62,304 nt of DNA from Acidobacteriota bacterium (GTDB lineage Bacteria > Acidobacteriota > Terriglobia > Acidiferrales > UBA7541): positions 157,917-220,220 of the forward strand of contig QHZD01000028.1 in the NCBI GenBank assembly GCA_003225315.1, written 5' to 3'. This document shows positions 1-62,304 of this stretch, piece after piece. The number at the start of each line of letters is the position of its first letter. Position 1 is the stretch's first letter. Below the pieces are notes generated by a model. That model saw only the letters and a program-made list of their open reading frames with translations. It searched no databases and was not told the DNA's origin. Both the position numbers and the translations under genes were made by a program.

Positions 1-282
1 TTCCTCAGCCGCTCGTACTGCCGCCCTCACTGACGCTGTCAACACGGCGGGCTTGTCTGGAACCCGCCGCCGTTGCTCCATGTACGGAAATTGGTACCGC
101 AATGTCGCTACGCCCACACTTGCCAATTCCTCCGCCAGCTTCTCCATGAACGGGTGACTCATTCCCGCCCCCGCCCCATGCGCCAGCACAAGCAGCCACC
201 GCGCTTTCGCAGGCCGCAACACCAGCGCAGACACCTCGCCCGCGCCCTCTACTCCAAATCCAAATTCTTCAACCGTCCCCAT
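1..282 (-). CDS. Alpha/beta hydrolase (KANL3/Tex30-like), 5' part only
   Basis: Reading the minus strand from an ATG at 282 gives 94 uninterrupted codons running off the left edge of the window, so only the N-terminal part is present. The frame contains a hydrophobic beta strand followed by LAHGAGAGMSHPFM and then VATLRYQFPYME. These match the oxyanion-loop and following strand of KANL3/Tex30-type alpha/beta hydrolases, which carry HGAGAxMxHPF. The nucleophile Ser and the His lie outside the window, so activity and substrate cannot be judged. The family call rests on this motif. The gene stands alone here, divergent from the ArsR gene at 747. Confidence 0.72.
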   Translation of the reverse strand, partial: MGTVEEFGFGVEGAGEVSALVLRPAKARWLLVLAHGAGAGMSHPFMEKLAEELASVGVATLRYQFPYMEQRRRVPDKPAVLTASVRAAVRAAEE

Positions 283-718
283 TTCGCCGCGATTCTAGCA
301 GAACCCACGGTCGCGCTCTTCCCCTTCTACGTGTTCCTTGCGCACCACTCTGAATTTGGATAAACATTTTGACGGTATCCGCTTCACTTCTCGCTCGCGG
401 GTCAGTTTCCCGTTTGCTCGTCATCCGACCAGAATCGGATGCCAAGCGCGGAAATCACTTTCTACAAGCCGACTTCCCGGTACTAATCTCCTCGATGGAT
501 GGATTGGCGATTTACCACTCATCGCGGAGGTCGTGGCAAGCCAATTGGCAAAGATCACTTGCCCAACGGGCTGGCAATAACAAGTAATTGCTCAAGGACA
601 CCTATCTGTTAAACCATGCACCCAGCTGTGATACGCGGCGCATGGGGAAGCATAAATTAGCGCAGGTGTCAGGGTTCAGAGATCAGGAAAGAGAAATCGG
701 GAACTCCAAAATCCACAC
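283..718. other. Intergenic region, no supported gene
   Basis: This gap lies between the divergent hydrolase and ArsR genes. Short open frames exist here, but none has a ribosome site or a recognisable protein pattern. I see no RNA gene, no clear terminator and no mobile-element end. It presumably holds the hydrolase promoter. Confidence 0.5.
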
Positions 719-746
719 TTGACATCGACGGATAATCTACTACCAT
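719..746 (+). promoter_or_regulatory. Possible sigma-70 promoter of the ArsR gene
   Basis: A perfect TTGACA at 719-724 is followed after 16 bases by TACCAT at 741-746. The ATG at 747 would be almost at the transcription start, so the message would be leaderless or would start at the in-frame GTG at 753. The -10 matches only four of six positions. Confidence 0.3.
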
Positions 747-1100
747 ATGGTTGTGGATAGGTTAGATACAACATTTACGGCTCTGTCTGATCCAACCCGC
801 CGGGCGATGATCGAACGACTCTCCCGTGGGCCTGCCTCTGTGCATGGATTGACAGAACCGTTTGCACTCTCGCAGCAGATGATTTCAAAACATATTGCCT
901 ACCTGGTGCGGGCGCGGATTGTGATCAAGACCAAGCGTGGAAGAGAGAGCGTGTGCACGCTTAGGCCAGAGGCGATAAAGACAGTCAGCGACTGGGCGAT
1001 TAGCTATCGCCGATTCTGGGAAGAGAGTTTCGACAAGTTGGATGTGGTTGTGAATCAAATGAAAAAGGCGGAGGCCGGAGATGACAAAAAACACGGTTAA
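747..1100 (+). CDS. ArsR-family winged-helix transcriptional regulator
   Basis: A protein of 117 residues with the typical ArsR opening TFTALSDPTRRAMIERL (about residues 9-25), followed by a helix-turn-helix around 35-60 containing LSQQMISKHIAYL and a wing with KRGRESVCTL. No metal-binding Cys cluster is visible, so it probably belongs to the branch paired with AHSA1/SRPBCC proteins rather than a metal sensor. Its last 20 bases overlap the AHSA1 gene at 1081, which implies co-transcription and translational coupling. It likely controls its own operon; the ligand is unknown. Confidence 0.9.
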   Translation: MVVDRLDTTFTALSDPTRRAMIERLSRGPASVHGLTEPFALSQQMISKHIAYLVRARIVIKTKRGRESVCTLRPEAIKTVSDWAISYRRFWEESFDKLDVVVNQMKKAEAGDDKKHG

Positions 1101-1590
1101 CGAGAAAGAGCGGATGGTGATTACTAGAGTTTTTGACGCTCCACGCGAGTTGGTTTGGAAGGCGTGGACCGACCCGAAATACGTGATGCAGTGGTGGGGG
1201 CCGAAAGGCTTTAGCTGCCCCGCTTGCGAGATTGATTTTCGCGTGGGAGGAAAATTTCGCTTCTGCATGAGAATGCCGGATGGCCAGGAGGGCTGGAACG
1301 GCGGGGAATACCACGAGATTGTTCTGCACGAGAAGATTGTTTACTCCATGTACTTCTCCGACCCGCAGGGAAACAAGATTGAGCCTGAGGAGTTAGGAAT
1401 CGAACCTGAGTCCATCGACGGCGCGTACGACATGGCCATCTTTGAGGATCTCGGGAACGGCCAGACGAAGCTCACCTTGATTGGAAATGAACCCATGGAG
1501 AGCGCAAAAGAGAGCGGTCAATTCGAGGGCTGGGTTGAGACACTCGATAAAATTGCGGCCGTTGTTGCAGAGCTGGCGCAGGCGAAATAA
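1081..1590 (+). CDS. SRPBCC/AHSA1 domain protein
   Basis: This 169-residue protein begins with the family pattern RVFDAPRELVWKAWTDP and then QWWGPKGF. Both are hallmarks of the AHSA1 (activator of Hsp90 ATPase homologue 1-like) branch of the START/SRPBCC fold, a helix-grip domain that binds hydrophobic ligands. The domain fills almost the whole length (about residues 10-165), ending in the C-terminal helix GWVETLDKIAAVV. It overlaps the ArsR gene, an arrangement very common in soil bacteria. Its exact function is unknown: such pairs are annotated as stress or ligand-binding proteins without a defined reaction. Confidence 0.88.
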   Translation: MTKNTVNEKERMVITRVFDAPRELVWKAWTDPKYVMQWWGPKGFSCPACEIDFRVGGKFRFCMRMPDGQEGWNGGEYHEIVLHEKIVYSMYFSDPQGNKIEPEELGIEPESIDGAYDMAIFEDLGNGQTKLTLIGNEPMESAKESGQFEGWVETLDKIAAVVAELAQAK

Positions 1591-1975
1591 GAGGTTGAAG
1601 TCTTGACGATCGTCCCGAACGAGATACAACTACGGCCGGCGGCGGAGGCTTCGTTAGAACGGGCTTCTCGTCGCTTGGCCGAATAGCCGCATTTCCGGCT
1701 AAGTGACCCTTGGCTCAACTGTTGCCTTCAGGCCAATGCGCTCAGCGACCAATGTTTACCGAACTCAACATTAACCCTGTGTAGCGCGCTTGTGATCGCA
1801 AACGAATCCCGAGTTGCGAGATTGTCGGCAATCCGGAAGTTACCGTTTAGCTGACCAGCGCTCGGCCTTAGTTCCGGTTGATTACCTCGCCGTGATTTGT
1901 CCGTCATAGTGTCTATAGAGTGGTAGGATGGCTCCCATCCTATCGGGGCAAATCGAAGGCCGGCGGAGGCCAAAA
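1591..1975. other. Intergenic region with one dispersed repeat copy
   Basis: There is no supported gene between the AHSA1 stop and the cytochrome b start. The only structure I recognise is a 25-bp sequence at 1820-1844 that recurs inverted at 47856-47880. An open frame beginning at 1928 runs into the cytochrome gene, but the start at 1976 is much better placed. Confidence 0.5.
1820..1844 (+). repeat. 25-bp dispersed repeat, copy 1
   Basis: It matches the reverse complement of 47856-47880 at 23 of 25 positions, differing only at the tenth and thirteenth bases. Similarity stops abruptly on both sides. The core is GGTAA, a TTCCGG centre and TTRCC when read on the minus strand, so it is partly palindromic. 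Confidence 0.6.
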
Positions 1976-2761
1976 ATGGCGATACTGGGGTCCGCTCAGC
2001 TACCGGCGGAAACATCCATTCCGAGCGTTGTTTCAACCGCCCCAGTCACGAACCTTGCGCCGAGGCACTCTGCCCTCGTGCGCTTCACTCACTGGATCAC
2101 CACTATCTGTTTTTTTGCTCTCCTCCTCACTGGCATCGAAATTGTAATATCTCACCCTCGCTTCTACTGGGGCGAAACCGGCACCGTCTTGACTACTCCG
2201 TTATTCCAACTGCCGATCCCTTCCTCAAGAAGATTGGTGTCGACTGGCTACGGCTACGTCCTTCCGGACCAGAACGGCTGGAGCCGCGCGCTGCACTTTG
2301 AAGCTGCCTGGATCGCGGTACTGACAGGCTTGCTGTATGTAGTCTCCGGTCTGCTCACACGGCATTTCCGAAAAGACTTGGTCCCCATCAAGGCCGATCT
2401 TTCATGGCGCGCGCTCTGGACCTCCTTTGCAAAACCGTTCCGCTTTGAACGGCCGAGTGCGATAGAGGCTTTTTCCTACAATGGGCTCCAGCGCCTCACG
2501 TACCTGTTTGTAATCTTCGTTCTATTCCCCTTGGTCATCTGGAGCGGCTTGGCGATGTCCCTCGGCTTTGCCTCCGCCTTTCCGTGGTCCGTTACTCTGT
2601 TGGGCGGTCGTCAATCCGCTCGCACGATTCACTTCTTTGTCTCGCTGGCTCTGGTGTTGTTCCTGTTTGTCCACGTCTCAATGGTTTGCCTGGCTGGATT
2701 CTGGAGCCGCACAGGAGCGATGATTACCGGCCGCACCCGCACGCGTAAGGAGCATGCATGA
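1976..2761 (+). CDS. Cytochrome b561-type membrane subunit
   Basis: A four-helix membrane cytochrome b of 261 residues. The start at 1976 is chosen because GGCGGAGG ends six bases upstream; the upstream ATG at 1928 has no such site. Histidines suited to bind two hemes lie in FTHWITTICFFALL (helix 1), ALHFEAAWIAVL (helix 2) and IHFFVSLALVLFLFVH (helix 4). It overlaps the next gene by four bases (ATGA), so the two are made together. By analogy with MsrQ/FdnI-type partners, it probably passes quinol-pool electrons to or from the exported molybdoprotein. The redox direction is not known from sequence. Confidence 0.85.
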   Translation: MAILGSAQLPAETSIPSVVSTAPVTNLAPRHSALVRFTHWITTICFFALLLTGIEIVISHPRFYWGETGTVLTTPLFQLPIPSSRRLVSTGYGYVLPDQNGWSRALHFEAAWIAVLTGLLYVVSGLLTRHFRKDLVPIKADLSWRALWTSFAKPFRFERPSAIEAFSYNGLQRLTYLFVIFVLFPLVIWSGLAMSLGFASAFPWSVTLLGGRQSARTIHFFVSLALVLFLFVHVSMVCLAGFWSRTGAMITGRTRTRKEHA

Positions 2762-3516
2762 TCAACCTTTCACGCCGAAAACTCCTCGTATCCGGACTCG
2801 CAGCAACGGCCGGGGCATCGGGCTTAGCGGCGGCCGCTCGCCTTGCACAGAAGTATGGCTTGGTTCCGCCCGATCACGGCGGAATCTACGGCCTGGGTGA
2901 AACGCTAACCTACGCGTCACAGCGGCTGCTGACGCGGCACTCGTTAGCCCGTGAATTCTCTCGGAGCCAAATCTCGCCGCGCCCATTCCCGAACGAACTC
3001 GCGCCCCTCACGGAAGAATTTAAGCGCCTTCAGGGCGGACGTTTTGCGGACTGGCGGCTCTCCGTCGGTGGCTTGGTCGCTGAACCTGCGTCGTTTTCCA
3101 TTGCTGACCTGAAGAGCTATCCGTCTCGCAGCCACATCACCGAAATCGCTTGTGAAGAGGGCTGGTCCTACATAGCCGAGTGGATTGGCGTTCCTCTCTC
3201 GCACGTGTTGAACGTTGTAGGAGTTCACCCGCAGGCTAAATACGTTGTTTACACTTCAATGGAACCCGATACCTGGGACAGCATCGATATGGCCGATGCT
3301 CTGCATCCGCAGACTTTTCTCTGTTACGGCATGAATGGCAGTGAGCTTCCAGTAGCCCACGGTGGACCGCTTCGCATGCGGCTCCCTCGGCAAATCGGCT
3401 ACAAGAACATAAAATTCATCACTCGCCTGACGGTCACAGACAGTCTGAAACGGTTCGGTAAAGGCCTTGGCTCTGCGGCTTGCGAGGCAGGCTACGCCTG
3501 GTACACCGGCATCTGA
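2758..3516 (+). CDS. Tat-exported molybdopterin oxidoreductase, sulfite-oxidase fold
   Basis: The 252-residue protein has an N-terminal twin-arginine signal (SRRKLLVSGLAAT, residues 5-17) and a molybdopterin-binding sulfite-oxidase/MsrP-like domain from about residue 95. The molybdenum ligand is most likely Cys132 in ITEIACEEGW. WIGVPLSHVL and a later HGGPLRMRLPRQIGYK follow, as in YedY/MsrP relatives. There is no heme or dimerisation domain. It would act in the periplasm with the cytochrome b encoded just upstream. The substrate is unknown; methionine sulfoxide reduction is one possibility, but the pairing is not the standard MsrP-MsrQ sequence. Confidence 0.86.
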   Translation: MINLSRRKLLVSGLAATAGASGLAAAARLAQKYGLVPPDHGGIYGLGETLTYASQRLLTRHSLAREFSRSQISPRPFPNELAPLTEEFKRLQGGRFADWRLSVGGLVAEPASFSIADLKSYPSRSHITEIACEEGWSYIAEWIGVPLSHVLNVVGVHPQAKYVVYTSMEPDTWDSIDMADALHPQTFLCYGMNGSELPVAHGGPLRMRLPRQIGYKNIKFITRLTVTDSLKRFGKGLGSAACEAGYAWYTGI

Positions 3517-3750
3517 CGCGCCCTGGACTGTCGAGGTCGACAAAACTTAAATCGTAGGCGGACTGGACTTGTCCGGTCGCCAGTTTGTCAGCGCGCTGGC
3601 AGTGACCGACCAATTTGCTGGAGAGGCCGACTCATCGGAAGTTGACAAGCAATTGCGAGCCCGGACTCAAGAAGAGGCAGACATCTACGTTGCTGAGTCC
3701 CGGCTAGTTGGCTACTATAGACAATCTCGACCCGAAGAAAGGACAACCTG
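3517..3750. other. Gap with a doubtful 60-codon frame
   Basis: An open frame with a TTG start at 3569 runs to a stop at 3749-3751, overlapping the next ATG by one base. Its product would be hydrophilic (GEADSSEVDKQLRARTQEEA) with no recognisable domain. The overlap with the following start hints at coupling, but the start codon is weak, so I do not call it a gene. Confidence 0.25.
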
Positions 3751-4632
3751 ATGCAAAAGTGGTTTTTCCTATTGGCAGTTCTGCCCATTGCCGCGACTGC
3801 GCGGCCTGCCAAAACTCCTCAATCGGCAGCCGCTGTCCAAACGACGCCACTCTACATCCAGTCGAAGGACGGGTTCCGCGCTCAGCTTGATGAAATTGCT
3901 AAATGTTATCGAGCGGGAGATAAACAAAAAGAGCGTTACTTAATCAATGAATTTCGGCTACCCAATTCCGAAGAGTGGTTTTCCGAACATCTGGGATCGG
4001 CGCAGAGCGCGGAACTTGCAGCGCGTTACGACCGTTTGTTTTCCAATTTTGCAGAATCCCTTGAGAAGACGATTGAGAGCGTCGTCGCGAACAGATCCGC
4101 GGAATTGGTCACGGAACTCGGTCAAGGAAATGGCGAAAAACCATCGATTATTCTTGCTGGTGCGAAAACGAGTGGCATTGTCTCCGTTAAGGAGCCCCAT
4201 CTCTGCTACGGCCATTTCGCAATTCAGGTGAAAAAGAAACCGTCAGCGTCTTGGGCAGACACATTTGTCTACGAAGACGGAATGTTTCGCTTTGCGGGGT
4301 TCGGCGCTTGGCCTTTTTGGGTATGGGAGGACGGCTCGGAAGGTGGGGGACCAAAGGGAGGAAGCTTCAGCGAGCCCCCTATTCTGATTACGAGAATTGC
4401 GCCGATGTACCCATTATCCGCTAGGGCCAGCGGGCTCGAAGGGGTCGTCATCCTACATGCCCTGATTGACAAAGAAGGCCGCGTAAAGAGTGCAGATATT
4501 CTGAACGGCGATCCACTTCTTGCGCAGGCGGCGCTCGACGCAGTGCTGCAATGGCGTTATAAACCGAGTACCCTAGGCGGCGCACCGGTAGAGGCTGAGA
4601 CAACTGCGAGGATAGTATTCGCGCTGCACTAA
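3751..4632 (+). CDS. Secreted protein with TonB C-terminal domain
   Basis: This 293-residue protein has an N-terminal signal peptide (WFFLLAVLPIAATARPA). A central region of unknown function spans about residues 30-205. The TonB_C domain occupies about residues 208-293 and contains the classic YPLSARASGLEGVVILHALI and ALDAVLQWRYKP patterns. GAAAGGA sits upstream of the ATG. Unlike canonical TonB it has a cleavable-looking signal and no proline-rich periplasmic spacer, so it may be an isolated energy-transducer-like domain of the kind common in Acidobacteriota. It may serve the TonB-dependent receptor at 9352-12708, though it is not adjacent. Confidence 0.83.
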   Translation: MQKWFFLLAVLPIAATARPAKTPQSAAAVQTTPLYIQSKDGFRAQLDEIAKCYRAGDKQKERYLINEFRLPNSEEWFSEHLGSAQSAELAARYDRLFSNFAESLEKTIESVVANRSAELVTELGQGNGEKPSIILAGAKTSGIVSVKEPHLCYGHFAIQVKKKPSASWADTFVYEDGMFRFAGFGAWPFWVWEDGSEGGGPKGGSFSEPPILITRIAPMYPLSARASGLEGVVILHALIDKEGRVKSADILNGDPLLAQAALDAVLQWRYKPSTLGGAPVEAETTARIVFALH

Positions 4633-4690
4633 CCCGAAGGCCCGCTTATTGTATCGGACCGTGCGAAACCACCGACTACCCACTTTTCGT

Positions 4691-4718
4691 TTGACTTTTC
4701 TTAGCTTTCTGGTATACT
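4691..4718 (+). promoter_or_regulatory. Strong sigma-70-like promoter in a convergent gap
   Basis: TTGACT at 4691-4696 is followed by a 16-base spacer and TATACT at 4713-4718, in an AT-rich stretch. Each box matches five of six consensus bases. It points to the right, into the repeats, and no recognised gene lies downstream on that strand. Confidence 0.5.
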
Positions 4719-4801
4719 AAATGCCAGGTAAATCTGCGCAACATTCTGAGCGCGACCCTTTTTTCGCACCTCTCTGGTGTTCTCCAGCTCCCGGTAAGTC
4801 A

Positions 4802-4917
4802 TTTAGAATCAACATTGGATGACTCAAAGGAAGCGGCCTCTAACTACCTTTAGAATCAACACTTCCAAAACTGCGTCAAAACAAAGGACTTTAACCATCT
4901 TTAGAATCACCACTTGA
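4802..4917 (+). repeat. Three degenerate direct repeats around TTTAGAATCAMCA
   Basis: TTTAGAATCAACA begins at 4802, TTTAGAATCAACACTT at 4849 and TTTAGAATCACCACTT at 4900, giving 47- and 51-base periods. The second and third share a longer unit including an upstream TAACYAYC. The spacers also share CAAAGGA. There are too few copies, and too much divergence, for CRISPR. Confidence 0.6.
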
Positions 4918-5004
4918 TGAAAAACGGGGGGATGGGGGGAGGGTCATTAACTAGAAATGGGAGCACCGAATTCTCTTGGAGAAGCGTGTGATAAAACAGC
5001 TTCC

Positions 5005-5943
5005 TTAATCAAGCCGCCTCGCGCAGTCTCGAAGCATCTCAGCTTCCCAAGACGGCCGCCTCGGATTCTTCGGATGCGGCAGATCGGAGGGAATCCTCCC
5101 AACGAGGTGCAAAAACACAGCTGCGGAATGCTTGTACGCCGGAACCGGCTCGCGAAACGCAACGTTCCCCAAATACTGCAACGCATCCGACAGCGCGTAG
5201 TACGCGGGATCGCCCGCCTGCCAAAGCCGGTCGCGTTCCGCAAATTTCTCAGGAGCGAACGTCGCCAGCCCCAGCAAATAGTCGGATCCGTACTCAATCA
5301 TGTTGATGCCCAGGTCGTTTCCCGTGTAGATGCGGAAATCCGTCCGGTGCGCGTCGCGGAGCGCCAGCCGCTCGAGTTCGATCAGCCGGTCGAGCGAGGA
5401 ATGTTTCATCCCTTTGATTTCCGGAATCTCCATCAACCGCCGGAAAGTTTCTTCGTCAAAAATCTCCCCGTTCGGGGCAAACATGCGTCCCAGCTCAAAC
5501 GCCAGCACGTGCGCGTATCCACGGCACACTGCCGCGTAAGCCGCCGCTTTCTCAGAGCCAGATTTTCCGTGCAGCCGGCCCGTCTGAAACAAAATCGGAA
5601 TTCCGCCATGCGCAACAATGGCATCCATCTGCTTTCGATACAGCGCAACGACATCACCATCTTGCCCCTCGATGTACGCGCCGCCCACGAATGGCGCATC
5701 TTTACCAAGCGCCTCTCGCGTCCACCGCAACACCTCAAGTTTTTCCGTCTCGCTCAAATAATTGACGTAGCCGGTGTCCATGTTCACCGCGTTCATCAAT
5801 CCGGCGCGCTGCGTGGCTTGCAAATGTTTTTGAAAAGCTTCGACCGCGATTCGTCCGTCCGCTTCAAACGGCAAGAGCGCCGCCGAGATTCCTTGTACTT
5901 TGCGCCGAAGCTTTCGCCGCTCGGCGATGGATTCCATCTTCAT
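5005..5943 (-). CDS. Dihydrodipicolinate synthase (DapA) family aldolase/lyase
   Basis: The product has 312 residues counted from the ATG at 5943. The longer upstream frame is rejected because this ATG overlaps the preceding stop by four bases. It shows the opening KVQGISAALLPFEADGRIAVEAF of DapA-superfamily TIM barrels and later GIPILFQTGRL. EIKGMKHSSLD carries a Lys (in KGMKHSS) at the place where the Schiff-base lysine sits. DFRIYTGNDLGINMIEYGSD then resembles the conserved TGND region. It is third in the MFS/old-yellow-enzyme operon, so a catabolic retro-aldol or dehydratase role is more likely than lysine synthesis. The substrate is unknown. Confidence 0.75.
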   Translation of the reverse strand: MKMESIAERRKLRRKVQGISAALLPFEADGRIAVEAFQKHLQATQRAGLMNAVNMDTGYVNYLSETEKLEVLRWTREALGKDAPFVGGAYIEGQDGDVVALYRKQMDAIVAHGGIPILFQTGRLHGKSGSEKAAAYAAVCRGYAHVLAFELGRMFAPNGEIFDEETFRRLMEIPEIKGMKHSSLDRLIELERLALRDAHRTDFRIYTGNDLGINMIEYGSDYLLGLATFAPEKFAERDRLWQAGDPAYYALSDALQYLGNVAFREPVPAYKHSAAVFLHLVGRIPSDLPHPKNPRRPSWEAEMLRDCARRLD

Positions 5944-7406
5944 CGCCCCGCCTTCGCAACTTTCAGTTGCTGCGCCAACTCCGAGCTCTTGTAGTAGCTG
6001 TCGAGCGGATAGCAACCCGAGGGCAATCCTTTGCGCGGTGCGGTCGTGCAATCGCTGAACGTTCTGCAAACTCGTTTGTGCTGAATCCCATTCCCTTCCG
6101 TCGCATCCCAAAGAACTTCGGGATACGCCAGGACCATACGACCGAGGCCAGCAAAATCCGCCCATCCCTCGCGCACCGCAGCTTGCGCGACCTGCGGCAA
6201 AAAGTCCTGCAAATAGCTGTATGCTGTTCCCACAAAAATCAAATTCGGAAATCGCTGCTTCAATTCCCGCGTGACGTTCATTTGCTGGGCCACGCCAAAC
6301 AGCGGATCTTCCGGCGGCTGATATCCATCCGATGGCGGATACAGCGCCGGCCGCTGAATGTGCGGATTGTAATAAGGACTCCCCGCTGTGATATTCACAA
6401 GGCGAATGTCCAGTTCTTCCAGCAGCGACAAAAATTGCATCGTTTCCGTCAAGTCGATCTGCATGGGGTCGCTCTGCTTCACGCCGAACCCCCAGCGATA
6501 CGGAATGAGATTCTTCTGAATTTCCGGAATTCCCGGACCGAGTTTTCCATTACCTGATAAAGCGGGATCAGGGTGAAACGGCACCGAATCAAATGCAGAA
6601 AACCGCACGCCGACGCGAATTCCCGGCGCCGCGGAACGAATCCCCTGCACCACTTCCCGCAGGAATCGCGTGCGATTCTCGAAACTCCCTCCGTACTTCC
6701 CTTCCCGCGTGTGCGCGCTCAGAAATTCGTGCCCCAGGTACCCGTGGCAATGTTTAACGTCAACAAAATCGAAATCCAATTCCTGCGCCATTTTTGCCGC
6801 GCGATGAAAGTTTCCAACGATCGAACCGATTTCGCCGTCAGTCAGAATCGGGTAGTCACGAGGCAGGCCTAATCTTCGATCCAGGATCGGATGATGATAA
6901 AGAATGCGTGGCTCCGGCTTGTTGTGTGCGTTCGGCCGGCAAAATCTTCCGGAGTGCGTCAACTGCAATCCGATGAGCAGCCCTTCATCCGACCCCGTTA
7001 TCCTTCGGTGTTCTTCAACCAGAACTTCTCGCAATTTCGCGATTCCCTTTCGCGTGTGCTCCGCTGCTACTAGTTGATTCGGATTCGCGCGCCCTTCGTG
7101 CGAAACGGCAACCGCTTCCCCTCCCCAAATTAATTTTCCGCCGCTCTGGCCAAATCGTTTCCAACGCCGGACGGTGTGCTCGCTGGGATTTCCATCCGCA
7201 GTTCCGTCCCAGCCTTCCATGGGCTGAACGGCGATGCGATTGCTGATTTTGATTTCGCCGCGAACCAGCGGTTTTCGCAACGGTGATTCCGCGCCGCGCA
7301 CGATTGTGCTGTCGCACGGAATATTCAATTGCAGCGCTTGCACGTGCTCCTGAAATCTCGCCACATCCTTCAAGGCTCCAAGACGAAGAATCGTCTTCGC
7401 GCTCAT
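5940..7406 (-). CDS. NADH:flavin oxidoreductase, old yellow enzyme family
   Basis: A 488-residue FMN TIM-barrel oxidoreductase. The start at 7406 is fixed by the ATGA overlap with the MFS stop. Family signs include KISNRIAVQPMEGWDGTADG (FMN strand 1), LQLTHSGRF, DFDFVDVKHCHGYLGHEFLS, GKYGGSFENRTRFLREVV and the C-terminal WADFAGLGRMVLAYPE phosphate-binding strand. The region around HCHGYLGHEFLS matches the catalytic segment of the 2,4-dienoyl-CoA reductase/OYE group. There is no FeS/FAD extension: the protein stops after the barrel, with a short tail holding three Cys. The likely reaction is reduction of an activated C=C bond in the substrate imported by the co-transcribed MFS protein. Confidence 0.88.
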   Translation of the reverse strand: MSAKTILRLGALKDVARFQEHVQALQLNIPCDSTIVRGAESPLRKPLVRGEIKISNRIAVQPMEGWDGTADGNPSEHTVRRWKRFGQSGGKLIWGGEAVAVSHEGRANPNQLVAAEHTRKGIAKLREVLVEEHRRITGSDEGLLIGLQLTHSGRFCRPNAHNKPEPRILYHHPILDRRLGLPRDYPILTDGEIGSIVGNFHRAAKMAQELDFDFVDVKHCHGYLGHEFLSAHTREGKYGGSFENRTRFLREVVQGIRSAAPGIRVGVRFSAFDSVPFHPDPALSGNGKLGPGIPEIQKNLIPYRWGFGVKQSDPMQIDLTETMQFLSLLEELDIRLVNITAGSPYYNPHIQRPALYPPSDGYQPPEDPLFGVAQQMNVTRELKQRFPNLIFVGTAYSYLQDFLPQVAQAAVREGWADFAGLGRMVLAYPEVLWDATEGNGIQHKRVCRTFSDCTTAPRKGLPSGCYPLDSYYKSSELAQQLKVAKAGR

Positions 7407-8668
7407 GCAGGTTTCTTTCCTTTTGGCAGCATCGCGGCAGAGGCCGCGCCCAGCAAACCCAAGCCGATCAGCACAAGAAAACCGGCGGAATAACTTCCTG
7501 TCGTGTCGCGCAAGCGGCCCACCAGCCACGGCGACAACGCTTCCGCCACGCTTCCAGCAGTCAAAATGACTCCGAGCAGGCGGCCAAGGAGTTGCACGCC
7601 GAAAATTTCCGCGGCCATCAGCGGAACAATCATATAGTCGCCGCCGAGGCCAACCCCAAACACCGCTGCGAAAATGTAGATGGCCGCCGGCGCCCGCCCC
7701 GCAAACAGCAGCGGAATCGCCGCAGCAACCAGCATGTAAATCAGCACCATGACGTATTTTTTCGGAAAGCGATCGGCCAGCCAGCCCATGAGCAAACGCC
7801 CGACGATGCTGAAGGCGAGGACCAGCGACAAAATGCGCGCGGCTTGGCTCTGCGCGAAATGAAGATCCAAACTCAGAAAAAGTTTCAAGTTTTGTTGCGC
7901 GCCACTGACTGCGGCTATGGAAAACATGCTGCCAAGCGTCAGCAGAAAAAAAGGAATTGTGGTGAACGCGTCTCGCGCGTCCGCGAATCCAGGACTCACT
8001 GTGCTCTTTTTCGCGTGCGGGGGCTCTTTCGCCAGCAATGCCGCGGGAAGTGCAATCACCAGAATCAAAAGTCCCAGCGTTCGAAGCGCCGCTTGCCAGC
8101 CAAAATGTTGCACCAGAGTGTGCGAAATCCACGGCACCGCTGCGCCGCCCAACCCAATTCCCAGGTACGCAAATCCCATCGCCTTTCCGCGAGATCGTTC
8201 GAACCAGCGCGACAATAACACTTGGCTTGGCAGCGGCCCTCCGCAAACGTATCCCAGCGCGTTCAGCATGTAGAAAAAATAAAACATGCCCAGCGTCGAG
8301 ATGCTTCCCAGCCCGATCAACGCCGCGCCCGCCATCAAAATTCCCGCCAGCATAAGCCGGCGCGGCCCGAAGCGGTCCACCATCCATCCGGCGAAAAATC
8401 CGAACAACGGCCCTACCACCAATTTGCTCAGCGCGTTACCCGAGGTGACTTGCCCGCGCGTCCAGCCAAACTGCTGCACCATAAAATCGTAATAAAACGG
8501 CAGGCCCCAGAGGGCCATGCCCACAATGCAAAACAAAACTGTGAAAGCGGCCGCAGTGACTTGCAGCGACTCGCGATTCCATTCCGCGGGCGGGCCAGCG
8601 TTGGCGCCGAGGGAATTTGCTGACTCCCCGGTCTCTTGCATGGGCGGCGTTCGAATCGGCATGGTCAC
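7403..8668 (-). CDS. MFS transporter, oxalate/formate antiporter-like
   Basis: 421 residues with about twelve transmembrane segments. It carries the MFS loop motifs GWMVDRFGPRRLML (between helices 2 and 3) and GWLADRFPKKYVM (between helices 8 and 9). The general layout is that of the OFA/monocarboxylate branch of the major facilitator superfamily. It is first in a three-gene operon joined by ATGA overlaps. An in-frame ATG at 8662 is an alternative start. The pairing with an OYE reductase and a DapA-type lyase suggests uptake of an organic acid that these enzymes then break down; the substrate is not readable from sequence. Confidence 0.87.
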   Translation of the reverse strand: MTMPIRTPPMQETGESANSLGANAGPPAEWNRESLQVTAAAFTVLFCIVGMALWGLPFYYDFMVQQFGWTRGQVTSGNALSKLVVGPLFGFFAGWMVDRFGPRRLMLAGILMAGAALIGLGSISTLGMFYFFYMLNALGYVCGGPLPSQVLLSRWFERSRGKAMGFAYLGIGLGGAAVPWISHTLVQHFGWQAALRTLGLLILVIALPAALLAKEPPHAKKSTVSPGFADARDAFTTIPFFLLTLGSMFSIAAVSGAQQNLKLFLSLDLHFAQSQAARILSLVLAFSIVGRLLMGWLADRFPKKYVMVLIYMLVAAAIPLLFAGRAPAAIYIFAAVFGVGLGGDYMIVPLMAAEIFGVQLLGRLLGVILTAGSVAEALSPWLVGRLRDTTGSYSAGFLVLIGLGLLGAASAAMLPKGKKPA

Positions 8669-8827
8669 ATGGATCCCTGTCTACGTTTCAAATATTGAAC
8701 GCGAAAATACGGCTCTTGACAAACTACGGCATGCTAAAGATTCTTGGTCGCGAAGTCGAGGAACATCTCATTTCAACGGATTCGAATTCGCTAAACGATC
8801 CTTTCACCAGCGGCAAAAGGAGAAACC

Positions 8828-9268
8828 ATGAACGCGACCCGGCGTGAACTGATTTCGATGCTTCCTGTGGTGCTGACCCCTTCCATTCTTCAGGAAGCGG
8901 GCACGGCTGCGAAAGAAAACGCGATGCCGTCGGCAGTGTATCCGTTCGAAACGCTGCCGGTTCGAACGACGAACGGGACCCAGATTCGCGCCGTACTCAA
9001 AGGCAAGCTCGCAACAGGAGAATCGCTGGAGGTGCATGAGACGACACTGCCGCCCGGCGGCATGCCTCACGCGGCGCATCATCACGTGCATTCGGAGATG
9101 TGGCTCGTTCGGGAAGGAACCGTGGAACTCACTATCAACGGGAAGAGCTCCCGGTTTGGCCCAGGCTCCGTCGGGTTCGTGCATTCGAATGACGAACATA
9201 GCATCAAGAATGTGGGCGATACCCCGGCAACTTATTTTGTAGTTGCGGTCGGCCCCGGCGCGGTGTAG
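8828..9268 (+). CDS. Cupin-domain protein
   Basis: A small 146-residue protein with a single cupin barrel (about residues 40-140). The metal-binding first motif is HAAHHHVHSEMWLVREG and the second is GSVGFVHSNDEHSIKNVG, so His and Glu ligands are all present. The N-terminus (TRRELISMLPVVLTPSIL) resembles a twin-arginine or anchor signal and suggests export. AAGGAG lies just upstream of the ATG in AAAAGGAGAAACC. It is divergent from the MFS/OYE/DapA operon and may share its control region. The reaction or ligand is unknown. Confidence 0.84.
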   Translation: MNATRRELISMLPVVLTPSILQEAGTAAKENAMPSAVYPFETLPVRTTNGTQIRAVLKGKLATGESLEVHETTLPPGGMPHAAHHHVHSEMWLVREGTVELTINGKSSRFGPGSVGFVHSNDEHSIKNVGDTPATYFVVAVGPGAV

Positions 9269-9299
9269 GAAGACTGGAGACTTTGTCGGAAAACAATCA

Positions 9300-9325
9300 G
9301 GGCGCCCTCCTCGAAAAGGCGCCCC
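9300..9325. terminator. Possible bidirectional terminator
   Basis: GGGCGCC at 9300-9306 and GGCGCCC at 9319-9325 form a seven-base GC stem between the convergent cupin and receptor genes. No continuous T-tract follows on either strand, so efficiency is uncertain. Confidence 0.4.
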
Positions 9326-9351
9326 GACACTTCCTCGTTCGTGTTTGGGGG

Positions 9352-12300
9352 TCAGAAGAAAAGTTTTAGCGCCAATTGGCCGATGCGCGGGTCGCCAGCC
9401 TGGCCTGCTCGAAACGTTCCGAAAGCGCCGGCGCTGAGCTTCTGGAAATTCGTGATGCTAGGTTGGGAGCCGGCGCCCGAGGGCACTTCCTCGTCAAAAA
9501 AGTTCACGCGGTTAAAGACGTTGAAGAATTCGGCTCGGAACTGAAGTCTCCAGCGCTCCGTGAAGGCGAAACTCTTGGAGAGTCCCATGTCCCAGTTGTA
9601 CTTGCCGGGCATTCGAAAGGCATTCTTACCTGTAGCACCGTACGTGCCGGCTGAAGCCGCGTTCGTGGCAAAAGCCGCCTTGTTAAGCCAGCTCACGCAA
9701 TTTACCGTGGTGCCACATTGGGCTGTGCCATAAGGACTGACTCCTGACACCAACGTGCCACGGTCTTGGCCGAGTCCGGTACCGGAAAGTTCCGCTCCCT
9801 GCAGAACCGTGAACGGGCGGCCGGTCTGCGCGGCAACGAGCCCACTGTACTGCCACCCGCCGAAGGCGTGGTGCAAGAACCCTTTGGATCCGGAGAAAGC
9901 AGGAAGCTCCCAAACGAAAGAAGAGACGAAGCGATGGGTGTGATCAAATTCCGAAGGCCCGCGATCGAATTGATGCCGCAGGGGATCATCCCACGGGCGC
10001 GCTGAGAAGCCAGCATCGAAACCTGTGACGCCCGCTCCCGGGGGAAGATCGTCGATGCTCTTTGACCAGGTGTAACTACCGAGAATGGTCAGGCTGTGAG
10101 TCATACGCTTCTCCGCTGACAACTGGAGCGAATGATAGTTGGCGTTGATGTCTTGCGAATCCTGCTGAACCTGGGAAAACAAATTACTCGGAGTAATGCC
10201 CAAGGAAGCTGCAATGGCGTTCAACCGGAGAGTGCCTTTCGTCCCGGTAGGAGAAAATGGTGCTGGATCCAAATTCAGCGTTTCCGTGAGGTGCGTGCTG
10301 CGAGAGCCGACATAGGCAGCGCGCACGAGAACGATGGAGGGCAATTGGCGCTCGACAGCCAGGTTCCAGTTGTAAACGGTGGGGACCTGGTAGTTGTTGG
10401 CTGGGTCCCAACTCAAATATAGGCCGCCAAGGGCAAACGCAGAGTTCTTGGGCGGCGGAAACGGTGCTGGAAAAAGATTGGCCTGCGGGGTGCAATTCTG
10501 AGCCGTTTGGGTCGCGGAAAGCGTGCAGAGCGGATCGGTCAGCGTTCCGGGGTTGACGACGCCAGTACTGAAAATGAGCTGAGGACTGAAGGGCGTCTGA
10601 TCCACAAAGCGGTTGTTGATGATGCCAGTGATGCGGCTATTGTAGAAAATGCCGGCTCCGCCACGGATGCTGGTCTTGCCATCACCGAAAACGTCATACG
10701 CAAAACCCACGCGCGGTGCAAAATTCTTGAGGCTGGCGCTAATCCCATAAGGGGGAACGCCAGGATCACCAGGGAAATACACGCCTGGGGGCGCATTAGG
10801 GAATTGCGTTGAACGGACATTGGCGCTCAACCCGTCCAGCCGGAACTGTTGGACACGTCCTTTGATTTCTCGCCAAGGAAGAGCCGGTTCGTAACGGAGC
10901 CCGAGATTCAATGTGAGGCGTTGAGTCACTCTGAAATTATCCTGGGCATATACGCCAGCGAAGATGTCGCGGTTGTTCTTGAATTCTCCCGCGCCCTGGC
11001 GGAACGCAAAGTTGCCGCTGTAGTCGCAAAGCTTGCCCGCAAGAAAATTATTAAAGACTACTTGACTTGCAGTCTGGCCTGCGCCTGGAGCCGGATTACA
11101 GAAGCTAAATTCGGCGGGCTGGAAGAACAGATTGTTCAGATCGACGCGGCTGCGCTCAAGAATGCCGCCAAAACGGAAGTCGTGCTTCCCTTTCACCCAA
11201 CTGACATCATCGCTCCATGTGAAATTGTTTCGGACGAATGCTGCTTGGGGGTTGTCACCAAAGCTGAATCCACCGTTCACGCGAATTTGCTGAATCGCGT
11301 GCGCGACGGGCTGAAAAGGAATCATAGAGCCGAGACTCTGAACGCTGGGCACCGTACTGTCCGGACCGCGGCTGGCCTTTTCGCGCGCATAGCTGAATCG
11401 AAAATCATTAAGAAGAGAGGGCCTGATCACATGAGTCTCGCGAATCAAGTAATTCTGGTTGGCGATCTTCGAACCGTCCGCATAGGTCAGGATATTAGTG
11501 GGGACAAAAACCGCAGCTTTGCTGAAATAGTTGTAGTCATACCGCACCGAGAGCCGGTCTTTCTGACTAAAAGCATGGTCCACCCTGCCGAGTACCTCAT
11601 TGAAATTCTGCCTATCCGGCCGGACAAAGGTGACGGAACGCGAAGTAGGCTGGATGGGAAGAAGCGGCAGCAGATTTGCCACTGTCGGATCAATGCTGCC
11701 TCCGCCCGTCGTGAACGCTGTGATGTCGGCTTGTGACGGCACTGTCGAGCTTGTGGGACTCCCCAGGTTCCGCAGGCGAGTACCTTGGAACCCCGCAAAG
11801 AAAAAGGTCTTGTCGTGAATAATGGGACCGCCGACGGTTCCGCCGAACTGATTGCGCTTGAGCTGATCCCGCCCATTGTCTTTCAGGGCGATGGGTGCGA
11901 AGAAATTTCGCGCGTTAAAAACGGAATTGCGCAAGAACTCAAACACATCCCCGTGAAAATTATTGGTACCGGACTTGGTGATGACGTTCACAACGGCACC
12001 GGCATTCTGTCCATATTCGGCGCTGTAGTTACTGGTCTGGACACTGAATTCCTGGATAGCGTCCGGGAAAGGAAACGGCTGATTGACGTTGGTGTATTCG
12101 TCAACGTAGTTGCCGCCATCGAGCTGGTAGCTGACCATATCCTGCCGCGCGCCGTTGGCTGAAATCGTGACGGCTCCAGGAAAAGTCTTTGTCGTGCCTT
12201 GGTCGGCACCTCCGTTGGCAGAGTACACAGCGCCCGGCACGAGCAACGTGAGCTTCGCCGCGTTGCGGCCCTCCAGAGGCATCTCCACCAGACGCTGTTG

Positions 12301-12708
12301 TTCGATGACTTGTTTCAGCGTCGACGTCGAGGTGTCCACTTGCAGGGCGTTTCCCGAAACCACGACGACTTCGGTTGTCATCCCCAGCTTCAGGCCGACA
12401 TTGACGGTGAGAGTTTGGTCCGCAAGCAGGACGATTCCGGATTCCCTGGCGGTGCTGAACCCGTTGGCTTCGACCGACAGACTGTACGTTGCAGGCTGAA
12501 GAGAAGGGATGACGAAGAGCCCCTCAGTATCTGAGAGAGCCGTGCGGGAGAAACCTGTGCCCACCTGGAGAGCGGTCACTTTGGCATTCGCGACGGAAGC
12601 GCCTTCGGGGTCGGTGATCCTGCCGGCAATGCTGCCGAGACCCTGCGCATGCGAAGAAACGGCAACGAAGAGGATTGCGAGAAGAACAAACAAGACATGC
12701 TTCTTCAT
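9352..12708 (-). CDS. Oar-like TonB-dependent outer-membrane receptor
   Basis: The 1118-residue protein has a signal peptide (VLFVLLAILFVAVSSHAQG) and then an N-terminal carboxypeptidase-regulatory-like beta-sandwich (GSIAGRITDPEGASVANAKV, about residues 24-110). A TonB plug with QDMVSYQLDGG and SAEYGQNAGAVVNVITKSGT (about 120-245) leads into a long beta barrel ending in terminal Phe, as expected for BAM insertion. This architecture is greatly expanded in Acidobacteriota. AGGGTAGGCAGAA precedes the ATG. No SusD-like partner or glycoside hydrolase is adjacent, so the imported compound (often a glycan or peptide) cannot be named. The promoter at 12899-12927 would give a transcript leader of nearly 190 bases. 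Confidence 0.93.
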   Translation of the reverse strand: MKKHVLFVLLAILFVAVSSHAQGLGSIAGRITDPEGASVANAKVTALQVGTGFSRTALSDTEGLFVIPSLQPATYSLSVEANGFSTARESGIVLLADQTLTVNVGLKLGMTTEVVVVSGNALQVDTSTSTLKQVIEQQRLVEMPLEGRNAAKLTLLVPGAVYSANGGADQGTTKTFPGAVTISANGARQDMVSYQLDGGNYVDEYTNVNQPFPFPDAIQEFSVQTSNYSAEYGQNAGAVVNVITKSGTNNFHGDVFEFLRNSVFNARNFFAPIALKDNGRDQLKRNQFGGTVGGPIIHDKTFFFAGFQGTRLRNLGSPTSSTVPSQADITAFTTGGGSIDPTVANLLPLLPIQPTSRSVTFVRPDRQNFNEVLGRVDHAFSQKDRLSVRYDYNYFSKAAVFVPTNILTYADGSKIANQNYLIRETHVIRPSLLNDFRFSYAREKASRGPDSTVPSVQSLGSMIPFQPVAHAIQQIRVNGGFSFGDNPQAAFVRNNFTWSDDVSWVKGKHDFRFGGILERSRVDLNNLFFQPAEFSFCNPAPGAGQTASQVVFNNFLAGKLCDYSGNFAFRQGAGEFKNNRDIFAGVYAQDNFRVTQRLTLNLGLRYEPALPWREIKGRVQQFRLDGLSANVRSTQFPNAPPGVYFPGDPGVPPYGISASLKNFAPRVGFAYDVFGDGKTSIRGGAGIFYNSRITGIINNRFVDQTPFSPQLIFSTGVVNPGTLTDPLCTLSATQTAQNCTPQANLFPAPFPPPKNSAFALGGLYLSWDPANNYQVPTVYNWNLAVERQLPSIVLVRAAYVGSRSTHLTETLNLDPAPFSPTGTKGTLRLNAIAASLGITPSNLFSQVQQDSQDINANYHSLQLSAEKRMTHSLTILGSYTWSKSIDDLPPGAGVTGFDAGFSARPWDDPLRHQFDRGPSEFDHTHRFVSSFVWELPAFSGSKGFLHHAFGGWQYSGLVAAQTGRPFTVLQGAELSGTGLGQDRGTLVSGVSPYGTAQCGTTVNCVSWLNKAAFATNAASAGTYGATGKNAFRMPGKYNWDMGLSKSFAFTERWRLQFRAEFFNVFNRVNFFDEEVPSGAGSQPSITNFQKLSAGAFGTFRAGQAGDPRIGQLALKLFF

Positions 12709-12898
12709 TTCTGCCTACCCTTTCGAGGCGTGCCGGAAACGAAAGTCCGGCCTGCCCGACGAACGACCATCGAGTGCGGCAGTCCTCGACGAAATGGCCG
12801 CGCGCAACACACCAGAGTTAAATTGAACGAAGAACTCACCCGACGATTACATTGGCCGATAGTCACAATCAGCCTTTTGAATCGTTGCATTGGAAGGG

Positions 12899-12927
12899 AC
12901 ATTAGGAGCGCAGACGGCGTTAGTCAA
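12899..12927 (-). promoter_or_regulatory. Sigma-70-like promoter for the TonB-dependent receptor
   Basis: On the minus strand TTGACT (12922-12927) and TAATGT (12899-12904) are separated by exactly 17 bases. It faces the receptor gene whose ATG is at 12708. No other candidate of this quality is seen in the divergent gap 12709-13069, which otherwise holds no gene. Confidence 0.45.
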
Positions 12928-13069
12928 TCTGGAAATTCTAAAGCAGTGGTTTAGCCAAGCTAAAACTGAGGCACCTGCAAGTTTAGTCTTGTCAAACATG
13001 ACCATGGGGTTTTTCGGTGGGCGCGCGGGCGGGATACGCTATGATGGCCACCGCAAACGGCCGCATTCC

Positions 13070-14365
13070 ATGCCACAAACAGAGCTTCGCAGCGAAAAAA
13101 TACCTCGCAGGCGGTGGACGATTGCGCTCTTGCTGGGCATCGGAGTTCTGGTCAACTATTTCGATCGCGTGAATCTTTCTGTTTCGCGGGATGCGCTCGA
13201 AGCTTCGTTTGGAATTTCCGCGGTGATGTTCGGTTGGCTCTCAGGCGCTTACAATTGGACCTACATGGTCCTGCAGTTGCCTTCCGGCCTGCTGCTGGAC
13301 CGCTTTGGCGTGCGGCGCGTTGGCATCGTCAGCACAGTGATTTGGAGTGTGGCCTCTTTCGCCGCAGCCATCTCCACGGGCATCGGCAGTTTGTTTGGGG
13401 CGCGTTTTCTTCTGGGGATCGGCGAAGCGCCGACGTTCCCGGCCAATTCGAAAGCCACCGGCTACTGGTTCCCTAAAAACGAACGCAGCCTGGCGACTGC
13501 GATGTTTGACTCTGCCGCGAAATTTTCTTCTGCGATTGGAATTCCAGTTCTGGGTTTGTTGCTTCTGCGCTTCGGCTGGCGATGGAATTTTGCGGCGACC
13601 GGTATTATCAGTCTTCTTTATTTTGCGCTGTTCTATGCCATCTATCGAAATCCGAGTGACGATAAATTACTGACGGCCGCGGAGCGCGAGTTCATTGCGC
13701 GCGGCGGAGCGCAGCCGGAGGATCGCGCAAGAGCCGCCAAAGGAGCGCCTCTGATTTATTTGCTGCGGCAGCGGAAAGTGTGGGGCCTGGCCCTCGGTTT
13801 TGCATCGTACAACTACACTTTCTATTTGCTGCTGACTTGGCTGCCGTCTTATCTGTCCTCCTCTCTGCGCGTGGACTTGCTGCATTCGGCGCTCTATACC
13901 AGCGTGCCGTGGTTGTTCGCCACGTTCACGGACCTTGTCGTGGGTGGCTGGCTCGTGGATGCATTGATACAGCGCGGGTGGAGTGCGACGCGCGTTCGCC
14001 AAGTGGTGCTTGTTGGCGGAACAATTTTTGGTCTGGGAATTCTCGGCACGGCGCACGCACACAATCCTGCGACTGCGCTTTTCTGGATCAGTATGTCGAT
14101 TGGCGGATTGTCCGCAGCTTCGCCCGTTGGATGGTCGATTCCGTCGCTGATTGCTCCACGAGAAAGCGTCGGGACATTAGGAGGAATTCTGAATTTTTGC
14201 AATCAACTTGCTGGAATTGCTGCGCCAATTTTTACGGGCTATATCGTACAAGCGACACATTCGTTCGCGGGAGCGTTTATCGGCGCGACGGCTTTTCTGG
14301 TTCTGGGGATCGCGGGATATGTTTTCCTGCTGGGACGCATCGAAGCGATTCCTGAACCGGCGTGA
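13070..14365 (+). CDS. MFS transporter, anion:cation symporter (hexuronate/galactonate) type
   Basis: A 431-residue, twelve-helix transporter. The open frame extends upstream to 12890, but its first 60 residues overlap the receptor promoter and are not membrane-like, so I start at ATG 13070 (MPQTELRSEK). The N-terminal RRRWTIALLLGIGVLVNYFDRVNLS and LLDRFGVRRVGIV motifs, and GEAPTFPANSKATGYWFP after helix 4, are characteristic of the ACS family that imports sugar acids such as galactonate, glucarate and hexuronates. It converges on an SDR and zinc dehydrogenase that could oxidise such a substrate. No ribosome site is clear. Confidence 0.85.
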   Translation: MPQTELRSEKIPRRRWTIALLLGIGVLVNYFDRVNLSVSRDALEASFGISAVMFGWLSGAYNWTYMVLQLPSGLLLDRFGVRRVGIVSTVIWSVASFAAAISTGIGSLFGARFLLGIGEAPTFPANSKATGYWFPKNERSLATAMFDSAAKFSSAIGIPVLGLLLLRFGWRWNFAATGIISLLYFALFYAIYRNPSDDKLLTAAEREFIARGGAQPEDRARAAKGAPLIYLLRQRKVWGLALGFASYNYTFYLLLTWLPSYLSSSLRVDLLHSALYTSVPWLFATFTDLVVGGWLVDALIQRGWSATRVRQVVLVGGTIFGLGILGTAHAHNPATALFWISMSIGGLSAASPVGWSIPSLIAPRESVGTLGGILNFCNQLAGIAAPIFTGYIVQATHSFAGAFIGATAFLVLGIAGYVFLLGRIEAIPEPA

Positions 14366-14401
14366 AGCAAACTCCAAGTGTGTGGCGTGCCCGCGCATGC
14401 T

Positions 14402-15217
14402 CTAGCTTGATTCCTTCGACTTAGTTGGGTCTGATGACACCAGTGCGCGGGTTGCGCCGGTGGAGATTCCGCCATCTACGAGAAGAGTTTGCCCCGTCAC
14501 GTAGCGGCTGGACTCCGCCGCAAGAAAAACCACAGCAGCATCCAAGTCATTCGGCTGACCGGGACGTTTTAGCGGAATGCGATCGCAAAGATATTCGACC
14601 CACTCTTTATCTTCGTAGAGAATTTTATTTTGTTCCGTGCGAAACCATCCCGGCGCGAGGCAATTCACGGTGATTCCATGCTTGCCCCAGTCGTCCGCGA
14701 GGCTCATGGTCAATTGCCGAATACCGCCACGACTGGCGCCGTAGGGGCCGAGTCCCGCGTAACCGGCGACGCTGGTAACGGAGCCGATGTTGATGATGCG
14801 GCCATAGCGGCGCGGAACCATGATGCGGGCCACGGCTTGCGCAACAAAAAAACTGCCGCGCAAATTGGTATCGAGAATCAGGTTCCAATCCTCCCAGGTG
14901 ACTTCGAGAGCAGACTTGCGAACGTTGCAACCCGCGTTGTTCACCAGAATATCAACGTGGCCGAAAGCGGATTCGGCGGCGGCAGCCATTTGCTGAATGC
15001 TGGAAAGATCGCGCACGTCGAGCTGCAGCGAAACGGCGCGGCGGCCGAGCGATTCTATTTCTGATTCAAAGGTGAGCAAGTGATCGCGATGGCGGCTGGT
15101 GATGACGAGATCCGCGCCGGCTTTTGCCAGAGCGCGAGCCAGATTCTGGCCGAGGCCGCGGCTTGCGCCAGTCACGATGGCAACGCGGCCGGTGAGATCG
15201 AAGAGTTCGTTTTTCAT
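14402..15217 (-). CDS. SDR oxidoreductase with YxxxR in place of YxxxK
   Basis: A classical short-chain dehydrogenase/reductase of 271 residues with TGASRGLG (16-23), NNAG (93-96), the catalytic Ser146 in IINIGSVTS and Tyr159. The overall pattern resembles gluconate 5-dehydrogenase or 3-oxoacyl reductase. The position normally held by the catalytic Lys is Arg163 (PYGASRGG), which is unusual and could lower activity or change the proton relay. The C-terminal YVTGQTLLVDGG is normal. It follows the zinc dehydrogenase, with a 14-base tandem repeat covering the junction and this gene's start codon. No clear ribosome site is visible. Confidence 0.88.
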   Translation of the reverse strand: MKNELFDLTGRVAIVTGASRGLGQNLARALAKAGADLVITSRHRDHLLTFESEIESLGRRAVSLQLDVRDLSSIQQMAAAAESAFGHVDILVNNAGCNVRKSALEVTWEDWNLILDTNLRGSFFVAQAVARIMVPRRYGRIINIGSVTSVAGYAGLGPYGASRGGIRQLTMSLADDWGKHGITVNCLAPGWFRTEQNKILYEDKEWVEYLCDRIPLKRPGQPNDLDAAVVFLAAESSRYVTGQTLLVDGGISTGATRALVSSDPTKSKESS

Positions 15218-15282
15218 GGCAGTGAGGTCATGGAAGTGAGGTCATCGAAGTATCGTCATGGAAGTATGTTCATGAAACGGTT
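15213..15282. repeat. 14-bp tandem repeat across a start codon
   Basis: Five head-to-tail 14-base units begin at 15213, 15227, 15241, 15255 and 15269. The two clearest are GTCATGGAAGTGAG and GTCATGGAAGTATG; the outer ones are degenerate. The array spans the SDR start codon (CAT at 15215-15217) and the last codons of the zinc dehydrogenase. Most units supply an extra CAT, that is an ATG on the coding strand, in shifting frames. Confidence 0.75.
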
Positions 15283-16313
15283 TCCGGAGTGAGGACGACT
15301 TTCATTAAGTTCGGCTCGCGCGAATATAAACGCTCAAACCAACGCGGTCCTTCTTCGAGAGGCGCAATGGCGGTGATGAGCGGTTTTACCTTGATGGCGC
15401 CGCTCGTGAGCAGTTCGATCGCTTTAGGATATTCTCCAGCAGAGGCGCACGAACCTTGGACGCGAATCTGGCGCGTCACCGCTTTTTGCAACGGCAACGT
15501 GACTTCGGGAGTGATGTTGCCGACAAGCGTTACCGTTCCGCCCTTGCGCGCGGAATTTACGGCGGCACGAACGGTGGCGTCAATGCCAACCGCTTCGACG
15601 GCGACATCAACACCTGCGTTGTTGGTGCGGCGGAGAATTTCGGAAACCAAGTCATCACCGGTGGCATGCAGAGTCTCGGTGGCGCCAACTTCTTTGGCAA
15701 GTTTCAAGCGCGAGGCATCCACGTCCGCGACATAAACTGTGGAACATCCCGCGGCACGCAGAGCTTGCAGCGTGAGCAGGCCAATCATTCCGGCGCCCAG
15801 AACGAGGGCTCGGTCGCCGGAAGAGATTTTTGAAAGAGAGACGGCGTGGACCGCGACAGCGACCGCTTCCAGCATGGCCGCCTCGGAAAAAGAAAGACTG
15901 TCCGGCAAGCGATAAACAATTCGCTGCGGAACGATGACGTATTCTGCGAACGCTCCAGCACAACTGTAGTCGGAGCAGGAAACTCCGAGGACGCGGCGGT
16001 TGTCGCAGAGATTGATTTCTCCGCGAGCACAATACGCGCAGGTTCCGCAAGAAATGGTGGAATCGAAGGTGACGCGATCGCCTTCGGACCAGCCGGTTAC
16101 TTGTGGTCCAGTTTTCGCGACGCGGCCGGCTGCTTCATGGCCCATCACGATGGGCGGAATGCGGCGGCCGGAGGAACCGTCGTAGCCGTGCACGTCACTG
16201 CCGCAAATACCGCACGCCGCCACTTTGACTAAAATTTCGCCGGGCCCAGGAGTTGGGTTGGGAAGATCGGCAATCTCCAAGTGACGATATTTGGAAAGCA
16301 GCAGCGCCTTCAT
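15270..16313 (-). CDS. Zinc-dependent medium-chain alcohol/polyol dehydrogenase
   Basis: 347 residues with the full MDR set: catalytic zinc ligands Cys37 (CGICGSDVHG) and His59-Glu60 (MGHE). Structural zinc cysteines are 89, 92, 95 and 103 (SCGTCAYCARGEINLC). The Rossmann motif GAGMIGLL is followed by an acidic residue (VADVDASR), which favours NAD. It most resembles sorbitol/threonine/galactitol dehydrogenases. It precedes the SDR gene on the same strand by about 50 bases, so the two probably form an operon oxidising a sugar, polyol or sugar acid brought in by the convergent MFS carrier. The exact substrate is unresolved. Confidence 0.9.
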   Translation of the reverse strand: MKALLLSKYRHLEIADLPNPTPGPGEILVKVAACGICGSDVHGYDGSSGRRIPPIVMGHEAAGRVAKTGPQVTGWSEGDRVTFDSTISCGTCAYCARGEINLCDNRRVLGVSCSDYSCAGAFAEYVIVPQRIVYRLPDSLSFSEAAMLEAVAVAVHAVSLSKISSGDRALVLGAGMIGLLTLQALRAAGCSTVYVADVDASRLKLAKEVGATETLHATGDDLVSEILRRTNNAGVDVAVEAVGIDATVRAAVNSARKGGTVTLVGNITPEVTLPLQKAVTRQIRVQGSCASAGEYPKAIELLTSGAIKVKPLITAIAPLEEGPRWFERLYSREPNLMKVVLTPETVS

Positions 16314-16358
16314 ACAAATTTTCTCTCCGGCTCAATACCCAAAACGTTCTCCGACCGT

Positions 16359-16364
16359 TATAAT
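16359..16364 (+). promoter_or_regulatory. -10 box of the tRNA-Arg gene
   Basis: A perfect TATAAT ends nine bases before the tRNA 5' end, the right distance for its promoter. No good -35 is seen 16-18 bases upstream. Confidence 0.5.
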
Positions 16365-16372
16365 GCCTGATA

Positions 16373-16449
16373 GCGCCCGTAGCTCAGCTGGATAGAGCAT
16401 CTGGCTTCGAACCAGAGGGTCGGGAGTTCGAGTCTCTCCGGGCGCGCCA
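16373..16449 (+). tRNA. tRNA-Arg (anticodon TCG)
   Basis: A complete 77-base cloverleaf with encoded CCA. The acceptor arms GCGCCCG and CGGGCGC pair fully. The D-arm is GCTC...GAGC and the anticodon stem is TCTGG/CCAGA, with loop CTTCGAA giving anticodon TCG at 16407-16409. The T-arm is GGGAG TTCGAGT CTCTC. The last part is repeated at 18697-18729. Confidence 0.95.
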
Positions 16450-16566
16450 TCTACTTTTATAGATTTCTTTCCAAAAATTCCACGAACAACTTTTTGTTCG
16501 TCGCGAAATCCGTCTTCACGGCAGAAGAACGGCCGGGTGACGGAGAGTTCGCTTGCTCGGTTCGTT

Positions 16567-17295
16567 TTACTCGAATTGCTTTTTGAACTGAGCGAATTGT
16601 TGCTGCAGGTCAGAGACCTCCTTGTGAAAATCTGAAACTTCTTTGCGCATTGATGCAATTTCCTCTTCGAGATGCGCGATGCGTTCGCCGTCGGCGGAGA
16701 TTGTGGTTGCAGTCTCCTTGGCTTCGGGCTTGGCCTCGAAGGATTCCACATTGTCACGCAAATCAGCATCGCCGGACAAAAGATGCGCGTAGCGTGATTC
16801 CTTGGTGCCGGGCTGGCGCGGAAGAATCTTGACGAGTGGCGGCTCGCGCTTCATCAAATGTTGCAGACTGGATTGCACGGCGCTCAGGTCGTCGAAAGGA
16901 TGCATGCGCTCGGCGCGGGTGCGAAGCTCGCCGGGCGTTTGCGGACCGCGAAGCAGCAGAACGCACAGAATGGCGATTTCGTGGCGATAAAAGTTGAAGG
17001 CTTCCTGGAGGCGGTGTTCGTAGTTGGTGACGCGGCTGTCCGAGGCGCTGACGGAGCGGACCAACGATTGACCGTCTAGAGAATGCAAAGCCTGGCGGAC
17101 GGCGGCTTCGTCGAGGTTCATAACGGGATCGCGATTCGATTTCTGGTTGCAGGCGTTCAGGAGGGCGTTGAGGGAGAGCGGATAGTATTCGGGAGTGGTG
17201 ATTTCTTTCTCGATGAGGGAGCCCAGGACGCGACATTCGACTTCGTTCAGGAGGATGCTCACGGGGTGGAATGATACAACGGTTGGGATTGCCAC
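16567..17295 (-). CDS. YceH-like DUF480 protein
   Basis: A 242-residue protein that matches the YceH/DUF480 pattern closely: ECRVLGSLIEKEITTPEYYPLS, LNALLNACNQKSNRDPVMN, LLLRGPQTPGELRTRAERM and KESRYAHLLSGD. The family folds as two winged-helix domains (about residues 10-90 and 95-180). The C-terminal 45 residues here are a heptad-rich coiled coil (ISADGERIAHLEEEIASMRK and on). The reported start is a GTG at 17295; a GTG at 17262 that removes eleven residues is equally good and fits the family N-terminus. Function is unknown. It lies directly after the tRNA on the opposite strand. Confidence 0.9.
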   Translation of the reverse strand: MAIPTVVSFHPVSILLNEVECRVLGSLIEKEITTPEYYPLSLNALLNACNQKSNRDPVMNLDEAAVRQALHSLDGQSLVRSVSASDSRVTNYEHRLQEAFNFYRHEIAILCVLLLRGPQTPGELRTRAERMHPFDDLSAVQSSLQHLMKREPPLVKILPRQPGTKESRYAHLLSGDADLRDNVESFEAKPEAKETATTISADGERIAHLEEEIASMRKEVSDFHKEVSDLQQQFAQFKKQFE

Positions 17296-17716
17296 AGGGG
17301 CACCGAGGCACTGAGAGGAAAGTTTGGCTAATCAACGTTGAGACACCCCTCCCCCACTGTTTTCATAAAGGATTGAGCCGACAGGGGTTAGGGGGTGGGG
17401 GTCGGCAAAAGATATGATTCGATAGGAGTTACAGGGCAAGCGCAGAGATATTGAAGGAGTTAGGAGGACCGCGGGCTGGGAGGGCATGGGTCGCAGGTAT
17501 CCTCTTCCCTGACAAGATCGGGATCTTCGATCGCAAAGGCTGTGGCGGGCAGACGGAAGGATCGTGCCGAATTGACGAAACCATTATAGCATATTGGTAA
17601 CGTATGTCAAGGATTACTTTAAGTGGTTTAGATACTGAGGGATAGCCTGAGGCGAGTAAGAAAAAGGCAAAGTCACTCAAATTCGTCTCACAATTTATCG
17701 TTCCGGGCACCTGTCC
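17296..17716. other. Intergenic region with C-rich/G-rich inverted tracts
   Basis: No gene is supported. CCCCTCCCCCAC near 17347 and GGGGTTAGGGGGTGGGGG at 17384-17401 form complementary C- and G-rich tracts about 30 bases apart. They could make a hairpin or a G-rich structure. The rest is AT-richer towards the orphan gene at 17717, including ATTATAGCATATTGG, but I find no convincing promoter pair. Confidence 0.4.
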
Positions 17717-18208
17717 ATGGGGAATGGGATTACAATGCCCGCTATGACCTGCTTGTTCTATCTGTTCGTTCTCATTGCTGTAACCGGCCCAACAGTTTTC
17801 ATGTGGAGTTTCTGGCGCGATGCAAAGGGGCGTCAGTGGAATTACACTACTGATACCAGCCGCGAGATGTATGTTGATGTGGTGAAAACTCTCATCACGG
17901 CTTCAGGTATCGGGGTTGCGCTGGTCGCATCTGCTTCCGGACGCGCCTTGGACAGCATTGCGAAGTTTTCCGCGCGGGTTGGTGTAGTTTCTCTGATTGT
18001 CTGTATTTCTGCTTCTCTAGTAACAATGCTTGCGCTGACTCGTGGGCACGAGAGGGCACGGTCGCGGAACATAGAAGCCGGAAGGAGCGGCGAGGAGGGA
18101 CAACTCTTGGATTTTGAATTGCTGTTCATTCTGATTCCCGGCGGTATCGCCCTTGCTTCGTTTCTCGTTGGCATCCTCTTTCTTGGCCGCGTCACATTCC
18201 ACACCTGA
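17717..18208 (+). CDS. Hypothetical membrane protein
   Basis: I do not recognise this 163-residue protein. It has about four hydrophobic segments: CLFYLFVLIAVTGPTVFMW (11-29), ITASGIGVALVASA (57-70), VGVVSLIVCISASLVTMLAL (89-108) and LLFILIPGGIALASFLVGIL (134-153). A charged linker (HERARSRNIEAGRSGEEG) separates the last two. Alternative starts are the ATGs at 17735 and 17744. Codon use is less GC-biased than in flanking genes. With the next gene it sits between the tRNA-Arg gene and its displaced 3' fragment, so acquisition by transfer is possible. Confidence 0.6.
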   Translation: MGNGITMPAMTCLFYLFVLIAVTGPTVFMWSFWRDAKGRQWNYTTDTSREMYVDVVKTLITASGIGVALVASASGRALDSIAKFSARVGVVSLIVCISASLVTMLALTRGHERARSRNIEAGRSGEEGQLLDFELLFILIPGGIALASFLVGILFLGRVTFHT

Positions 18209-18242
18209 AGCGTCCAAAATTCGCCGTTCCCTGTGAGGCAGC

Positions 18243-18539
18243 GTGATCGTCATATATATCCAGAAAAATTGGCTAGACACAATAGGTGACGTTAAGAACA
18301 TGATCCTTGTTCGTTCAGAAGATGAAAACTATATTTCCGTACTTGCTATGGAGAAGAAACTGACTGCAGGCTACCCGTTCGTTGAAGCGAACCTAATCCG
18401 CAAGATGGATGACGATGAGCCATTCTTGCCAGCGAAGATTCCTTTTTCTCTGATTTCAGGCATCTTCGACTTGACAAAGAAGGAAACGGAAAGCAGGTTT
18501 GGATTCGTTACTGCTAAGAAAAAGAGTAAGAGAACATAA
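18243..18539 (+). CDS. Hypothetical small soluble protein
   Basis: A 98-residue frame with a GTG start preceded by GTGAGGCAGC. It is Lys/Glu-rich and lacks signal or membrane segments; the tail is KKKSKRT. No domain is recognised. It follows the membrane protein by 34 bases on the same strand and shares its lower GC content, so the pair may be one transcription unit. The reading frame ends shortly before the tRNA-like fragment at 18697. It could be an orphan gene of a degraded integrated element. Confidence 0.45.
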   Translation: MIVIYIQKNWLDTIGDVKNMILVRSEDENYISVLAMEKKLTAGYPFVEANLIRKMDDDEPFLPAKIPFSLISGIFDLTKKETESRFGFVTAKKKSKRT

Positions 18540-18696
18540 TTCTCTCAGGCAATCGTGCGCGGAAATAGCTGCCCGTCTTTTGTCAGGGTTCGCAGCGGAA
18601 AAAGAGTGCAAAGCGTAGCGACGCAAACGAGCGGTTTCCTGTTGGTTTTCTTGCACTTCCTTGTGTATTTTTGTGCCGCGTGAAGCTCGGAGTTGC

Positions 18697-18729
18697 GCTT
18701 CGAACCAGAGGGTCGGGAGTTCGAGTCTC
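18697..18729 (+). repeat. Displaced 3' fragment of tRNA-Arg
   Basis: 33 bases are identical to 16404-16436, covering half of the anticodon loop through the T-arm, in the same orientation. The acceptor end is not conserved (CCGCCCTGACG instead of TCCGGGCGC) and no 5' half is present, so it is not a functional tRNA. Direct tRNA 3'-end repeats are what integration at a tRNA leaves behind; no integrase is seen in the 2.3 kb between. Confidence 0.75.
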
Positions 18730-18841
18730 CCGCCCTGACGAACATCTGCCAGAGATTTGCTTTGGGATGGAAAATGAGTAGAGTAGCGGTTCGCGGAGAG
18801 ACCCTGCGTTGGCAGGGCGTCTGGATGTGGTGAGTGGCTCC

Positions 18842-19082
18842 GGCGCACAGCCTGAAGGCTGTGCCACTAAAGGTAACGGGTTCGGCGCACAGCCTGAAGG
18901 CTGTGCCACTAAAGGTAACGGGTTCGGCGCACAACCAGGAGTGGCTGTGCCACTAAAGGCAACGGGTTTGGCGCACAGCCAAGAGTGGCTGTGCCACGCA
19001 GGGATAATGCGCGGCGAGTGGATTAGTGTTGGCAGGTAGCAGAATAAGCGCACAGCCAAGAGTGGCTGTGCCACGCAGGAAT
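18842..19082. repeat. Cluster of five REP-like hairpin repeats
   Basis: Four units lie in tandem from 18842 with periods of 42, 42 and 44 bases, and a fifth begins near 19048. Each has a near-perfect stem: GCACAGCC-TGAA-GGCTGTGC in the first two and an AAGAGT loop in the last two. The stem is followed by CACTAAAGG or CACGCAGG. The repeat lies between the tRNA fragment and the sugar isomerase gene. It encodes no gene; open frames through it are artefacts. Confidence 0.88.
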
Positions 19083-19132
19083 AATGCTGACGCAGGAATG
19101 CACAACAGCGGCGCAGTTGTGTTGAGGGGACG

Positions 19133-20188
19133 ATGAGGACGATCAGAGGGCCGGCGATATTTTTGGCGCAGTTTGCTGGGGATGCGGCGCCATTTAACAG
19201 TTTGAAGAGCATCGCGGCGTGGGCCGCGAAGCTCGGCTACAAAGGCGTGCAAATTCCGTCGTGGGATGCGCGGCTGTTTGATTTGAAACGCGCGGCGGAG
19301 AGCAAGGCGTACTGCGACGAGATTCGCGGGATTGCGGCAGGTTGCGGATTGGAGATTACGGAACTCTCGACGCATCTGCAGGGTCAATTGGTGGCGGTGC
19401 ATCCTGCTTATGACGCGGCGTTCGATGGATTTGCGCCGGAGAAAATGAGAGGAAATCCGAAAGCGCGGCAAGCGTGGGCAGTGGAGCAATTATTGTTCGC
19501 AGCGAGAGCGTCCGCGAATCTGGGACTCACCGCGCATGTTTCCTTCTCGGGGGCGCTGGCGTGGCCGTACATTTATCCGTGGCCGCAAAGGCCAGCGGGG
19601 CTGATTGAAACGGCTTTTGATGAGCTGGCGAAGCGGTGGCGTCCGATCCTGGATGCGTTTGATAAAGCGGGAGTGGACCTGTGCTTTGAGATTCATCCGG
19701 GCGAGGATTTGCATGATGGGGTTACGTTTGAAATGTTTCTGGAGCGCGTGGGAAAGCATCCGCGATGCAATATTCTCTACGACCCCAGCCATTTCGTGCT
19801 GCAGCAGCTTGATTACCTGGAGTTCATCGACCTGTATCACAGCCGCATCAAAATGTTTCACGTAAAGGATGCGGAGTTTCGTCCGACGGGGCGGCAGGGG
19901 GTTTACGGGGGATACCAGGCTTGGGTGAACCGGGCGGGGAGGTTTCGGTCCCCCGGAGACGGGCAAGTGGATTTCGGGGCGATCTTTTCCAAGCTGACAC
20001 AGTATGACTTTCCGGGTTGGGCCGTGCTGGAGTGGGAGTGCTGCGTCAAGAGCAGCGAACAAGGAGCGGCGGAAGGGGCGCCGTTTATCCAGCGGCATAC
20101 CATTCAGGCGGCGAGCAGGTCGTTTGATGATTTCGCGAGTTCAGGAGCAGATCAGGGGGCGAATCGAAGGATGCTGGGGCTGGAATAG
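19133..20188 (+). CDS. Sugar phosphate isomerase/epimerase-like TIM barrel
   Basis: 351 residues of the xylose-isomerase-like TIM-barrel superfamily. Metal-site patterns are visible: ELSTHLQGQL, AHVSFSG, LCFEIHPGEDLHDG (a Glu ligand and His), CNILYDPSHFVLQQLD and IKMFHVKDAEF (the typical His-Val-Lys-Asp strand). A TTGAGGGGACG ribosome site supports the ATG. It is followed after 190 bases by a Gfo/Idh/MocA dehydrogenase on the same strand. That pairing is typical of inositol, deoxy-inosose or ketosugar catabolism, where one enzyme oxidises and the other isomerises. The exact sugar is unknown. Confidence 0.85.
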   Translation: MRTIRGPAIFLAQFAGDAAPFNSLKSIAAWAAKLGYKGVQIPSWDARLFDLKRAAESKAYCDEIRGIAAGCGLEITELSTHLQGQLVAVHPAYDAAFDGFAPEKMRGNPKARQAWAVEQLLFAARASANLGLTAHVSFSGALAWPYIYPWPQRPAGLIETAFDELAKRWRPILDAFDKAGVDLCFEIHPGEDLHDGVTFEMFLERVGKHPRCNILYDPSHFVLQQLDYLEFIDLYHSRIKMFHVKDAEFRPTGRQGVYGGYQAWVNRAGRFRSPGDGQVDFGAIFSKLTQYDFPGWAVLEWECCVKSSEQGAAEGAPFIQRHTIQAASRSFDDFASSGADQGANRRMLGLE

Positions 20189-20228
20189 CGCTCTAGAATT
20201 AACGGTGAACAGAAAGAAAAATCATTAA

Positions 20229-20272
20229 CACAGAGTTCACAGAGCCAAAAGCACAGAGAACACAGAGAGGAA
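20229..20272. repeat. Interspersed ACAGAG repeat
   Basis: ACAGAG occurs four times within about 45 bases of the gap between isomerase and dehydrogenase genes, separated by 3, 8 and 3 bases. It is followed by GTGGCAAGCCCCGCCAC, a small inverted repeat. This looks like a dispersed intergenic repeat rather than a regulator site. Confidence 0.5.
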
Positions 20273-20376
20273 AAGGCGGGCGTGGCAAGCCCCGCCACTA
20301 CAAAGAGTTTTTCAAGCTGCGGAATTAGGACAACGGATTGCGTGCTACGAAATGGGATTGAGATGGGAAGAGGGAC

Positions 20377-21561
20377 ATGACGGCAAACACAAAAGGTAAT
20401 GGAACGAAGCGGAGGCTGCGGCTGGGGATGGTGGGCGGCGGGCCGGGAGCGTTCATTGGGGCGGTACACCGGATTGCGGCGCGGATGGATGACCGGTTTG
20501 AGCTAGTGGCGGGGGCGTTGTCGTCGAATCCCGAGCGAAGCCGAGCCGCTGCGCTGGAGCTGCACATCGCGCCGGAGCGGGCTTATGGAAGTTTTGCGGA
20601 AATGGCGGCGGCGGAAGCGAAGAGGCCGGATCGGATTGACGCGGTGTCGATTGTTACGCCGAATCACGTGCATTTCGGGCCCGCGAAGGCGTTCCTGGAG
20701 GCGGGAATCCATGTGATCTGCGACAAGCCGCTGACCACGACGGTGGAAGATGCGGTGGCGCTGGCGGGGATCGTCAAGAAGAGCGGGCTGATCTTTGGCT
20801 TGACGCACAATTACACCGGCTATCCGCTGGTGCGGCAAGCGAGAGAGATGGTGCAGGCCGGGGAGCTTGGGCGATTGCGCGTGGTGCAGGTGGAGTATGC
20901 GCAGGACTGGCTGACGACGGCAGTCGAGGCAACCGGCAATAAACAGGCGGTTTGGCGGACCGATCCGGCGCAAAGCGGGCCGGCGGGTTCGCTGGGGGAC
21001 ATTGGGACGCACGCGTACAACATCGCGTGCTTTGTGACCGGGTTGCGGTGCGAACAGGTGGCGGCAGAGGTTTCGATTTTCGTGCCGGGGCGGCGTCTTG
21101 ATGACAACGTGCAAACGCTCTTGCGGTTTGAGGGCGGGGCGCGAGGAATGTTGTGGGCGAGCCAGGTTGCTACGGGGAACGAGAATAACTTGCGCTTGCG
21201 GGTCTACGGGGAAAAGGCGGGACTCGAGTGGGGGCAAGAGAATCCGAATTATTTGCGGTTTACTCCGTACGGCAAGCCGCCGGTAACGATTAGCCGGGCA
21301 GGGGCTGGGGCGACAGCTTCGGCGAAGCATGCGAGCCGCATCCCGTCCGGACATCCGGAAGGGTACCTGGAGGCATTCGCGCAATTGTATGCGGATTTGG
21401 CGGAGCAGATTGCGGCGCGAAATGCGGGGCGGGCTGCGGCGGCGTCTTCGCTGCTAGTGCCGGGAGTGACGGAAGGCGTTGAAGGAGTGCAGTTTATTGA
21501 GGGAGTGCTGAAGTCCTCGAAACAGAATTCAGGATGGGTGAAGCTGCAGACGGCGGACTAG
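20377..21561 (+). CDS. Gfo/Idh/MocA family dehydrogenase
   Basis: A 394-residue NAD(P)-dependent oxidoreductase. The Rossmann motif is GMVGGGPGAFIG (17-28) and the family signature is IHVICDKPLTTT, where DKP stands in for the usual EKP. GPAGSLGDIGTHAYNIACFVTG follows in the C-terminal alpha/beta domain and includes the conserved GDIGxH catalytic His. The C-terminus has the usual HPEGYLEAFAQLY. It pairs with the isomerase upstream, suggesting oxidation of a sugar or cyclitol hydroxyl to a ketone that the isomerase then processes. An ATG with weak upstream GGGAAGAGGGAC is used. Confidence 0.9.
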   Translation: MTANTKGNGTKRRLRLGMVGGGPGAFIGAVHRIAARMDDRFELVAGALSSNPERSRAAALELHIAPERAYGSFAEMAAAEAKRPDRIDAVSIVTPNHVHFGPAKAFLEAGIHVICDKPLTTTVEDAVALAGIVKKSGLIFGLTHNYTGYPLVRQAREMVQAGELGRLRVVQVEYAQDWLTTAVEATGNKQAVWRTDPAQSGPAGSLGDIGTHAYNIACFVTGLRCEQVAAEVSIFVPGRRLDDNVQTLLRFEGGARGMLWASQVATGNENNLRLRVYGEKAGLEWGQENPNYLRFTPYGKPPVTISRAGAGATASAKHASRIPSGHPEGYLEAFAQLYADLAEQIAARNAGRAAAASSLLVPGVTEGVEGVQFIEGVLKSSKQNSGWVKLQTAD

Positions 21562-21677
21562 GATTGGCACAAGGCAAGCCCCCGCCCCAGGCCGGACAAG
21601 CGGTACTGACCCTTGTTCGGAGGTGGGACAAGTAATCCCATTTCCGGTCGATTTGGCAGGGAGTTGGAGAAAGAAGC

Positions 21678-21694
21678 CTGGCTAAGCCATTGAA
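21678..21694 (+). promoter_or_regulatory. Weak sigma-54-like -24/-12 candidate
   Basis: CTGGCTAAGCCATTGAA keeps TGGC and TTG at the spacing of a -24/-12 element but has GA instead of GC at -12. A second imperfect site, TTGGCACAAGGCAAGC, lies at 21564-21579. Both are upstream of the adaptor gene of a cluster that encodes its own sigma-54 activator, which is the only reason to list them. Confidence 0.22.
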
Positions 21695-21759
21695 AATGAG
21701 TATAGTTAGCGAAAGGAACCTGGGGCCGGAGAGTTGCGTTCTACTAGGTATCAATATAT

Positions 21760-23013
21760 ATGGACATCCAACGACCATCTAACGCTCGCGCCAAGAAGAT
21801 CCGCAGGATCGTTTATGGCACTGCCGCGCTCCTCCTTCTGGGAGGAGTAACCTATGGACTCTCGAAACTCCGGCCCGCCGCGCCAAGCGTCGACCGGGCC
21901 ACGATCTGGCCAGATGAAGTGAAGCGCGGGCCCATGGTAGTGGAGCGGCGCGGCTTGGGAACGCTTGTGCCCGAAGACATCCGGTGGATCGCCGCACAGA
22001 CGGACTCGCGAGTGGACCGCTGGGTGTTGCGCCCCGGGGCTATCGTCAAGCCAGATTCCATCATTATGGAACTGAGCGATCCAACGCTGCAACGAGAGGC
22101 GCTGGACGCGGAATACCAGCTCAAGGGAGCGGAAGCGGACTTCGCAAACCTCAAAGTGCAGGTGGACAGCGACCTGATGAACCAAAAGGCGGCTGAAGCC
22201 GCCGTGCGCAGCGATTACGAGCAAGCCCGCCTGCAACATGACGTAGACGAAAAGCTATACAAAGAAGGGATCGGGTCAGACCACATCAGGAATTTATCGA
22301 GAGTGAAGGAAGAACAGCTAGCCATTCGGCTAAAGCTGGAGAGCGAAAGAACCGCAGTGGCCGCGGATTCGGCGAAAGCGCGACTGGCGGCACAGCAGGC
22401 AAAAATCGATGAGCAGAAAGCGCTTTATCAACTGAAGAAGGGCCAAGTGGATGCGCTGCATGTTCGAGCGGGGATCAACGGCGTATTGCAACTGGTGCCA
22501 GTGGAAGTCGGCCAGCACATAACGCCCGGCACAAACCTGGCGCGCGTGGCCGATCCGAAGAAACTCAAAGCGGAAATCAAGATTGCGGAGACGCAGGCGA
22601 AAGATGTGCTGATTGGGCAAAAGGCAACTATTGACACGCGGAATGGCATAGTGAACGGGCATGTTTCGCGAATCGATCCGTCCGTCGTGAACGGTACGGT
22701 GACCGTGGACGTGACCATCACGGATCCCCTGCCGAACGGGGCGAGGCCGGATTTGAGCGTGGATGGAACTGTGGAGATTTCGAACATAAAGGACGTGCTT
22801 TACGTGGGGCGGCCGGTGCACGGGCAGGAAAACAGCACGATCGGAATTTTCAAGGTTACGGAAGACGGATCCGAGGCTACGCGCGTCAATGTAAAGTTGG
22901 GGCGAAGTTCGGTGAATACGGTCGAGATTCTGGAAGGATTGAAGGTCGGGGACAAGGTGATCCTGTCGGACATGTCAGCCTGGGACAACTTTGACCGAGT
23001 CCGCTTGAAGTAA
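21760..23013 (+). CDS. HlyD/MacA-type membrane-fusion adaptor
   Basis: The 417-residue protein has one N-terminal membrane anchor (IVYGTAALLLLGGVTYGL). It is followed by a split biotinyl-lipoyl domain, a long alpha-helical hairpin (about 120-235, rich in Ala/Glu/Gln), then beta-barrel and membrane-proximal domains ending in EILEGLKVGDKVILSD. It belongs to the periplasmic adaptors that link an inner-membrane MacB/ADOP permease to an outer-membrane exit duct. It is first in a plus-strand cluster with two permeases, two ATPases and a two-component system. No TolC-like gene is present in the window, so the duct must be encoded elsewhere. Confidence 0.9.
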   Translation: MDIQRPSNARAKKIRRIVYGTAALLLLGGVTYGLSKLRPAAPSVDRATIWPDEVKRGPMVVERRGLGTLVPEDIRWIAAQTDSRVDRWVLRPGAIVKPDSIIMELSDPTLQREALDAEYQLKGAEADFANLKVQVDSDLMNQKAAEAAVRSDYEQARLQHDVDEKLYKEGIGSDHIRNLSRVKEEQLAIRLKLESERTAVAADSAKARLAAQQAKIDEQKALYQLKKGQVDALHVRAGINGVLQLVPVEVGQHITPGTNLARVADPKKLKAEIKIAETQAKDVLIGQKATIDTRNGIVNGHVSRIDPSVVNGTVTVDVTITDPLPNGARPDLSVDGTVEISNIKDVLYVGRPVHGQENSTIGIFKVTEDGSEATRVNVKLGRSSVNTVEILEGLKVGDKVILSDMSAWDNFDRVRLK

Positions 23014-23104
23014 TGCCGCCCTTCGAGGGCGCTTCGGAATTCAGGATTCCCGATTTCTGCGCCCGCTAAGAAATCGCAAGGGCGCCCGGCGGAGGATGGT
23101 AGAG

Positions 23105-25615
23105 ATGCACACGCTCTTGCAGGACGTGCGCTACGGCCTGCGGATGCTCGGGAAGAATCCGGGCTTTACCCTCATTGCGATTCTGACGCTAGCGCTGGGC
23201 ATCGGCGCGAACACGGCGATCTTTTCCCTGCTCAATCAAGTGTTGTTGCGGCGGCTGCCGGTTCGGAATCCGGGCGAACTGGTCATTCTGAAATCGCCTG
23301 GACCGAAACGCGGGCACGTTTGGAGCGATGGCGACGACTCGGAGGTTTTTTCCTACCCGTTGTACAAGGGGCTGGCGAAGAACACGGCGGTTTTCGATGG
23401 AGTGATCGCGCGGTATCCGTTTTCGGCGAGCATTGCGAGTCATGGGCAAACGGAGCGGGGCTCTGGGGAGCTTGTGACTGGGAATTATTTTGATGTGCTC
23501 GGAGTGCGGCCGGTCCTGGGTAGAGTGCTGTCGCCAACAGACGATGACGTGCAGGGGGCACATCCCGTAGTTGTGCTCAGCCATTCCTACTGGATGCGGC
23601 ATTTCGGCGGGGATGCGGGAGCGTTGAATCAAGCGATTCTGGTGAACAACACGGAAATGACGATTGTGGGGGTTGCTCAGGCAGGATTCAGCGGCGTCCA
23701 GGTGGGACAGACGCCGGACATTTTTGTGCCCATGACCATGAAGGGGCAGATGACGCCGATCCGCAATGGATTGGATGACTGGAATGATTCGTTTTTGGCG
23801 GTGCTAGCGCGGCTGAAGCCAGGCGTCACCGTGGAGCAGTCGCAAGCGGGGATCAACGTCGACTACCCGGGGCTGCTGGAACAGCAGGCGGCAACTCTCA
23901 AATTTCGCAAGGGTGGAAAAGACGAAAAGGAGTTCCTGAGCAAGAAGATTGTGCTGGCTCCCGGGGCGCAGGGGAGGACTGTTCTGCAGCGCGATTCGGG
24001 GCCGGCGCTGATGGCGTTGTTTGCGATGGTGGCGCTGGTTCTGCTGATTGCATGCACCAACGTGGCGAATTTGCTGTTGGCCAAGGCGGCGGCACGGCAG
24101 CGCGAGTTTGCGATTCGCTCGGCGCTGGGAGCTTCACCTGGACGGATGATGCAACAACTGCTGGTGGAAAGCTTCCTGTGCGCGCTGGGGGGCGGGGCTC
24201 TGGGGCTGATTTTGGGCACCTGGACAATGAACATTTTGACGCAAGCGGTCGTTTCTGAAGGTGGAGTCCAAGGGATCACCAGCCGAGTGGATGGGAGTGT
24301 ATTGGGATTTGCCGCCGCAGCGACGGTAGTTTCGGCGCTGCTATTCGGGCTGATTCCGGCGTGGCGGGCGACAAGAGCGGGCGTTTCGCAGATGCTGAAG
24401 GATCAAGGCTCGACGACGTCCGCCGGACCGGGTCACGTGCGATTCCGGAAGTACCTGGTTGCGGGACAGGTGGCGTTCACCCTGCTATTGCTGACAGGCG
24501 GAGCGCTATTTGCGCGGACGCTGTGGAATTTGAGGAAACAAAACCTGGGATTGAGCACGGAGAACCTGATCACGTTTTCGATTGCGCCACAGTTGAGCGG
24601 GTATGACGAAGCCAAAACAGTGGCGCTCGTCGATCAGTTGAGGGAAAAGCTGGTGGCGCTGCCGGGAGTGCTGGGGGTGGGGTCATCGCAGATTCCAATA
24701 CTGGTCGGAACCGATATGGGCACGAACATCACCGTGGAGGGGCGTCAAAACCTGGATACCGACGACCGGCATGTGAATTATGACGCGGTGAGCCCAAATT
24801 ATTTTTCGACCATGCGCGTGCCGTTGCTGGCCGGCCGCGAATTCAACGCTGGAGATACGGCCACGAGCACGAAAGTGGCGATCATCAATGAGGCCATGGC
24901 AAAAGAGTTTTTTGCGAAGAGAAACCCCATCGGGGTACACCTGGCCATGGGCTCGGGGAACGACATCAAGTTCGACATAGAAATCGTGGGTGTGGTGAAG
25001 AACTGGAAACAGGAACATGTCCGGACGGCGGACCGGCCTTATTTCTTTCGACCATATTCGCAGTTTGGAAAACTCTTTGGCATGAGTTTCTACCTGCGCA
25101 GCCAGCAAGACCCCCTGCTGATTGCGAATACCATGCGGGAAACGGTTCGGGGAACGGATGCGAACTTACCGGTGTACGACCTGAAGACGGTACAGCGCGT
25201 GCTGGATGAAGATTTGTTTGCAGAGCGCGTGATCGCGGGGCTTTCCGCAGCGTTTGGCGGGTTGGCGGCGCTGCTTGCTGCGCTGGGAATTTACGGAGTG
25301 CTGGCGTACCTGGTGGTGCAGCGCACGCGGGAGATTGGAATTCGATTGGCGCTAGGAGCGGCTACCGGGCACGTGAGAATGCTGGTGTTCAAGGAAGTTG
25401 GATGGATGGTGCTGGCGGGTGCGCTGGCAGGATTGCCCGCGGCCTACGGGCTGGCGCGGCTGAGCGAGTCGCTGCTGTATGGGGTACACGCGGGAGATGC
25501 GGCGGTGTATGTGGCATCGATGGGGATCATCTGCCTGGTGGCGTTTGTCGCGTGCTACATTCCATCGCGGAGAGCGACGCGGATCGATCCTATCGTGGCG
25601 CTGCGATATGAGTAG
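23105..25615 (+). CDS. ADOP-type ABC permease 1
   Basis: 836 residues. The ATG at 23105 is nine bases after GGAGG; the ATG at 23096 touches that site and is rejected. The N-terminal stretch LLQDVRYGLRMLGKNPGFTL is the ADOP signature, followed by LALGIGANTAIFSLLNQVLL as the first helix. Two MacB-core/FtsX units are present: a periplasmic core at about 60-270 with FtsX helices at 290-420, then a second core at 450-680 with helices at 700-830 and the closing IPSRRATRIDPIVALRYE. This doubled architecture is the acidobacterial duplicated orphan permease. Here it is not an orphan, since ATPase genes follow. Confidence 0.93.
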   Translation: MHTLLQDVRYGLRMLGKNPGFTLIAILTLALGIGANTAIFSLLNQVLLRRLPVRNPGELVILKSPGPKRGHVWSDGDDSEVFSYPLYKGLAKNTAVFDGVIARYPFSASIASHGQTERGSGELVTGNYFDVLGVRPVLGRVLSPTDDDVQGAHPVVVLSHSYWMRHFGGDAGALNQAILVNNTEMTIVGVAQAGFSGVQVGQTPDIFVPMTMKGQMTPIRNGLDDWNDSFLAVLARLKPGVTVEQSQAGINVDYPGLLEQQAATLKFRKGGKDEKEFLSKKIVLAPGAQGRTVLQRDSGPALMALFAMVALVLLIACTNVANLLLAKAAARQREFAIRSALGASPGRMMQQLLVESFLCALGGGALGLILGTWTMNILTQAVVSEGGVQGITSRVDGSVLGFAAAATVVSALLFGLIPAWRATRAGVSQMLKDQGSTTSAGPGHVRFRKYLVAGQVAFTLLLLTGGALFARTLWNLRKQNLGLSTENLITFSIAPQLSGYDEAKTVALVDQLREKLVALPGVLGVGSSQIPILVGTDMGTNITVEGRQNLDTDDRHVNYDAVSPNYFSTMRVPLLAGREFNAGDTATSTKVAIINEAMAKEFFAKRNPIGVHLAMGSGNDIKFDIEIVGVVKNWKQEHVRTADRPYFFRPYSQFGKLFGMSFYLRSQQDPLLIANTMRETVRGTDANLPVYDLKTVQRVLDEDLFAERVIAGLSAAFGGLAALLAALGIYGVLAYLVVQRTREIGIRLALGAATGHVRMLVFKEVGWMVLAGALAGLPAAYGLARLSESLLYGVHAGDAAVYVASMGIICLVAFVACYIPSRRATRIDPIVALRYE

Positions 25616-25690
25616 GCGCGAATCCGATTTTGCTTTGTGATTGGGTGCAAGTGAACCGAGTTTCCGAGATCGAAAACGAGAGGAGAAAAC

Positions 25691-26395
25691 ATGACAGACG
25701 CAACGCTCATCAAGATGGAAGGCGTGAAGAAAGTTTTCTATACCGATGAGGTAGAGACGCACGCCTTGTCCGAGATTCACTTGGAGATCAAGAAAGGGCA
25801 GTACATTTCGATCGCCGGGCCTTCGGGCTGCGGCAAGTCGACATTGCTCTCGATCCTCGGGCTGCTCGATTCACCAACGGGTGGCGAATACACCCTAAAC
25901 GGGCAGCCGGTGGCGAATCTCTCGATCAGCGAACGCACGCGGATCCGCAACCGCGAGATTGGATTTATTTTCCAGGCGTTCAACCTAATCGGCGATTTGA
26001 CCGTTTATGAAAACGTGGAGCTACCGTTGACCTATCGTGGCACGAGCGCGGCGGAGCGGAAGCAGAAGGTACAGCACGCGCTGGAACGCGTGGGAATGGC
26101 CCACCGGCTGCGCCACTACCCGTCGCAGCTTTCCGGCGGTCAGCAGCAGCGCGTTGCCGTGGCACGCGCGCTGGTCGGTGATCCGCTGATCCTAATGGCT
26201 GACGAGCCTACTGGAAACCTCGACTCGAAGAACGGTGAAGCGGTCATGGAGCTGCTGCGCGATTTGCACCGCAACGGCGCGACCGTTTGCATGGTCACAC
26301 ACGACCAGCGCTACGCGAATTTCGCCGAGCGCACGATTCACTTGTTTGACGGCCGCATCGTCGAGGAAACGCAGGAAGCGCGCGTCGGGGCATAA
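25691..26395 (+). CDS. ABC transporter ATPase, MacB/LolD type (1)
   Basis: A 234-residue nucleotide-binding subunit with Walker A GPSGCGKST (43-51), Q-loop IFQAFNL, signature LSGGQ (147-151), Walker B LILMADE (166-172), D-loop NLD and switch His in MVTHDQ. A strong GAGAGGAGAAAAC site precedes the ATG. It lies between two ADOP permeases and would energise one or both, coupling cytoplasmic ATP hydrolysis to mechanotransmission across the membrane as in MacB. All catalytic residues are intact. Confidence 0.95.
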   Translation: MTDATLIKMEGVKKVFYTDEVETHALSEIHLEIKKGQYISIAGPSGCGKSTLLSILGLLDSPTGGEYTLNGQPVANLSISERTRIRNREIGFIFQAFNLIGDLTVYENVELPLTYRGTSAAERKQKVQHALERVGMAHRLRHYPSQLSGGQQQRVAVARALVGDPLILMADEPTGNLDSKNGEAVMELLRDLHRNGATVCMVTHDQRYANFAERTIHLFDGRIVEETQEARVGA

Positions 26396-26409
26396 CGCCG
26401 AGGCGGCTC

Positions 26410-28836
26410 ATGGAAACATTCTGGCAGGACGTACGATTCGCCGCGCGAATGCTGGCGAAGAGCCCTGGATTCACTGCCGTCGCCGTGTTGACTCTAGCGC
26501 TTGGTATTGGCGCCAACACGGCGATTTTCAGCGTCGTGGATGCAGTTTTACTCCGCCGTCTTCCCGTTGACTCACCAGACCGCCTGGTTGCGGTGCATAA
26601 CCAGCTTCCGAGAGTCAATCTTCCACGGACCGAGATTTCTGCCCTGCAATTCCGCGACTACGCTGATCGCACCGACGTATTCGAATCGGCGGCGGCAATT
26701 ACCTTTCCTGATTACAATCTTACCGGCACCGACCAGCCCTTGCGTTTACGAGGCATGCGAACCACGGCGGGCCTGTTTTCCGTCCTTGGGGTTCGCCCAG
26801 TTGCAGGGCGGGTGTTCACGGCGGCAGAGGACACATACGGGGCGCAGCATGTGGTCCTTTTGAGCCAGAACGCGTCGGAGCGCATGTATGGCTCGGATCA
26901 AGGAAGTATCGGCAAGCGTCTTCAGCTCGACGGAGAAAGTTACGAAATCATCGGCGTGATGCCCAGAACGCTGGAGGTGATTTACCCGGACGTTGAATTG
27001 TGGACGCCAATGGCATTCACGCCGCGGGAATTGAACGAGGAGCGGCGCTGGTCGCTGACGTTTGAGATGCTGGGGCGGTTGCGTTCAGGTGTGACTCTCG
27101 CTGCCGCGCGGGCCGCCATGGCAACGATGGCCGCACGAATGAATGGGTCAATGGATTCTTCTATTGGGACTTTCGGGATCGAAGTGCGGCCATTTGTCGA
27201 AGAACATGTAGGAGACGTGCGGCAACCGTTGTATATCCTTCTTGGAGCGGTGTCTCTGGTCCTGTTGATCGCTTGCGCAAACATTGCGAACCTAATGCTG
27301 GCCCGGGGCACGGCGAGATCGCGGGAGATGGCCATCCGTGCAGCGATGGGGGCGGCCCGCGACCGGATCGTGGCCCAACTCCTAACGGAAAGTCTGCTTC
27401 TCGCCGTTCTTGGCGGGGCGCTGGGGTTGTTGATTGCGGAATGGGGATGTCAACTACTGATTCGCATGGCGCCTGCGAGCCTGCTCCGCGCCACCGCTAT
27501 AGGCCTGAACCCTGTAGTTCTGCTCTTCACGCTTGCCGTGTCCATCGTTGTGGGCGTCTTATTCGGACTCGCGCCGGCTTTGGAGGCGGCGCGCAAGGAT
27601 TTGGCGGGCGCCCTGAAGGAAGGAGGGCGAAGCCGCCAGGAGGCTTCCGGAAGACAAGGCCTTCGCAAAACACTGGTCATTTCCGAAGTTGCCCTTGCGA
27701 TTGTCCTGTTGATTTGCTCCGGGCTTCTGCTGCGCAGTTTTCAGAAGTTATTGGAGGTGAAACCAGGATTCGACCCGGCGAATGTGCTGACGGCGCAAGT
27801 ATCTCTTCCCAGAACCAAGTATACGGATGAAGCGAAGCTGGCGTCGTTTTCGGACGCGCTGCTCGCGCGCGTCTCTTCGCTGCCAGGGGTGCTTCACGCG
27901 GCAATGGCGGACCAGCCGCCCCTGACGCCGGGAACAGACAATTCCGTCTTTTCCATTCGCGATTATCATCCCGGCCCGAAGGATCCCCAGCCGCACGCCG
28001 ACACAGTGTATGCCACGCCAGACTATTTCGCCGCCATGGGAATTCCTTTGCTGCAAGGCCGGACGTACCTAGACTCGGAGATGCGGCCTCAGAAAGGTCC
28101 TATCGGTGAAGGATCTGTCGTGGTGATTGACGAGGCGCTGGCCAAGATATTCTGGAGCCATGAGAGCGCCCTCGGGAAACAGCTAGGCTGGAGCGGCCAG
28201 GGCCCGTGGGCAACCATTGTGGGCGTCGTCGGCACCGTGCGAAGCGGCGATCTAGCGGAGGAGTCCAAAGGCACGATTTATTTTCCCTACCATGCCCCAG
28301 GAATAACGCTGGTGGTCCGCACCGCTTCTGATCCCAGGCCGTTTGTGGCGGCTATCCGCCAACAGGTTCAAGGTGTGGATCCCGACCAACCGATATACGA
28401 CGTAAAGACAATGGAAGAGCGAGTGGCAGCTTCCGTAGAACGGAGGCGATTTTCGGCGATGCTGCTCGGTTTGTTCGCGGGCTTGGCGTTTGCGCTCGCA
28501 TTGATCGGGTTGAACGGCGTGATTAGCTACTTGGTTGCGCAGCGAACACACGAAATCGGCGTCCGCATGGCGTTGGGGGCTCGACCCGCTGGAGTGTTAC
28601 GGCTCGTTTTGGCGCAGGCTTTGGGAATGGCTGCTGCCGGAATTGTCACGGGATTGATTGTGGCGTTCTTTGCAACTCGCTTGCTCGCGAATCAGCTATA
28701 CGGTGTTGAGCCCGTCGACCCTACGACCTTTCTGGAGGTTCCCACAATGCTGACGGCAGCCGCGTTGGCGGCTTCCAGCATTCCTGCCTTGCGGGCGACA
28801 CGTGTCGATCCGCTGGTTGCCTTGCGGTACGAATGA
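26410..28836 (+). CDS. ADOP-type ABC permease 2
   Basis: 808 residues, paralogous to the protein at 23105-25615 and beginning ETFWQDVRFAARMLAKSPGF then LALGIGANTAIFSVVDAVLL. It carries the same duplicated FtsX/MacB-core layout and ends RATRVDPLVALRYE. It starts 15 bases after the ATPase stop, so ATPase 1 and permease 2 are one transcription unit. The two permeases are clearly diverged in their periplasmic cores, so they may handle different substrates or form a heteromer through one adaptor. Confidence 0.93.
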   Translation: METFWQDVRFAARMLAKSPGFTAVAVLTLALGIGANTAIFSVVDAVLLRRLPVDSPDRLVAVHNQLPRVNLPRTEISALQFRDYADRTDVFESAAAITFPDYNLTGTDQPLRLRGMRTTAGLFSVLGVRPVAGRVFTAAEDTYGAQHVVLLSQNASERMYGSDQGSIGKRLQLDGESYEIIGVMPRTLEVIYPDVELWTPMAFTPRELNEERRWSLTFEMLGRLRSGVTLAAARAAMATMAARMNGSMDSSIGTFGIEVRPFVEEHVGDVRQPLYILLGAVSLVLLIACANIANLMLARGTARSREMAIRAAMGAARDRIVAQLLTESLLLAVLGGALGLLIAEWGCQLLIRMAPASLLRATAIGLNPVVLLFTLAVSIVVGVLFGLAPALEAARKDLAGALKEGGRSRQEASGRQGLRKTLVISEVALAIVLLICSGLLLRSFQKLLEVKPGFDPANVLTAQVSLPRTKYTDEAKLASFSDALLARVSSLPGVLHAAMADQPPLTPGTDNSVFSIRDYHPGPKDPQPHADTVYATPDYFAAMGIPLLQGRTYLDSEMRPQKGPIGEGSVVVIDEALAKIFWSHESALGKQLGWSGQGPWATIVGVVGTVRSGDLAEESKGTIYFPYHAPGITLVVRTASDPRPFVAAIRQQVQGVDPDQPIYDVKTMEERVAASVERRRFSAMLLGLFAGLAFALALIGLNGVISYLVAQRTHEIGVRMALGARPAGVLRLVLAQALGMAAAGIVTGLIVAFFATRLLANQLYGVEPVDPTTFLEVPTMLTAAALAASSIPALRATRVDPLVALRYE

Positions 28837-28907
28837 AGTGGATCATGTCCCCTTGAGGTTGACGGCAAAAGAAACGAGAATTATTAGCGGGAGCTCAAGG
28901 AGATGAC

Positions 28908-29624
28908 GTGGAGCCATTAATACAGTTGCGGAATTTGGAGAAGGTGATCGAGGCAGGGCCAAATAAATTTTGGCTATTGCGCAGAATCAATTTAGATATT
29001 CAAGCGGGCGAATTTGTGACCATCATGGGTCCGTCCGGCGCGGGAAAGTCCACACTACTCAGCATCATCGGGATGCTGGATGGCGCGTGGACCGGAGACT
29101 TCTACTTTTTGGGCGAAGCGGTTCACAAACTGAACGTCAAGAAGCGGAACGAGCTGCACAAAGCGAACATTGGATTCGTGTTTCAGAGCTATCACCTAAT
29201 TGACAATCTGACTGTTTTCGAAAACCTGGAAGTGCCGCTCTCGTACAAGAACGTGCCGCACAAAGAGCGTGTCAGCCTGGTTTGCGACACGTTAGACCGG
29301 TTCCACATCGTGGGCAAAAAAGACTTGTTCCCCAACCAGCTTTCGGGCGGCCAGCAACAGCTTGTGGGCGTGGCGCGCGCGGTGATCCTTAGCCCGAAGC
29401 TGATCCTCGCCGACGAACCGACCGGGAATCTACATTCCGCGCAAGGCGAAGAGATCATGCAGCTTTTCAAGAGGCTGAATGACGCCGGGACGACCATCAT
29501 CCAGGTCACGCACTCGGAGAGAAACGCTTCTTACGGGAACCGGATTATCCAATTGAAGGATGGATGGGTGGTGGGAGACAACGCCACGGCCGGCGCGCCA
29601 GTCGGCGCGGCACAACCCGCGTGA
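28908..29624 (+). CDS. ABC transporter ATPase, MacB/LolD type (2)
   Basis: A 238-residue ATPase with a GTG start supported by AAGGAGATGAC. Walker A is GPSGAGKST (41-49), signature LSGGQ (145-149), Walker B LILADE (165-170) and switch His in QVTHSE. The residue after GNL in the D-loop is His176 rather than the nearly invariant Asp, and the signature helix reads QQQLVGVARAV instead of QQQRVAVARAL. These changes separate it from ATPase 1 and could affect dimer cross-talk. It most likely serves one of the neighbouring ADOP permeases. Confidence 0.93.
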   Translation: MEPLIQLRNLEKVIEAGPNKFWLLRRINLDIQAGEFVTIMGPSGAGKSTLLSIIGMLDGAWTGDFYFLGEAVHKLNVKKRNELHKANIGFVFQSYHLIDNLTVFENLEVPLSYKNVPHKERVSLVCDTLDRFHIVGKKDLFPNQLSGGQQQLVGVARAVILSPKLILADEPTGNLHSAQGEEIMQLFKRLNDAGTTIIQVTHSERNASYGNRIIQLKDGWVVGDNATAGAPVGAAQPA

Positions 29625-29715
29625 GCGGACGCTTGCCAGGTGCGAAGCGGAGCCCCGATCGCTTCTCACCGTGCCTGAACAACGGCAGTAGGATGAACTT
29701 CGCAAAACCATTCGA

Positions 29716-31092
29716 ATGAAAACAACTAGCCCGCACCCTTATCGAGTTCTTTTGGCGGACGACCAGGCGGACATCCGTGATGCTTTGCGCTTGCTGCTAA
29801 AGCGCGAGGGCTATGAAACGCAGGGCGTAGCGTCTCCGGCGGAGGCGCTGAGCGCAATTGAATCGCGGGAATTTGACGCGGCGCTGATGGACCTCAATTA
29901 CACGCGGGATACGACTTCCGGGCAGGAGGGACTGGACCTGCTCACGCGCATTCAAATGCTCGACAGCACATTGCCGGTAGTCGTGATGACCGCGTGGAGC
30001 AGCATTGAAGTAGCGGTGGAGGCGATGCGGCGCGGGGCGCGCGATTTTATCCAGAAGCCGTGGGAAAACAATCGGTTGCTTGCCATTCTGAGAACGCAAA
30101 TCGATTTGCGGCAGGCACTGAGGCAGGCATCACGCCTGGAAGCGGAAAACCGCATCCTGCGCGCGGAGTCGCGCCCGACATTTCTGGCGAAATCCGCAGC
30201 AATGGCGCCGGTGCTGGAGCTGATTGGGCAGATCGGGCCATCGGATGCCAACGTTTTGATCACCGGAGAACATGGCACTGGGAAAGAGGTGGTGGCGAGA
30301 ACGCTTCATGCTCTGTCGGGGCGGGCGACGAAGCCGATGGTGACGGTAAACGCGGGCGGGCTCTCCGAAGGTGTGTTTGAGAGCGAGCTTTTTGGCCACG
30401 TGAAAGGAGCATTCACGGATGCGCGGGCGGACCGCGTTGGGCGATTCGAACTCGCGGACGGCAGCACATTGTTCTTGGACGAAATTGCGAACGTTCCCCT
30501 GAACCTGCAAGCGAAGCTCCTGCGCGTTCTGGAGACGGGGGACCTCGAGAGAGTCGGTTCATCCGCGACTCGACGCGTGAACGTGCGAGTGCTTGCGGCG
30601 ACGAACGCCGACGTGAACGCCGAGGCTGCCGCCGGCCGGTTTCGCCAGGACCTGCTGTTTCGCCTGAACACTATTGAGATCCACATCCCTCCGTTGCGTG
30701 ACCGCAAGGAAGACGTCGATCTCCTGGCACATCATTTTCTTCACGGGTACGCCCAGCGTTATCGCAAAAACATTTCCAGTTTTGACCCCGCCGCTGTTAA
30801 GGCGTTGCACGAGCACGCCTGGCCAGGAAACGTTCGCGAACTGGATCACGCGGTGGAGCGGGGCGTGCTTCTCTCGCCCGGACCTGCTGTGCGCGCGGCT
30901 GATCTCGGCTTGCGCGCGCAGGCCGCCGGCGGCGCTGCCAAGCTAGAGGAGATGAGCCTTGATGAAGTGGAGCGGTACCTCATCCAGCGCACTCTTTCTC
31001 GACACGAGGGAAACGTCAGCCAGGCAGCCAAGGCCCTGGGACTCAGCCGCAGTGCCATGTATCGGCGGCTGCAAAAACATGGACTGGAATGA
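29716..31092 (+). CDS. NtrC-family sigma-54-dependent response regulator
   Basis: 458 residues in three domains. The receiver (8-125) has an acidic pair at 15-16, the phospho-acceptor Asp59 and Lys114. The AAA+ ATPase (about 153-380) has Walker A GEHGTGKE (184-191), Walker B LFLDEI (252-257) and the R-finger region. A Fis-type helix-turn-helix ends in ALGLSRSAMYRRLQKHGLE. The sigma-54 contact loop reads GAFTDA (231-236) instead of GAFTGA. Its stop overlaps the kinase start by four bases. It presumably activates the exporter cluster, and perhaps other genes, with RpoN. Confidence 0.95.
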   Translation: MKTTSPHPYRVLLADDQADIRDALRLLLKREGYETQGVASPAEALSAIESREFDAALMDLNYTRDTTSGQEGLDLLTRIQMLDSTLPVVVMTAWSSIEVAVEAMRRGARDFIQKPWENNRLLAILRTQIDLRQALRQASRLEAENRILRAESRPTFLAKSAAMAPVLELIGQIGPSDANVLITGEHGTGKEVVARTLHALSGRATKPMVTVNAGGLSEGVFESELFGHVKGAFTDARADRVGRFELADGSTLFLDEIANVPLNLQAKLLRVLETGDLERVGSSATRRVNVRVLAATNADVNAEAAAGRFRQDLLFRLNTIEIHIPPLRDRKEDVDLLAHHFLHGYAQRYRKNISSFDPAAVKALHEHAWPGNVRELDHAVERGVLLSPGPAVRAADLGLRAQAAGGAAKLEEMSLDEVERYLIQRTLSRHEGNVSQAAKALGLSRSAMYRRLQKHGLE

Positions 31093-32426
31093 GGGAATTG
31101 TCCTATGAGCGCCGGGTCCAGCTCCTCGCGCTAGCAGCGGGTTTTCCAGGTTCGCTGATCGCCATGATTCTCTTGTGGCACGGAAGTTATTCTTCCGGGA
31201 CGGTCTGGACGCTGGCCTTCCTCATTTTTACCCTGTGGCTTGGCTTCGCGTTTTCGCTGCGGCATCGCGTCGTCTTTTCCTTGCAAACACTTTCGAATCT
31301 GCTGGCGGCCCTGCGCGAAGAAGACTTTTCGTTGCGGGCGCGTGGGGCGCGAAGCGACGATGCCATGGGCGAAGTGATGATCGAAGTGAATGCGCTGGGC
31401 GAAGTCCTTCGGCAGCAGCGCTTGGGCGCATTGGAGGCTAATGCGCTCCTGCGAACCGTGATGGAGGAGATCGACCTGGCCGTCTTCACTTTTGACAACA
31501 ACTCAAAGCTGCGGCTGGTCAATCGGGCCGGCGAACGTCTGCTTGGCCGTCCGGAAGAGCGCCTGCTCGCGTTTACAGCGGAAGAACTTGGGCTCGGAGC
31601 GTGCCTCGAAGGCGAAGCCGCGCACACGATGGAATTGGCCTTTCCAGGCGGCTCGGGGCGCTGGGGGATGCGTCGCGGGACTTTTCGCCAGGGAGGCTTG
31701 CCTCATCACCTCGTCGTCCTAACGGATTTGAGCCGCACGCTTCGCGACGAAGAGCGCAAAGCGTGGCAGCGGCTTATTCGCGTGCTTGGGCATGAATTGA
31801 ACAATTCGCTGGCGCCGATTCAGTCTGTCGCTCAGGGTTTGGAGAGCGGACTGCTGAACGCCTCCAAGTCTTCGGAGTTGCAGGGTGAAGCGTCTGCTTC
31901 GATTCTGGATGATTTGCGGCAGGGTCTTGGCATCATTCGTTCGCGCACCGAGGCGCTTGGGCGCTTCATGGCCGCGTACGCGCAACTTGCGCGTCTGCCA
32001 CAGCCGAAGCTGCTGCCCGTAAACGTCTCCGAATGGATCAACCGGTCAGTGAAACTTGAGACGCGTGTGAAGGTCAACATATCGAAAGGTCCTGAGGTCG
32101 TTATTTCGGCCGACGCCGACCAACTGGAGCAGTTGCTGATTAATCTGGTTCGGAATGCGGCGGACGCGACACTCGAAACCGGAGGCTGCGTTCAGGTGGG
32201 CTGGTCCAGGAAGGGCGCTCACCTCGATGTTTGGGTTGTCGATGAAGGTCCGGGCCTGCCCAATACGTCGAACCTGTTCGTTCCCTTCTTTACAACCAAG
32301 CCGGGCGGGTCCGGGATTGGATTGGTTCTGAGCCGCCAGATCGCCGAAGCTCATGGCGGTGAGCTGACTCTAAGGAACCGCTCTGACGCGCGCGGGTGCA
32401 GGGCCTTGCTTCGGCTCCCCGTTTAA
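31089..32426 (+). CDS. NtrY-like membrane sensor histidine kinase
   Basis: 445 residues. Two transmembrane helices (about 9-30 and 37-56) enclose a very short external loop, so the sensed signal is likely intramembrane or cytoplasmic. Next come a HAMP-like/linker region (60-110) and a PAS domain (about 118-215). The HisKA has His235 in LGHELNNSLAPIQ and the HATPase_c has LINLVRNAADAT, VVDEGPGLP and GGSGIGLVLS. It is co-translated with the NtrC-type regulator as its cognate kinase. The small periplasmic part recalls intramembrane-sensing kinases tied to cell-envelope exporters; this last point is inference. Confidence 0.94.
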   Translation: MRELSYERRVQLLALAAGFPGSLIAMILLWHGSYSSGTVWTLAFLIFTLWLGFAFSLRHRVVFSLQTLSNLLAALREEDFSLRARGARSDDAMGEVMIEVNALGEVLRQQRLGALEANALLRTVMEEIDLAVFTFDNNSKLRLVNRAGERLLGRPEERLLAFTAEELGLGACLEGEAAHTMELAFPGGSGRWGMRRGTFRQGGLPHHLVVLTDLSRTLRDEERKAWQRLIRVLGHELNNSLAPIQSVAQGLESGLLNASKSSELQGEASASILDDLRQGLGIIRSRTEALGRFMAAYAQLARLPQPKLLPVNVSEWINRSVKLETRVKVNISKGPEVVISADADQLEQLLINLVRNAADATLETGGCVQVGWSRKGAHLDVWVVDEGPGLPNTSNLFVPFFTTKPGGSGIGLVLSRQIAEAHGGELTLRNRSDARGCRALLRLPV

Positions 32427-32491
32427 TGCGCATTTCGCTTACTGGAAGCACGTGACGAGAGTACATTCCGACATTGCAGGAGGGAACTCCC

Positions 32492-33124
32492 TTATGCCCC
32501 CGCAGGATTTTGCAGACTGCCTTTCAATTCCAGCTCGATTTCCACCGAGTGATTAACCCTGAGGAAGAAGTTGCTCGGATTCTTGAGACCCCAATCGATG
32601 AATGGAACCTTAAACTTCGCGGTGCCCGTCCAATGATCCCCCTCGAATGCCGCTTGGACGGGCACAGTCAGTTCGTGCTCGCGTCCATGCAATAGAAAGA
32701 CTCCGTGGACCTGAACGGTGAAGACTCCTTGCGGAGCGATTCTTCCTTCCACATGGTCAGGCCGGAAAATGATTTCCGAATATTTGCCGCTTTCGAGAAC
32801 GTCTTTGTGCATTTTCCTGTCGCGTCCATCGTTGCCGCTGTTTCCGCTCGCCGCGTCCACGATGATTTCGCCTCTGGCCTTTCCTGTCGACGTATCCAGT
32901 TGGAGATTCCCTTTCTTGAACGCGAATGATCCGTGGACAGTGTGAACGGTACTCTCAAGCGTCCAGTGCAATTTGCTCTGAGATGGATCGATCTTGAGAA
33001 CAATTTCATTGGCGGGAGGCTGGGGCGCAGCGTGCTGCGGCAGAGCGCTGAGCACTACCAGAGCTACGGGCGCCGCCGCAAGATAACGGAAGGCCATCAT
33101 GAGACGGCTTCGGGAGCGATTCAT
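32492..33124 (-). CDS. YceI-family periplasmic protein
   Basis: A 210-residue protein with a signal peptide (FRYLAAAPVALVVLSALPQH) and a YceI lipocalin-like beta barrel over most of its length. Recognisable parts are IDPSQSKLHWTLESTVHTVHG, DGRDRKMHKDVLESGKYSEI and LHGREHELTVPV. The family binds polyisoprenoids or other amphiphiles in the periplasm. It lies 16 bases after an FAD-dependent geranylgeranyl-reductase-like gene on the same strand. The shared isoprenoid theme makes a common pathway plausible, but it is not proven by sequence. Confidence 0.88.
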   Translation of the reverse strand: MNRSRSRLMMAFRYLAAAPVALVVLSALPQHAAPQPPANEIVLKIDPSQSKLHWTLESTVHTVHGSFAFKKGNLQLDTSTGKARGEIIVDAASGNSGNDGRDRKMHKDVLESGKYSEIIFRPDHVEGRIAPQGVFTVQVHGVFLLHGREHELTVPVQAAFEGDHWTGTAKFKVPFIDWGLKNPSNFFLRVNHSVEIELELKGSLQNPAGA

Positions 33125-33140
33125 TTTTCATCCTCTCGGT

Positions 33141-34247
33141 TCACGCCGTCAGAAATTGCCAACCAAGGCGCAGGCTTGTTGCTGCCAAAAACTCGGGGGA
33201 AGACTCTCCCAGGTGCACTGCCAGCAAGCGCGAGAACAGTCCCGGCTCGCAGGCCAGACATCGCAGCGTTCGCGCTCGTAAGGACGGGTAGCGATCCAGC
33301 AAGAGAAGCAGGCGGCTCATGGTATTTGGACGCCTTGCTAGTTGGCAGTGCGCCCGCTGATAACGCTCAAGGTTTCCGCTGCCCAGTGCATCGGCCAGCG
33401 CTATCGCTTGCTGAAAACTCAGGCAAAGTCCTTCCCCCGTGATTGCGTCGACACTTCCAGACGCGTCTCCAATCAGTGCGATATTCCCGCGGTAGACTTG
33501 ATTCAGTCTGCGCGTCACGGTCACAGCGCCTCGCTCCAGGGTGCTTGGCTCCGCATAATGCAAGTGGCCAGCCAACTTGGGAAACTCCTTCCAAGCATCC
33601 TGCAGCCGCATTAGCGGATCGCGCGAAATCAAGGCGACGCAAGTCTCGTCGTTGCCGAGCGGCGTGACATACACTTGTGCCCTTCGGCCCCAATGAACTT
33701 CCATGCAATCGGTCCACACTTTCCCGCGAAAGTGCTGTCTCTGTGCAAACCGTTTTTCTCGCCGCGCTGGCCGATCCAATCCGATCCAACGCCTCACGCG
33801 GGAGTGGATTCCATCGGCGCCGATGATCCATTTTGCCTTGAAGATCGCATTGCCAAGTACGACGCCGTCGGTGGGTAGACCAGTGACTGGCGTGTTCCAG
33901 AGGAGTCTGACTCCGCACTTCTGCGCACGGTCGATCATTCTTTGGTGAAGGACTGTTCGACGCACTCCGAATCCGCTGGCGCCCGAAAAGTTAGCTTCCA
34001 CCGAAGTCTCAGCGTCGACGAATCGGACTCCGCGGAAAACCAGGCCATCGTGTGGGCGAATCGCCACACCAAGCTGGCGCAGCGCAGCCATGGTGCCCGG
34101 CATGAGTCCTTCACCGCAAGCTTTGTCAATGGGAGGTTTTGCGCCGTCTGCAACCGTAACAGTAAAACCCTCCATTCGCGCGGCGATGGCCGCTGCTAAT
34201 CCTGCCGGGCCCCCGCCTATGACCAGCACACCAGTGCCTTCCCCCAT
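33141..34247 (-). CDS. FAD-dependent oxidoreductase, geranylgeranyl-reductase-like
   Basis: 368 residues of the group-A flavoprotein monooxygenase/geranylgeranyl reductase family. The FAD Rossmann motif GGGPAGLAAAIAA is at residues 11-23, the second motif IGADGIHSRVRRW is in the middle, and the GD motif is ALIGDASGSVDAITGEGL. DKACGEGLMPGTM near residue 42 is the segment that distinguishes reductases acting on isoprenoid chains or halogenated/chalcone-derived compounds. It is the upstream partner of the YceI gene. In many soil bacteria a relative sits beside a type III polyketide synthase, but none is present here. Substrate unknown. Confidence 0.85.
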   Translation of the reverse strand: MGEGTGVLVIGGGPAGLAAAIAARMEGFTVTVADGAKPPIDKACGEGLMPGTMAALRQLGVAIRPHDGLVFRGVRFVDAETSVEANFSGASGFGVRRTVLHQRMIDRAQKCGVRLLWNTPVTGLPTDGVVLGNAIFKAKWIIGADGIHSRVRRWIGLDRPARREKRFAQRQHFRGKVWTDCMEVHWGRRAQVYVTPLGNDETCVALISRDPLMRLQDAWKEFPKLAGHLHYAEPSTLERGAVTVTRRLNQVYRGNIALIGDASGSVDAITGEGLCLSFQQAIALADALGSGNLERYQRAHCQLARRPNTMSRLLLLLDRYPSLRARTLRCLACEPGLFSRLLAVHLGESSPEFLAATSLRLGWQFLTA

Positions 34248-34430
34248 GTCATCTCCTGAATTTTTCCGCTCTGCACAACTGAACGTGCATTAGTTAGATG
34301 TTAGGAACCTACAGAAGATTGTCCGCTAGCGTCACAATTTATCGCCCGGCCGGGAGTTGAACGATATGTTGTGAGCTGAAGTTGCATAAACTGAATTTAT
34401 TTCATTTAGCATAAGTATTAATTTGACTCA
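34248..34430. other. AT-rich divergent intergenic region
   Basis: This is the spacer between the FAD reductase start and the ilv promoter. It is noticeably AT-rich towards its right end (TTTATTTCATTTAGCATAAG). It presumably holds the reductase promoter and upstream elements of the ilv promoter. No gene is seen. Confidence 0.4.
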
Positions 34431-34459
34431 TTGACTTCCCTGCCCCATCCTGCTACTTT
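34431..34459 (+). promoter_or_regulatory. Candidate promoter of the ilv leader and operon
   Basis: TTGACT at 34431-34436 and TACTTT at 34454-34459 are 17 bases apart. Transcription would start near 34466, about ten bases before the leader-peptide ATG. A second overlapping TTGACT lies at 34423-34428. The -10 is weak but the placement is right. Confidence 0.45.
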
Positions 34460-34475
34460 GGATGGCGAAGACACT

Positions 34476-34604
34476 ATGCTTTGCCTATCCATCACAAACC
34501 ACCGGATTTTTTCAAGGCATGGGAACGCCCGAATTGTAGACTCGATTGTTGTACGAATTATTCCCGTCCCGAAGAGGGGCAATAGGCGGATGATGGCGGC
34601 CTAG
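34476..34604 (+). CDS. ilv operon leader peptide rich in Ile/Val
   Basis: A 42-codon frame from ATG 34476 to TAG 34602-34604. Codons 20-31 read ATT GTA GAC TCG ATT GTT GTA CGA ATT ATT CCC GTC, giving eight Ile/Val in twelve codons, just before the antiterminator strand. The peptide core [13 protein letters not shown] is strikingly like the run of Val/Ile then Pro in enterobacterial IlvL. It is followed by the branched-chain biosynthesis genes, as expected for attenuation by charged tRNA-Ile and tRNA-Val. The ribosome site is weak (GGCGAAGACACT). The peptide itself is presumably not functional. Confidence 0.72.
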
Positions 34605-34667
34605 CACAGCATCGCAGAAGCTTTCAAGGCCATCATCCAGTCCTGGTTGATGGTTTTTTGTTTTTTT
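34588..34667 (+). promoter_or_regulatory. ilv transcription attenuator (antiterminator/terminator switch)
   Basis: GGATGATGG at 34588-34596, inside the last leader codons, is perfectly complementary to CCATCATCC at 34630-34638, the 5' arm of the terminator hairpin. A ribosome stalled on the Ile/Val codons (34533-34568) leaves the first strand free to form the antiterminator. A ribosome reaching the stop at 34604 covers it, letting the terminator form. The geometry is that of classical amino-acid attenuators. Confidence 0.75.
34630..34667 (+). terminator. Intrinsic terminator of the ilv attenuator
   Basis: CCATCATCCA-GTCC-TGGTTGATGG (34630-34653) forms a ten-position stem with one T-T mismatch and a four-base loop. 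It is followed by TTTTTTGTTTTTTT (34654-34667). It is a textbook intrinsic terminator only about 50 bases before ilvD. Confidence 0.85.
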
Positions 34668-34720
34668 GGGTTGCAACTTTTGTTGTGGGAGCGATGGATG
34701 ATCGTGGAAAGGACTCCGCA

Positions 34721-36451
34721 GTGAGCGACTCTTTGCCCAAACCGCGCAGCCGGGCTCTAGTTGATGGCGCAAACCGCGCGGGCGCGCGCGCCATGCTTCG
34801 CGCCTGCGGCCTCCAAGATGATGACTTCAAAAAGCCGCTCATCGGTGTGGCGAATACCTGGATCGAGATTGGTCCCTGCAACTATCACCTCCGCGAACTC
34901 GCGCAGCACGTAAAAGAGGGCATTCGCGCCGCTGGCGGAACGCCTCTGGAGTTCAACACGGTCTCCATTTCCGACGGCATCACCATGGGCACGGAAGGCA
35001 TGCGCGCATCCCTTGTGAGCCGCGAAGTCATCGCCGATTCCATCGAACTTGTTACCCGCGGAAATCTCTTCGATGCGCTGGTTGTTCTTGTTGGCTGCGA
35101 CAAGACGATTCCGGGCGGCATCATGGCCCTGGCCCGGTTGAATATTCCGGGGCTCATTCTATATGGCGGCTCCATTGCCCCTGGTCAGTTTGAGGGCCAC
35201 GCCGTCACGATTCAGGACGTCTATGAAGCCATAGGCAAACACGCGCGCGGCGGAATGACAGATGCTCAGCTCAAGTCTCTTGAGGTTTCCGCTTGTCCGG
35301 GAGCTGGCGCCTGCGGCGGACAGTTCACTGCGAACACCATGGCGATGGTCTGCGAATTCCTGGGGATTGCGCCCATGGGACTCTCCAGCGTTCCAGCGAC
35401 AAATGCGGGAAAAGCCGCCGCTGGTTATCGCGCGGGCGAGTTTGTGCTCGAACTTCTCCGCCGCGACTTCACTCCTTCAAAGATCATCACCAAAGCGGCG
35501 ATTGAAAACGCCATCACCGGAGTTGCCGCAACCGGCGGCTCGACAAATTCTGTGCTGCATCTTCTGGCCATCGCCAACGAAGCGAAAATCCCGCTCTCCA
35601 TTGACGATTTCGACCGTATCAGTTCGCGCGTGCCGATCATCGCCGATCTCAAACCTGGAGGACGTTTTGTCGCAACCGATCTCTACGCGGCAGGCGGCAC
35701 TGCGCTCGTCGCAAAGCGCTTGCTTGAAGCTGGATTGCTCCGCGGAGATGCCATCACCGTTACGGGAAGTACTCTTGCCGAAGAAGCAGCCAAAGCTAAG
35801 GAAACGCCGTCGCAAGAAGTCGTACGCAAACTCAACGCGCCCCTCAAGCCCACTGGTGGCCTCGTTATCTTGAAGGGAAATATCGCTCCCGAGGGCTGCG
35901 TGATTAAGGTGGCGGGTCACAATTTGCAGAGTTTCCGCGGTCCCGCACGAGTGTTCGACAACGAAGAAGCGGCCTTCGCCGCCGTCGAGCAAGGCGCCAT
36001 CAAGGCTGGCGACGTAATCGTCATTCGCTATGAGGGACCGAAAGGCGGCCCTGGCATGCGCGAAATGCTCGCGGTGACCGCCGCGCTGGTCGGCGCCGGT
36101 CTGGGTGATTCCGTTGCATTGCTCACGGACGGGCGATTTTCCGGGGCCACGCATGGTCTCATGGCCGGCCACGTCGCTCCCGAGGCCGCCAATGGCGGTC
36201 CCATCGCAGCTATCGCCGACGGCGACACCATTATCTTCGACATCCCCAAGCGCCAACTGACCTTGGATCTAAGCGCGGCGGAGATTCAGAAACGTCTTGC
36301 CACGTGGAGACCGCCGCAACCGCGCTTTACGAGCGGGGTCATGGCCAAGTACGCATTGCTTGTTTCTTCTTCGTCTCTTGGCGCGGTTACCGCCGTGCCC
36401 GCCGCTTTTTCGGTGCCAGCCGCGTCTGGCTCGTTTGCGAGGACTTCATGA
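34721..36451 (+). CDS. ilvD: Dihydroxy-acid dehydratase
   Basis: About 576 residues. It catalyses dehydration of 2,3-dihydroxy-isovalerate/3-methylvalerate, the third step of Val/Ile synthesis. Iron-sulfur cysteines are in [17 protein letters not shown] and [34 protein letters not shown] marks the C-terminal domain. I prefer GTG 34721, seven bases after AAAGGA. ATG 34694 has GGGAG too close, and the longer frame begins inside the terminator T-tract. The C-terminus carries roughly 20 extra residues ([19 protein letters not shown]) beyond the family's usual end, running into a four-base overlap with ilvB. First structural gene of the attenuated operon. Confidence 0.95.
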
Positions 36452-38160
36452 AGCTTACCGGTGCAGAAACTCTTTGCGAATCGCTCACGCGTCTCGGTGT
36501 GCGCGAGATTTTCGGGTATCCCGGCGGCGCGATTCTGCCGGTCTATGACGCACTCGGCAAATCGAAGCTGCATCACGTCCTGGTGCGCCACGAACAAGGC
36601 GCTACGCACATGGCCGATGGCTATGCGCGCGCCAGCGGCGGAATCGGCGTGGCCATGGCTACATCCGGTCCCGGCGCAACGAACATGGTTACCGGCATCG
36701 CTACCGCCATGATGGACTCCTCCCCGGTCGTCTGCATTACGGGCCAAGTCAGCAGCAAAGTCCTGGGCTCAGACGCCTTTCAGGAGATCGATATCACGGG
36801 CATCACCATGCCCATCACCAAACACAACGTGGTGATTACGAAGGCGGAGGACATTGCCCGCACCATTCGTGAAGCCTTCTTGATCGCCAACAGCGGTCGT
36901 CCTGGCCCCGTGCTTGTCGACATCACCAAAGACGCGCAGCAAGCTTCCGCTGAATTCAATTGGGAAGCGTCCGAGCCAAAACTTCCGCCGAAACGCCTGC
37001 GCAACAATCACGATCAGGCTGAATTCGACCGCGCCGTCGAAATGTTGAACACTGCCAAGCGCCCCATCATTCTCGCCGGCCACGGCATCATGGTTTCCGG
37101 CGCGATGCGCGCCTTTGAGCAGTTTGTCCGCGCCGGCAATTATCCCGTCGCCATGACGCTCCTCGGCATCGGCTGCTTCCCTGCCAACGATCCACTGAAC
37201 CTTGGCATGATGGGCATGCATGGCGAAGCTTGGGTGAATAACGCGATTCAGGAAGCCGACCTGCTTATTGCCGTCGGCATGCGTTTTGACGACCGCGTCA
37301 CCGGAGACTTGCGCACCTACGCCAAGAGCGCCCGCAAGATCCACATTGAAATTGACCGCGCCGAAATCAACAAGAACGTAAAAGTCGATGCCGCCCTGGT
37401 CGGCGACGCGCGCGAGGTACTCGAAAAACTTACGCCTCACATTCAGACCCGCGACCACGGCACGTGGATTCGCCATATCACCGAACTGAAGGGCGATTCC
37501 GCGGTGCGCGATATCCAGAGCTTGCCTGACAACGGCCACCTTTACGCCGCGCATGTCATCAACGACATCTGGAAAGAAACGCGCGGCGAGGCCATCGTCG
37601 TCACCGACGTCGGCCAGCATCAGATGTGGGAAGCGCAGTATTACCATCACAATCAGCCCCGTACGCTGATTACTTCGGGCGGACTCGGCACCATGGGCTT
37701 TGCTCTTCCTGCCGCCATCGGCGCGAAGTTCGCGAAACCCGGCTCCGAAGTCTGGGTCGTTGTGGGTGACGGCGGATTCCAGATGACCATGAGCGAGCTG
37801 GCTACCATCGTCCAGGAAAAGATCAGCATCAAGATTGCTATCATCAACAACGGCTATCTCGGCATGGTCCGCCAGTGGCAGGAGTTTTTCTATGACAAGC
37901 GCTACGTGGCTACTCCGCTGGTCGCGCCGGATTTTGCCGCGCTCGCCAATGCCTTCGGCATCCGCGGGGAGCGCATCACCAAGCGCGCAGAAGTCGTGCC
38001 AATCATCCGCTCCGCGCGCGAATCGAACGAAACCGTGCTGATCGATTTCCGCGTCGAGCAGGAAGATTCCGTATATCCCATGGTTGCCGCGGGCGCTTCC
38101 CTGAGCGATATGATTCGCCGCCCGAACAATCCGCTTGTCGAGACGGCGACAGAGCCATAG
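36448..38160 (+). CDS. ilvB: Acetolactate synthase large subunit
   Basis: 570 residues from ATG 36448; the open frame further upstream lies inside ilvD and is rejected. This thiamine-diphosphate enzyme condenses pyruvate with pyruvate or 2-oxobutyrate. Seen: [15 protein letters not shown] and [16 protein letters not shown] with the catalytic Glu, the central FAD-binding domain ([20 protein letters not shown]), and the ThDP/Mg motif [15 protein letters not shown]...[12 protein letters not shown]. The start overlaps the ilvD stop and the regulatory subunit follows after 15 bases, so expression is coupled. Confidence 0.96.
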
Positions 38161-38175
38161 GAGCAACAGAAGAAC

Positions 38176-38715
38176 ATGCAAACACTTGTCGCCTACGTCG
38201 AAAACAAGCCCGGCGTGCTCAATCGCGTCGCTTCCCTGGCGCGGCGTCTGGCCATCAATATTGACTCGCTCACGGTGGGTCCAACGGAGAATGAAGAAAT
38301 CGCCCGCATGACCATCGTGGCTCATACCGATGAACGGGGCGCGCATCGCCTCGAAGCCAGCCTCGAAAAACTCGTCGATGTTCTGCTCGCGGAGAATATC
38401 TCGACTCGCGCGCTCCTTGAGCGGGACCTGGCCCTAATCAAGGTTTCTGCCGACCAGCAGAATCGTCCGCATCTGATGGAATTGATCAAGGTTTTTCGCG
38501 CGCGGGTCGTCGATGTCGCCCCGGAATCACTCATCATTGAAGTTTCTGGCACTGTCGACAAGATTGATGGCTTGCTCGAAGTCCTTAGGCCTTTTGGCGT
38601 ACTGGAGATGGCCCGCACCGGCCGGATTTCCATGACCCGCGGCGGCGATTTGTTGCAACCACCGCCCGCCACACAATCCGAATCGCTCGAAACAGCGGAG
38701 GCGAAGTCAAAGTAG
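38176..38715 (+). CDS. ilvN: Acetolactate synthase small regulatory subunit
   Basis: 179 residues with an N-terminal ACT domain ([22 protein letters not shown], about 2-75) that binds valine for feedback inhibition. The ALS_ss C-terminal domain has [17 protein letters not shown] and [25 protein letters not shown]. It associates with the upstream large subunit, restoring activity and Val sensitivity. The last 20 residues are a low-complexity tail. Gene order ilvB-ilvN-ilvC is the usual one. Confidence 0.95.
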
Positions 38716-38735
38716 GACAGGCATTCCTGCCTGTC
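38716..38735 (+). terminator. Hairpin between ilvN and ilvC
   Basis: GACAGGCA-TTCC-TGCCTGTC is a perfect eight-base stem starting right at the ilvN stop and followed by TTCTGT. It may be a partial terminator, an mRNA-processing element lowering ilvC coupling, or a dispersed palindromic repeat. Confidence 0.4.
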
Positions 38736-38825
38736 TTCTGTGAGTGCTGGCGCACACTAACAGGCATCAAAGTACTTCCAAAATATATCGTCTTACGACC
38801 ACAAACGGGTCACGAGAGGAAGCAA

Positions 38826-39863
38826 ATGGCAAATCTCTACTACGACAATTCCGCTGACATTTCACTGATTCAGGCCAAACAAGTCGCCATCATCGGTTAC
38901 GGCTCGCAAGGGCATGCACACGTCCTCAATCTCCGCGATAGCGGCGTTTCCGTCCGCGTCGGCCTCCATGAAGGGAGCGCCTCACGCGCCAAAGCAGAAA
39001 AGGCAGGCTTGACCGTCAATACTCCCGCGGAAGCCGCTGCCTGGGCCGACGTCATCATGATTCTGGTTCCGGACACCAAGCAGCCGAAGCTGTATCGCGA
39101 TGCCATCGAGCCCAATCTCAAGCCCGGCAAGACACTGATGTTCGCGCACGGCTTCAACATTCGTTTCGGCACGATCAAGCCGCCCGCAGCCGTCGATGTC
39201 TCCATGATCGCTCCGAAAGCACCGGGCCATCGCGTTCGCGAAGTTTTTACTGAGGGCGGCGGCACACCCGCGCTCCTGGCGGTCGAACAGGATGGCAGCG
39301 GCTCAGCGAAAGCTCTCGCTCTCGCCTACGCAAAAGGACTCGGCTGCACGCGCGCCGGCGTTCTGGAGACGACTTTTACCGAAGAGACCGAGACCGATCT
39401 CTTTGGCGAGCAGGCCGTACTTTGCGGCGGCGTAAGTGAATTGATCAAGGCGGGCTTCGAGACCCTCACGGAAGCGGGCTACCAACCCGAAGTCGCCTAT
39501 TTCGAATGCCTCCACGAGCTCAAGCTCATCGTTGACCTGATTTACCGCGGCGGCCTCAGCTATATGCGCTACTCCGTCAGCGATACGGCCGAACAGGGCG
39601 ATTATTCCGCCGGGCCGCGCATTATCACCAAACAGACCCGCGAAGAGATGCGTAAGATCCTCGCTGAGATACGCAACGGCACTTTCGCAAAGGCCTGGAT
39701 CGCCGAGAATGAAAAAGGATGCCCCAACTTTCTCGCCACGCGCCAGCGAGAACAGCAGAACCCCATCGAGCAACTCGGACCCAAGCTTCGCGCCATGATG
39801 CCCTTCCTTCAGCCGGTGATCGCGCCCGGACTCGAGAGCAAAGCGGCCGCCTCCAAAAAATAG
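38826..39863 (+). CDS. ilvC: Ketol-acid reductoisomerase, class I
   Basis: 345 residues, the usual class I length. It isomerises and reduces acetolactate or acetohydroxybutyrate. The Rossmann motif [17 protein letters not shown] is at about 24-40. The cofactor loop [13 protein letters not shown] has the Ser pattern of NADPH users. Metal and catalytic residues lie in the knotted domain ([22 protein letters not shown] and [18 protein letters not shown]). GAGAGGAAGCAA precedes the ATG. It is last in the attenuated ilvDBNC operon; ilvE and leu genes are not in the window. Confidence 0.97.
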
Positions 39864-40002
39864 TGTTCCGACGGGTTGTCCGTGCATCGTTGACCCGACT
39901 CTCGAAACCTCATCCCACTATTCGGGCCTCATCTCTTCCGGACTCGGATATGATGTCGTCTCAATATGATTGGACGTTAAACCCCGAAAAGGAACCATTT
40001 GC

Positions 40003-43000
40003 GTGCCTTTTGACCGGAATCAACCCTTGCCTTTTTCGAATCAATCTCAACGTTTTCACATTAGCCGCCCTACAGAAACTTCCACAGCTCTTGCAGTGCT
40101 TCTTTTAGTTTTGACTTTGCTCTTGCAGCCGCCAGCCCGTGCGCAATCCGAGCCCACTCTGGCTGAACGCATCCAGAACGTCATCAGCCGTCCCGAATTT
40201 GCTCACGCCAACTTCGGCATCGAGTTCTATTCTCTCGACACCGGCAAAGTGGTCTATGCCTTGAACTCTGACAAATTGTTCGTGCCCGCTTCAACCACGA
40301 AAATCCTCACCGAAGGTACCCTCCTTGCGACACTTGGCGCAGGCTACCGCTTTCATACTCGCGTCTACCGCACTGGCCCAACCGACAAGCACGGCACACT
40401 TAAAGGCGATCTAATCCTCGTCGCCAGCGGCGATCCGAATCTTTCGAACCGCATTCAACCTGACGGCACTCTCGCCTTTGTAGACGAAGACCATTCTTAC
40501 CAGGGCCCTGCTCTTCCCGGCGATCCTCTCTCAGTCATCAAACAACTTGCGAAAGACGTCGCTGCCAAGGGCATTCACAAGATCGAAGGGCGTGTGCTGG
40601 TGGACACGACGCTTTTTCCGGACGGCCCTCGGGAGGGAGGCACGAACGTCGTGATGTCCTCCATCATGGTCAATGACAATGTCATCGATCTCATCGGCTC
40701 CCCCGGCGCGAAAATAGGAGATCCTGCCGATCTCAAGTCTTCGCCTCAGACTTCCTACATCAAATTCGTGAATCACTTGCTCACCTCTCCCGCCGGCACG
40801 CGGCCGATGTTTGAGTCGCCCGATTTCGCCACAAATCCGGACGGTTCCGTCTCGGTTACTTTATCGGGTAGCTTGCCGGTCGGGATCGCGCCTCAACCAG
40901 CGACCATTGCGGTGCCCTCTCCAACAAAGTTTGCAGAGACTGTCTTCCGCGAAGCGCTGTCAGCCGCAAGCATTCAAATCAAAAATAGCCCTGGGCCCAG
41001 CGTCAGTGATTTTTCTCCCTACACGCGTTTCTATACGGCTGAGAATCAGGTAGCCGAGCACGTTTCTCCTCCCCTCTCGGAAGAAATCAAGGTTACCCTC
41101 AAGGTCAGCCAAAATCTGCACGCCGGCATGGGGCCGTATCTCCTCGGCGCTCTCGCTGGGAAAGACATGAAGAGCCCGCTCGATGCTGGCTTCAAGATCG
41201 AGCATGACTTTCTCCAATCATCCAAGCTCGATCTGTCCGGTGCCGCGCAGGGCGATGGAGCCGGAGGCGATTGGGCCGACCTTTTCAGCCCCGACTTCAT
41301 GGTCCACTACCTCACCTATTGGGCGACGCGTCCTGACTATCAGGTTTTTTTCCAGGCGCTTCCAGTTCTCGGCAAAGACGGTACACTCGCGAAAATTCAG
41401 ACCAATTCGCCGGGCGCAGGTCATGTCTTCGCAAAAACCGGCACGTTTGGCTCCGAAGACAAACTTGGCGGCAAAATGATGCTCAACGGCAAAGGCCTCG
41501 CCGGTTACGTCCTCACAAAGGATGGGAAGAAGCTGGCCTTTGCCGCTTACGTCAATCACGTTTCGCTCAATCCTGATCCCGAAGCTGCGCAGCAGGTGGC
41601 CGGTCAAGCACTGGGAGAAATCGCGGCTGCGGCTTACGACGCGAATCTGGATACCTCCGCGAATGCCGGCGAATACGATCTCCTCATTCGCAACGGCCAT
41701 GTCATCGACGGCACGGGTAATCCCTGGTTCGCCGCGGATGTTGCTGTCAGCGGTGATCGCGTTGCGGCTATCGGCGATTTGCGTGAAGCCCATGCCAAGC
41801 GCGAAATCGATGCGAAGGGCCGCATTGTCGCTCCTGGCTTTATTGATATGCTCGGCCAGTCGGAAGTGTCGCTTCTCCTCGACAATCGTTCGCTGAGCAA
41901 ACTTTCCCAGGGAATCACCACGGAAATTACCGGCGAAGGCGGGTCCATCGCTCCGGAAAATGAAAAAACCATCGCGCCTCAGAAACCGTTTCTCGACAAG
42001 TACAAGCTCACGATCGATTGGACCACGCTCGACGGCTATTTCCGCCGCCTCGAAAAGCAAGGCACACCACTCAATATCGGCACTTACGTCGGCTCAGCGC
42101 AAGTCCGCGAGGCGGTGATTGGCGATGATGATCGTGCTCCTACGCCTGCCGAACTTGAGCAAATGAAATCCCTCGTCGAGCAGGCTATGAAAGATGGGGC
42201 TCTCGGTGTTTCCAGCGCCCTCATCTATCCGCCGAACATTTACGCGAAGACCGACGAGCTCATCGCGCTTGCGAAAGTTGCCTCAAAATACGGCGGCCTT
42301 TATGCCACGCACATGCGCAGCGAAGGCGCTTCGGAAGTGTCCGCGCTTGCCGAAGCCATTCGAATCGGCCGCGAAGCCAATTTGCCAGTTGAGATTTTTC
42401 ACCTTAAAGTGAGCGGCAAGCCTCGCTGGGGCGGCATGAAGAACGTTGTCGCAGCCATTCAGCTCGCTCGCGATTCCGGCCTCGACATTGCCGCGGACAT
42501 GTATCCCTACACTGCCGGCGCTACGGCGCTGGCTTCGTCTCTTCCGCCGTGGGTCGCCGATGGCGGCGTCCAGAAATTGCTCGAGCGCCTGAAAGACCGG
42601 ACCATACGCGTGCGCGTTAAGAAGGATTTGGCCGGGGATCATCCTGATTGGGAAAATCTTTTTTACGATTGCGGCGGCGCAGCAGGAATTCTTGTCGCCT
42701 CTGCCGAGAATCCCGATCTCAAGCAATTCGCCGGAAAAACACTGGACGACGTTGCCAGGACATGGAAGAAATCCCCGGAAGACACTCTCATGGATTTCGT
42801 CCTAGCCGATAACGCGCAATCCGGGGCGATCTATTTCATGGCCAGCGAAGAAGACCTCCGCACTGGTCTTAGCCAGCCTTGGACTAGCATCGGTCTCGAC
42901 GCCGGCGAAATGTCTCTTGACGGACCCACTTACGAACCGCACACGCATCCGCGGGCAATGGGCTCCGTGCCGCGCTTCCTAGGGCATTATGTCCGCGGCG

Positions 43001-43290
43001 AGCATCTCATGCCCTTGGAAGCGGCGATTCGAAAGATCACTTCGCTTCCCGCTCAGCGCGAACACCTCGAAGGCCGCGGCCTCCTCAAGCCCGGCTACTT
43101 CGCCGACATCAGCATCTTCGACGCCGCAACCATCATCGACCATGCCACGTTCACGAAACCCGATCAGCTCTCCGAGGGCATCGACTACACCATCGTCAAC
43201 GGGCAGGTCGAATACGATCAGGGAAAATTGACAGGTACGACAGCCGGCCGCGTTTTGCGCGGCCGTGGGTGGCAAGCAGCGACCAACTGA
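40003..43290 (+). CDS. DD-carboxypeptidase (PBP4/DacB) fused to D-aminoacylase
   Basis: About 1095 residues from GTG 40003, nine bases after AAAAGGA; a TTG at 39970 is less likely. A signal or anchor (ALAVLLLVLTLLLQPPARAQ) leads into an S13 peptidase with SxxK at 97-100 (PASTTK), SQN at 369-371 and KTG at 478-480, a complete penicillin-binding active site. From about 557 an amidohydrolase/D-aminoacylase domain follows (YDLLIRNGHVIDGTGNPW), with His770 (ATHMRSEG) and His800 (FHLKVSG). The first metal motif is altered: PGFIDMLGQSE instead of HxH. The fusion suggests coupled cell-wall D-amino-acid release and deacylation in the periplasm. Confidence 0.9.
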   Translation: MPFDRNQPLPFSNQSQRFHISRPTETSTALAVLLLVLTLLLQPPARAQSEPTLAERIQNVISRPEFAHANFGIEFYSLDTGKVVYALNSDKLFVPASTTKILTEGTLLATLGAGYRFHTRVYRTGPTDKHGTLKGDLILVASGDPNLSNRIQPDGTLAFVDEDHSYQGPALPGDPLSVIKQLAKDVAAKGIHKIEGRVLVDTTLFPDGPREGGTNVVMSSIMVNDNVIDLIGSPGAKIGDPADLKSSPQTSYIKFVNHLLTSPAGTRPMFESPDFATNPDGSVSVTLSGSLPVGIAPQPATIAVPSPTKFAETVFREALSAASIQIKNSPGPSVSDFSPYTRFYTAENQVAEHVSPPLSEEIKVTLKVSQNLHAGMGPYLLGALAGKDMKSPLDAGFKIEHDFLQSSKLDLSGAAQGDGAGGDWADLFSPDFMVHYLTYWATRPDYQVFFQALPVLGKDGTLAKIQTNSPGAGHVFAKTGTFGSEDKLGGKMMLNGKGLAGYVLTKDGKKLAFAAYVNHVSLNPDPEAAQQVAGQALGEIAAAAYDANLDTSANAGEYDLLIRNGHVIDGTGNPWFAADVAVSGDRVAAIGDLREAHAKREIDAKGRIVAPGFIDMLGQSEVSLLLDNRSLSKLSQGITTEITGEGGSIAPENEKTIAPQKPFLDKYKLTIDWTTLDGYFRRLEKQGTPLNIGTYVGSAQVREAVIGDDDRAPTPAELEQMKSLVEQAMKDGALGVSSALIYPPNIYAKTDELIALAKVASKYGGLYATHMRSEGASEVSALAEAIRIGREANLPVEIFHLKVSGKPRWGGMKNVVAAIQLARDSGLDIAADMYPYTAGATALASSLPPWVADGGVQKLLERLKDRTIRVRVKKDLAGDHPDWENLFYDCGGAAGILVASAENPDLKQFAGKTLDDVARTWKKSPEDTLMDFVLADNAQSGAIYFMASEEDLRTGLSQPWTSIGLDAGEMSLDGPTYEPHTHPRAMGSVPRFLGHYVRGEHLMPLEAAIRKITSLPAQREHLEGRGLLKPGYFADISIFDAATIIDHATFTKPDQLSEGIDYTIVNGQVEYDQGKLTGTTAGRVLRGRGWQAATN

Positions 43291-43307
43291 AACGGAGGAG
43301 GAATATC

Positions 43308-43328
43308 ACTAGTCTAAATTAGACTAGT
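43308..43328. terminator. Palindromic hairpin after the fusion gene
   Basis: ACTAGTCT-AAATT-AGACTAGT is a perfect eight-base stem, 17 bases after the stop at 43290, followed by the AT-rich TCTATTTAC. It probably terminates the fusion-gene transcript, though the T-tract is interrupted. Confidence 0.5.
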
Positions 43329-43393
43329 TCTATTTACTAAGGTTATTATAATAATTCTTTGATAAGAGCACTTAGTTCTGCGCGCAACAGGAA

Positions 43394-43780
43394 TTAGCTC
43401 AGCGCCGTTTTTCCCATCTCGGCCACGCGCCGCTCGTAAGTCATTTCCACCAGGCCGTGCTTTCCGTAATATCGCAGCACGATTTTATGGCCCGGCTCAA
43501 TCTTCGCGCGTGTCTTGATCAGGGAATCCGAAAGCTCCACCCACTGCCCGTTCACCAGATAACTTCCTTCCCAACCACGCAGTTCGAAATGTCCGTCGTT
43601 TTTTAGAATGAGCGGCGCCGCCTTGCACGGAATCACCTTCCCGCGCATCTTGGCCTGAGCGCACTGGTAGCGGCCGGAAACGTCCACAGTCTGCGCCTTG
43701 CTTTGCGGTGTAAGGAAAAGTACGAGGGCTGCAGTCGCGATACCGCGCGCCAGCGCCAAGCCAACCCGGGCATACCGCAT
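43394..43780 (-). CDS. Hypothetical secreted protein
   Basis: 128 residues from ATG 43780, which has GGAG six bases upstream; a longer frame to 43831 lacks such a site. A signal peptide (RGIATAALVLFLTPQSKAQ) is followed by a compact beta-rich domain: VSGRYQCAQAKMRGKVIPCKAAPLILKNDG has two Cys that could form a disulfide, then FELRGWEGSYLVNGQWVELS and IVLRYYGKHGLVEMTYER. The pattern suggests a small periplasmic beta-barrel such as a lipocalin-like domain, but I recognise no named family. It stands 234 bases after the gamma-glutamyltransferase stop. Confidence 0.7.
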   Translation of the reverse strand: MRYARVGLALARGIATAALVLFLTPQSKAQTVDVSGRYQCAQAKMRGKVIPCKAAPLILKNDGHFELRGWEGSYLVNGQWVELSDSLIKTRAKIEPGHKIVLRYYGKHGLVEMTYERRVAEMGKTALS

Positions 43781-44014
43781 GGGAATCTCCACTTCCAGGT
43801 CGCGTAGCTGCGGGCAGCGGTCCCTGGCCATTGGTACAGGTGCAATTCACCAACCAACGAGCTTTAGCGTAACATTTTTATTTACAATAACTTACAAGCT
43901 GGCCGTTGGGCCATGAATGTCCCCCAGGAGTAGAATTCTTCCTCTCTTATCTCCTGAAAGGAACTCTTTTGCACCTCAAAATGGGCACTTTGGCAGATAA
44001 ATCCTGCCGAAACC

Positions 44015-45709
44015 TCATTCAAAGGGCAGTTCCGCCACTGCTTGCCCGTCCTTCCTGGGGTCTGAGGCCCCATAATTCACGCGCGCCGCAGAATCCCTCA
44101 TAACCGCCTGGCCCCCACCCATGCCGCTGGAATATGAGCCTTTGAGGTCGATTTTGTGGCCCTTGTTCGTCAATTCATTTCGCACGTTTTGTCCAAAGCG
44201 ATTCTCCATCATCACGTCACACCCGCCGAACGTATGCTTGCTGAACCTAGGCGCCTCCAGAGCCGCTTGAATGTTCATTTTGAAGTCCACCAGGTTCGCG
44301 ACGAATTGCGCGTGCGCCTGAGACTGGTTCCAACCGCCCATAATCCCAAACGCCACGCGGACATCTCCTTTTTGCGCAAACGCTGGAATGATTGTGTGCA
44401 GAGGCCTCTTTCTCCCCGCCAGCGCATTTGGCGAATTTGGATCCATGCTGAAGAGCCCGCCGCGATCGTGCAGCGCAAAACCAGTCCCCGCGGCAACGAT
44501 GCCCGACCCGAAAGCCTCGTAGTTGCTCTGGATGAGCGAAACCATGTTTCCGTCGCGGTCGACGACGCTCAGATAAGTCGTATCGTTTCCAACCGGGATT
44601 TCCCCCGCAGTCGCGTCGCAGTTGGCTTTGTCTGCGTCAATCAACTTGGCTCTTTGCGCCGCCCATTCTTTCGAAAGCAGCGTCGCAACCGGCAACTTTT
44701 GCTTGCGTGGGTCGCCGATGTATTTCACAAGATCCGCATACGCCAGCTTTTTCGCCTCGATCAGCGCATGCAACGCTTTCGCCGAGCCGAATCCCCAATC
44801 CTTTTGCCCCAGCGGAAACATTTCCATGATATTCAGCATTTCCAGTGCTGCGAGACCCTGCACGTTGGGCGGCAGCTCGTAGATCGTCCAATCGCGGTAC
44901 GTCGTCGAAATAGGCTCCACAAATTCGCTGGAGTATTCGGCCAGGTCTTGCGCGGTCATTGGCCCGTTGTGCCGCTTCATTGATTCCAGAATCTTCGTGG
45001 CAATTTCGCCTTTGTAAAACGCGACTCTGCCATGCTGTGCTATCTGCTCAAGCGACCAGGCCAGGTCAGGATTGCGAAATACCTCGCCTACTTTCGGCGC
45101 TCGATCTCCGGGAAGATAAGTTTGCGCCGCCGCTTCATCGGTCCGCAGGTAATCCACTTCGCTTGCCCAGTACGCAGCCGTCCATTCCGGAACCGGGAAT
45201 CCGTCCTGCGCCGTTCGAATCGCCGCCGCCAAATCCTCGGCCAGTTTCTTTCTTCCAAACTTATCCGCCAGCTTCTGCCAGCCATCCACCGCGCCCGGGA
45301 CGGTGATCGAATTTACTCCCTGCTGCGGCATGCTGCGAATTCCCTGCTTTTGCAAATAGTCGATCGTCAATCCTTTGGGCGCCCATCCGCTCGCATTTAT
45401 CCCATACAACTTGTCCGCCTTCGCGTCATACACAATCGCGAACAAGTCTCCGCCGATGCCGTTCATCATCGGCTCGACCACTCCCATCATCGCGTTTGTC
45501 GCAATCGCCGCATCCACGGCATTCCCGCCACGTTCGAGAATGCGCACACCTGCCTGCGCCGCCAATGGCGACTCCGCAGCGACAATCCCATTCCGCGAAA
45601 TGACCATCGACCGCCCCTGCGAACGGTCCTGCGCTTCAACATTTTGTCCGGCTGTGACAGTTGCGATGGAGAGATACAGGAATACCCGCAACATCGAAGA
45701 GATTTTCAT
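44015..45709 (-). CDS. ggt: Gamma-glutamyltransferase
   Basis: 564 residues with a signal peptide (MLRVFLYLSIATVTAGQ). It hydrolyses or transfers the gamma-glutamyl group of glutathione and related compounds in the periplasm. The proenzyme cleaves itself before Thr377 in GNDTTYLSVVD, the catalytic N-terminal nucleophile. Other family signs are RGGNAVDAAIATNAMMGVVEP near the N-terminus, the Gly-rich GSYSSGMGGGQAVM near the C-terminus and RPLHTIIPAF. The lid-loop region is shortened. The gene is single and faces the same way as the zinc-finger gene upstream. The product may recycle peptide or gamma-glutamyl amino acids. Confidence 0.95.
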   Translation of the reverse strand: MKISSMLRVFLYLSIATVTAGQNVEAQDRSQGRSMVISRNGIVAAESPLAAQAGVRILERGGNAVDAAIATNAMMGVVEPMMNGIGGDLFAIVYDAKADKLYGINASGWAPKGLTIDYLQKQGIRSMPQQGVNSITVPGAVDGWQKLADKFGRKKLAEDLAAAIRTAQDGFPVPEWTAAYWASEVDYLRTDEAAAQTYLPGDRAPKVGEVFRNPDLAWSLEQIAQHGRVAFYKGEIATKILESMKRHNGPMTAQDLAEYSSEFVEPISTTYRDWTIYELPPNVQGLAALEMLNIMEMFPLGQKDWGFGSAKALHALIEAKKLAYADLVKYIGDPRKQKLPVATLLSKEWAAQRAKLIDADKANCDATAGEIPVGNDTTYLSVVDRDGNMVSLIQSNYEAFGSGIVAAGTGFALHDRGGLFSMDPNSPNALAGRKRPLHTIIPAFAQKGDVRVAFGIMGGWNQSQAHAQFVANLVDFKMNIQAALEAPRFSKHTFGGCDVMMENRFGQNVRNELTNKGHKIDLKGSYSSGMGGGQAVMRDSAARVNYGASDPRKDGQAVAELPFE

Positions 45710-45724
45710 AGTTCGTAAACGCGT

Positions 45725-45964
45725 TTATTGAGTTTTCTGGTCCTTTTGAACTTCTTTGTCTTTCGCGGTCAAAAGGCGAACTACGTGCCTTCGGGCTTTG
45801 ATCGAAAGACTCTCGTAGAGGGAAACAATCTTCTGTATCGCCTCTTTTTCCGTGCTGGGCCGGGCGGCGGTTGGACTATTCTTGCGGTGTGCCAGACGCT
45901 TATGCGAAGGCAGATAGCTCTGGCTGAATATTCCTCCGCAGATGTCGCATGTGACTGTCGCCAT
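45725..45964 (-). CDS. Small C2H2 zinc-finger protein
   Basis: 79 residues from ATG 45964; a GTG at 45976 is the longer alternative. The N-terminus holds CDICGGIFSQSYLPSHKRLAH, with Cys6, Cys9, His21 and His26 spaced C-x2-C-x11-H-x4-H. This is essentially the eukaryotic-type C2H2 finger, with Phe and Leu at the core positions. The rest is basic and probably helical (KEAIQKIVSLYESLSIKARR), ending in a Lys/Gln tail. It may bind nucleic acid or a protein partner. The stop is only 15 bases before the gamma-glutamyltransferase start on the same strand, so co-transcription is likely. Confidence 0.65.
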   Translation of the reverse strand: MATVTCDICGGIFSQSYLPSHKRLAHRKNSPTAARPSTEKEAIQKIVSLYESLSIKARRHVVRLLTAKDKEVQKDQKTQ

Positions 45965-46413
45965 TCGGATCCCCACACCTTGCCCATGATAATTGCAAAA
46001 CGCCCATCGCAGAAGCGAATCCTTGTCTTAAGGACCCCCCTTGTGTGTGATCTCTTGCGGAAATGTTGTCCACCACATTTCCACAGATATGTTGCGGTGT
46101 CAGATTCCCCACTTTACATCCATGTGGAAAAGGATTTTCAGAGTCATCATATGCAGATTTACAGCTCTACACTCATGGGTGGTCAGGAGAGGGAAAGAAA
46201 ATGTGTGAGGAATGCCTAGAGAAGTGTTAGTTTTTCGATTTTTCCGCCTCCGGATAGGCTCTGCACTCATGGAGCATTGTATGCTGACGAGGGCGGGTGT
46301 ACGTTATCGGTCGGGCCGAGAAGTCAAATTGGAAATTCCGGCTTCATTTTTTCCGGCGGCCGGTCAGCAGGGTCTGGTGATGTTGACTTTCGCATAAAGG
46401 AGGGCCAAACCGT
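45965..46413. other. Intergenic region with DnaA-box-like motifs
   Basis: No supported gene. ATTTCCACA (46077-46085) and TGTGGAAAA (46123-46131) resemble DnaA boxes, and GTTGTCCACC precedes them, but nothing else of an origin is present. A 61-codon frame at 46212-46397 has its AGGA directly touching the ATG and a nondescript product, so I do not call it. Confidence 0.35.
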
Positions 46414-47241
46414 ATGTCGCTGAAGGGCAAGTACGCCTTGATCACGGGATCTTCTCGGGGGATTGGCAGGGCCATAGCACTGAAGTTGGCAGAATGCGGC
46501 GCGAAGATTGGCGTTCACTACTATAAGAACATTGACGCCGCGAATGACACGCTCGCAAAAGTACGGGAGCGCCGCTCTGACGGGTTCATTGTTCAAGCGG
46601 ATGTAAACCGGACCGATGACATTCGGGGAATGATGGATCATGTGAAGAGTGAATTCGGGAAACTCGATATCTTCGTCAGTAACGCCCGGCCAGAAATTCC
46701 CGAGTTCTACAAGCCGCCCATGGAGATTCGAGTCGAGCAGTGGCAGCAAGCCATCAATTCGCAGGCAACTGCTTTTTTGTTAGGGGCCCAATTGGCGGCT
46801 CCCTTGATGGGAAGAGGTGGCCGAATCATCGCCATCACCCATTCGCCTGGGGCGCGGTCGGGGAGTTGGCAACCCTGGGTGGGGATGGGATCGGCAAAGG
46901 CCGCCATGGAGTCTCTGGTGCGCTACTTCGCCGTCGCCCTTGCCAGGCGTGGTATCACCGTGAACTCACTCAGCCCTGGCGTCATCTTCGGTGCAGCTAA
47001 CCTGGTCGATGGCGGTGTATTGGTTGGTCTCCCACCTGAGGTGCAGCAAGCGATTAAATCCTGGCATGAAATCGGATGGTGTCCCTCGCGGCGAACTGGA
47101 ACCCCGCAGGACGTCGCGAATGCAACGATGCTCATCTGCATGGAGGAATCGAATTGGATGACCGGCCAGATCTTCTACGTGGATGGAGGCGCTTCGATTA
47201 TGGACCCCGTATTCCCGTTGGAAATACAGGGAGCCGCATGA
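46414..47241 (+). CDS. Divergent SDR protein without catalytic Tyr
   Basis: 275 residues with the SDR cofactor motif TGSSRGIG (11-18), VSNA in place of NNAG (88-91), Ser144 (IIAITHS) and a C-terminal NWMTGQIFYVDGG. The active-site segment is WQPWVGMGSAKAAME. Lys162 is present, but the classical Tyr position is Met158, and the FabL/FabI-type Tyr position is Trp155, so no catalytic Tyr is evident. The helix SAKAAMESLVRYFAVALA resembles enoyl-ACP reductase FabL and relatives. AAAGGAGGGCC precedes the ATG. It may be a non-catalytic cofactor-binding SDR or use another proton donor. Confidence 0.85.
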   Translation: MSLKGKYALITGSSRGIGRAIALKLAECGAKIGVHYYKNIDAANDTLAKVRERRSDGFIVQADVNRTDDIRGMMDHVKSEFGKLDIFVSNARPEIPEFYKPPMEIRVEQWQQAINSQATAFLLGAQLAAPLMGRGGRIIAITHSPGARSGSWQPWVGMGSAKAAMESLVRYFAVALARRGITVNSLSPGVIFGAANLVDGGVLVGLPPEVQQAIKSWHEIGWCPSRRTGTPQDVANATMLICMEESNWMTGQIFYVDGGASIMDPVFPLEIQGAA

Positions 47242-47432
47242 ATACCCGGCGCGTGTGCAGGAAGGCCCCGAAATTAAAGGCATGGCACCAGGCGAAATGA
47301 TTTATGAAGGGCCTCCAAGAAAATGAGTCCGACGGACTTGTGCTCCTGGGGCCACTCGTCATGTAGTGGGGGTACGCGGAGAAGGACCTCCTTTGCCGCC
47401 GACTGACTTCACCTCTCGTGATTTTGCCCGTA

Positions 47433-47810
47433 TCAAGGCGCACTCTGAAATGATTCACTCGGACGTATAACAGCGAAATCGTCCATATGGCTACTGGGAG
47501 GGTCCCAAGCGAAGTCCAGAACAGTTCGGAAACACTCCCTTTCTGGTCGTTTTGCCACATAATTCTCATCGTCACATAACTGTGGTACTTTGGCCGCAAA
47601 AAGAAATCCCTCCGGGGTTTTAGCATTCCAAGAGCGCACCACGCTCACATTCGGAGTTGCATAGAAGGTTCAGTCAATCTCTACAGTGTCGAAGTGCTGC
47701 GCGTAGCAGCTGAGGTAGTCGGCGGGTCGCAAACCCTTCGGATAGAAGGATCCCAGCCACCCTGTGGCTGTGAACGACGAGGTCCCGCGGAGAATCGCCG
47801 AATGGTTCAC
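47433..47810 (-). pseudogene. Decayed DUF72 gene
   Basis: On the minus strand the frame from about GTG 47810 reads ILRGTSSFTATGWLGSFYPK and PADYLSCYAQHFDTVEID. It hits TGA (47670-47668), then continues TFYATPNVSVVRSWNAKTPE and GFLFAAKVPQ. DUF72 proteins have VEI(D/N)xTFYR at this place, so a serine codon has probably become a stop. The recognisable frame ends by 47433 at roughly 125 codons, about half the family length, with no downstream remainder identified. The gene is therefore both nonsense-mutated and truncated. Confidence 0.75.
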
Positions 47811-47855
47811 GGTGGAGAGTATAGCGAACACGTGTCGTACACCGCTCGGTCCGAT

Positions 47856-47880
47856 GGTAACTTCCGGTTTACCGACAATC
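47856..47880 (-). repeat. 25-bp dispersed repeat, copy 2
   Basis: The inverted counterpart of 1820-1844 (23 of 25 identical). It lies just upstream of the decayed DUF72 reading frame. GGTAA at one end and TTACC inside make a partial palindrome around TTCCGG, compatible with a protein-binding site or a short palindromic repeat. Confidence 0.6.
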
Positions 47881-48102
47881 CTAGAGTTAAGCAACGTTGC
47901 GCGGGTCACGCCCCCGGGGGCAGAACCTTACTCGACAGAGGGGCACAATCGCCAATCGACTCAAGCTGACAGACCACCATGCTACATCTCTGGTTGCTCC
48001 AAGAAGCTAATCTCACATAGTATTGGATCCTCTTCTAACTCGCGGGTAGTACGTGAAACGAGCGTGCTCATCAATCTCAACGCTCGCAGCCGGCGGTGGC
48101 AA

Positions 48103-49752
48103 ATGAAGTATCCAGCGACTGGGCTCCTGTTGGCGTTTCTGAGCTTCCCACCTGCGGTCTTAGGCCAATCTGACGCACGACACCACCACGCGGATTCGCT
48201 TCGAGCGGAACAATACGGGAGCGTCCATTTCCCGATCTCCTGCTCGGATCAGGCCCAGCACAGCTTTGAGCGCGGTGTGGCCATGCTGCACTCCTTTGAA
48301 TACGAAGATGCCGAAACCACTTTCGCCGATGTGGCACGACGCGAACCCAACTGTGCCATGGCTTATTGGGGCGAGGCCGTGACCTATTACCATCCCCACT
48401 GGCAGCCCCCCGATGCTGCCCATCTGGAGCTCGGGAAAGAGGCAAGCGAACGAGCCGTGGTGATTGGCGGCAAGACTCCACGGGAACAGGAGTACATCAC
48501 AGCGATTGCCGGCTACTATCGCGAATCTGAGCGCTTGGATTCTCGAACCCGCGCACTGAACTATCAGAAAGCCATGGAGCGCTTGTATACGGCATATCCC
48601 GACGACCGCGAAGCCGCTCTTTTCTATGCCCTGCTGTTAATCTCTAACGCGCCGCCACGCGACCCCAGCTACGCCGAACAGAAGAAAGCCGGCGCCATCC
48701 TGGAAAAAGTCTTCGCTGAGTCGCCCAATCATCCAGGCGTGGCTCATTACATTATCCACGCCTATGACAACCCCGTGCTGGCCAACCGCGCGCTGGCAGC
48801 AGCTCGGAGCTACGCCAAGATTGCGCCATCGGCGGTCCATGCTCTCCACATGCCGTCCCACATCTTCATTCAGGTGGGATCGTGGCAAGAGGCCATCGAT
48901 TCTAATCTCGCCTCGTTGGCCGCGGCGCGTGCCTGGGTAGTTAAATCTCAGCGCACCGAACTTTGGGACATGCAGGCGCACGCCCAAGATTTCCTCGTCT
49001 ATGCCTACCTGCAAACCGGACAGGATGCACTGGCGAAAAAAGTCCGCGATGAAGTTAGCAGCTACCGCGACCGATTCGGAGAAAGCCCCATGGCGTCGTA
49101 CTCGGCGCTGTTGGGGATTCCTGCTCGTTACGCATTAGAGCGGCATCAGTGGTCCGAAGCAGCGTCTCTCCCCATTCGAAAAGTCCCAATGCCCCTTTTT
49201 GAGGCCGAAACCTACTTCGCGAAGGCGATCGGTTGCGCACGGACAGGCGATCTTGTTGGTGCGAAATCCAATGCGGACAAACTTGCAGATCTTCGGGATC
49301 GATTGCCGCACGGAAACCAGGGATATGTGGGCAACGCCGACCTGGTAGAAATACAGCATCTGGAGGCCCAGGCGTGGCTGGCCCATGCGGAAAAGCGCGA
49401 GGCAGACGCCGTTAAGCTGATGAAATCGGCGATTTCCCTGGAAGAAACCACGCCAGCAAGTTTGTTCCCAGCGCCTTTGCTTGCCGGGAATGAACAACTC
49501 GGCGATCTGCTATTGGAGCAGAACCAACCCGAGCAGGCACTGGCAGCCTATGAAGCTTCCCTGCAGTTTGCCCCAAATCGTTTCAATAGCCTCTCTGGTG
49601 CTGGACGAGCTGCAGAACTGGCAGGTGCTCGTTCGAAGGCTGAGACTTATTACGGTCAACTTCTAACTATGTGCAAGAACGCAGAGTCAGAGCGACCGGA
49701 GTTGCACTCCGCCAAAAGCTTCCTTGAGAAACAGGCCAGATTGGGGCCGTGA
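48103..49752 (+). CDS. Secreted tetratricopeptide-repeat protein
   Basis: 549 residues from ATG 48103. The 113-residue upstream extension of the frame is low-complexity intergenic sequence, so it is rejected. A signal peptide (GLLLAFLSFPPAVLGQ) is followed by HFPISCSDQAQHSFERGVAMLHSFEYEDAETTF, a TPR unit typical of a large acidobacterial and planctomycete family. Further helical repeats run to the C-terminus (LLEQNQPEQALAAYEASLQFAP). HHH (25-27 region) and several His in VAHYIIHAYDNP and HALHMPSHIF could bind metal. Likely a periplasmic scaffold; partner unknown. It is a single gene. Confidence 0.86.
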   Translation: MKYPATGLLLAFLSFPPAVLGQSDARHHHADSLRAEQYGSVHFPISCSDQAQHSFERGVAMLHSFEYEDAETTFADVARREPNCAMAYWGEAVTYYHPHWQPPDAAHLELGKEASERAVVIGGKTPREQEYITAIAGYYRESERLDSRTRALNYQKAMERLYTAYPDDREAALFYALLLISNAPPRDPSYAEQKKAGAILEKVFAESPNHPGVAHYIIHAYDNPVLANRALAAARSYAKIAPSAVHALHMPSHIFIQVGSWQEAIDSNLASLAAARAWVVKSQRTELWDMQAHAQDFLVYAYLQTGQDALAKKVRDEVSSYRDRFGESPMASYSALLGIPARYALERHQWSEAASLPIRKVPMPLFEAETYFAKAIGCARTGDLVGAKSNADKLADLRDRLPHGNQGYVGNADLVEIQHLEAQAWLAHAEKREADAVKLMKSAISLEETTPASLFPAPLLAGNEQLGDLLLEQNQPEQALAAYEASLQFAPNRFNSLSGAGRAAELAGARSKAETYYGQLLTMCKNAESERPELHSAKSFLEKQARLGP

Positions 49753-49961
49753 ACGGGGTCCATGCGATCCCGCGTTGCGAACGCGCCGATGGTTGGTGCA
49801 TCGCCCAAAGCCGCAGTCCTAATTCTCTCTTAATTCGCTTCAACCAGCCCATGTGGTTGGCATTTCCCCGCCAACGCCCTAGAATTCAGGAGACGTGGGT
49901 CGGCGTTCCCGCTAAGCTCATCTGCTGATCCATCGTTTGCCAGGTTGCGGAGACTACCCAC

Positions 49962-52253
49962 TTGTCTGAGCAGCGCCCCGCCATGCAGAACGCAACGCCG
50001 GTTGCTCCCCGCGATCCGCGCCTTAACGCGCAAATCGACGCCATCGTTGCCGCCCGCCATTCCGATCCTTTTGCCCTGCTCGGCCCGCATCCCGTCGACA
50101 GCAACTGCACGGTGCGTTTTTTTCTGCCCTGGGCCGCGGAAGCCTCCATCTCCTTGAAACCTCCCGTGGTTGAAGGCGGTACTCTCGCTCCGGCCAAAGT
50201 TACCGACGCGATTAAACTTCGTCCTGAAGGCTTCTTCGAAGCCGCTTGGGCATCGAACCAATCCGCTCCGCCCTCTCCGGGCAGTTACAAGATTCAGGGG
50301 CGCACGCACTTCGGCGATTCGTTCGAGATTTTCGATCCGTATGCTTTTCCCGTTGTGTTGAGCGAGTTCGATCTCTACCTCATGGGCGAAGGCCGCCATT
50401 ACGACACTTACGAGAAACTCGGCGCTCACGTCATAACGCTTGAAGGCGTTCGGGGCGTTCACTTCGCGGTCTGGGCTCCCAGCGCAAAGCGCGTCAGCGT
50501 CGTTGGCGACTTCAACGGCTGGGACGGCAGAGTCCATCCCATGCGCGCTCGCGGCTCCTCTGGCATCTGGGAAATTTTTCTCCCCGAGCTCAAGGAAGAC
50601 TCCATCTACAAATATGAAATTGTCGGCCCGAGCGGGAACATCCTCCCTCTCAAAGCTGATCCCTACGCCTTTCGCTCCGAACTGCGCCCCAACACCGGCT
50701 CCGTCGTAGCGCGCCTCGATCATCACAAATGGCAGGACTCCGACTGGCTTTCGCGCCGGGCGCAGAAAAACTGGTTCGAGTCGCCCATTTCCATCTACGA
50801 AGTCCATCTTGGTTCCTGGCGCCGCGTCCCCGAAGATCACGACCGCTGGCTCACCTATCGCGAGCTAGGCGACCAGCTCATCCCCTACGTCAAGGATCTT
50901 GGCTACACGCACATCGAATTGCTTCCCATCATGGAGCACCCCTACGACGGTTCCTGGGGCTACCAGACGCTTGGCTACTACGCCGCCACCAGCCGCTTCG
51001 GAACTCCCGCCGAATTCATGGAATTTGTCGACCGCTGCCACCAGGCCGGCATCGGAGTCATTCTTGACTGGACCCCCGCGCATTTTCCCCGCGACGCCCA
51101 CGGGCTCGCGCAGTTCGATGGCACCCATCTCTACGAGCACTCCGACCCGCGCCAGGGTGCGCACCCCGATTGGGGCACGCTCGTCTACAATTATGGCCGC
51201 AACGAAGTTCAGAACTATCTCATCTCCAACGCGCTTTTCTGGCTGGACAAGTACCACATTGACGGCCTCCGCGTGGACGCTGTCGCCTCCATGCTCTATC
51301 TCGACTACTCGCGCAAACCCGGCGAGTGGGTTCCCAACCAATTCGGCGGCCGCGAAAACCTTCACGCGATCGACTTCCTCAAGCGCATGAACGAAGTCGC
51401 GCACGGAAAGTTTCCCGGCATTCTTACCATCGCCGAAGAGTCCACTTCCTGGCCCGCAGTCTCCCGCCCCACCTATCTCGGCGGTCTCGGCTTCAGCTTC
51501 AAATGGAACATGGGCTGGATGAACGACACGCTAAAATACTTTTCCCACGACCCCGTTCATCGCAAGTACGAGCACAACAAACTCACTTTCTCGCTCCTTT
51601 ATGCTTTCACGGAAAATTTCTTGCTTCCCTTTTCCCACGACGAAGTCGTCCACGGCAAAAACTCGCTTCTCCACAAAATGCCCGGCGACATGTGGCAACA
51701 ATTCGCCAATCTCCGACTGCTCTACGCCTATCAGTGCGCTCATCCAGGCAAAAAGCTTCTCTTCATGGGGCAGGAACTCGCCCAGCGTAGCGAATGGACC
51801 GAAGCCCGCAGCATCGACTGGCATCTCCTTCAGCACGATTCCCATCGCGGCATCCAGCGCCTCGTCGGCGATCTCAATCATCTCTATGCCGCCGAACCCG
51901 CCCTCCATCAAGTCGAATTTGACTGGCACGGTTTCGAATGGCTTGACGCCAACGACGCCGACAACAGTGTTCTTTCCTTCATCCGCCGCGGCAAAAACGC
52001 TGAAGACCTCATCGTCGCCATCATCAACGCCACGCCCGTCGTCCGCGAAGGTTACCGTCTCGGCGTTCCGCAATCCGGCTACTACCGCGAAATCATGAAC
52101 ACGGACGCGGCCCACTATGGCGGGTCCAACGTCGGCAACATGGGTGGCCAGCAAGCTGCGGATTACGCCGCCCAGGGCCGGCCTTATTCCCTTGTACTCA
52201 CTCTTCCACCTCTCGCCGCAATTTATGTGAAATGGCTTCCTGCACAGTCCTAA
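49962..52253 (+). CDS. glgB: 1,4-alpha-glucan branching enzyme
   Basis: 763 residues; introduces alpha-1,6 branches into glycogen. The N-terminal part has two CBM48-like beta domains (about 30-120 and 135-240; DPFALLGPHP and GVHFAVWAPSAKRVSVVGDFNGWDG). The GH13 barrel has nucleophile Asp439 (DGLRVDAVASM), acid/base Glu492 (TIAEESTSW) and Asp560 (SHDEVVHGK). The TTG start at 49962 has TGCGGAG nine bases upstream; ATG 49983 is the alternative. No other glycogen gene is adjacent. The C-terminal all-beta domain is complete. Confidence 0.96.
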   Translation: MSEQRPAMQNATPVAPRDPRLNAQIDAIVAARHSDPFALLGPHPVDSNCTVRFFLPWAAEASISLKPPVVEGGTLAPAKVTDAIKLRPEGFFEAAWASNQSAPPSPGSYKIQGRTHFGDSFEIFDPYAFPVVLSEFDLYLMGEGRHYDTYEKLGAHVITLEGVRGVHFAVWAPSAKRVSVVGDFNGWDGRVHPMRARGSSGIWEIFLPELKEDSIYKYEIVGPSGNILPLKADPYAFRSELRPNTGSVVARLDHHKWQDSDWLSRRAQKNWFESPISIYEVHLGSWRRVPEDHDRWLTYRELGDQLIPYVKDLGYTHIELLPIMEHPYDGSWGYQTLGYYAATSRFGTPAEFMEFVDRCHQAGIGVILDWTPAHFPRDAHGLAQFDGTHLYEHSDPRQGAHPDWGTLVYNYGRNEVQNYLISNALFWLDKYHIDGLRVDAVASMLYLDYSRKPGEWVPNQFGGRENLHAIDFLKRMNEVAHGKFPGILTIAEESTSWPAVSRPTYLGGLGFSFKWNMGWMNDTLKYFSHDPVHRKYEHNKLTFSLLYAFTENFLLPFSHDEVVHGKNSLLHKMPGDMWQQFANLRLLYAYQCAHPGKKLLFMGQELAQRSEWTEARSIDWHLLQHDSHRGIQRLVGDLNHLYAAEPALHQVEFDWHGFEWLDANDADNSVLSFIRRGKNAEDLIVAIINATPVVREGYRLGVPQSGYYREIMNTDAAHYGGSNVGNMGGQQAADYAAQGRPYSLVLTLPPLAAIYVKWLPAQS

Positions 52254-52386
52254 TGCCTTGTGACCTCTCGCGCTGCAGTTGCATCCAAAATCGAGTTGGC
52301 GCACATTAAAGTTGATTGCTGTTCCCTTACGGTGCGTTCGGCTCACTTTTTGCGAACAATACACCCACGATTTCATGGAGGTGGCC

Positions 52387-52857
52387 ATGACTTCCTTTTT
52401 CTTAAACGGAAAGCCTGTAACCGTCGATGACGATCCCTCGACTCCGCTGCTGTGGGTCATTCGCGACTCTTTAGGGTTGACAGGCACAAAATTCGGCTGC
52501 GGCATGGCGCTGTGCGGAGCCTGCACGGTGCATCTGGAAGGCGCGGCCATCCGCTCCTGCGTGGCACCGCTCTCCCGCGTGTCGGGCAAGCATGTCACCA
52601 CGATCGAAGGCCTTTCCCCAGACCTGTCCCATCCGCTCCAGCGTGCCTGGATCGAAATCGACGTCCCCCAGTGCGGTTATTGCCAATCGGGGCAAATCAT
52701 GAGCGCAGCTGTGTTATTGAAAGAGAATCCGAAGCCAACGGACAAAGACATTGATGAAGCCATGTCCGGCAATATCTGCCGATGTGGAACCTATTCGCGC
52801 ATTCGACGCGCTATCCATCGCGCATCGCAGCTCGCCACCGAAAGGAGGCCGTCATGA
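52387..52857 (+). CDS. (2Fe-2S) subunit of a molybdenum hydroxylase
   Basis: 156 residues from ATG 52387 with GGAGG five bases upstream. Two [2Fe-2S] clusters: plant-type ferredoxin Cys38, 43, 46 and 58 ([14 protein letters not shown]...SC) and C-terminal Cys96, 99, 131 and 133 ([10 protein letters not shown] and NICRCGTY). It carries electrons from the molybdenum centre of the next subunit to an acceptor, probably the diheme cytochrome c two genes down. It overlaps the large subunit by four bases. The two-subunit form without a FAD subunit matches the isoquinoline 1-oxidoreductase/aldehyde dehydrogenase type. Confidence 0.95.
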
Positions 52858-55112
52858 GCCATCTCTACGATCCTTACAAATCCACGTCACCACTTCTGAC
52901 TCCGGAATCCTCGTCTCCGCTCCCAGCGAAAACATTGCGAGTCCCTCGCCGCGATTTCCTGAAAACCTCCGCCGCAATTGGCGGCGGCTTGTGTTTCGCC
53001 GCCTATGTGCCGGAGCTCGCCGCCCGACCGCTGAAAAATTCGCCTGCAAACGACGGCAGCTTCGCCCCCAATGCCTTCGTTCGCATCGCTCCCAACGATT
53101 CGGTCACGATCATCGCCAATCACTCCGAAATGGGCCAGGGTATCTACACCAGCCTGCCCATGCTGCTCAACGAAGAGCTGGAGGCGGACTGGTCGAAAAT
53201 CAGAGTCGAGGCTGCGCCCGTTGATGCTGCTTACAACCACACTGTCTTTGGCCTTCAAATGACCGGCGGCAGCACGACCACGCCCTCCGAGTGGGAGCGC
53301 TTCCGCAAGATGGGCGCGATGGCTCGCCTGATGCTCGTCGAGGCTGCGGCGCAGAAGTGGAGCGTCCCAGCTTCGCAGTGTCACGTCGAAAAAGGCGTAG
53401 TCATCCACAATGCATCGGGCCGTAGGGCAAGCTACGGTTCTCTGGTTGTCGCCGCCTCGCAATTGAAACCACCCACGGACATACCGCTCAAGGATCCAAA
53501 GCAATTCACATTGATCGGAAAACCAACTCGACGCCTCGACACGCCCTCAAAAATCAACGGCACCGCCCAGTTCGGTCTCGACGTTCACCTCCCCGGCATG
53601 CTCTTTGCTCTGGTCGCACGGCCGCCAGTCTTTGGCGGCAAGGTTGAAAACTTCGACGCCTCTGAAGCCCTTAAGATCAAGGGTGTACGCGCTGTTGAGC
53701 AAGTCCCTTCAGGCGTAGCTGTCATCGCGGACCGTTTCTGGCCCGCCAAACTGGGCCGCGACAAACTCAAGATTTCCTGGGACGAAGGAGCTAACGCAAA
53801 ACTTTCGACCTCTCAAATGCTCGCCGATTTTTCGAAGCAGTCCGCGTCACCAGGAACCATCGCGAAAAAAACAGGCGATGCCGCGGGTGCTTTGGCATCC
53901 GCTGCGAAGACCATCACCGCCGAGTACGATGTTCCTTACCTCGCGCACGCCATGATGGAGCCGCTGAATTGCGTCGTCGACCTGCGTCCCGATAGTTGCG
54001 AAATCTGGACAGGCACGCAGTTCGAAACCGTTGATCGCGCCAACGCCGCGCAGGTTGCCGGCCTGTCCCCGGAAAAAGTTCAAATTCATACCACGCTCCT
54101 TGGCGGCGGTTTCGGCAGACGCGCGAATCCCGCCTCCGACTTTGTCGTCGAAGCTATGCATGTGGCAAAGATCGCCAAGGCGCCGGTAAAAGTTGTCTGG
54201 ACGCGTGAAGACGACCTCGCTGGCGGCTGGTATCGCCCCATGTGGCACGACCGCTTCGTCGCCGGGCTCGACGGCGCGGGCAATCCCACGGCCTGGACGC
54301 ACACGATCGTTGGCCAGTCCATCGCGCAGGGCACGCCCTTTGCCCAATACATGATCAACAAGGAAGGTGTGGACAGCACTTCTGTGGAAGGTGCAGCCGA
54401 CATCCTTTATGGGATTCCCAATCTTCAGGTTGACTTGCACACTCCGAAAATCGGCGTCCCAGTGCAATGGTGGCGCTCCGTCGGCCACTCGCACACGGGC
54501 TTTTCTGTCGAGAGTTTTTTCGACGAAGTGGCTCACGCGGGAGGAAAAGATCCTTACGAACTACGCCGCCAGCTTCTCGCCAATCAGCCGCGCATGAGTG
54601 CCGTCTTGAACTTGGCGGCTGAAAAAGGTGGATGGGGAAAGCCGCTTCCCCCTGGGCGTGGCCGCGGCATCGCCACCCATTTTTCATTTGACAGCTATGT
54701 TGCCCAGGTCGTCGAGGCATCCGTGGAGAAGGACGGCACAGTGCGGGTGCATCGCGTGGTGTGCGCCGTCGATTGCGGACGCGTCGTCAATCCGGACATT
54801 GTCAAAGCGCAAATGGAAGGCGGCATCATCTTCGGCTTGACTGCCGCCCTCAAAACGGAAATCACTCTTGAAAACGGCCGCGTCCAGCAAAAGAATTTCC
54901 ACGACTACCAGATGCTGCGCATGTTCGAATCCCCGGAGATCGAGGTGCACATCGTTCCGAGCGAGTTAAGTCCTACGGGTGTTGGCGAGCCCAGCGTGCC
55001 TCCTGTTGCTCCGGCACTGACCAATGCTATTTTTGCTGTGACCGGCAAGCGCGTCAGACGGCTGCCGATCCGTGCCGCTGATCTCGTCGCAGGAAGCGGG
55101 GCCAGATCATGA
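52854..55112 (+). CDS. Molybdopterin-binding subunit, isoquinoline 1-oxidoreductase (IorB) type
   Basis: 752 residues with a twin-arginine signal ([19 protein letters not shown] from residue 32), so the complex is exported, the FeS subunit probably travelling with it. The molybdopterin-cytosine-dinucleotide fold shows [17 protein letters not shown], a [19 protein letters not shown] loop, [20 protein letters not shown] and the C-terminal [19 protein letters not shown] with the catalytic Glu. The IorB group hydroxylates N-heterocycles or oxidises aldehydes. The start at 52854 overlaps the FeS gene stop. The natural substrate is not predictable. Confidence 0.94.
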
Positions 55113-55723
55113 CCGCAGTAAACGCGAGCCGCTATCGTCACTCTTCTGCGTTGCTTTGTTCGGCCAGCGCTCTTTCTTTACTCATGGTTTGCCAAATCAC
55201 TGTGATTCACGCCGCGCCGCAAGGTCCGAAACCCGACGCCAACGCGTCGCGCGAGGCCTTCTTACAGGTCTACAAAGTTTTCACATCTCCTCGCTGCCAG
55301 AACTGTCATCCACCTGGTGACTCTCCCTTGCAGGGCGACGACAGCCATGTTCATCTGCAAAATGTAAGGCGAGGCAAGGATGGCCACGGTGTCTACAGCA
55401 TGCGTTGTAACACCTGCCACCAAACCACCAATCTTCCCGGCGACCACATGCCTCCGGGGAATCCCAAATGGTTACTTCCGACTCCAGAGCACAAAATGGT
55501 TTTCGTCGGCCGCTCGCCTGCTGAACTCTGCCGCCAGCTAAAGGATCCAAAACAAACCGGAGGCCGCTCCCTTCAGCAACTGCTGGAACATGTGTCGTCC
55601 GATGATCTGGTCGGATGGGCCTGGGATCCCGGCGACGGGCGCACTCCGCCTCCACTCTCGCGTGCCGAAACCGTGGCGCAAATGAAAATTTGGGTCGAAG
55701 GCAGCGCAGCCTGCCCTCAATAA
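55109..55723 (+). CDS. Diheme c-type cytochrome
   Basis: 204 residues with an N-terminal signal peptide and two CxxCH heme sites, CQNCH (63-67) and CNTCH (100-104). It overlaps the Mo-hydroxylase gene by four bases and so forms the third component of the operon. The probable role is to take electrons from the [2Fe-2S] subunit in the periplasm and pass them to the respiratory chain. Axial Met candidates are in GDHMPPGNP and HKMVF. The fold is not a standard monoheme c. Confidence 0.9.
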   Translation: MTAVNASRYRHSSALLCSASALSLLMVCQITVIHAAPQGPKPDANASREAFLQVYKVFTSPRCQNCHPPGDSPLQGDDSHVHLQNVRRGKDGHGVYSMRCNTCHQTTNLPGDHMPPGNPKWLLPTPEHKMVFVGRSPAELCRQLKDPKQTGGRSLQQLLEHVSSDDLVGWAWDPGDGRTPPPLSRAETVAQMKIWVEGSAACPQ

Positions 55724-55774
55724 TCAACCGTCTTCTGTGGCCTGAAGGCGGGCGAGAATCCAGCGAGTTAACCA

Positions 55775-56242
55775 ATGACAGAACAAACACAGAATCCCGC
55801 TGAACTTTCTCCTGCCCGCGCTGAAGTTGCGCGTCCGAGGCTGTCGCTGGTGAATACCAGGCTCATCAATTGGTCGAGCATCGTCTTTGCGATATTGCAA
55901 AGCGCGTGCACGGCGGTGATTGCCATCAGTGGCCTACGCGTTGCCATCGGCCTCAGTGCTTTAGCAGCGGCCGCTGGAATTCACGCGCCAGCTCGCGGAT
56001 TTCATCAGGACGCCATTCGCATCCCCATGATGGTTTTGGCCTTCCTGGGAGCCGTTAGCAATCTTTATGTAGTTGGAAAAGTGCGGCGTTTACGCAGCAA
56101 GCCCGCCGCTCAATGGCGCCAACAGCCTGTGACGAAAAAGAAGCTCAACTCCGAACGTTTTCAAATCGCTCTCTCTATCCTGACCTTGCTTCTCCTCGCC
56201 GCCGAATGGATCACTCATCCGCTGATCCATCGCGTCCCCTGA
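55775..56242 (+). CDS. Hypothetical membrane protein
   Basis: 155 residues with about four hydrophobic segments: WSSIVFAILQSACTAVIAIS, GLSALAAAAGI, IPMMVLAFLGAVSNLYVVG and IALSILTLLLLAAEWITH. A basic cytoplasmic stretch (KVRRLRSKPAAQWRQQPVTK) lies before the last one. I recognise no family. It follows the diheme cytochrome by 50 bases on the same strand, so it may be the fourth gene of the Mo-hydroxylase operon, for example as a membrane anchor. Convergent with the anti-sigma gene. Confidence 0.72.
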   Translation: MTEQTQNPAELSPARAEVARPRLSLVNTRLINWSSIVFAILQSACTAVIAISGLRVAIGLSALAAAAGIHAPARGFHQDAIRIPMMVLAFLGAVSNLYVVGKVRRLRSKPAAQWRQQPVTKKKLNSERFQIALSILTLLLLAAEWITHPLIHRVP

Positions 56243-56258
56243 GACAGCCGCGCTCGCC

Positions 56259-56519
56259 TTAGTCTTTCTTGGAATCCTTCTCGGAACTCTCCAACTCTTT
56301 CGCCAGCCGCTTATGCAGCCGCTCGCTGTATCCTACCGGCAATTCAAACGTCCGGTTGTCCGCCGTCAAGATCAGAATGTTCCGCGTCGAATCCAATATC
56401 GCCGAGCAGATTTCGCAGTGCTCCAGGTGGCGCTCGATGTCCTCGCGCAGCTTCGCGTCGACACCCCCGTCGATGTACTCCGAGATGTGCTCCCACACGT
56501 GTTTGCACTCGAGTTTCAT
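56259..56519 (-). CDS. Anti-sigma factor zinc-finger (zf-HC2) protein
   Basis: 86 residues with the zf-HC2/ZAS pattern. HLEHCEICSA gives His31, Cys35 and Cys38 (HxxxCxxC), and ECKHVWEHISEYIDG lies before it, placing the fourth ligand near Cys5 or His7. No membrane segment is present, so it is a cytosolic ZAS-type anti-sigma factor that may respond to redox or zinc state. It overlaps the ECF sigma gene by four bases, the standard arrangement for a sigma/anti-sigma pair. The C-terminus is highly charged. Confidence 0.9.
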   Translation of the reverse strand: MKLECKHVWEHISEYIDGGVDAKLREDIERHLEHCEICSAILDSTRNILILTADNRTFELPVGYSERLHKRLAKELESSEKDSKKD

Positions 56520-57142
56520 AACGCTCTCCCGAAGAACCTTCTGCGCGCCGGAGCCGTCGTTTTCAGGTAAGGAACCAGGCGTTTCTGCAGCATGATCCGC
56601 GCGCGGTGCAGCCGCACTTTTACTGCGCCCGTCGTAATTCCCAGCGCCTGCGCCGTTTCATCGATGTTCAGTTCCTCCAGGTCTCTTAAAGTAAAAACCT
56701 GCCGGTAAATGCCGGGCAGTTCTGTCACCGCGACTCGCAGCGCCTCGCGAAGTTCCTTTCGCTCCAGCGCTTCCAGCGGAATCTCGCGCCAGTCCGTCAG
56801 CGGCGCGGGTGTGTAGTCGCCTTCATGACTTTCTTCCTTTTCTTCAATCGAATCTTCCACGGCGCCTTTCGTCCTCCTCAACCGTTTGCGCCCTTCGTTA
56901 ATGGCAATCGTCGTCAGCCAGGTGCTGAACTTCGCATCGCCTCGAAACGAAGCCAAATGCCGGTACGCGCTGATAATCGCTTCCTGCGCGCCGTCCTCCG
57001 CTTCCGTCTCATTTCGCACGATCGAGAACAACGTCACATATACCATCCGCTCGTACGGCCGGATCAACTCATGAAATAGTTCTTTCTCGCCCGCCAGGAT
57101 CCGCGCGATCAGCCCTGCTTCCGTTGTTCCGGTCATTTCCAT
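56516..57142 (-). CDS. ECF RNA polymerase sigma factor
   Basis: 208 residues. Region 2 is ELFHELIRPYERMVYVTLFSIV with NETEAEDGAQEAIISAYRHL (-10 recognition). Region 4 is ELPGIYRQVFTLRDLEELNID followed by ALGITTGAVKVRLHRARIML (-35 recognition). A 30-residue acidic linker lies between. It is co-translated with the cytosolic zf-HC2 anti-sigma factor. Targets are unknown; the DM13 genes directly upstream on the same strand are candidates, since they would be natural redox- or envelope-stress outputs. This target link is inference. Confidence 0.95.
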   Translation of the reverse strand: MEMTGTTEAGLIARILAGEKELFHELIRPYERMVYVTLFSIVRNETEAEDGAQEAIISAYRHLASFRGDAKFSTWLTTIAINEGRKRLRRTKGAVEDSIEEKEESHEGDYTPAPLTDWREIPLEALERKELREALRVAVTELPGIYRQVFTLRDLEELNIDETAQALGITTGAVKVRLHRARIMLQKRLVPYLKTTAPARRRFFGRAL

Positions 57143-57229
57143 AACTGAAAAATTGTGCCCGCCCTCTTCAGACCTGCGGCGAGCACAGTCGAACCAGGGC
57201 GCGTCTTTGTTTTTTGTGTGTCTGCTGTC

Positions 57230-57736
57230 TCAAAACTTCTCAAGCCTCGCCACTCCGAAGATTGCGTGAAACCGCTCGCAGTAGATCGCTACGGCTTGAT
57301 ACTTATTCAAGTCCGCGGCCGCTGGCAAATCATAATTCTGATCGCCTTGATTCCCCTTCAGCGTGCCCAGTTCCACATGCTCCAGCTCGCCTTTCACAAT
57401 CTCCTGCTCCAGCGCCATATCGTCCGCGCGCACCAGCACAACATGGACGTCCGGCCCATTCGAAGTCGTGAAATCCGTAAGCCGCAAATATTGCATTCCA
57501 TCCGGTGATTTATAGATCGTCGCACGCCCACTCGTCTGGTGCGCTTTCCCTTCCAACTTTCCCGTATACAATGCCTCCGGCTCCGAACTCAAGGACGCCG
57601 GCACCGCTTCGTTTACCTTGTGGTTGATAAAGAGTTTCTCCGGCCGGAACGCCCACCACGCCACCAGAACCGGAATCCCAAACAAAGCTAAAATCACCTT
57701 CTTGCCCGACAAGTCCGAACTGCTATTCGTATTCAT
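57230..57736 (-). CDS. DM13-domain protein, membrane-anchored
   Basis: 168 residues from ATG 57736. An N-terminal transmembrane anchor (VILALFGIPVLVAWWAF) is followed by a DM13 domain over about 60-168: HQTSGRATIYKSPDGMQYLR, TTSNGPDVHVVLV, LKGNQGDQNYDLP and the conserved AIYCERFHAIFGVARLEKF. The single conserved Cys in YCERF is the residue proposed to serve a redox function in DM13 proteins. It is a paralogue of the gene at 57802-58290, 65 bases away, with different anchoring. The exact role is unknown. Confidence 0.88.
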   Translation of the reverse strand: MNTNSSSDLSGKKVILALFGIPVLVAWWAFRPEKLFINHKVNEAVPASLSSEPEALYTGKLEGKAHQTSGRATIYKSPDGMQYLRLTDFTTSNGPDVHVVLVRADDMALEQEIVKGELEHVELGTLKGNQGDQNYDLPAAADLNKYQAVAIYCERFHAIFGVARLEKF

Positions 57737-57801
57737 AGTTTTCTCCCGAGAAAAAATCGGGCAGGCCACGCTGCCCGATTCCTCTGCTTCCTTTCGATTC
57801 C

Positions 57802-58290
57802 TTAGAACTTCTCCAGCGGCGCCGCTCCAAAGTTCGCGTTGAACCGCTCGCAATACACCGAAACCGTGCGGAACTTTGTCAGGTCTGTCCCTGCGGGAAT
57901 TTCGTAATTCTGGTCGCCTTCATTCCCCTTGAGCTTCCCCAGCTCCACCTTATCTGTGTTGTCTTTCAGGAAGTTGGCATCATCCATCGCGTCTTTCGTC
58001 GTCACCAGGATCACGTGTACGTCCGGCCCGTTCGAAGTCTTGAAGTTGGTCAGCCGCAGAACCAGTTTCCCGTCCGCCTCTTGATACACCGTCGCGCGTC
58101 CCGAGGTTGCATGTACTTTCCCGTGGAACTTCCCTGTAAACAGGGTCTTTGCCATGCCCTCGTGCATCATCTTGTCGTCCTGCTTCATGGTGTCCGGCTT
58201 CATTTTGTCTTGCGCTTGAGCCGGAGCCTGGAGCAGAAATAATCCTGCCAGTCCTGCAAATGCCAATCCTGCCTTGATCGTGCGAATCAT
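57802..58290 (-). CDS. DM13-domain protein, secreted
   Basis: 162 residues with a cleavable signal (AGLAFAGLAGLFLLQAPAQAQ), then a Met/Lys/Asp-rich linker (DKMKPDTMKQDDKMMHEGM) that could bind metal such as copper. A DM13 domain ends VSVYCERFNANFGAAPLEKF. The C-terminal third is very close to the neighbouring membrane-anchored paralogue, pointing to recent tandem duplication. It lies first of the two on the minus strand. The Met/Asp-rich linker is absent from the paralogue. Confidence 0.88.
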   Translation of the reverse strand: MIRTIKAGLAFAGLAGLFLLQAPAQAQDKMKPDTMKQDDKMMHEGMAKTLFTGKFHGKVHATSGRATVYQEADGKLVLRLTNFKTSNGPDVHVILVTTKDAMDDANFLKDNTDKVELGKLKGNEGDQNYEIPAGTDLTKFRTVSVYCERFNANFGAAPLEKF

Positions 58291-58480
58291 TCGAATCTCC
58301 TATGCTTTGAGTTCGGGCAAGGCCTCTCGGTCCTCGTCCCATACGTCTCATACGAGTCCCCCTCCTGCCGAAAGTTACAGACCTGCCGACAAAAGCTCGG
58401 TATCGACCTTCTGGCCCGTTGGCCGGTAACTTTTCGACGAACGGCCTCTTTCTTCGCCGCTTTCTTGATTTGGAACAGTT

Positions 58481-59386
58481 ATGATGTTTCTACGCGGGGT
58501 TGATATGCCTAGGAATTTCGCTATTCGGCTCAGATGTCCTCATGGGGACAGCGATTCCTGGGTTACGCTTTTCAGTCGCGAAGAATCCCTCGAACAAATT
58601 CTTCAGCAATCATGGGATTTCAAGTGCCGTGACCATGGCCCCCAGCAAGGTATCCCTCAAGAGGCAATGGAGGTAGCCCCGCTCGATGATCCTCAACCCT
58701 CACCAGCGGCACAGACACCTTTTGCCGTTCCCTTTGCGGCTACGCCCGAAAAGAAAACGCCCCGTTCCAGCGAACGCATCCCCATGCGTGTGCCCGTGGT
58801 GATTTACGGTTATGCTGGCAAGAGCGGCGCCTTCCATGAAGACACCGAGACGATTATCGTCAATTCCACCGGGGCCCTCGTCACCCTGAAAGCCAAACTC
58901 GCTATAGGCGACACCGTTTTCCTGATTCACAAGAGCAGCCGTAAGGAGCTGGAAGTCCGCGTTGTTTACTTAGATGCGTACTCCGATCGCGAGACTCGTG
59001 TCGGCTTAGCCTTCAAACAACCTGTCCACGACTTTTGGAAAAGAACCCGCAAGAAACCCCGCGTCCCCAAGACCGTCCGCGTCATCGTCAAAGGTACGGA
59101 CCTCAAGGGCCATCCGTTTGCCCAGAGTGCCTACACTGTTGATCTCAGCGAGGACGGCGCGCGTCTCGACGGCATCGGCTTCTTGACCTCTCCCGGCCAG
59201 ACCATCGAAGTTCGCCGCCTGTGGCACAAAGCGCGTTTCCGCGTCGTTTGGATCGGCCACGTCGGCACAACCGAATCCAATCAGGCCGGAGTGGTCCTCG
59301 AATCTGAAAAAAATATCTGGCGCATCGAACTCCCTAAAACCGCCGCCAAACCGTCTTCCCAAGAGCCCATGCCCCGCAAAAAATAA
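58481..59386 (+). CDS. PilZ-like protein, probably with two PilZ domains
   Basis: 301 residues (or 293 if ATG 58505, after GCGGGG, is used). The N-terminal segment has two Cys/His pairs (RCPHG, KCRDHG). A proline-rich linker leads to RSSERIPMRVPVVIYG, which has the RxxxR (95-99) of a c-di-GMP-binding PilZ domain. A second domain follows (PKTVRVIVKGTDLKGHPF, then TVDLSEDGARLDG), with the DxSxxG-like element but a weaker RxxxR. Such doubled PilZ-like proteins are common in Acidobacteriota. Ligand binding by the first domain is plausible; the output is unknown. Confidence 0.78.
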   Translation: MMFLRGVDMPRNFAIRLRCPHGDSDSWVTLFSREESLEQILQQSWDFKCRDHGPQQGIPQEAMEVAPLDDPQPSPAAQTPFAVPFAATPEKKTPRSSERIPMRVPVVIYGYAGKSGAFHEDTETIIVNSTGALVTLKAKLAIGDTVFLIHKSSRKELEVRVVYLDAYSDRETRVGLAFKQPVHDFWKRTRKKPRVPKTVRVIVKGTDLKGHPFAQSAYTVDLSEDGARLDGIGFLTSPGQTIEVRRLWHKARFRVVWIGHVGTTESNQAGVVLESEKNIWRIELPKTAAKPSSQEPMPRKK

Positions 59387-59435
59387 TTTCTCCTCCCCTC
59401 TCCGGCTCTTATTCGGTAGAATCAGTCCGTCCACC

Positions 59436-60302
59436 ATGTCCAAACTATCGCGCCGCAACGTCCTCAAGACCGTTCTCTCAGGAGCCACTATGGCTTCTCT
59501 CCCGTCCGTCTCCTGGCCACAGGAAAACGCCCCAATCAAGCGCAAGGGCAATATCCGCCAGTCCGTTTCCCGCTGGTGCTACAAGCAGATTCCGCTCGAC
59601 AAGCTCTGCGCCTACGCTGCCGAAATCGGCTTGAAAGGTGTCGATTTGCTCAATCCCGACGAGTACGAGGTCCCCGCACGCTTCGGCCTCGTCTGCAGCA
59701 TGGGTTATGGGGGCGGCGGTGAAATCCCCAGCGCCATGAACCGCGTCGAAAACCACGCCAGAATTGAAGAGGGTTTTCGCAAATACATTCCCCTTGCCGC
59801 CAAGGCCGGCGTCACCAACGTCATCACTTTTTCCGGCAACCGCGCTGGAATGTCCGACGAGGAGGGCGCCAAAAATACCATCTCCGGCCTCAACCGCGTC
59901 AAGAAAATCGCCGAGGATCACGGCGTCACCATCTGCCTCGAGCTCCTCAACAGCAAGATCGACCACCACGACTACATGTGCGATCACTCCGCGTGGGGCG
60001 TTCAGGTCGTCCAGGCCGTAAATTCGCCGCGCGTCAAGCTGCTCTTTGACATCTATCACATGCAAATCATGGAAGGCGATCTCGTCCGCACCATTCAGAA
60101 AAACATCGACTGGATCGCTCACTTCCACACCGGCGGCGTTCCTGGCCGCCACGAGCTCGACGGCACCCAGGAAGTCCAGTGGGACGGCGTTATGCGCGGC
60201 ATCGCCGCGACAAATTTCCGCGGCTACGTGGCCCACGAATTCGTCCCCGCGCGCGATCCGCTCACTTCTTTGCGCCAGGCCGCCGACCTGTGCGACGTCT
60301 GA
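59436..60302 (+). CDS. Tat-exported TIM-barrel isomerase (hydroxypyruvate isomerase-like)
   Basis: 288 residues with a twin-arginine signal (SRRNVLKTVLSGATMASLP) and an AP-endonuclease-2/xylose-isomerase-like TIM barrel. Metal-site strands are ICLELLNSKIDHHDYMCD (Glu), VKLLFDIYHMQIMEGD (Asp-x-x-His) and HFHTGGVPGRHELDG (His). GYVAHEFVP carries the final Glu. The order fits the hydroxypyruvate-isomerase family, whose usual members are cytoplasmic and about 260 residues. Export is therefore unusual but recurrent in this phylum. The substrate is unknown. It is a single gene. Confidence 0.86.
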   Translation: MSKLSRRNVLKTVLSGATMASLPSVSWPQENAPIKRKGNIRQSVSRWCYKQIPLDKLCAYAAEIGLKGVDLLNPDEYEVPARFGLVCSMGYGGGGEIPSAMNRVENHARIEEGFRKYIPLAAKAGVTNVITFSGNRAGMSDEEGAKNTISGLNRVKKIAEDHGVTICLELLNSKIDHHDYMCDHSAWGVQVVQAVNSPRVKLLFDIYHMQIMEGDLVRTIQKNIDWIAHFHTGGVPGRHELDGTQEVQWDGVMRGIAATNFRGYVAHEFVPARDPLTSLRQAADLCDV

Positions 60303-60412
60303 CTTGCTCTTGCTTCCGCCCAGGCTAACGAAACGTTTTTGCTCTTCCTTACACAATCCTTACACTAGCAGCAGTCTGCATGATCAATACAGGTCTCGAA
60401 TAGACAGGCATC

Positions 60413-60680
60413 GTGAAACGCAGTGGTATCGCACTGGCGGTCTTGCTCGCCATTGGCGGTTGGATACGTGTACTTGGATACGTGTACGCGGAAATGCGTC
60501 GGGAACCCATCCTCAGCAAGCTGACTTCGACAATCCCCGGGCGAACTGGGATGGGACTTCTGGCTGAAGTTAGTCTCGGCGGGCGCGATTCCCATTTTCA
60601 GCTTGCTGGCCGGCCAGTTCCCCGGACTCAACAAACTCCTGTTCTCCTGGCTTGAGCCCGCCCCGAACGTCATGAAGTAA
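60413..60680 (+). pseudogene. Remnant C-terminus of a membrane protein
   Basis: The first frame reads YAEMRREPILSKLTSTIPG. The next frame, offset by one base, reads ELGWDFWLKLVSAGAIPIFS, then LLAGQFPGLNKLLFSWLEPA to TAA at 60678-60680. Together they look like the end of a polytopic membrane protein common in Acidobacteriota. The frames join at a CCCCGGGCG run, consistent with one inserted G. A 14-base sequence TTGGATACGTGTAC is also duplicated at 60460-60487, shifting the frame upstream. No N-terminal part is present. The gap 60303-60910 holds nothing else convincing. Confidence 0.6.
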
Positions 60681-60876
60681 TCTCCGGCTTTCTGCTGCGC
60701 CGTCATTTGCCTCGCACACAAGTTGAGCCCCTGTACAATTTTGAACAGACGGAACCTGTTTCAATGTTGTACGTTGCGTTTGAAAATTGGAGGTTAAACT
60801 ACGCCCGCGATGGTCGTCATTGCCTAGCTCAAAGGACGCCATCGCGGGCATCGATTCACGCTTAGTCCCCGAGTAC

Positions 60877-60906
60877 CACACTCTCCGGCTCCCGCCGGGG
60901 AGTGTG
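60877..60906. terminator. Strong hairpin downstream of the MOSC gene
   Basis: CACACTCTCCGGC and GCCGGGGAGTGTG form a thirteen-pair stem with loop TCCC and one G-T pair. It lies five bases after the MOSC stop on the minus strand. No T-tract follows, so it may protect the 3' end rather than terminate alone. Confidence 0.5.
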
Positions 60907-60910
60907 ATGT

Positions 60911-61588
60911 TTAATCCGCGCCCGCCTGCCGCAGCCGCTCCCGGAAATACTCCTTCCAACTCTCCGGCAGCTCTTCCACTCGCAATGCCCGTCGTATCGC
61001 GCGGATCTCCTCCTCGCCATACCTTTTCACAACATATAAATGCGTGATTTCCGAGACCGCCACGGCGTTGGCCTCCTGCGCTATCACCCTCATCTCATCG
61101 CCCGCGCCCACTTCTCCCTCCCGCACGACCGCCACGTAGAATCCCGTCCTCCCGCTCGCTAGAAATCGTTTCACCATGTCGTCGGATCCGAATCTGACGC
61201 CCAGTTTGTAGAAGGGCAGACGCGGCTGCGTCACCGTCACTTCTGCAGTGCCGACGGAAAATCGGTCGCCCAGATAAACGGACTCTTCCATCAATCCATC
61301 CTCGCCGCCGTCGAGAGTGAAGTTTTCTCCAAACATGCCCATCGGCAGCTCCTGCCCCCGCAACTCTTTATTCCAATAGTCATAGTGCGCCAGCGAGTAG
61401 CAGTAGACGGCTTTGTACTCGCCCCCGTGCACGCTCAAGTCCGCTTGGCGGTCTCCGTCTAGATTCAGCTTCCGCAATGCCACTCGCCCTGCGACCGGTT
61501 CCTTGAAGATCCCCGTGGCCACCATTCTCCCGTGCCATTGCACTTCCCGCGGCATTCCCGTGTTTACTGAAACCAGCTTCATCGTCAT
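60911..61588 (-). CDS. MOSC-domain protein (YiiM-like) lacking the conserved Cys
   Basis: 225 residues. A MOSC domain (about 1-160) has VNTGMPREVQWHG, NLDGDRQADLSVHGGEYKAVYCY and GENFTLDGG. A 3-alpha domain (AVSEITHLYVVKRYGEEEIRAIRRAL) follows. The family places a molybdenum-binding Cys in TQPRxPCYKLGxRFG; here codon 61211-61213 is TTC, giving Phe126 in TQPRLPFYKLG. Otherwise the protein is intact. YiiM relatives reduce hydroxylated purine analogues such as 6-N-hydroxylaminopurine. Loss of the Cys suggests altered or absent activity. The start overlaps nothing and the gene is single. Confidence 0.88.
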   Translation of the reverse strand: MTMKLVSVNTGMPREVQWHGRMVATGIFKEPVAGRVALRKLNLDGDRQADLSVHGGEYKAVYCYSLAHYDYWNKELRGQELPMGMFGENFTLDGGEDGLMEESVYLGDRFSVGTAEVTVTQPRLPFYKLGVRFGSDDMVKRFLASGRTGFYVAVVREGEVGAGDEMRVIAQEANAVAVSEITHLYVVKRYGEEEIRAIRRALRVEELPESWKEYFRERLRQAGAD

Positions 61589-61754
61589 CCGTCCTTCGCA
61601 CGGCGCCGATTTCCCCTTAGATGTTCGATTTCTAGTTCCGACTCCTAGTTTCCACCTAGCGCTTTAATGTTTCCCGTTTGGGTGCGAGAATCACGCCCGG
61701 AAAAGACGTGTACGGCGTTCGCGTGGGTTCTATGGCTGCGCTGAAGGAGTAACG

Positions 61755-62091
61755 ATGGACGATTTCCCGGAGTTCATGAGGTGTTCTGCAAATAGAATTG
61801 CCGCGAATAGTTCAGGCGACTCCCGGCGTCGAGGGTTACGTCTTTGACGGTGCGGACGGGAGCCAAATGGCATTCTGGACTTGCCACCAAACCGCGGTTT
61901 CTGCAGAGCATGCGCACGAGTACGACGAATACATCATCGTGGCACAAGGCTGCTATACCTTACTGATTGGTGGCCGGCGCACTCCCATCGAAGCGGGGCA
62001 AGAGTATTTCATTCCATCTATAACGAGGTCGGCTCTGTCAAGGCAAACTTCTCCGCGCACTTCTTCTGGAGTGTTTTCTCTTCACCTATAA
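61755..62091 (+). pseudogene. Frameshifted cupin gene
   Basis: ATG 61755 has AAGGAG six bases upstream and begins MDDFPEFMRCSANRIAANS. The frame is lost near 61813, while the neighbouring frame continues QATPGVEGYVFDGADG and MAFWTC, then HAHEYDEYIIVAQGCYTLLI and GQEYFIP. These are the ordered parts of one cupin (metal motif HxHxxxE-like in EHAHEYDEY). A single-base change explains the break. After EYFIP the expected second His motif is absent and the sequence turns unrelated, so the 3' end is lost as well. Confidence 0.72.
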
Positions 62092-62304
62092 GAATCTTTT
62101 TCTTCCTTGCGACCAAGGTTCGTGCCGTAATCGTTTGGCGGAACTTTCTCAGTTCCACCACCCATCTATTCGATCCCAACCCGCGTCGAGACCATGATTA
62201 CTTCTTCGAACTCCCCAACTTTTTTGGGGAGGCAGGACGCCCACTCAAACGGTCGGTCTCAAACGCGACCACGAAATGACTCAAGCTGTCCTGCATGGGA
62301 ACCC
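62092..62304. other. Right-hand end, nothing recognised
   Basis: No gene is supported up to the window edge. A small inverted repeat, GGAACT...AGTTCC, lies near 62140-62156. The open frame through this part is the wrong frame of the decayed cupin and has no protein pattern. Confidence 0.4.

Follow-up and report, generated by a model that had tools for sequence, protein, structure and literature searches.

Leader-peptide attenuators are described in Actinobacteria, in the excerpt considered of one report (PMC1262725), and an excerpt of another assigns the hisS and hisZ leaders of bacilli to leader-peptide attenuation (PMC2965389); both systems, like the locus studied here, lie outside the Proteobacteria, but they belong to other phyla. 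The closest ilv attenuator study among those found concerns, as far as its excerpt goes, the Corynebacterium ilvB-II motif or ilvBNC uORF, a branched-chain-rich upstream ORF that is proposed to attenuate the ilv operon (PMC10272879). This motif comes from another phylum and stands upstream of ilvB, and we liken it to our element by its description in that excerpt only (PMC10272879). For Acidobacteria, peaks in leader-gene distance have been reported, and 'ilv' is absent from the excerpt of that report (PMC4833913).

Regulation of amino-acid synthesis in Acidobacteriota, which are abundant soil bacteria, is little described. The original prediction placed a leader-peptide attenuator before ilvDBNC in a likely acidobacterium and knew of no account of such an element in the phylum; in agreement, we found no acidobacterial description in the open-access literature, among the matches listed (titles and abstract openings). 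Here, we analyzed this locus in a 62,304-nucleotide stretch of acidobacterial DNA (the window). The finding is larger than first stated: judged by sequence comparison, the window element is one of a set of candidate attenuators that spans several acidobacterial lineages and several amino acids.

A putative leader peptide and two exclusive hairpins precede ilvDBNC

The four genes expected downstream were each named by NCBIfam and, like all features of the element, lie on the + strand: ilvD (dihydroxy-acid dehydratase, 34721-36451, TIGR00110, GTG start), ilvB (acetolactate synthase large subunit, 36448-38160, TIGR00118), ilvN (acetolactate synthase small subunit, 38176-38715, TIGR00119 and NF008864, both above cut-off) and ilvC (ketol-acid reductoisomerase, 38826-39863, TIGR00465). 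Beyond ilvC, one 1106-aa frame (39970-43290) is, by eye, an apparent fusion of a PBP4-like D-Ala-D-Ala carboxypeptidase and an N-acyl-D-amino-acid deacylase.

Upstream of ilvD, a putative -35 element (TTGACT, 34431-34436) is conserved in the genus alignment A1, with a second TTGACT just 5' of it (34423-34428), and by-eye similarity in A1 suggests an extended -10 element (TGCTACTTT, 34451-34459) 17 nt from the -35. Neither a consensus promoter scan nor a simple terminator scan of the window picks up this site.

The leader peptide ORF (34476-34604) starts with ATG at 34476 and runs for 42 codons to a TAG (34602-34604). Its putative control codons 20-31 (34533-34568) hold eight Ile/Val in 12, and the predicted coordinates of this frame, run and stop proved right to the base. 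The paired arms claimed before ilvD were found as GGATGATGGC (34588-34597), identified as the antiterminator 5' arm by alignment, pairing and folding, and GCCATCATCC (34629-34638). Pairing and covariation identify GCCATCATCC as both the 3' arm of the antiterminator and the 5' arm of the terminator, whose own 3' arm is GGTTGATGG (34645-34653; covariation, folding). The T6-G-T7 tract of the predicted intrinsic terminator follows at 34654-34667 and then ilvD, so the terminator hairpin and tract also lie where they had been placed. With one arm in common, the antiterminator (34588-34597/34629-34638) and the terminator (34629-34638/34645-34653) are mutually exclusive. The region thereby holds, in sequence, a short ORF enriched in the residues of its pathway, an intrinsic terminator before ilvD and an antiterminator that excludes it.

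Such a run is rare by chance. When the 472-base intergenic region was shuffled 2000 times with its dinucleotides preserved and all frames of both strands were read, one shuffle had at least eight Ile/Val within 12 codons. This rarity argues against a reading in which a plain intrinsic terminator constitutively reduces ilv expression and the Ile/Val run beside it is due to chance; we consider this reading very improbable. In its favor, the fold of 34535-34675 is unremarkable and little better than that of shuffles (z -1.5).

Folding and the proposed mechanism

By analogy with described systems, ilvDBNC is very probably controlled by a ribosome-mediated transcription attenuator, and from the same analogy we infer translation of the leader, stalling, termination and the response to supply. 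When charged tRNA-Ile and tRNA-Val are plentiful, the leading ribosome would reach the leader stop, which lies in the antiterminator 5' arm (just past it in the window), and would mask this arm; the terminator (34629-34667) would then form and transcription would end. When Ile or Val is scarce, stalling at codons 20-31 would keep the ribosome at least about 20 nt short of the arm, which would then be free to pair with 34629-34638; no terminator would form, and ilvDBNC would be transcribed. The spacing from the Ile/Val run to the arm fits a stalled versus a terminating ribosome, with an assumed footprint size.

Folding agreed with this scheme in part. Both predicted hairpins fold, the antiterminator at -21.2 kcal/mol (z -2.5) and the terminator at -13.2 kcal/mol (z -3.7). 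With a ribosome placed at the leader stop, the RNA beyond it has the terminator as its minimum fold. With the ribosome stalled on the Ile/Val run instead, the RNA beyond it favors the antiterminator as long as it extends no further than base 34656 (-26.2); when it includes the full U tract, the terminator becomes the minimum (-27.4 kcal/mol). The whole leader RNA with no ribosome has the antiterminator as its minimum, and masking the antiterminator arm lets the terminator form. However, masking the footprint of a stalled ribosome in the whole leader RNA gives the terminator rather than the antiterminator, which speaks against the simple model. Co-transcriptional folding alone, with the antiterminator arms emerging first, could rescue the stall model from this whole-RNA fold.

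We also found that the leader start region pairs with the antiterminator arm by at least 7 Watson-Crick bp in 12 of 31 genus sequences, relative to 0.8 expected; in the window this pairing is 6 Watson-Crick bp. A protector helix, which would be terminating when the leader is untranslated, is possible from these complementarities.

Conservation in the genus

Most of the MAGs that make up the close relatives carry the title gp2 Acidobacteria, and one is titled Candidatus Acidiferrum typicum. The genus comprises 36 genomes, from which 33 ilvD upstream regions could be read; two genomes had no ilvD at the cut-off and one had a truncated copy only. By reading of frames and alignment, the Ile/Val leader and both hairpins are present in 27 of the 33, and the U tract also recurs in most of the genus, as the attenuator reading had anticipated for relatives. 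Four regions (L023, L024, L026 and L027) retain the terminator with no recognisable leader, and two (L013 and L025) lack the whole element, having no core and a promoter-like TTAATTTGA nearer ilvD. Hence, with the leader or the whole element missing from 6 of 33 relatives, the element is dispensable. The four leaderless terminators are consistent with the constitutive terminator described above, and the leader retained in 27 of 33 relatives argues against it. Similarly, a chance ORF beside a terminator is disfavored by both the shuffles and the conservation.

Counting Ile/Val within 12 codons of a frame that ends at the arm, we found at least four in 28 of 33 regions, at least five in 23 and at least six in 18; the 28 include L027, which has a frame that fails to align and for that reason is not among the 27 read by eye. 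In most relatives the leader stop is a TGA inside GGATGATGG, which in the window is the TGA at 34591-34593 within the arm (34588-34597). The stop is TAG in L001, L002 and L019, and a later TAA in L006. The window leader, with a frame 2 nt shorter than L003's, passes the TGA of its relatives and ends at TAG 34602, the next stop in register.

The leaders also differ from the window's genes in codon choice. In 20 genus leaders (the window leader being outside this set, as are L001, L002, L003, L005, L006, L011, L019, L023, L024, L026 and L027), GTA accounts for 39 of the 90 Val codons, relative to 17 of 228 in the eight window genes compared; for Ile, ATT accounts for 36 of 50 codons, relative to 64 of 172. 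The p-values overstate these differences because the leaders are related. Unusual control codons would sharpen sensitivity. As for a conserved protein, differences among the leaders are nearly flat over the three codon positions (205, 174 and 216; 36 pairs), with no clear third-position excess, and we rejected this possibility.

Covariation of the stems

In the genus-level set (34 sequences, that is, the 31 of the genus plus L049-L051), 95.8% of the cells of the terminator stem are paired, and 19 show a double change, relative to 1.9 in shuffles. The antiterminator is paired in 95.5% of cells in these 34 sequences, and its one double-change cell (L006, where TGA becomes TAA and the partner TCA becomes TTA) is matched by 104 of 500 shuffles, which is not above chance. 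In the phylum-wide set of 46 sequences, the terminator has 26 double-change cells relative to 7.0 shuffled, and the antiterminator has 6 relative to 1.1, with 0 of 500 shuffles as high; the latter fall in two pairs, a number reached by 64 of 500 shuffles. Hence, the covariation proposed for both stems was found for the terminator and, for the antiterminator, in the phylum-wide set only and not in the genus set. Both the stop and the pairing are kept as TAA:TTA in L006 and L245 and as TAG:CTA in L249.

A further hairpin surrounds the leader start codon (34460-34490; -15.0 kcal/mol, z -5.8). It is paired in 186 of 217 cells across 31 genus sequences, with 0 of 1000 shuffles as high, and its double changes in these sequences are not above shuffles. 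The likely start site, as placed from the putative promoter, falls on or close to this 5' repeat (ATGGCGA/TCGCCAT), a position that would suit inverted repeats that act as DNA operators, or as another protein-binding element, rather than as RNA hairpins. For the 5' repeat an operator is disfavored because the spacing of its arms varies (about 9 to 17 nt in most relatives, by eye), and the downstream arms covary, exclude one another by overlap and run into a U tract, so that we regard the operator reading as very improbable. Leader-peptide attenuation of ilvDBNC, the reading first proposed, is instead well supported by the anatomy, namely the leader, the hairpins, their conservation and the terminator covariation.

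Spread of the core beyond the genus

We defined the core as a leader stop codon inside the antiterminator arm, followed by the terminator, and searched with a first model of it (R1) and with a broader model (R2). R1 matches 45 of 399 genomes of the class at E ≤ 1e-3, of which 31 are the genus, window included, and 34 of 297 phylum genomes at the same threshold. R2 matches 64 of 396 Acidobacteriota genomes at E ≤ 1e-3 and 41 of 396 at E ≤ 1e-6, the stricter count being given because genomes with false matches sit within the 1e-3 tallies of both models; we judged L176, L178, L179, L180, L205, L208, L246, L248, L253 and L256-L259 to be false by eye. Even at E values as high as 1, the search turned up no further attenuator with this core in the genome that contains the window.

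In the class of G624, R2 matches 90 of 193 genomes and 49 of 104 genera at 1e-4. G624 itself has several copies, at ilvD, hom and cysG. Identical contig coordinates of matches (L058 and L071) tie this class to MAGs titled gp6, which we take to be Vicinamibacteria. For genomes reached via named contigs, 11 of 20 with acidobacterial titles match at 1e-3, compared with 1 of 30 others; the 11 include the genomes of L049-L051, which were known carriers beforehand (L049 and L051 are in the R2 training alignment). The acidobacterial titles with matches include gp1, gp6, Blastocatellia and Terriglobia, with Acidobacterium sp. S8 matching weakly (4.3e-5), and the sole other title is a Latescibacteria with a weak match (7.9e-4). 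Groups follow record titles: L053 counts as Deltaproteobacteria, the title of L101 names no phylum, and that of L092 is doubtful. L092 is titled Bifidobacterium breve at 60% IlvD identity, and L043 is titled Betaproteobacteria with an upstream region identical to that of genus member L022; both titles look mislabelled.

The core stands before ilv genes, leuA, cimA/ilvA, aspartokinase/hom and cysteine genes. By hand tally, 49 of the 60 non-own matches at E ≤ 1e-6 precede amino-acid or sulfur-assimilation genes, with L203 entered as phenylalanine by eye. The other 11 precede LysR genes (3), a small ORF (4), MFS genes (2), a redoxin-like gene with a Cys-rich leader (1) or a contig edge (1).

Several loci have less familiar neighbors. 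In L161, L217 and L226, a core with a Val/Leu/Ile-rich leader has a LysR-type regulator gene directly 3', and the reference-set search found no known amino-acid gene adjoining. Strong core matches in L162 and L196 precede an MFS transporter gene, and their leaders have no evident enrichment of a single residue; possibly these leaders sense a general slowdown of translation. L164, L185, L207 and L228 have a Leu-rich leader followed by a conserved small ORF of about 90 aa, for which L164 and L228 gave no NCBIfam or Pfam match; in L260 and L261, ilvC and ilvB are found further downstream, on the other strand. In L240 and L244, a Leu-rich leader precedes a cupin-like gene (named by eye, with no NCBIfam match), and no reference-set gene adjoins.

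The common core could also have arisen by convergence, in which a stop-bearing arm drifts to GGATGATG/CATCATCC with no common family; we give this reading, which is compatible with attenuation, somewhat less than an even chance. The arm carries TGA, TAG or TAA yet stays complementary, as in the TAA and TAG versions of L006, L245 and L249, which suits convergence, and the similarity of the cores is partly by construction because each model retrieves sequences like those it was trained on, and in this way the search itself selects for it. Against convergence, the core occurs in 90 of 193 genomes of one class, compared with 1 of 30 under other titles, and TAGCC, past the 8-base core, recurs by eye before different operons.

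Leader composition follows the downstream pathway

We took each leader as the frame to the first stop inside the core, ignoring its composition, and each pathway from the downstream genes. From 104 non-genus loci, 26 with no pathway were dropped; 2 of the remaining 78 have no leader by this rule, and removal of near-duplicates left 64 representatives, whose pathway labels were assigned after the leaders were known, though they rest on downstream genes. By permutation over these representatives, the Thr fraction is 0.21 in leaders of Thr operons (+0.155, p = 5e-5) and the Ile+Val fraction is 0.295 in ilv leaders (p = 5e-5). Likewise, the Ile fraction is 0.195 in cimA/ilvA leaders (n = 8, p = 0.003), the Leu fraction is 0.30 in leuA leaders (n = 2, p = 0.0014) and the Cys fraction is 0.22 in Cys-operon leaders (n = 3, p = 1e-4). 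The Cys loci were assigned by a CysG N-terminal domain (L163), by eye (L206) and by a cysteine-synthase relative below the curated cut-off (L242, whose leader ends MLVRACACPCCCPACCRRQDVVYG). Examples of the leaders are MFAQIGIIIIAISSPPPGG before cimA (L255) and MLIVPVRPTMTRTTTITTGDSSGG before aspartokinase (L201).

For Thr and Val, the match recurred in 60 held-out loci that had no part in training the model: 27 were ilv loci, 18 thr and 1 ile, 3 were ambiguous, and 11 had no recognised downstream gene. The rule was fixed before the leaders were seen; these loci are not phylogenetically independent because the class of G624 also supplied training sequences. Among the 46 with a pathway, reduced to 32 representatives, Thr was raised by 0.13 and Val by 0.12 in their respective leaders (p = 5e-5 each); for the one ile locus, the difference lacked significance (p = 0.16). 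Leaders not rich in the expected residue are L199 (Thr) and, in the held-out set, L336 and L344 (Thr); in L192, the blind rule selects a frame with no Val run. Composition that follows the downstream pathway in other lineages also argues against an ordinary constitutive terminator with a chance run.

Two apparent mismatches were discarded. Val-rich leaders stand before pheA, and the genes that follow are ilvB or ilvD; a Thr/Ile leader stands before gltB, and threonine synthase follows in L267 (NCBIfam) and ilvA-like genes follow in L274. As a separate observation, pheA (prephenate dehydratase) heads ilvD/ilvB operons with mostly Val-rich leaders in L157, L158, L278, L285, L288 and L306; with pheA first in operons with Val leaders, phenylalanine synthesis may be tied to valine supply.

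By its core and its leader, the window element is a member of an acidobacterial set of candidate attenuators with a common stop-antiterminator-terminator core and pathway-matched leaders. For many uncultured genomes, the set predicts from sequence alone the regulation of ilv, leu, ile, thr and cys operons, with the leader naming the amino acid that each operon should sense. It would thus be a natural experiment in which one RNA switch is rewired via the codons of a small peptide only.

A second stop in the overlapping frame

A second frame overlaps the leader stop of the relatives and reads ATG ATG GCG GCC TAG in the window (34590-34604). After the leader stop, this ATG frame runs into another stop after no more than 5 codons in 28 of 31 genus sequences, compared with 2 and 0 for the other frames, and the triplet is TAG, TAA or TGA. 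The second stop is also present in 21 of 53 non-genus representatives with a first-frame leader (5 and 2 in the other frames) and in 22 of 39 held-out loci (4 and 0). Of the leaderless relatives, L024, L026 and L027 have no second stop and L023 retains it.

From this pattern, the second frame may be a minigene at which the ribosome reinitiates and is thereby kept on the antiterminator arm. Another reading, which is compatible with attenuation and has about an even chance of being right, makes the stop after ATGATG a backup, by which the leader would still end in place if an indel shifted its frame. The window itself uses the second-frame stop, with its frame 2 nt short of that of L003, and some hom and ilvD leaders of other families end in the second frame, both of which favor a backup. 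On the other side, rare indels should exert little selection for robustness, and reinitiation at the overlapping ATG accounts equally well for the pattern.

A broader proposal joins reinitiation to common ancestry of the set, and we hold it to be rather unlikely: one ancestral Acidobacteriota attenuator cassette, consisting of the stop-bearing antiterminator arm and the terminator, would have been copied before many operons and reprogrammed by leader codons only (Ile/Val, Ile, Leu, Thr or Cys). Its minigene of 3-5 codons, ATG ATG to stop with the start overlapping the leader stop, may re-capture the terminating ribosome on the arm and make termination more decisive. The second stop may expose an undescribed step in which the terminating ribosome holds the switch off.

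Comparison with known systems

At gathering score, none of 4227 Rfam models matches the element; the window gives a tRNA only, and 20 loci including L001 give no match. Aspartokinase leaders such as that of L201 share the Thr/Ile character of E. coli ThrL. Unlike E. coli thrL, L201 has no Rfam match at gathering score, and its core is common with the ilv attenuators of the same phylum.

The ilvL-ilvGMEDA system of E. coli likewise combines an Ile/Val-rich leader, a mutually exclusive antiterminator and terminator, and a branched-chain operon; the two may have arisen independently, as the original prediction allowed. In the acidobacterial element, unlike in E. coli ilvL, the leader normally ends within the antiterminator arm, ilvDBNC follows as the operon, and the core also stands before threonine, cysteine, leucine and isoleucine genes.
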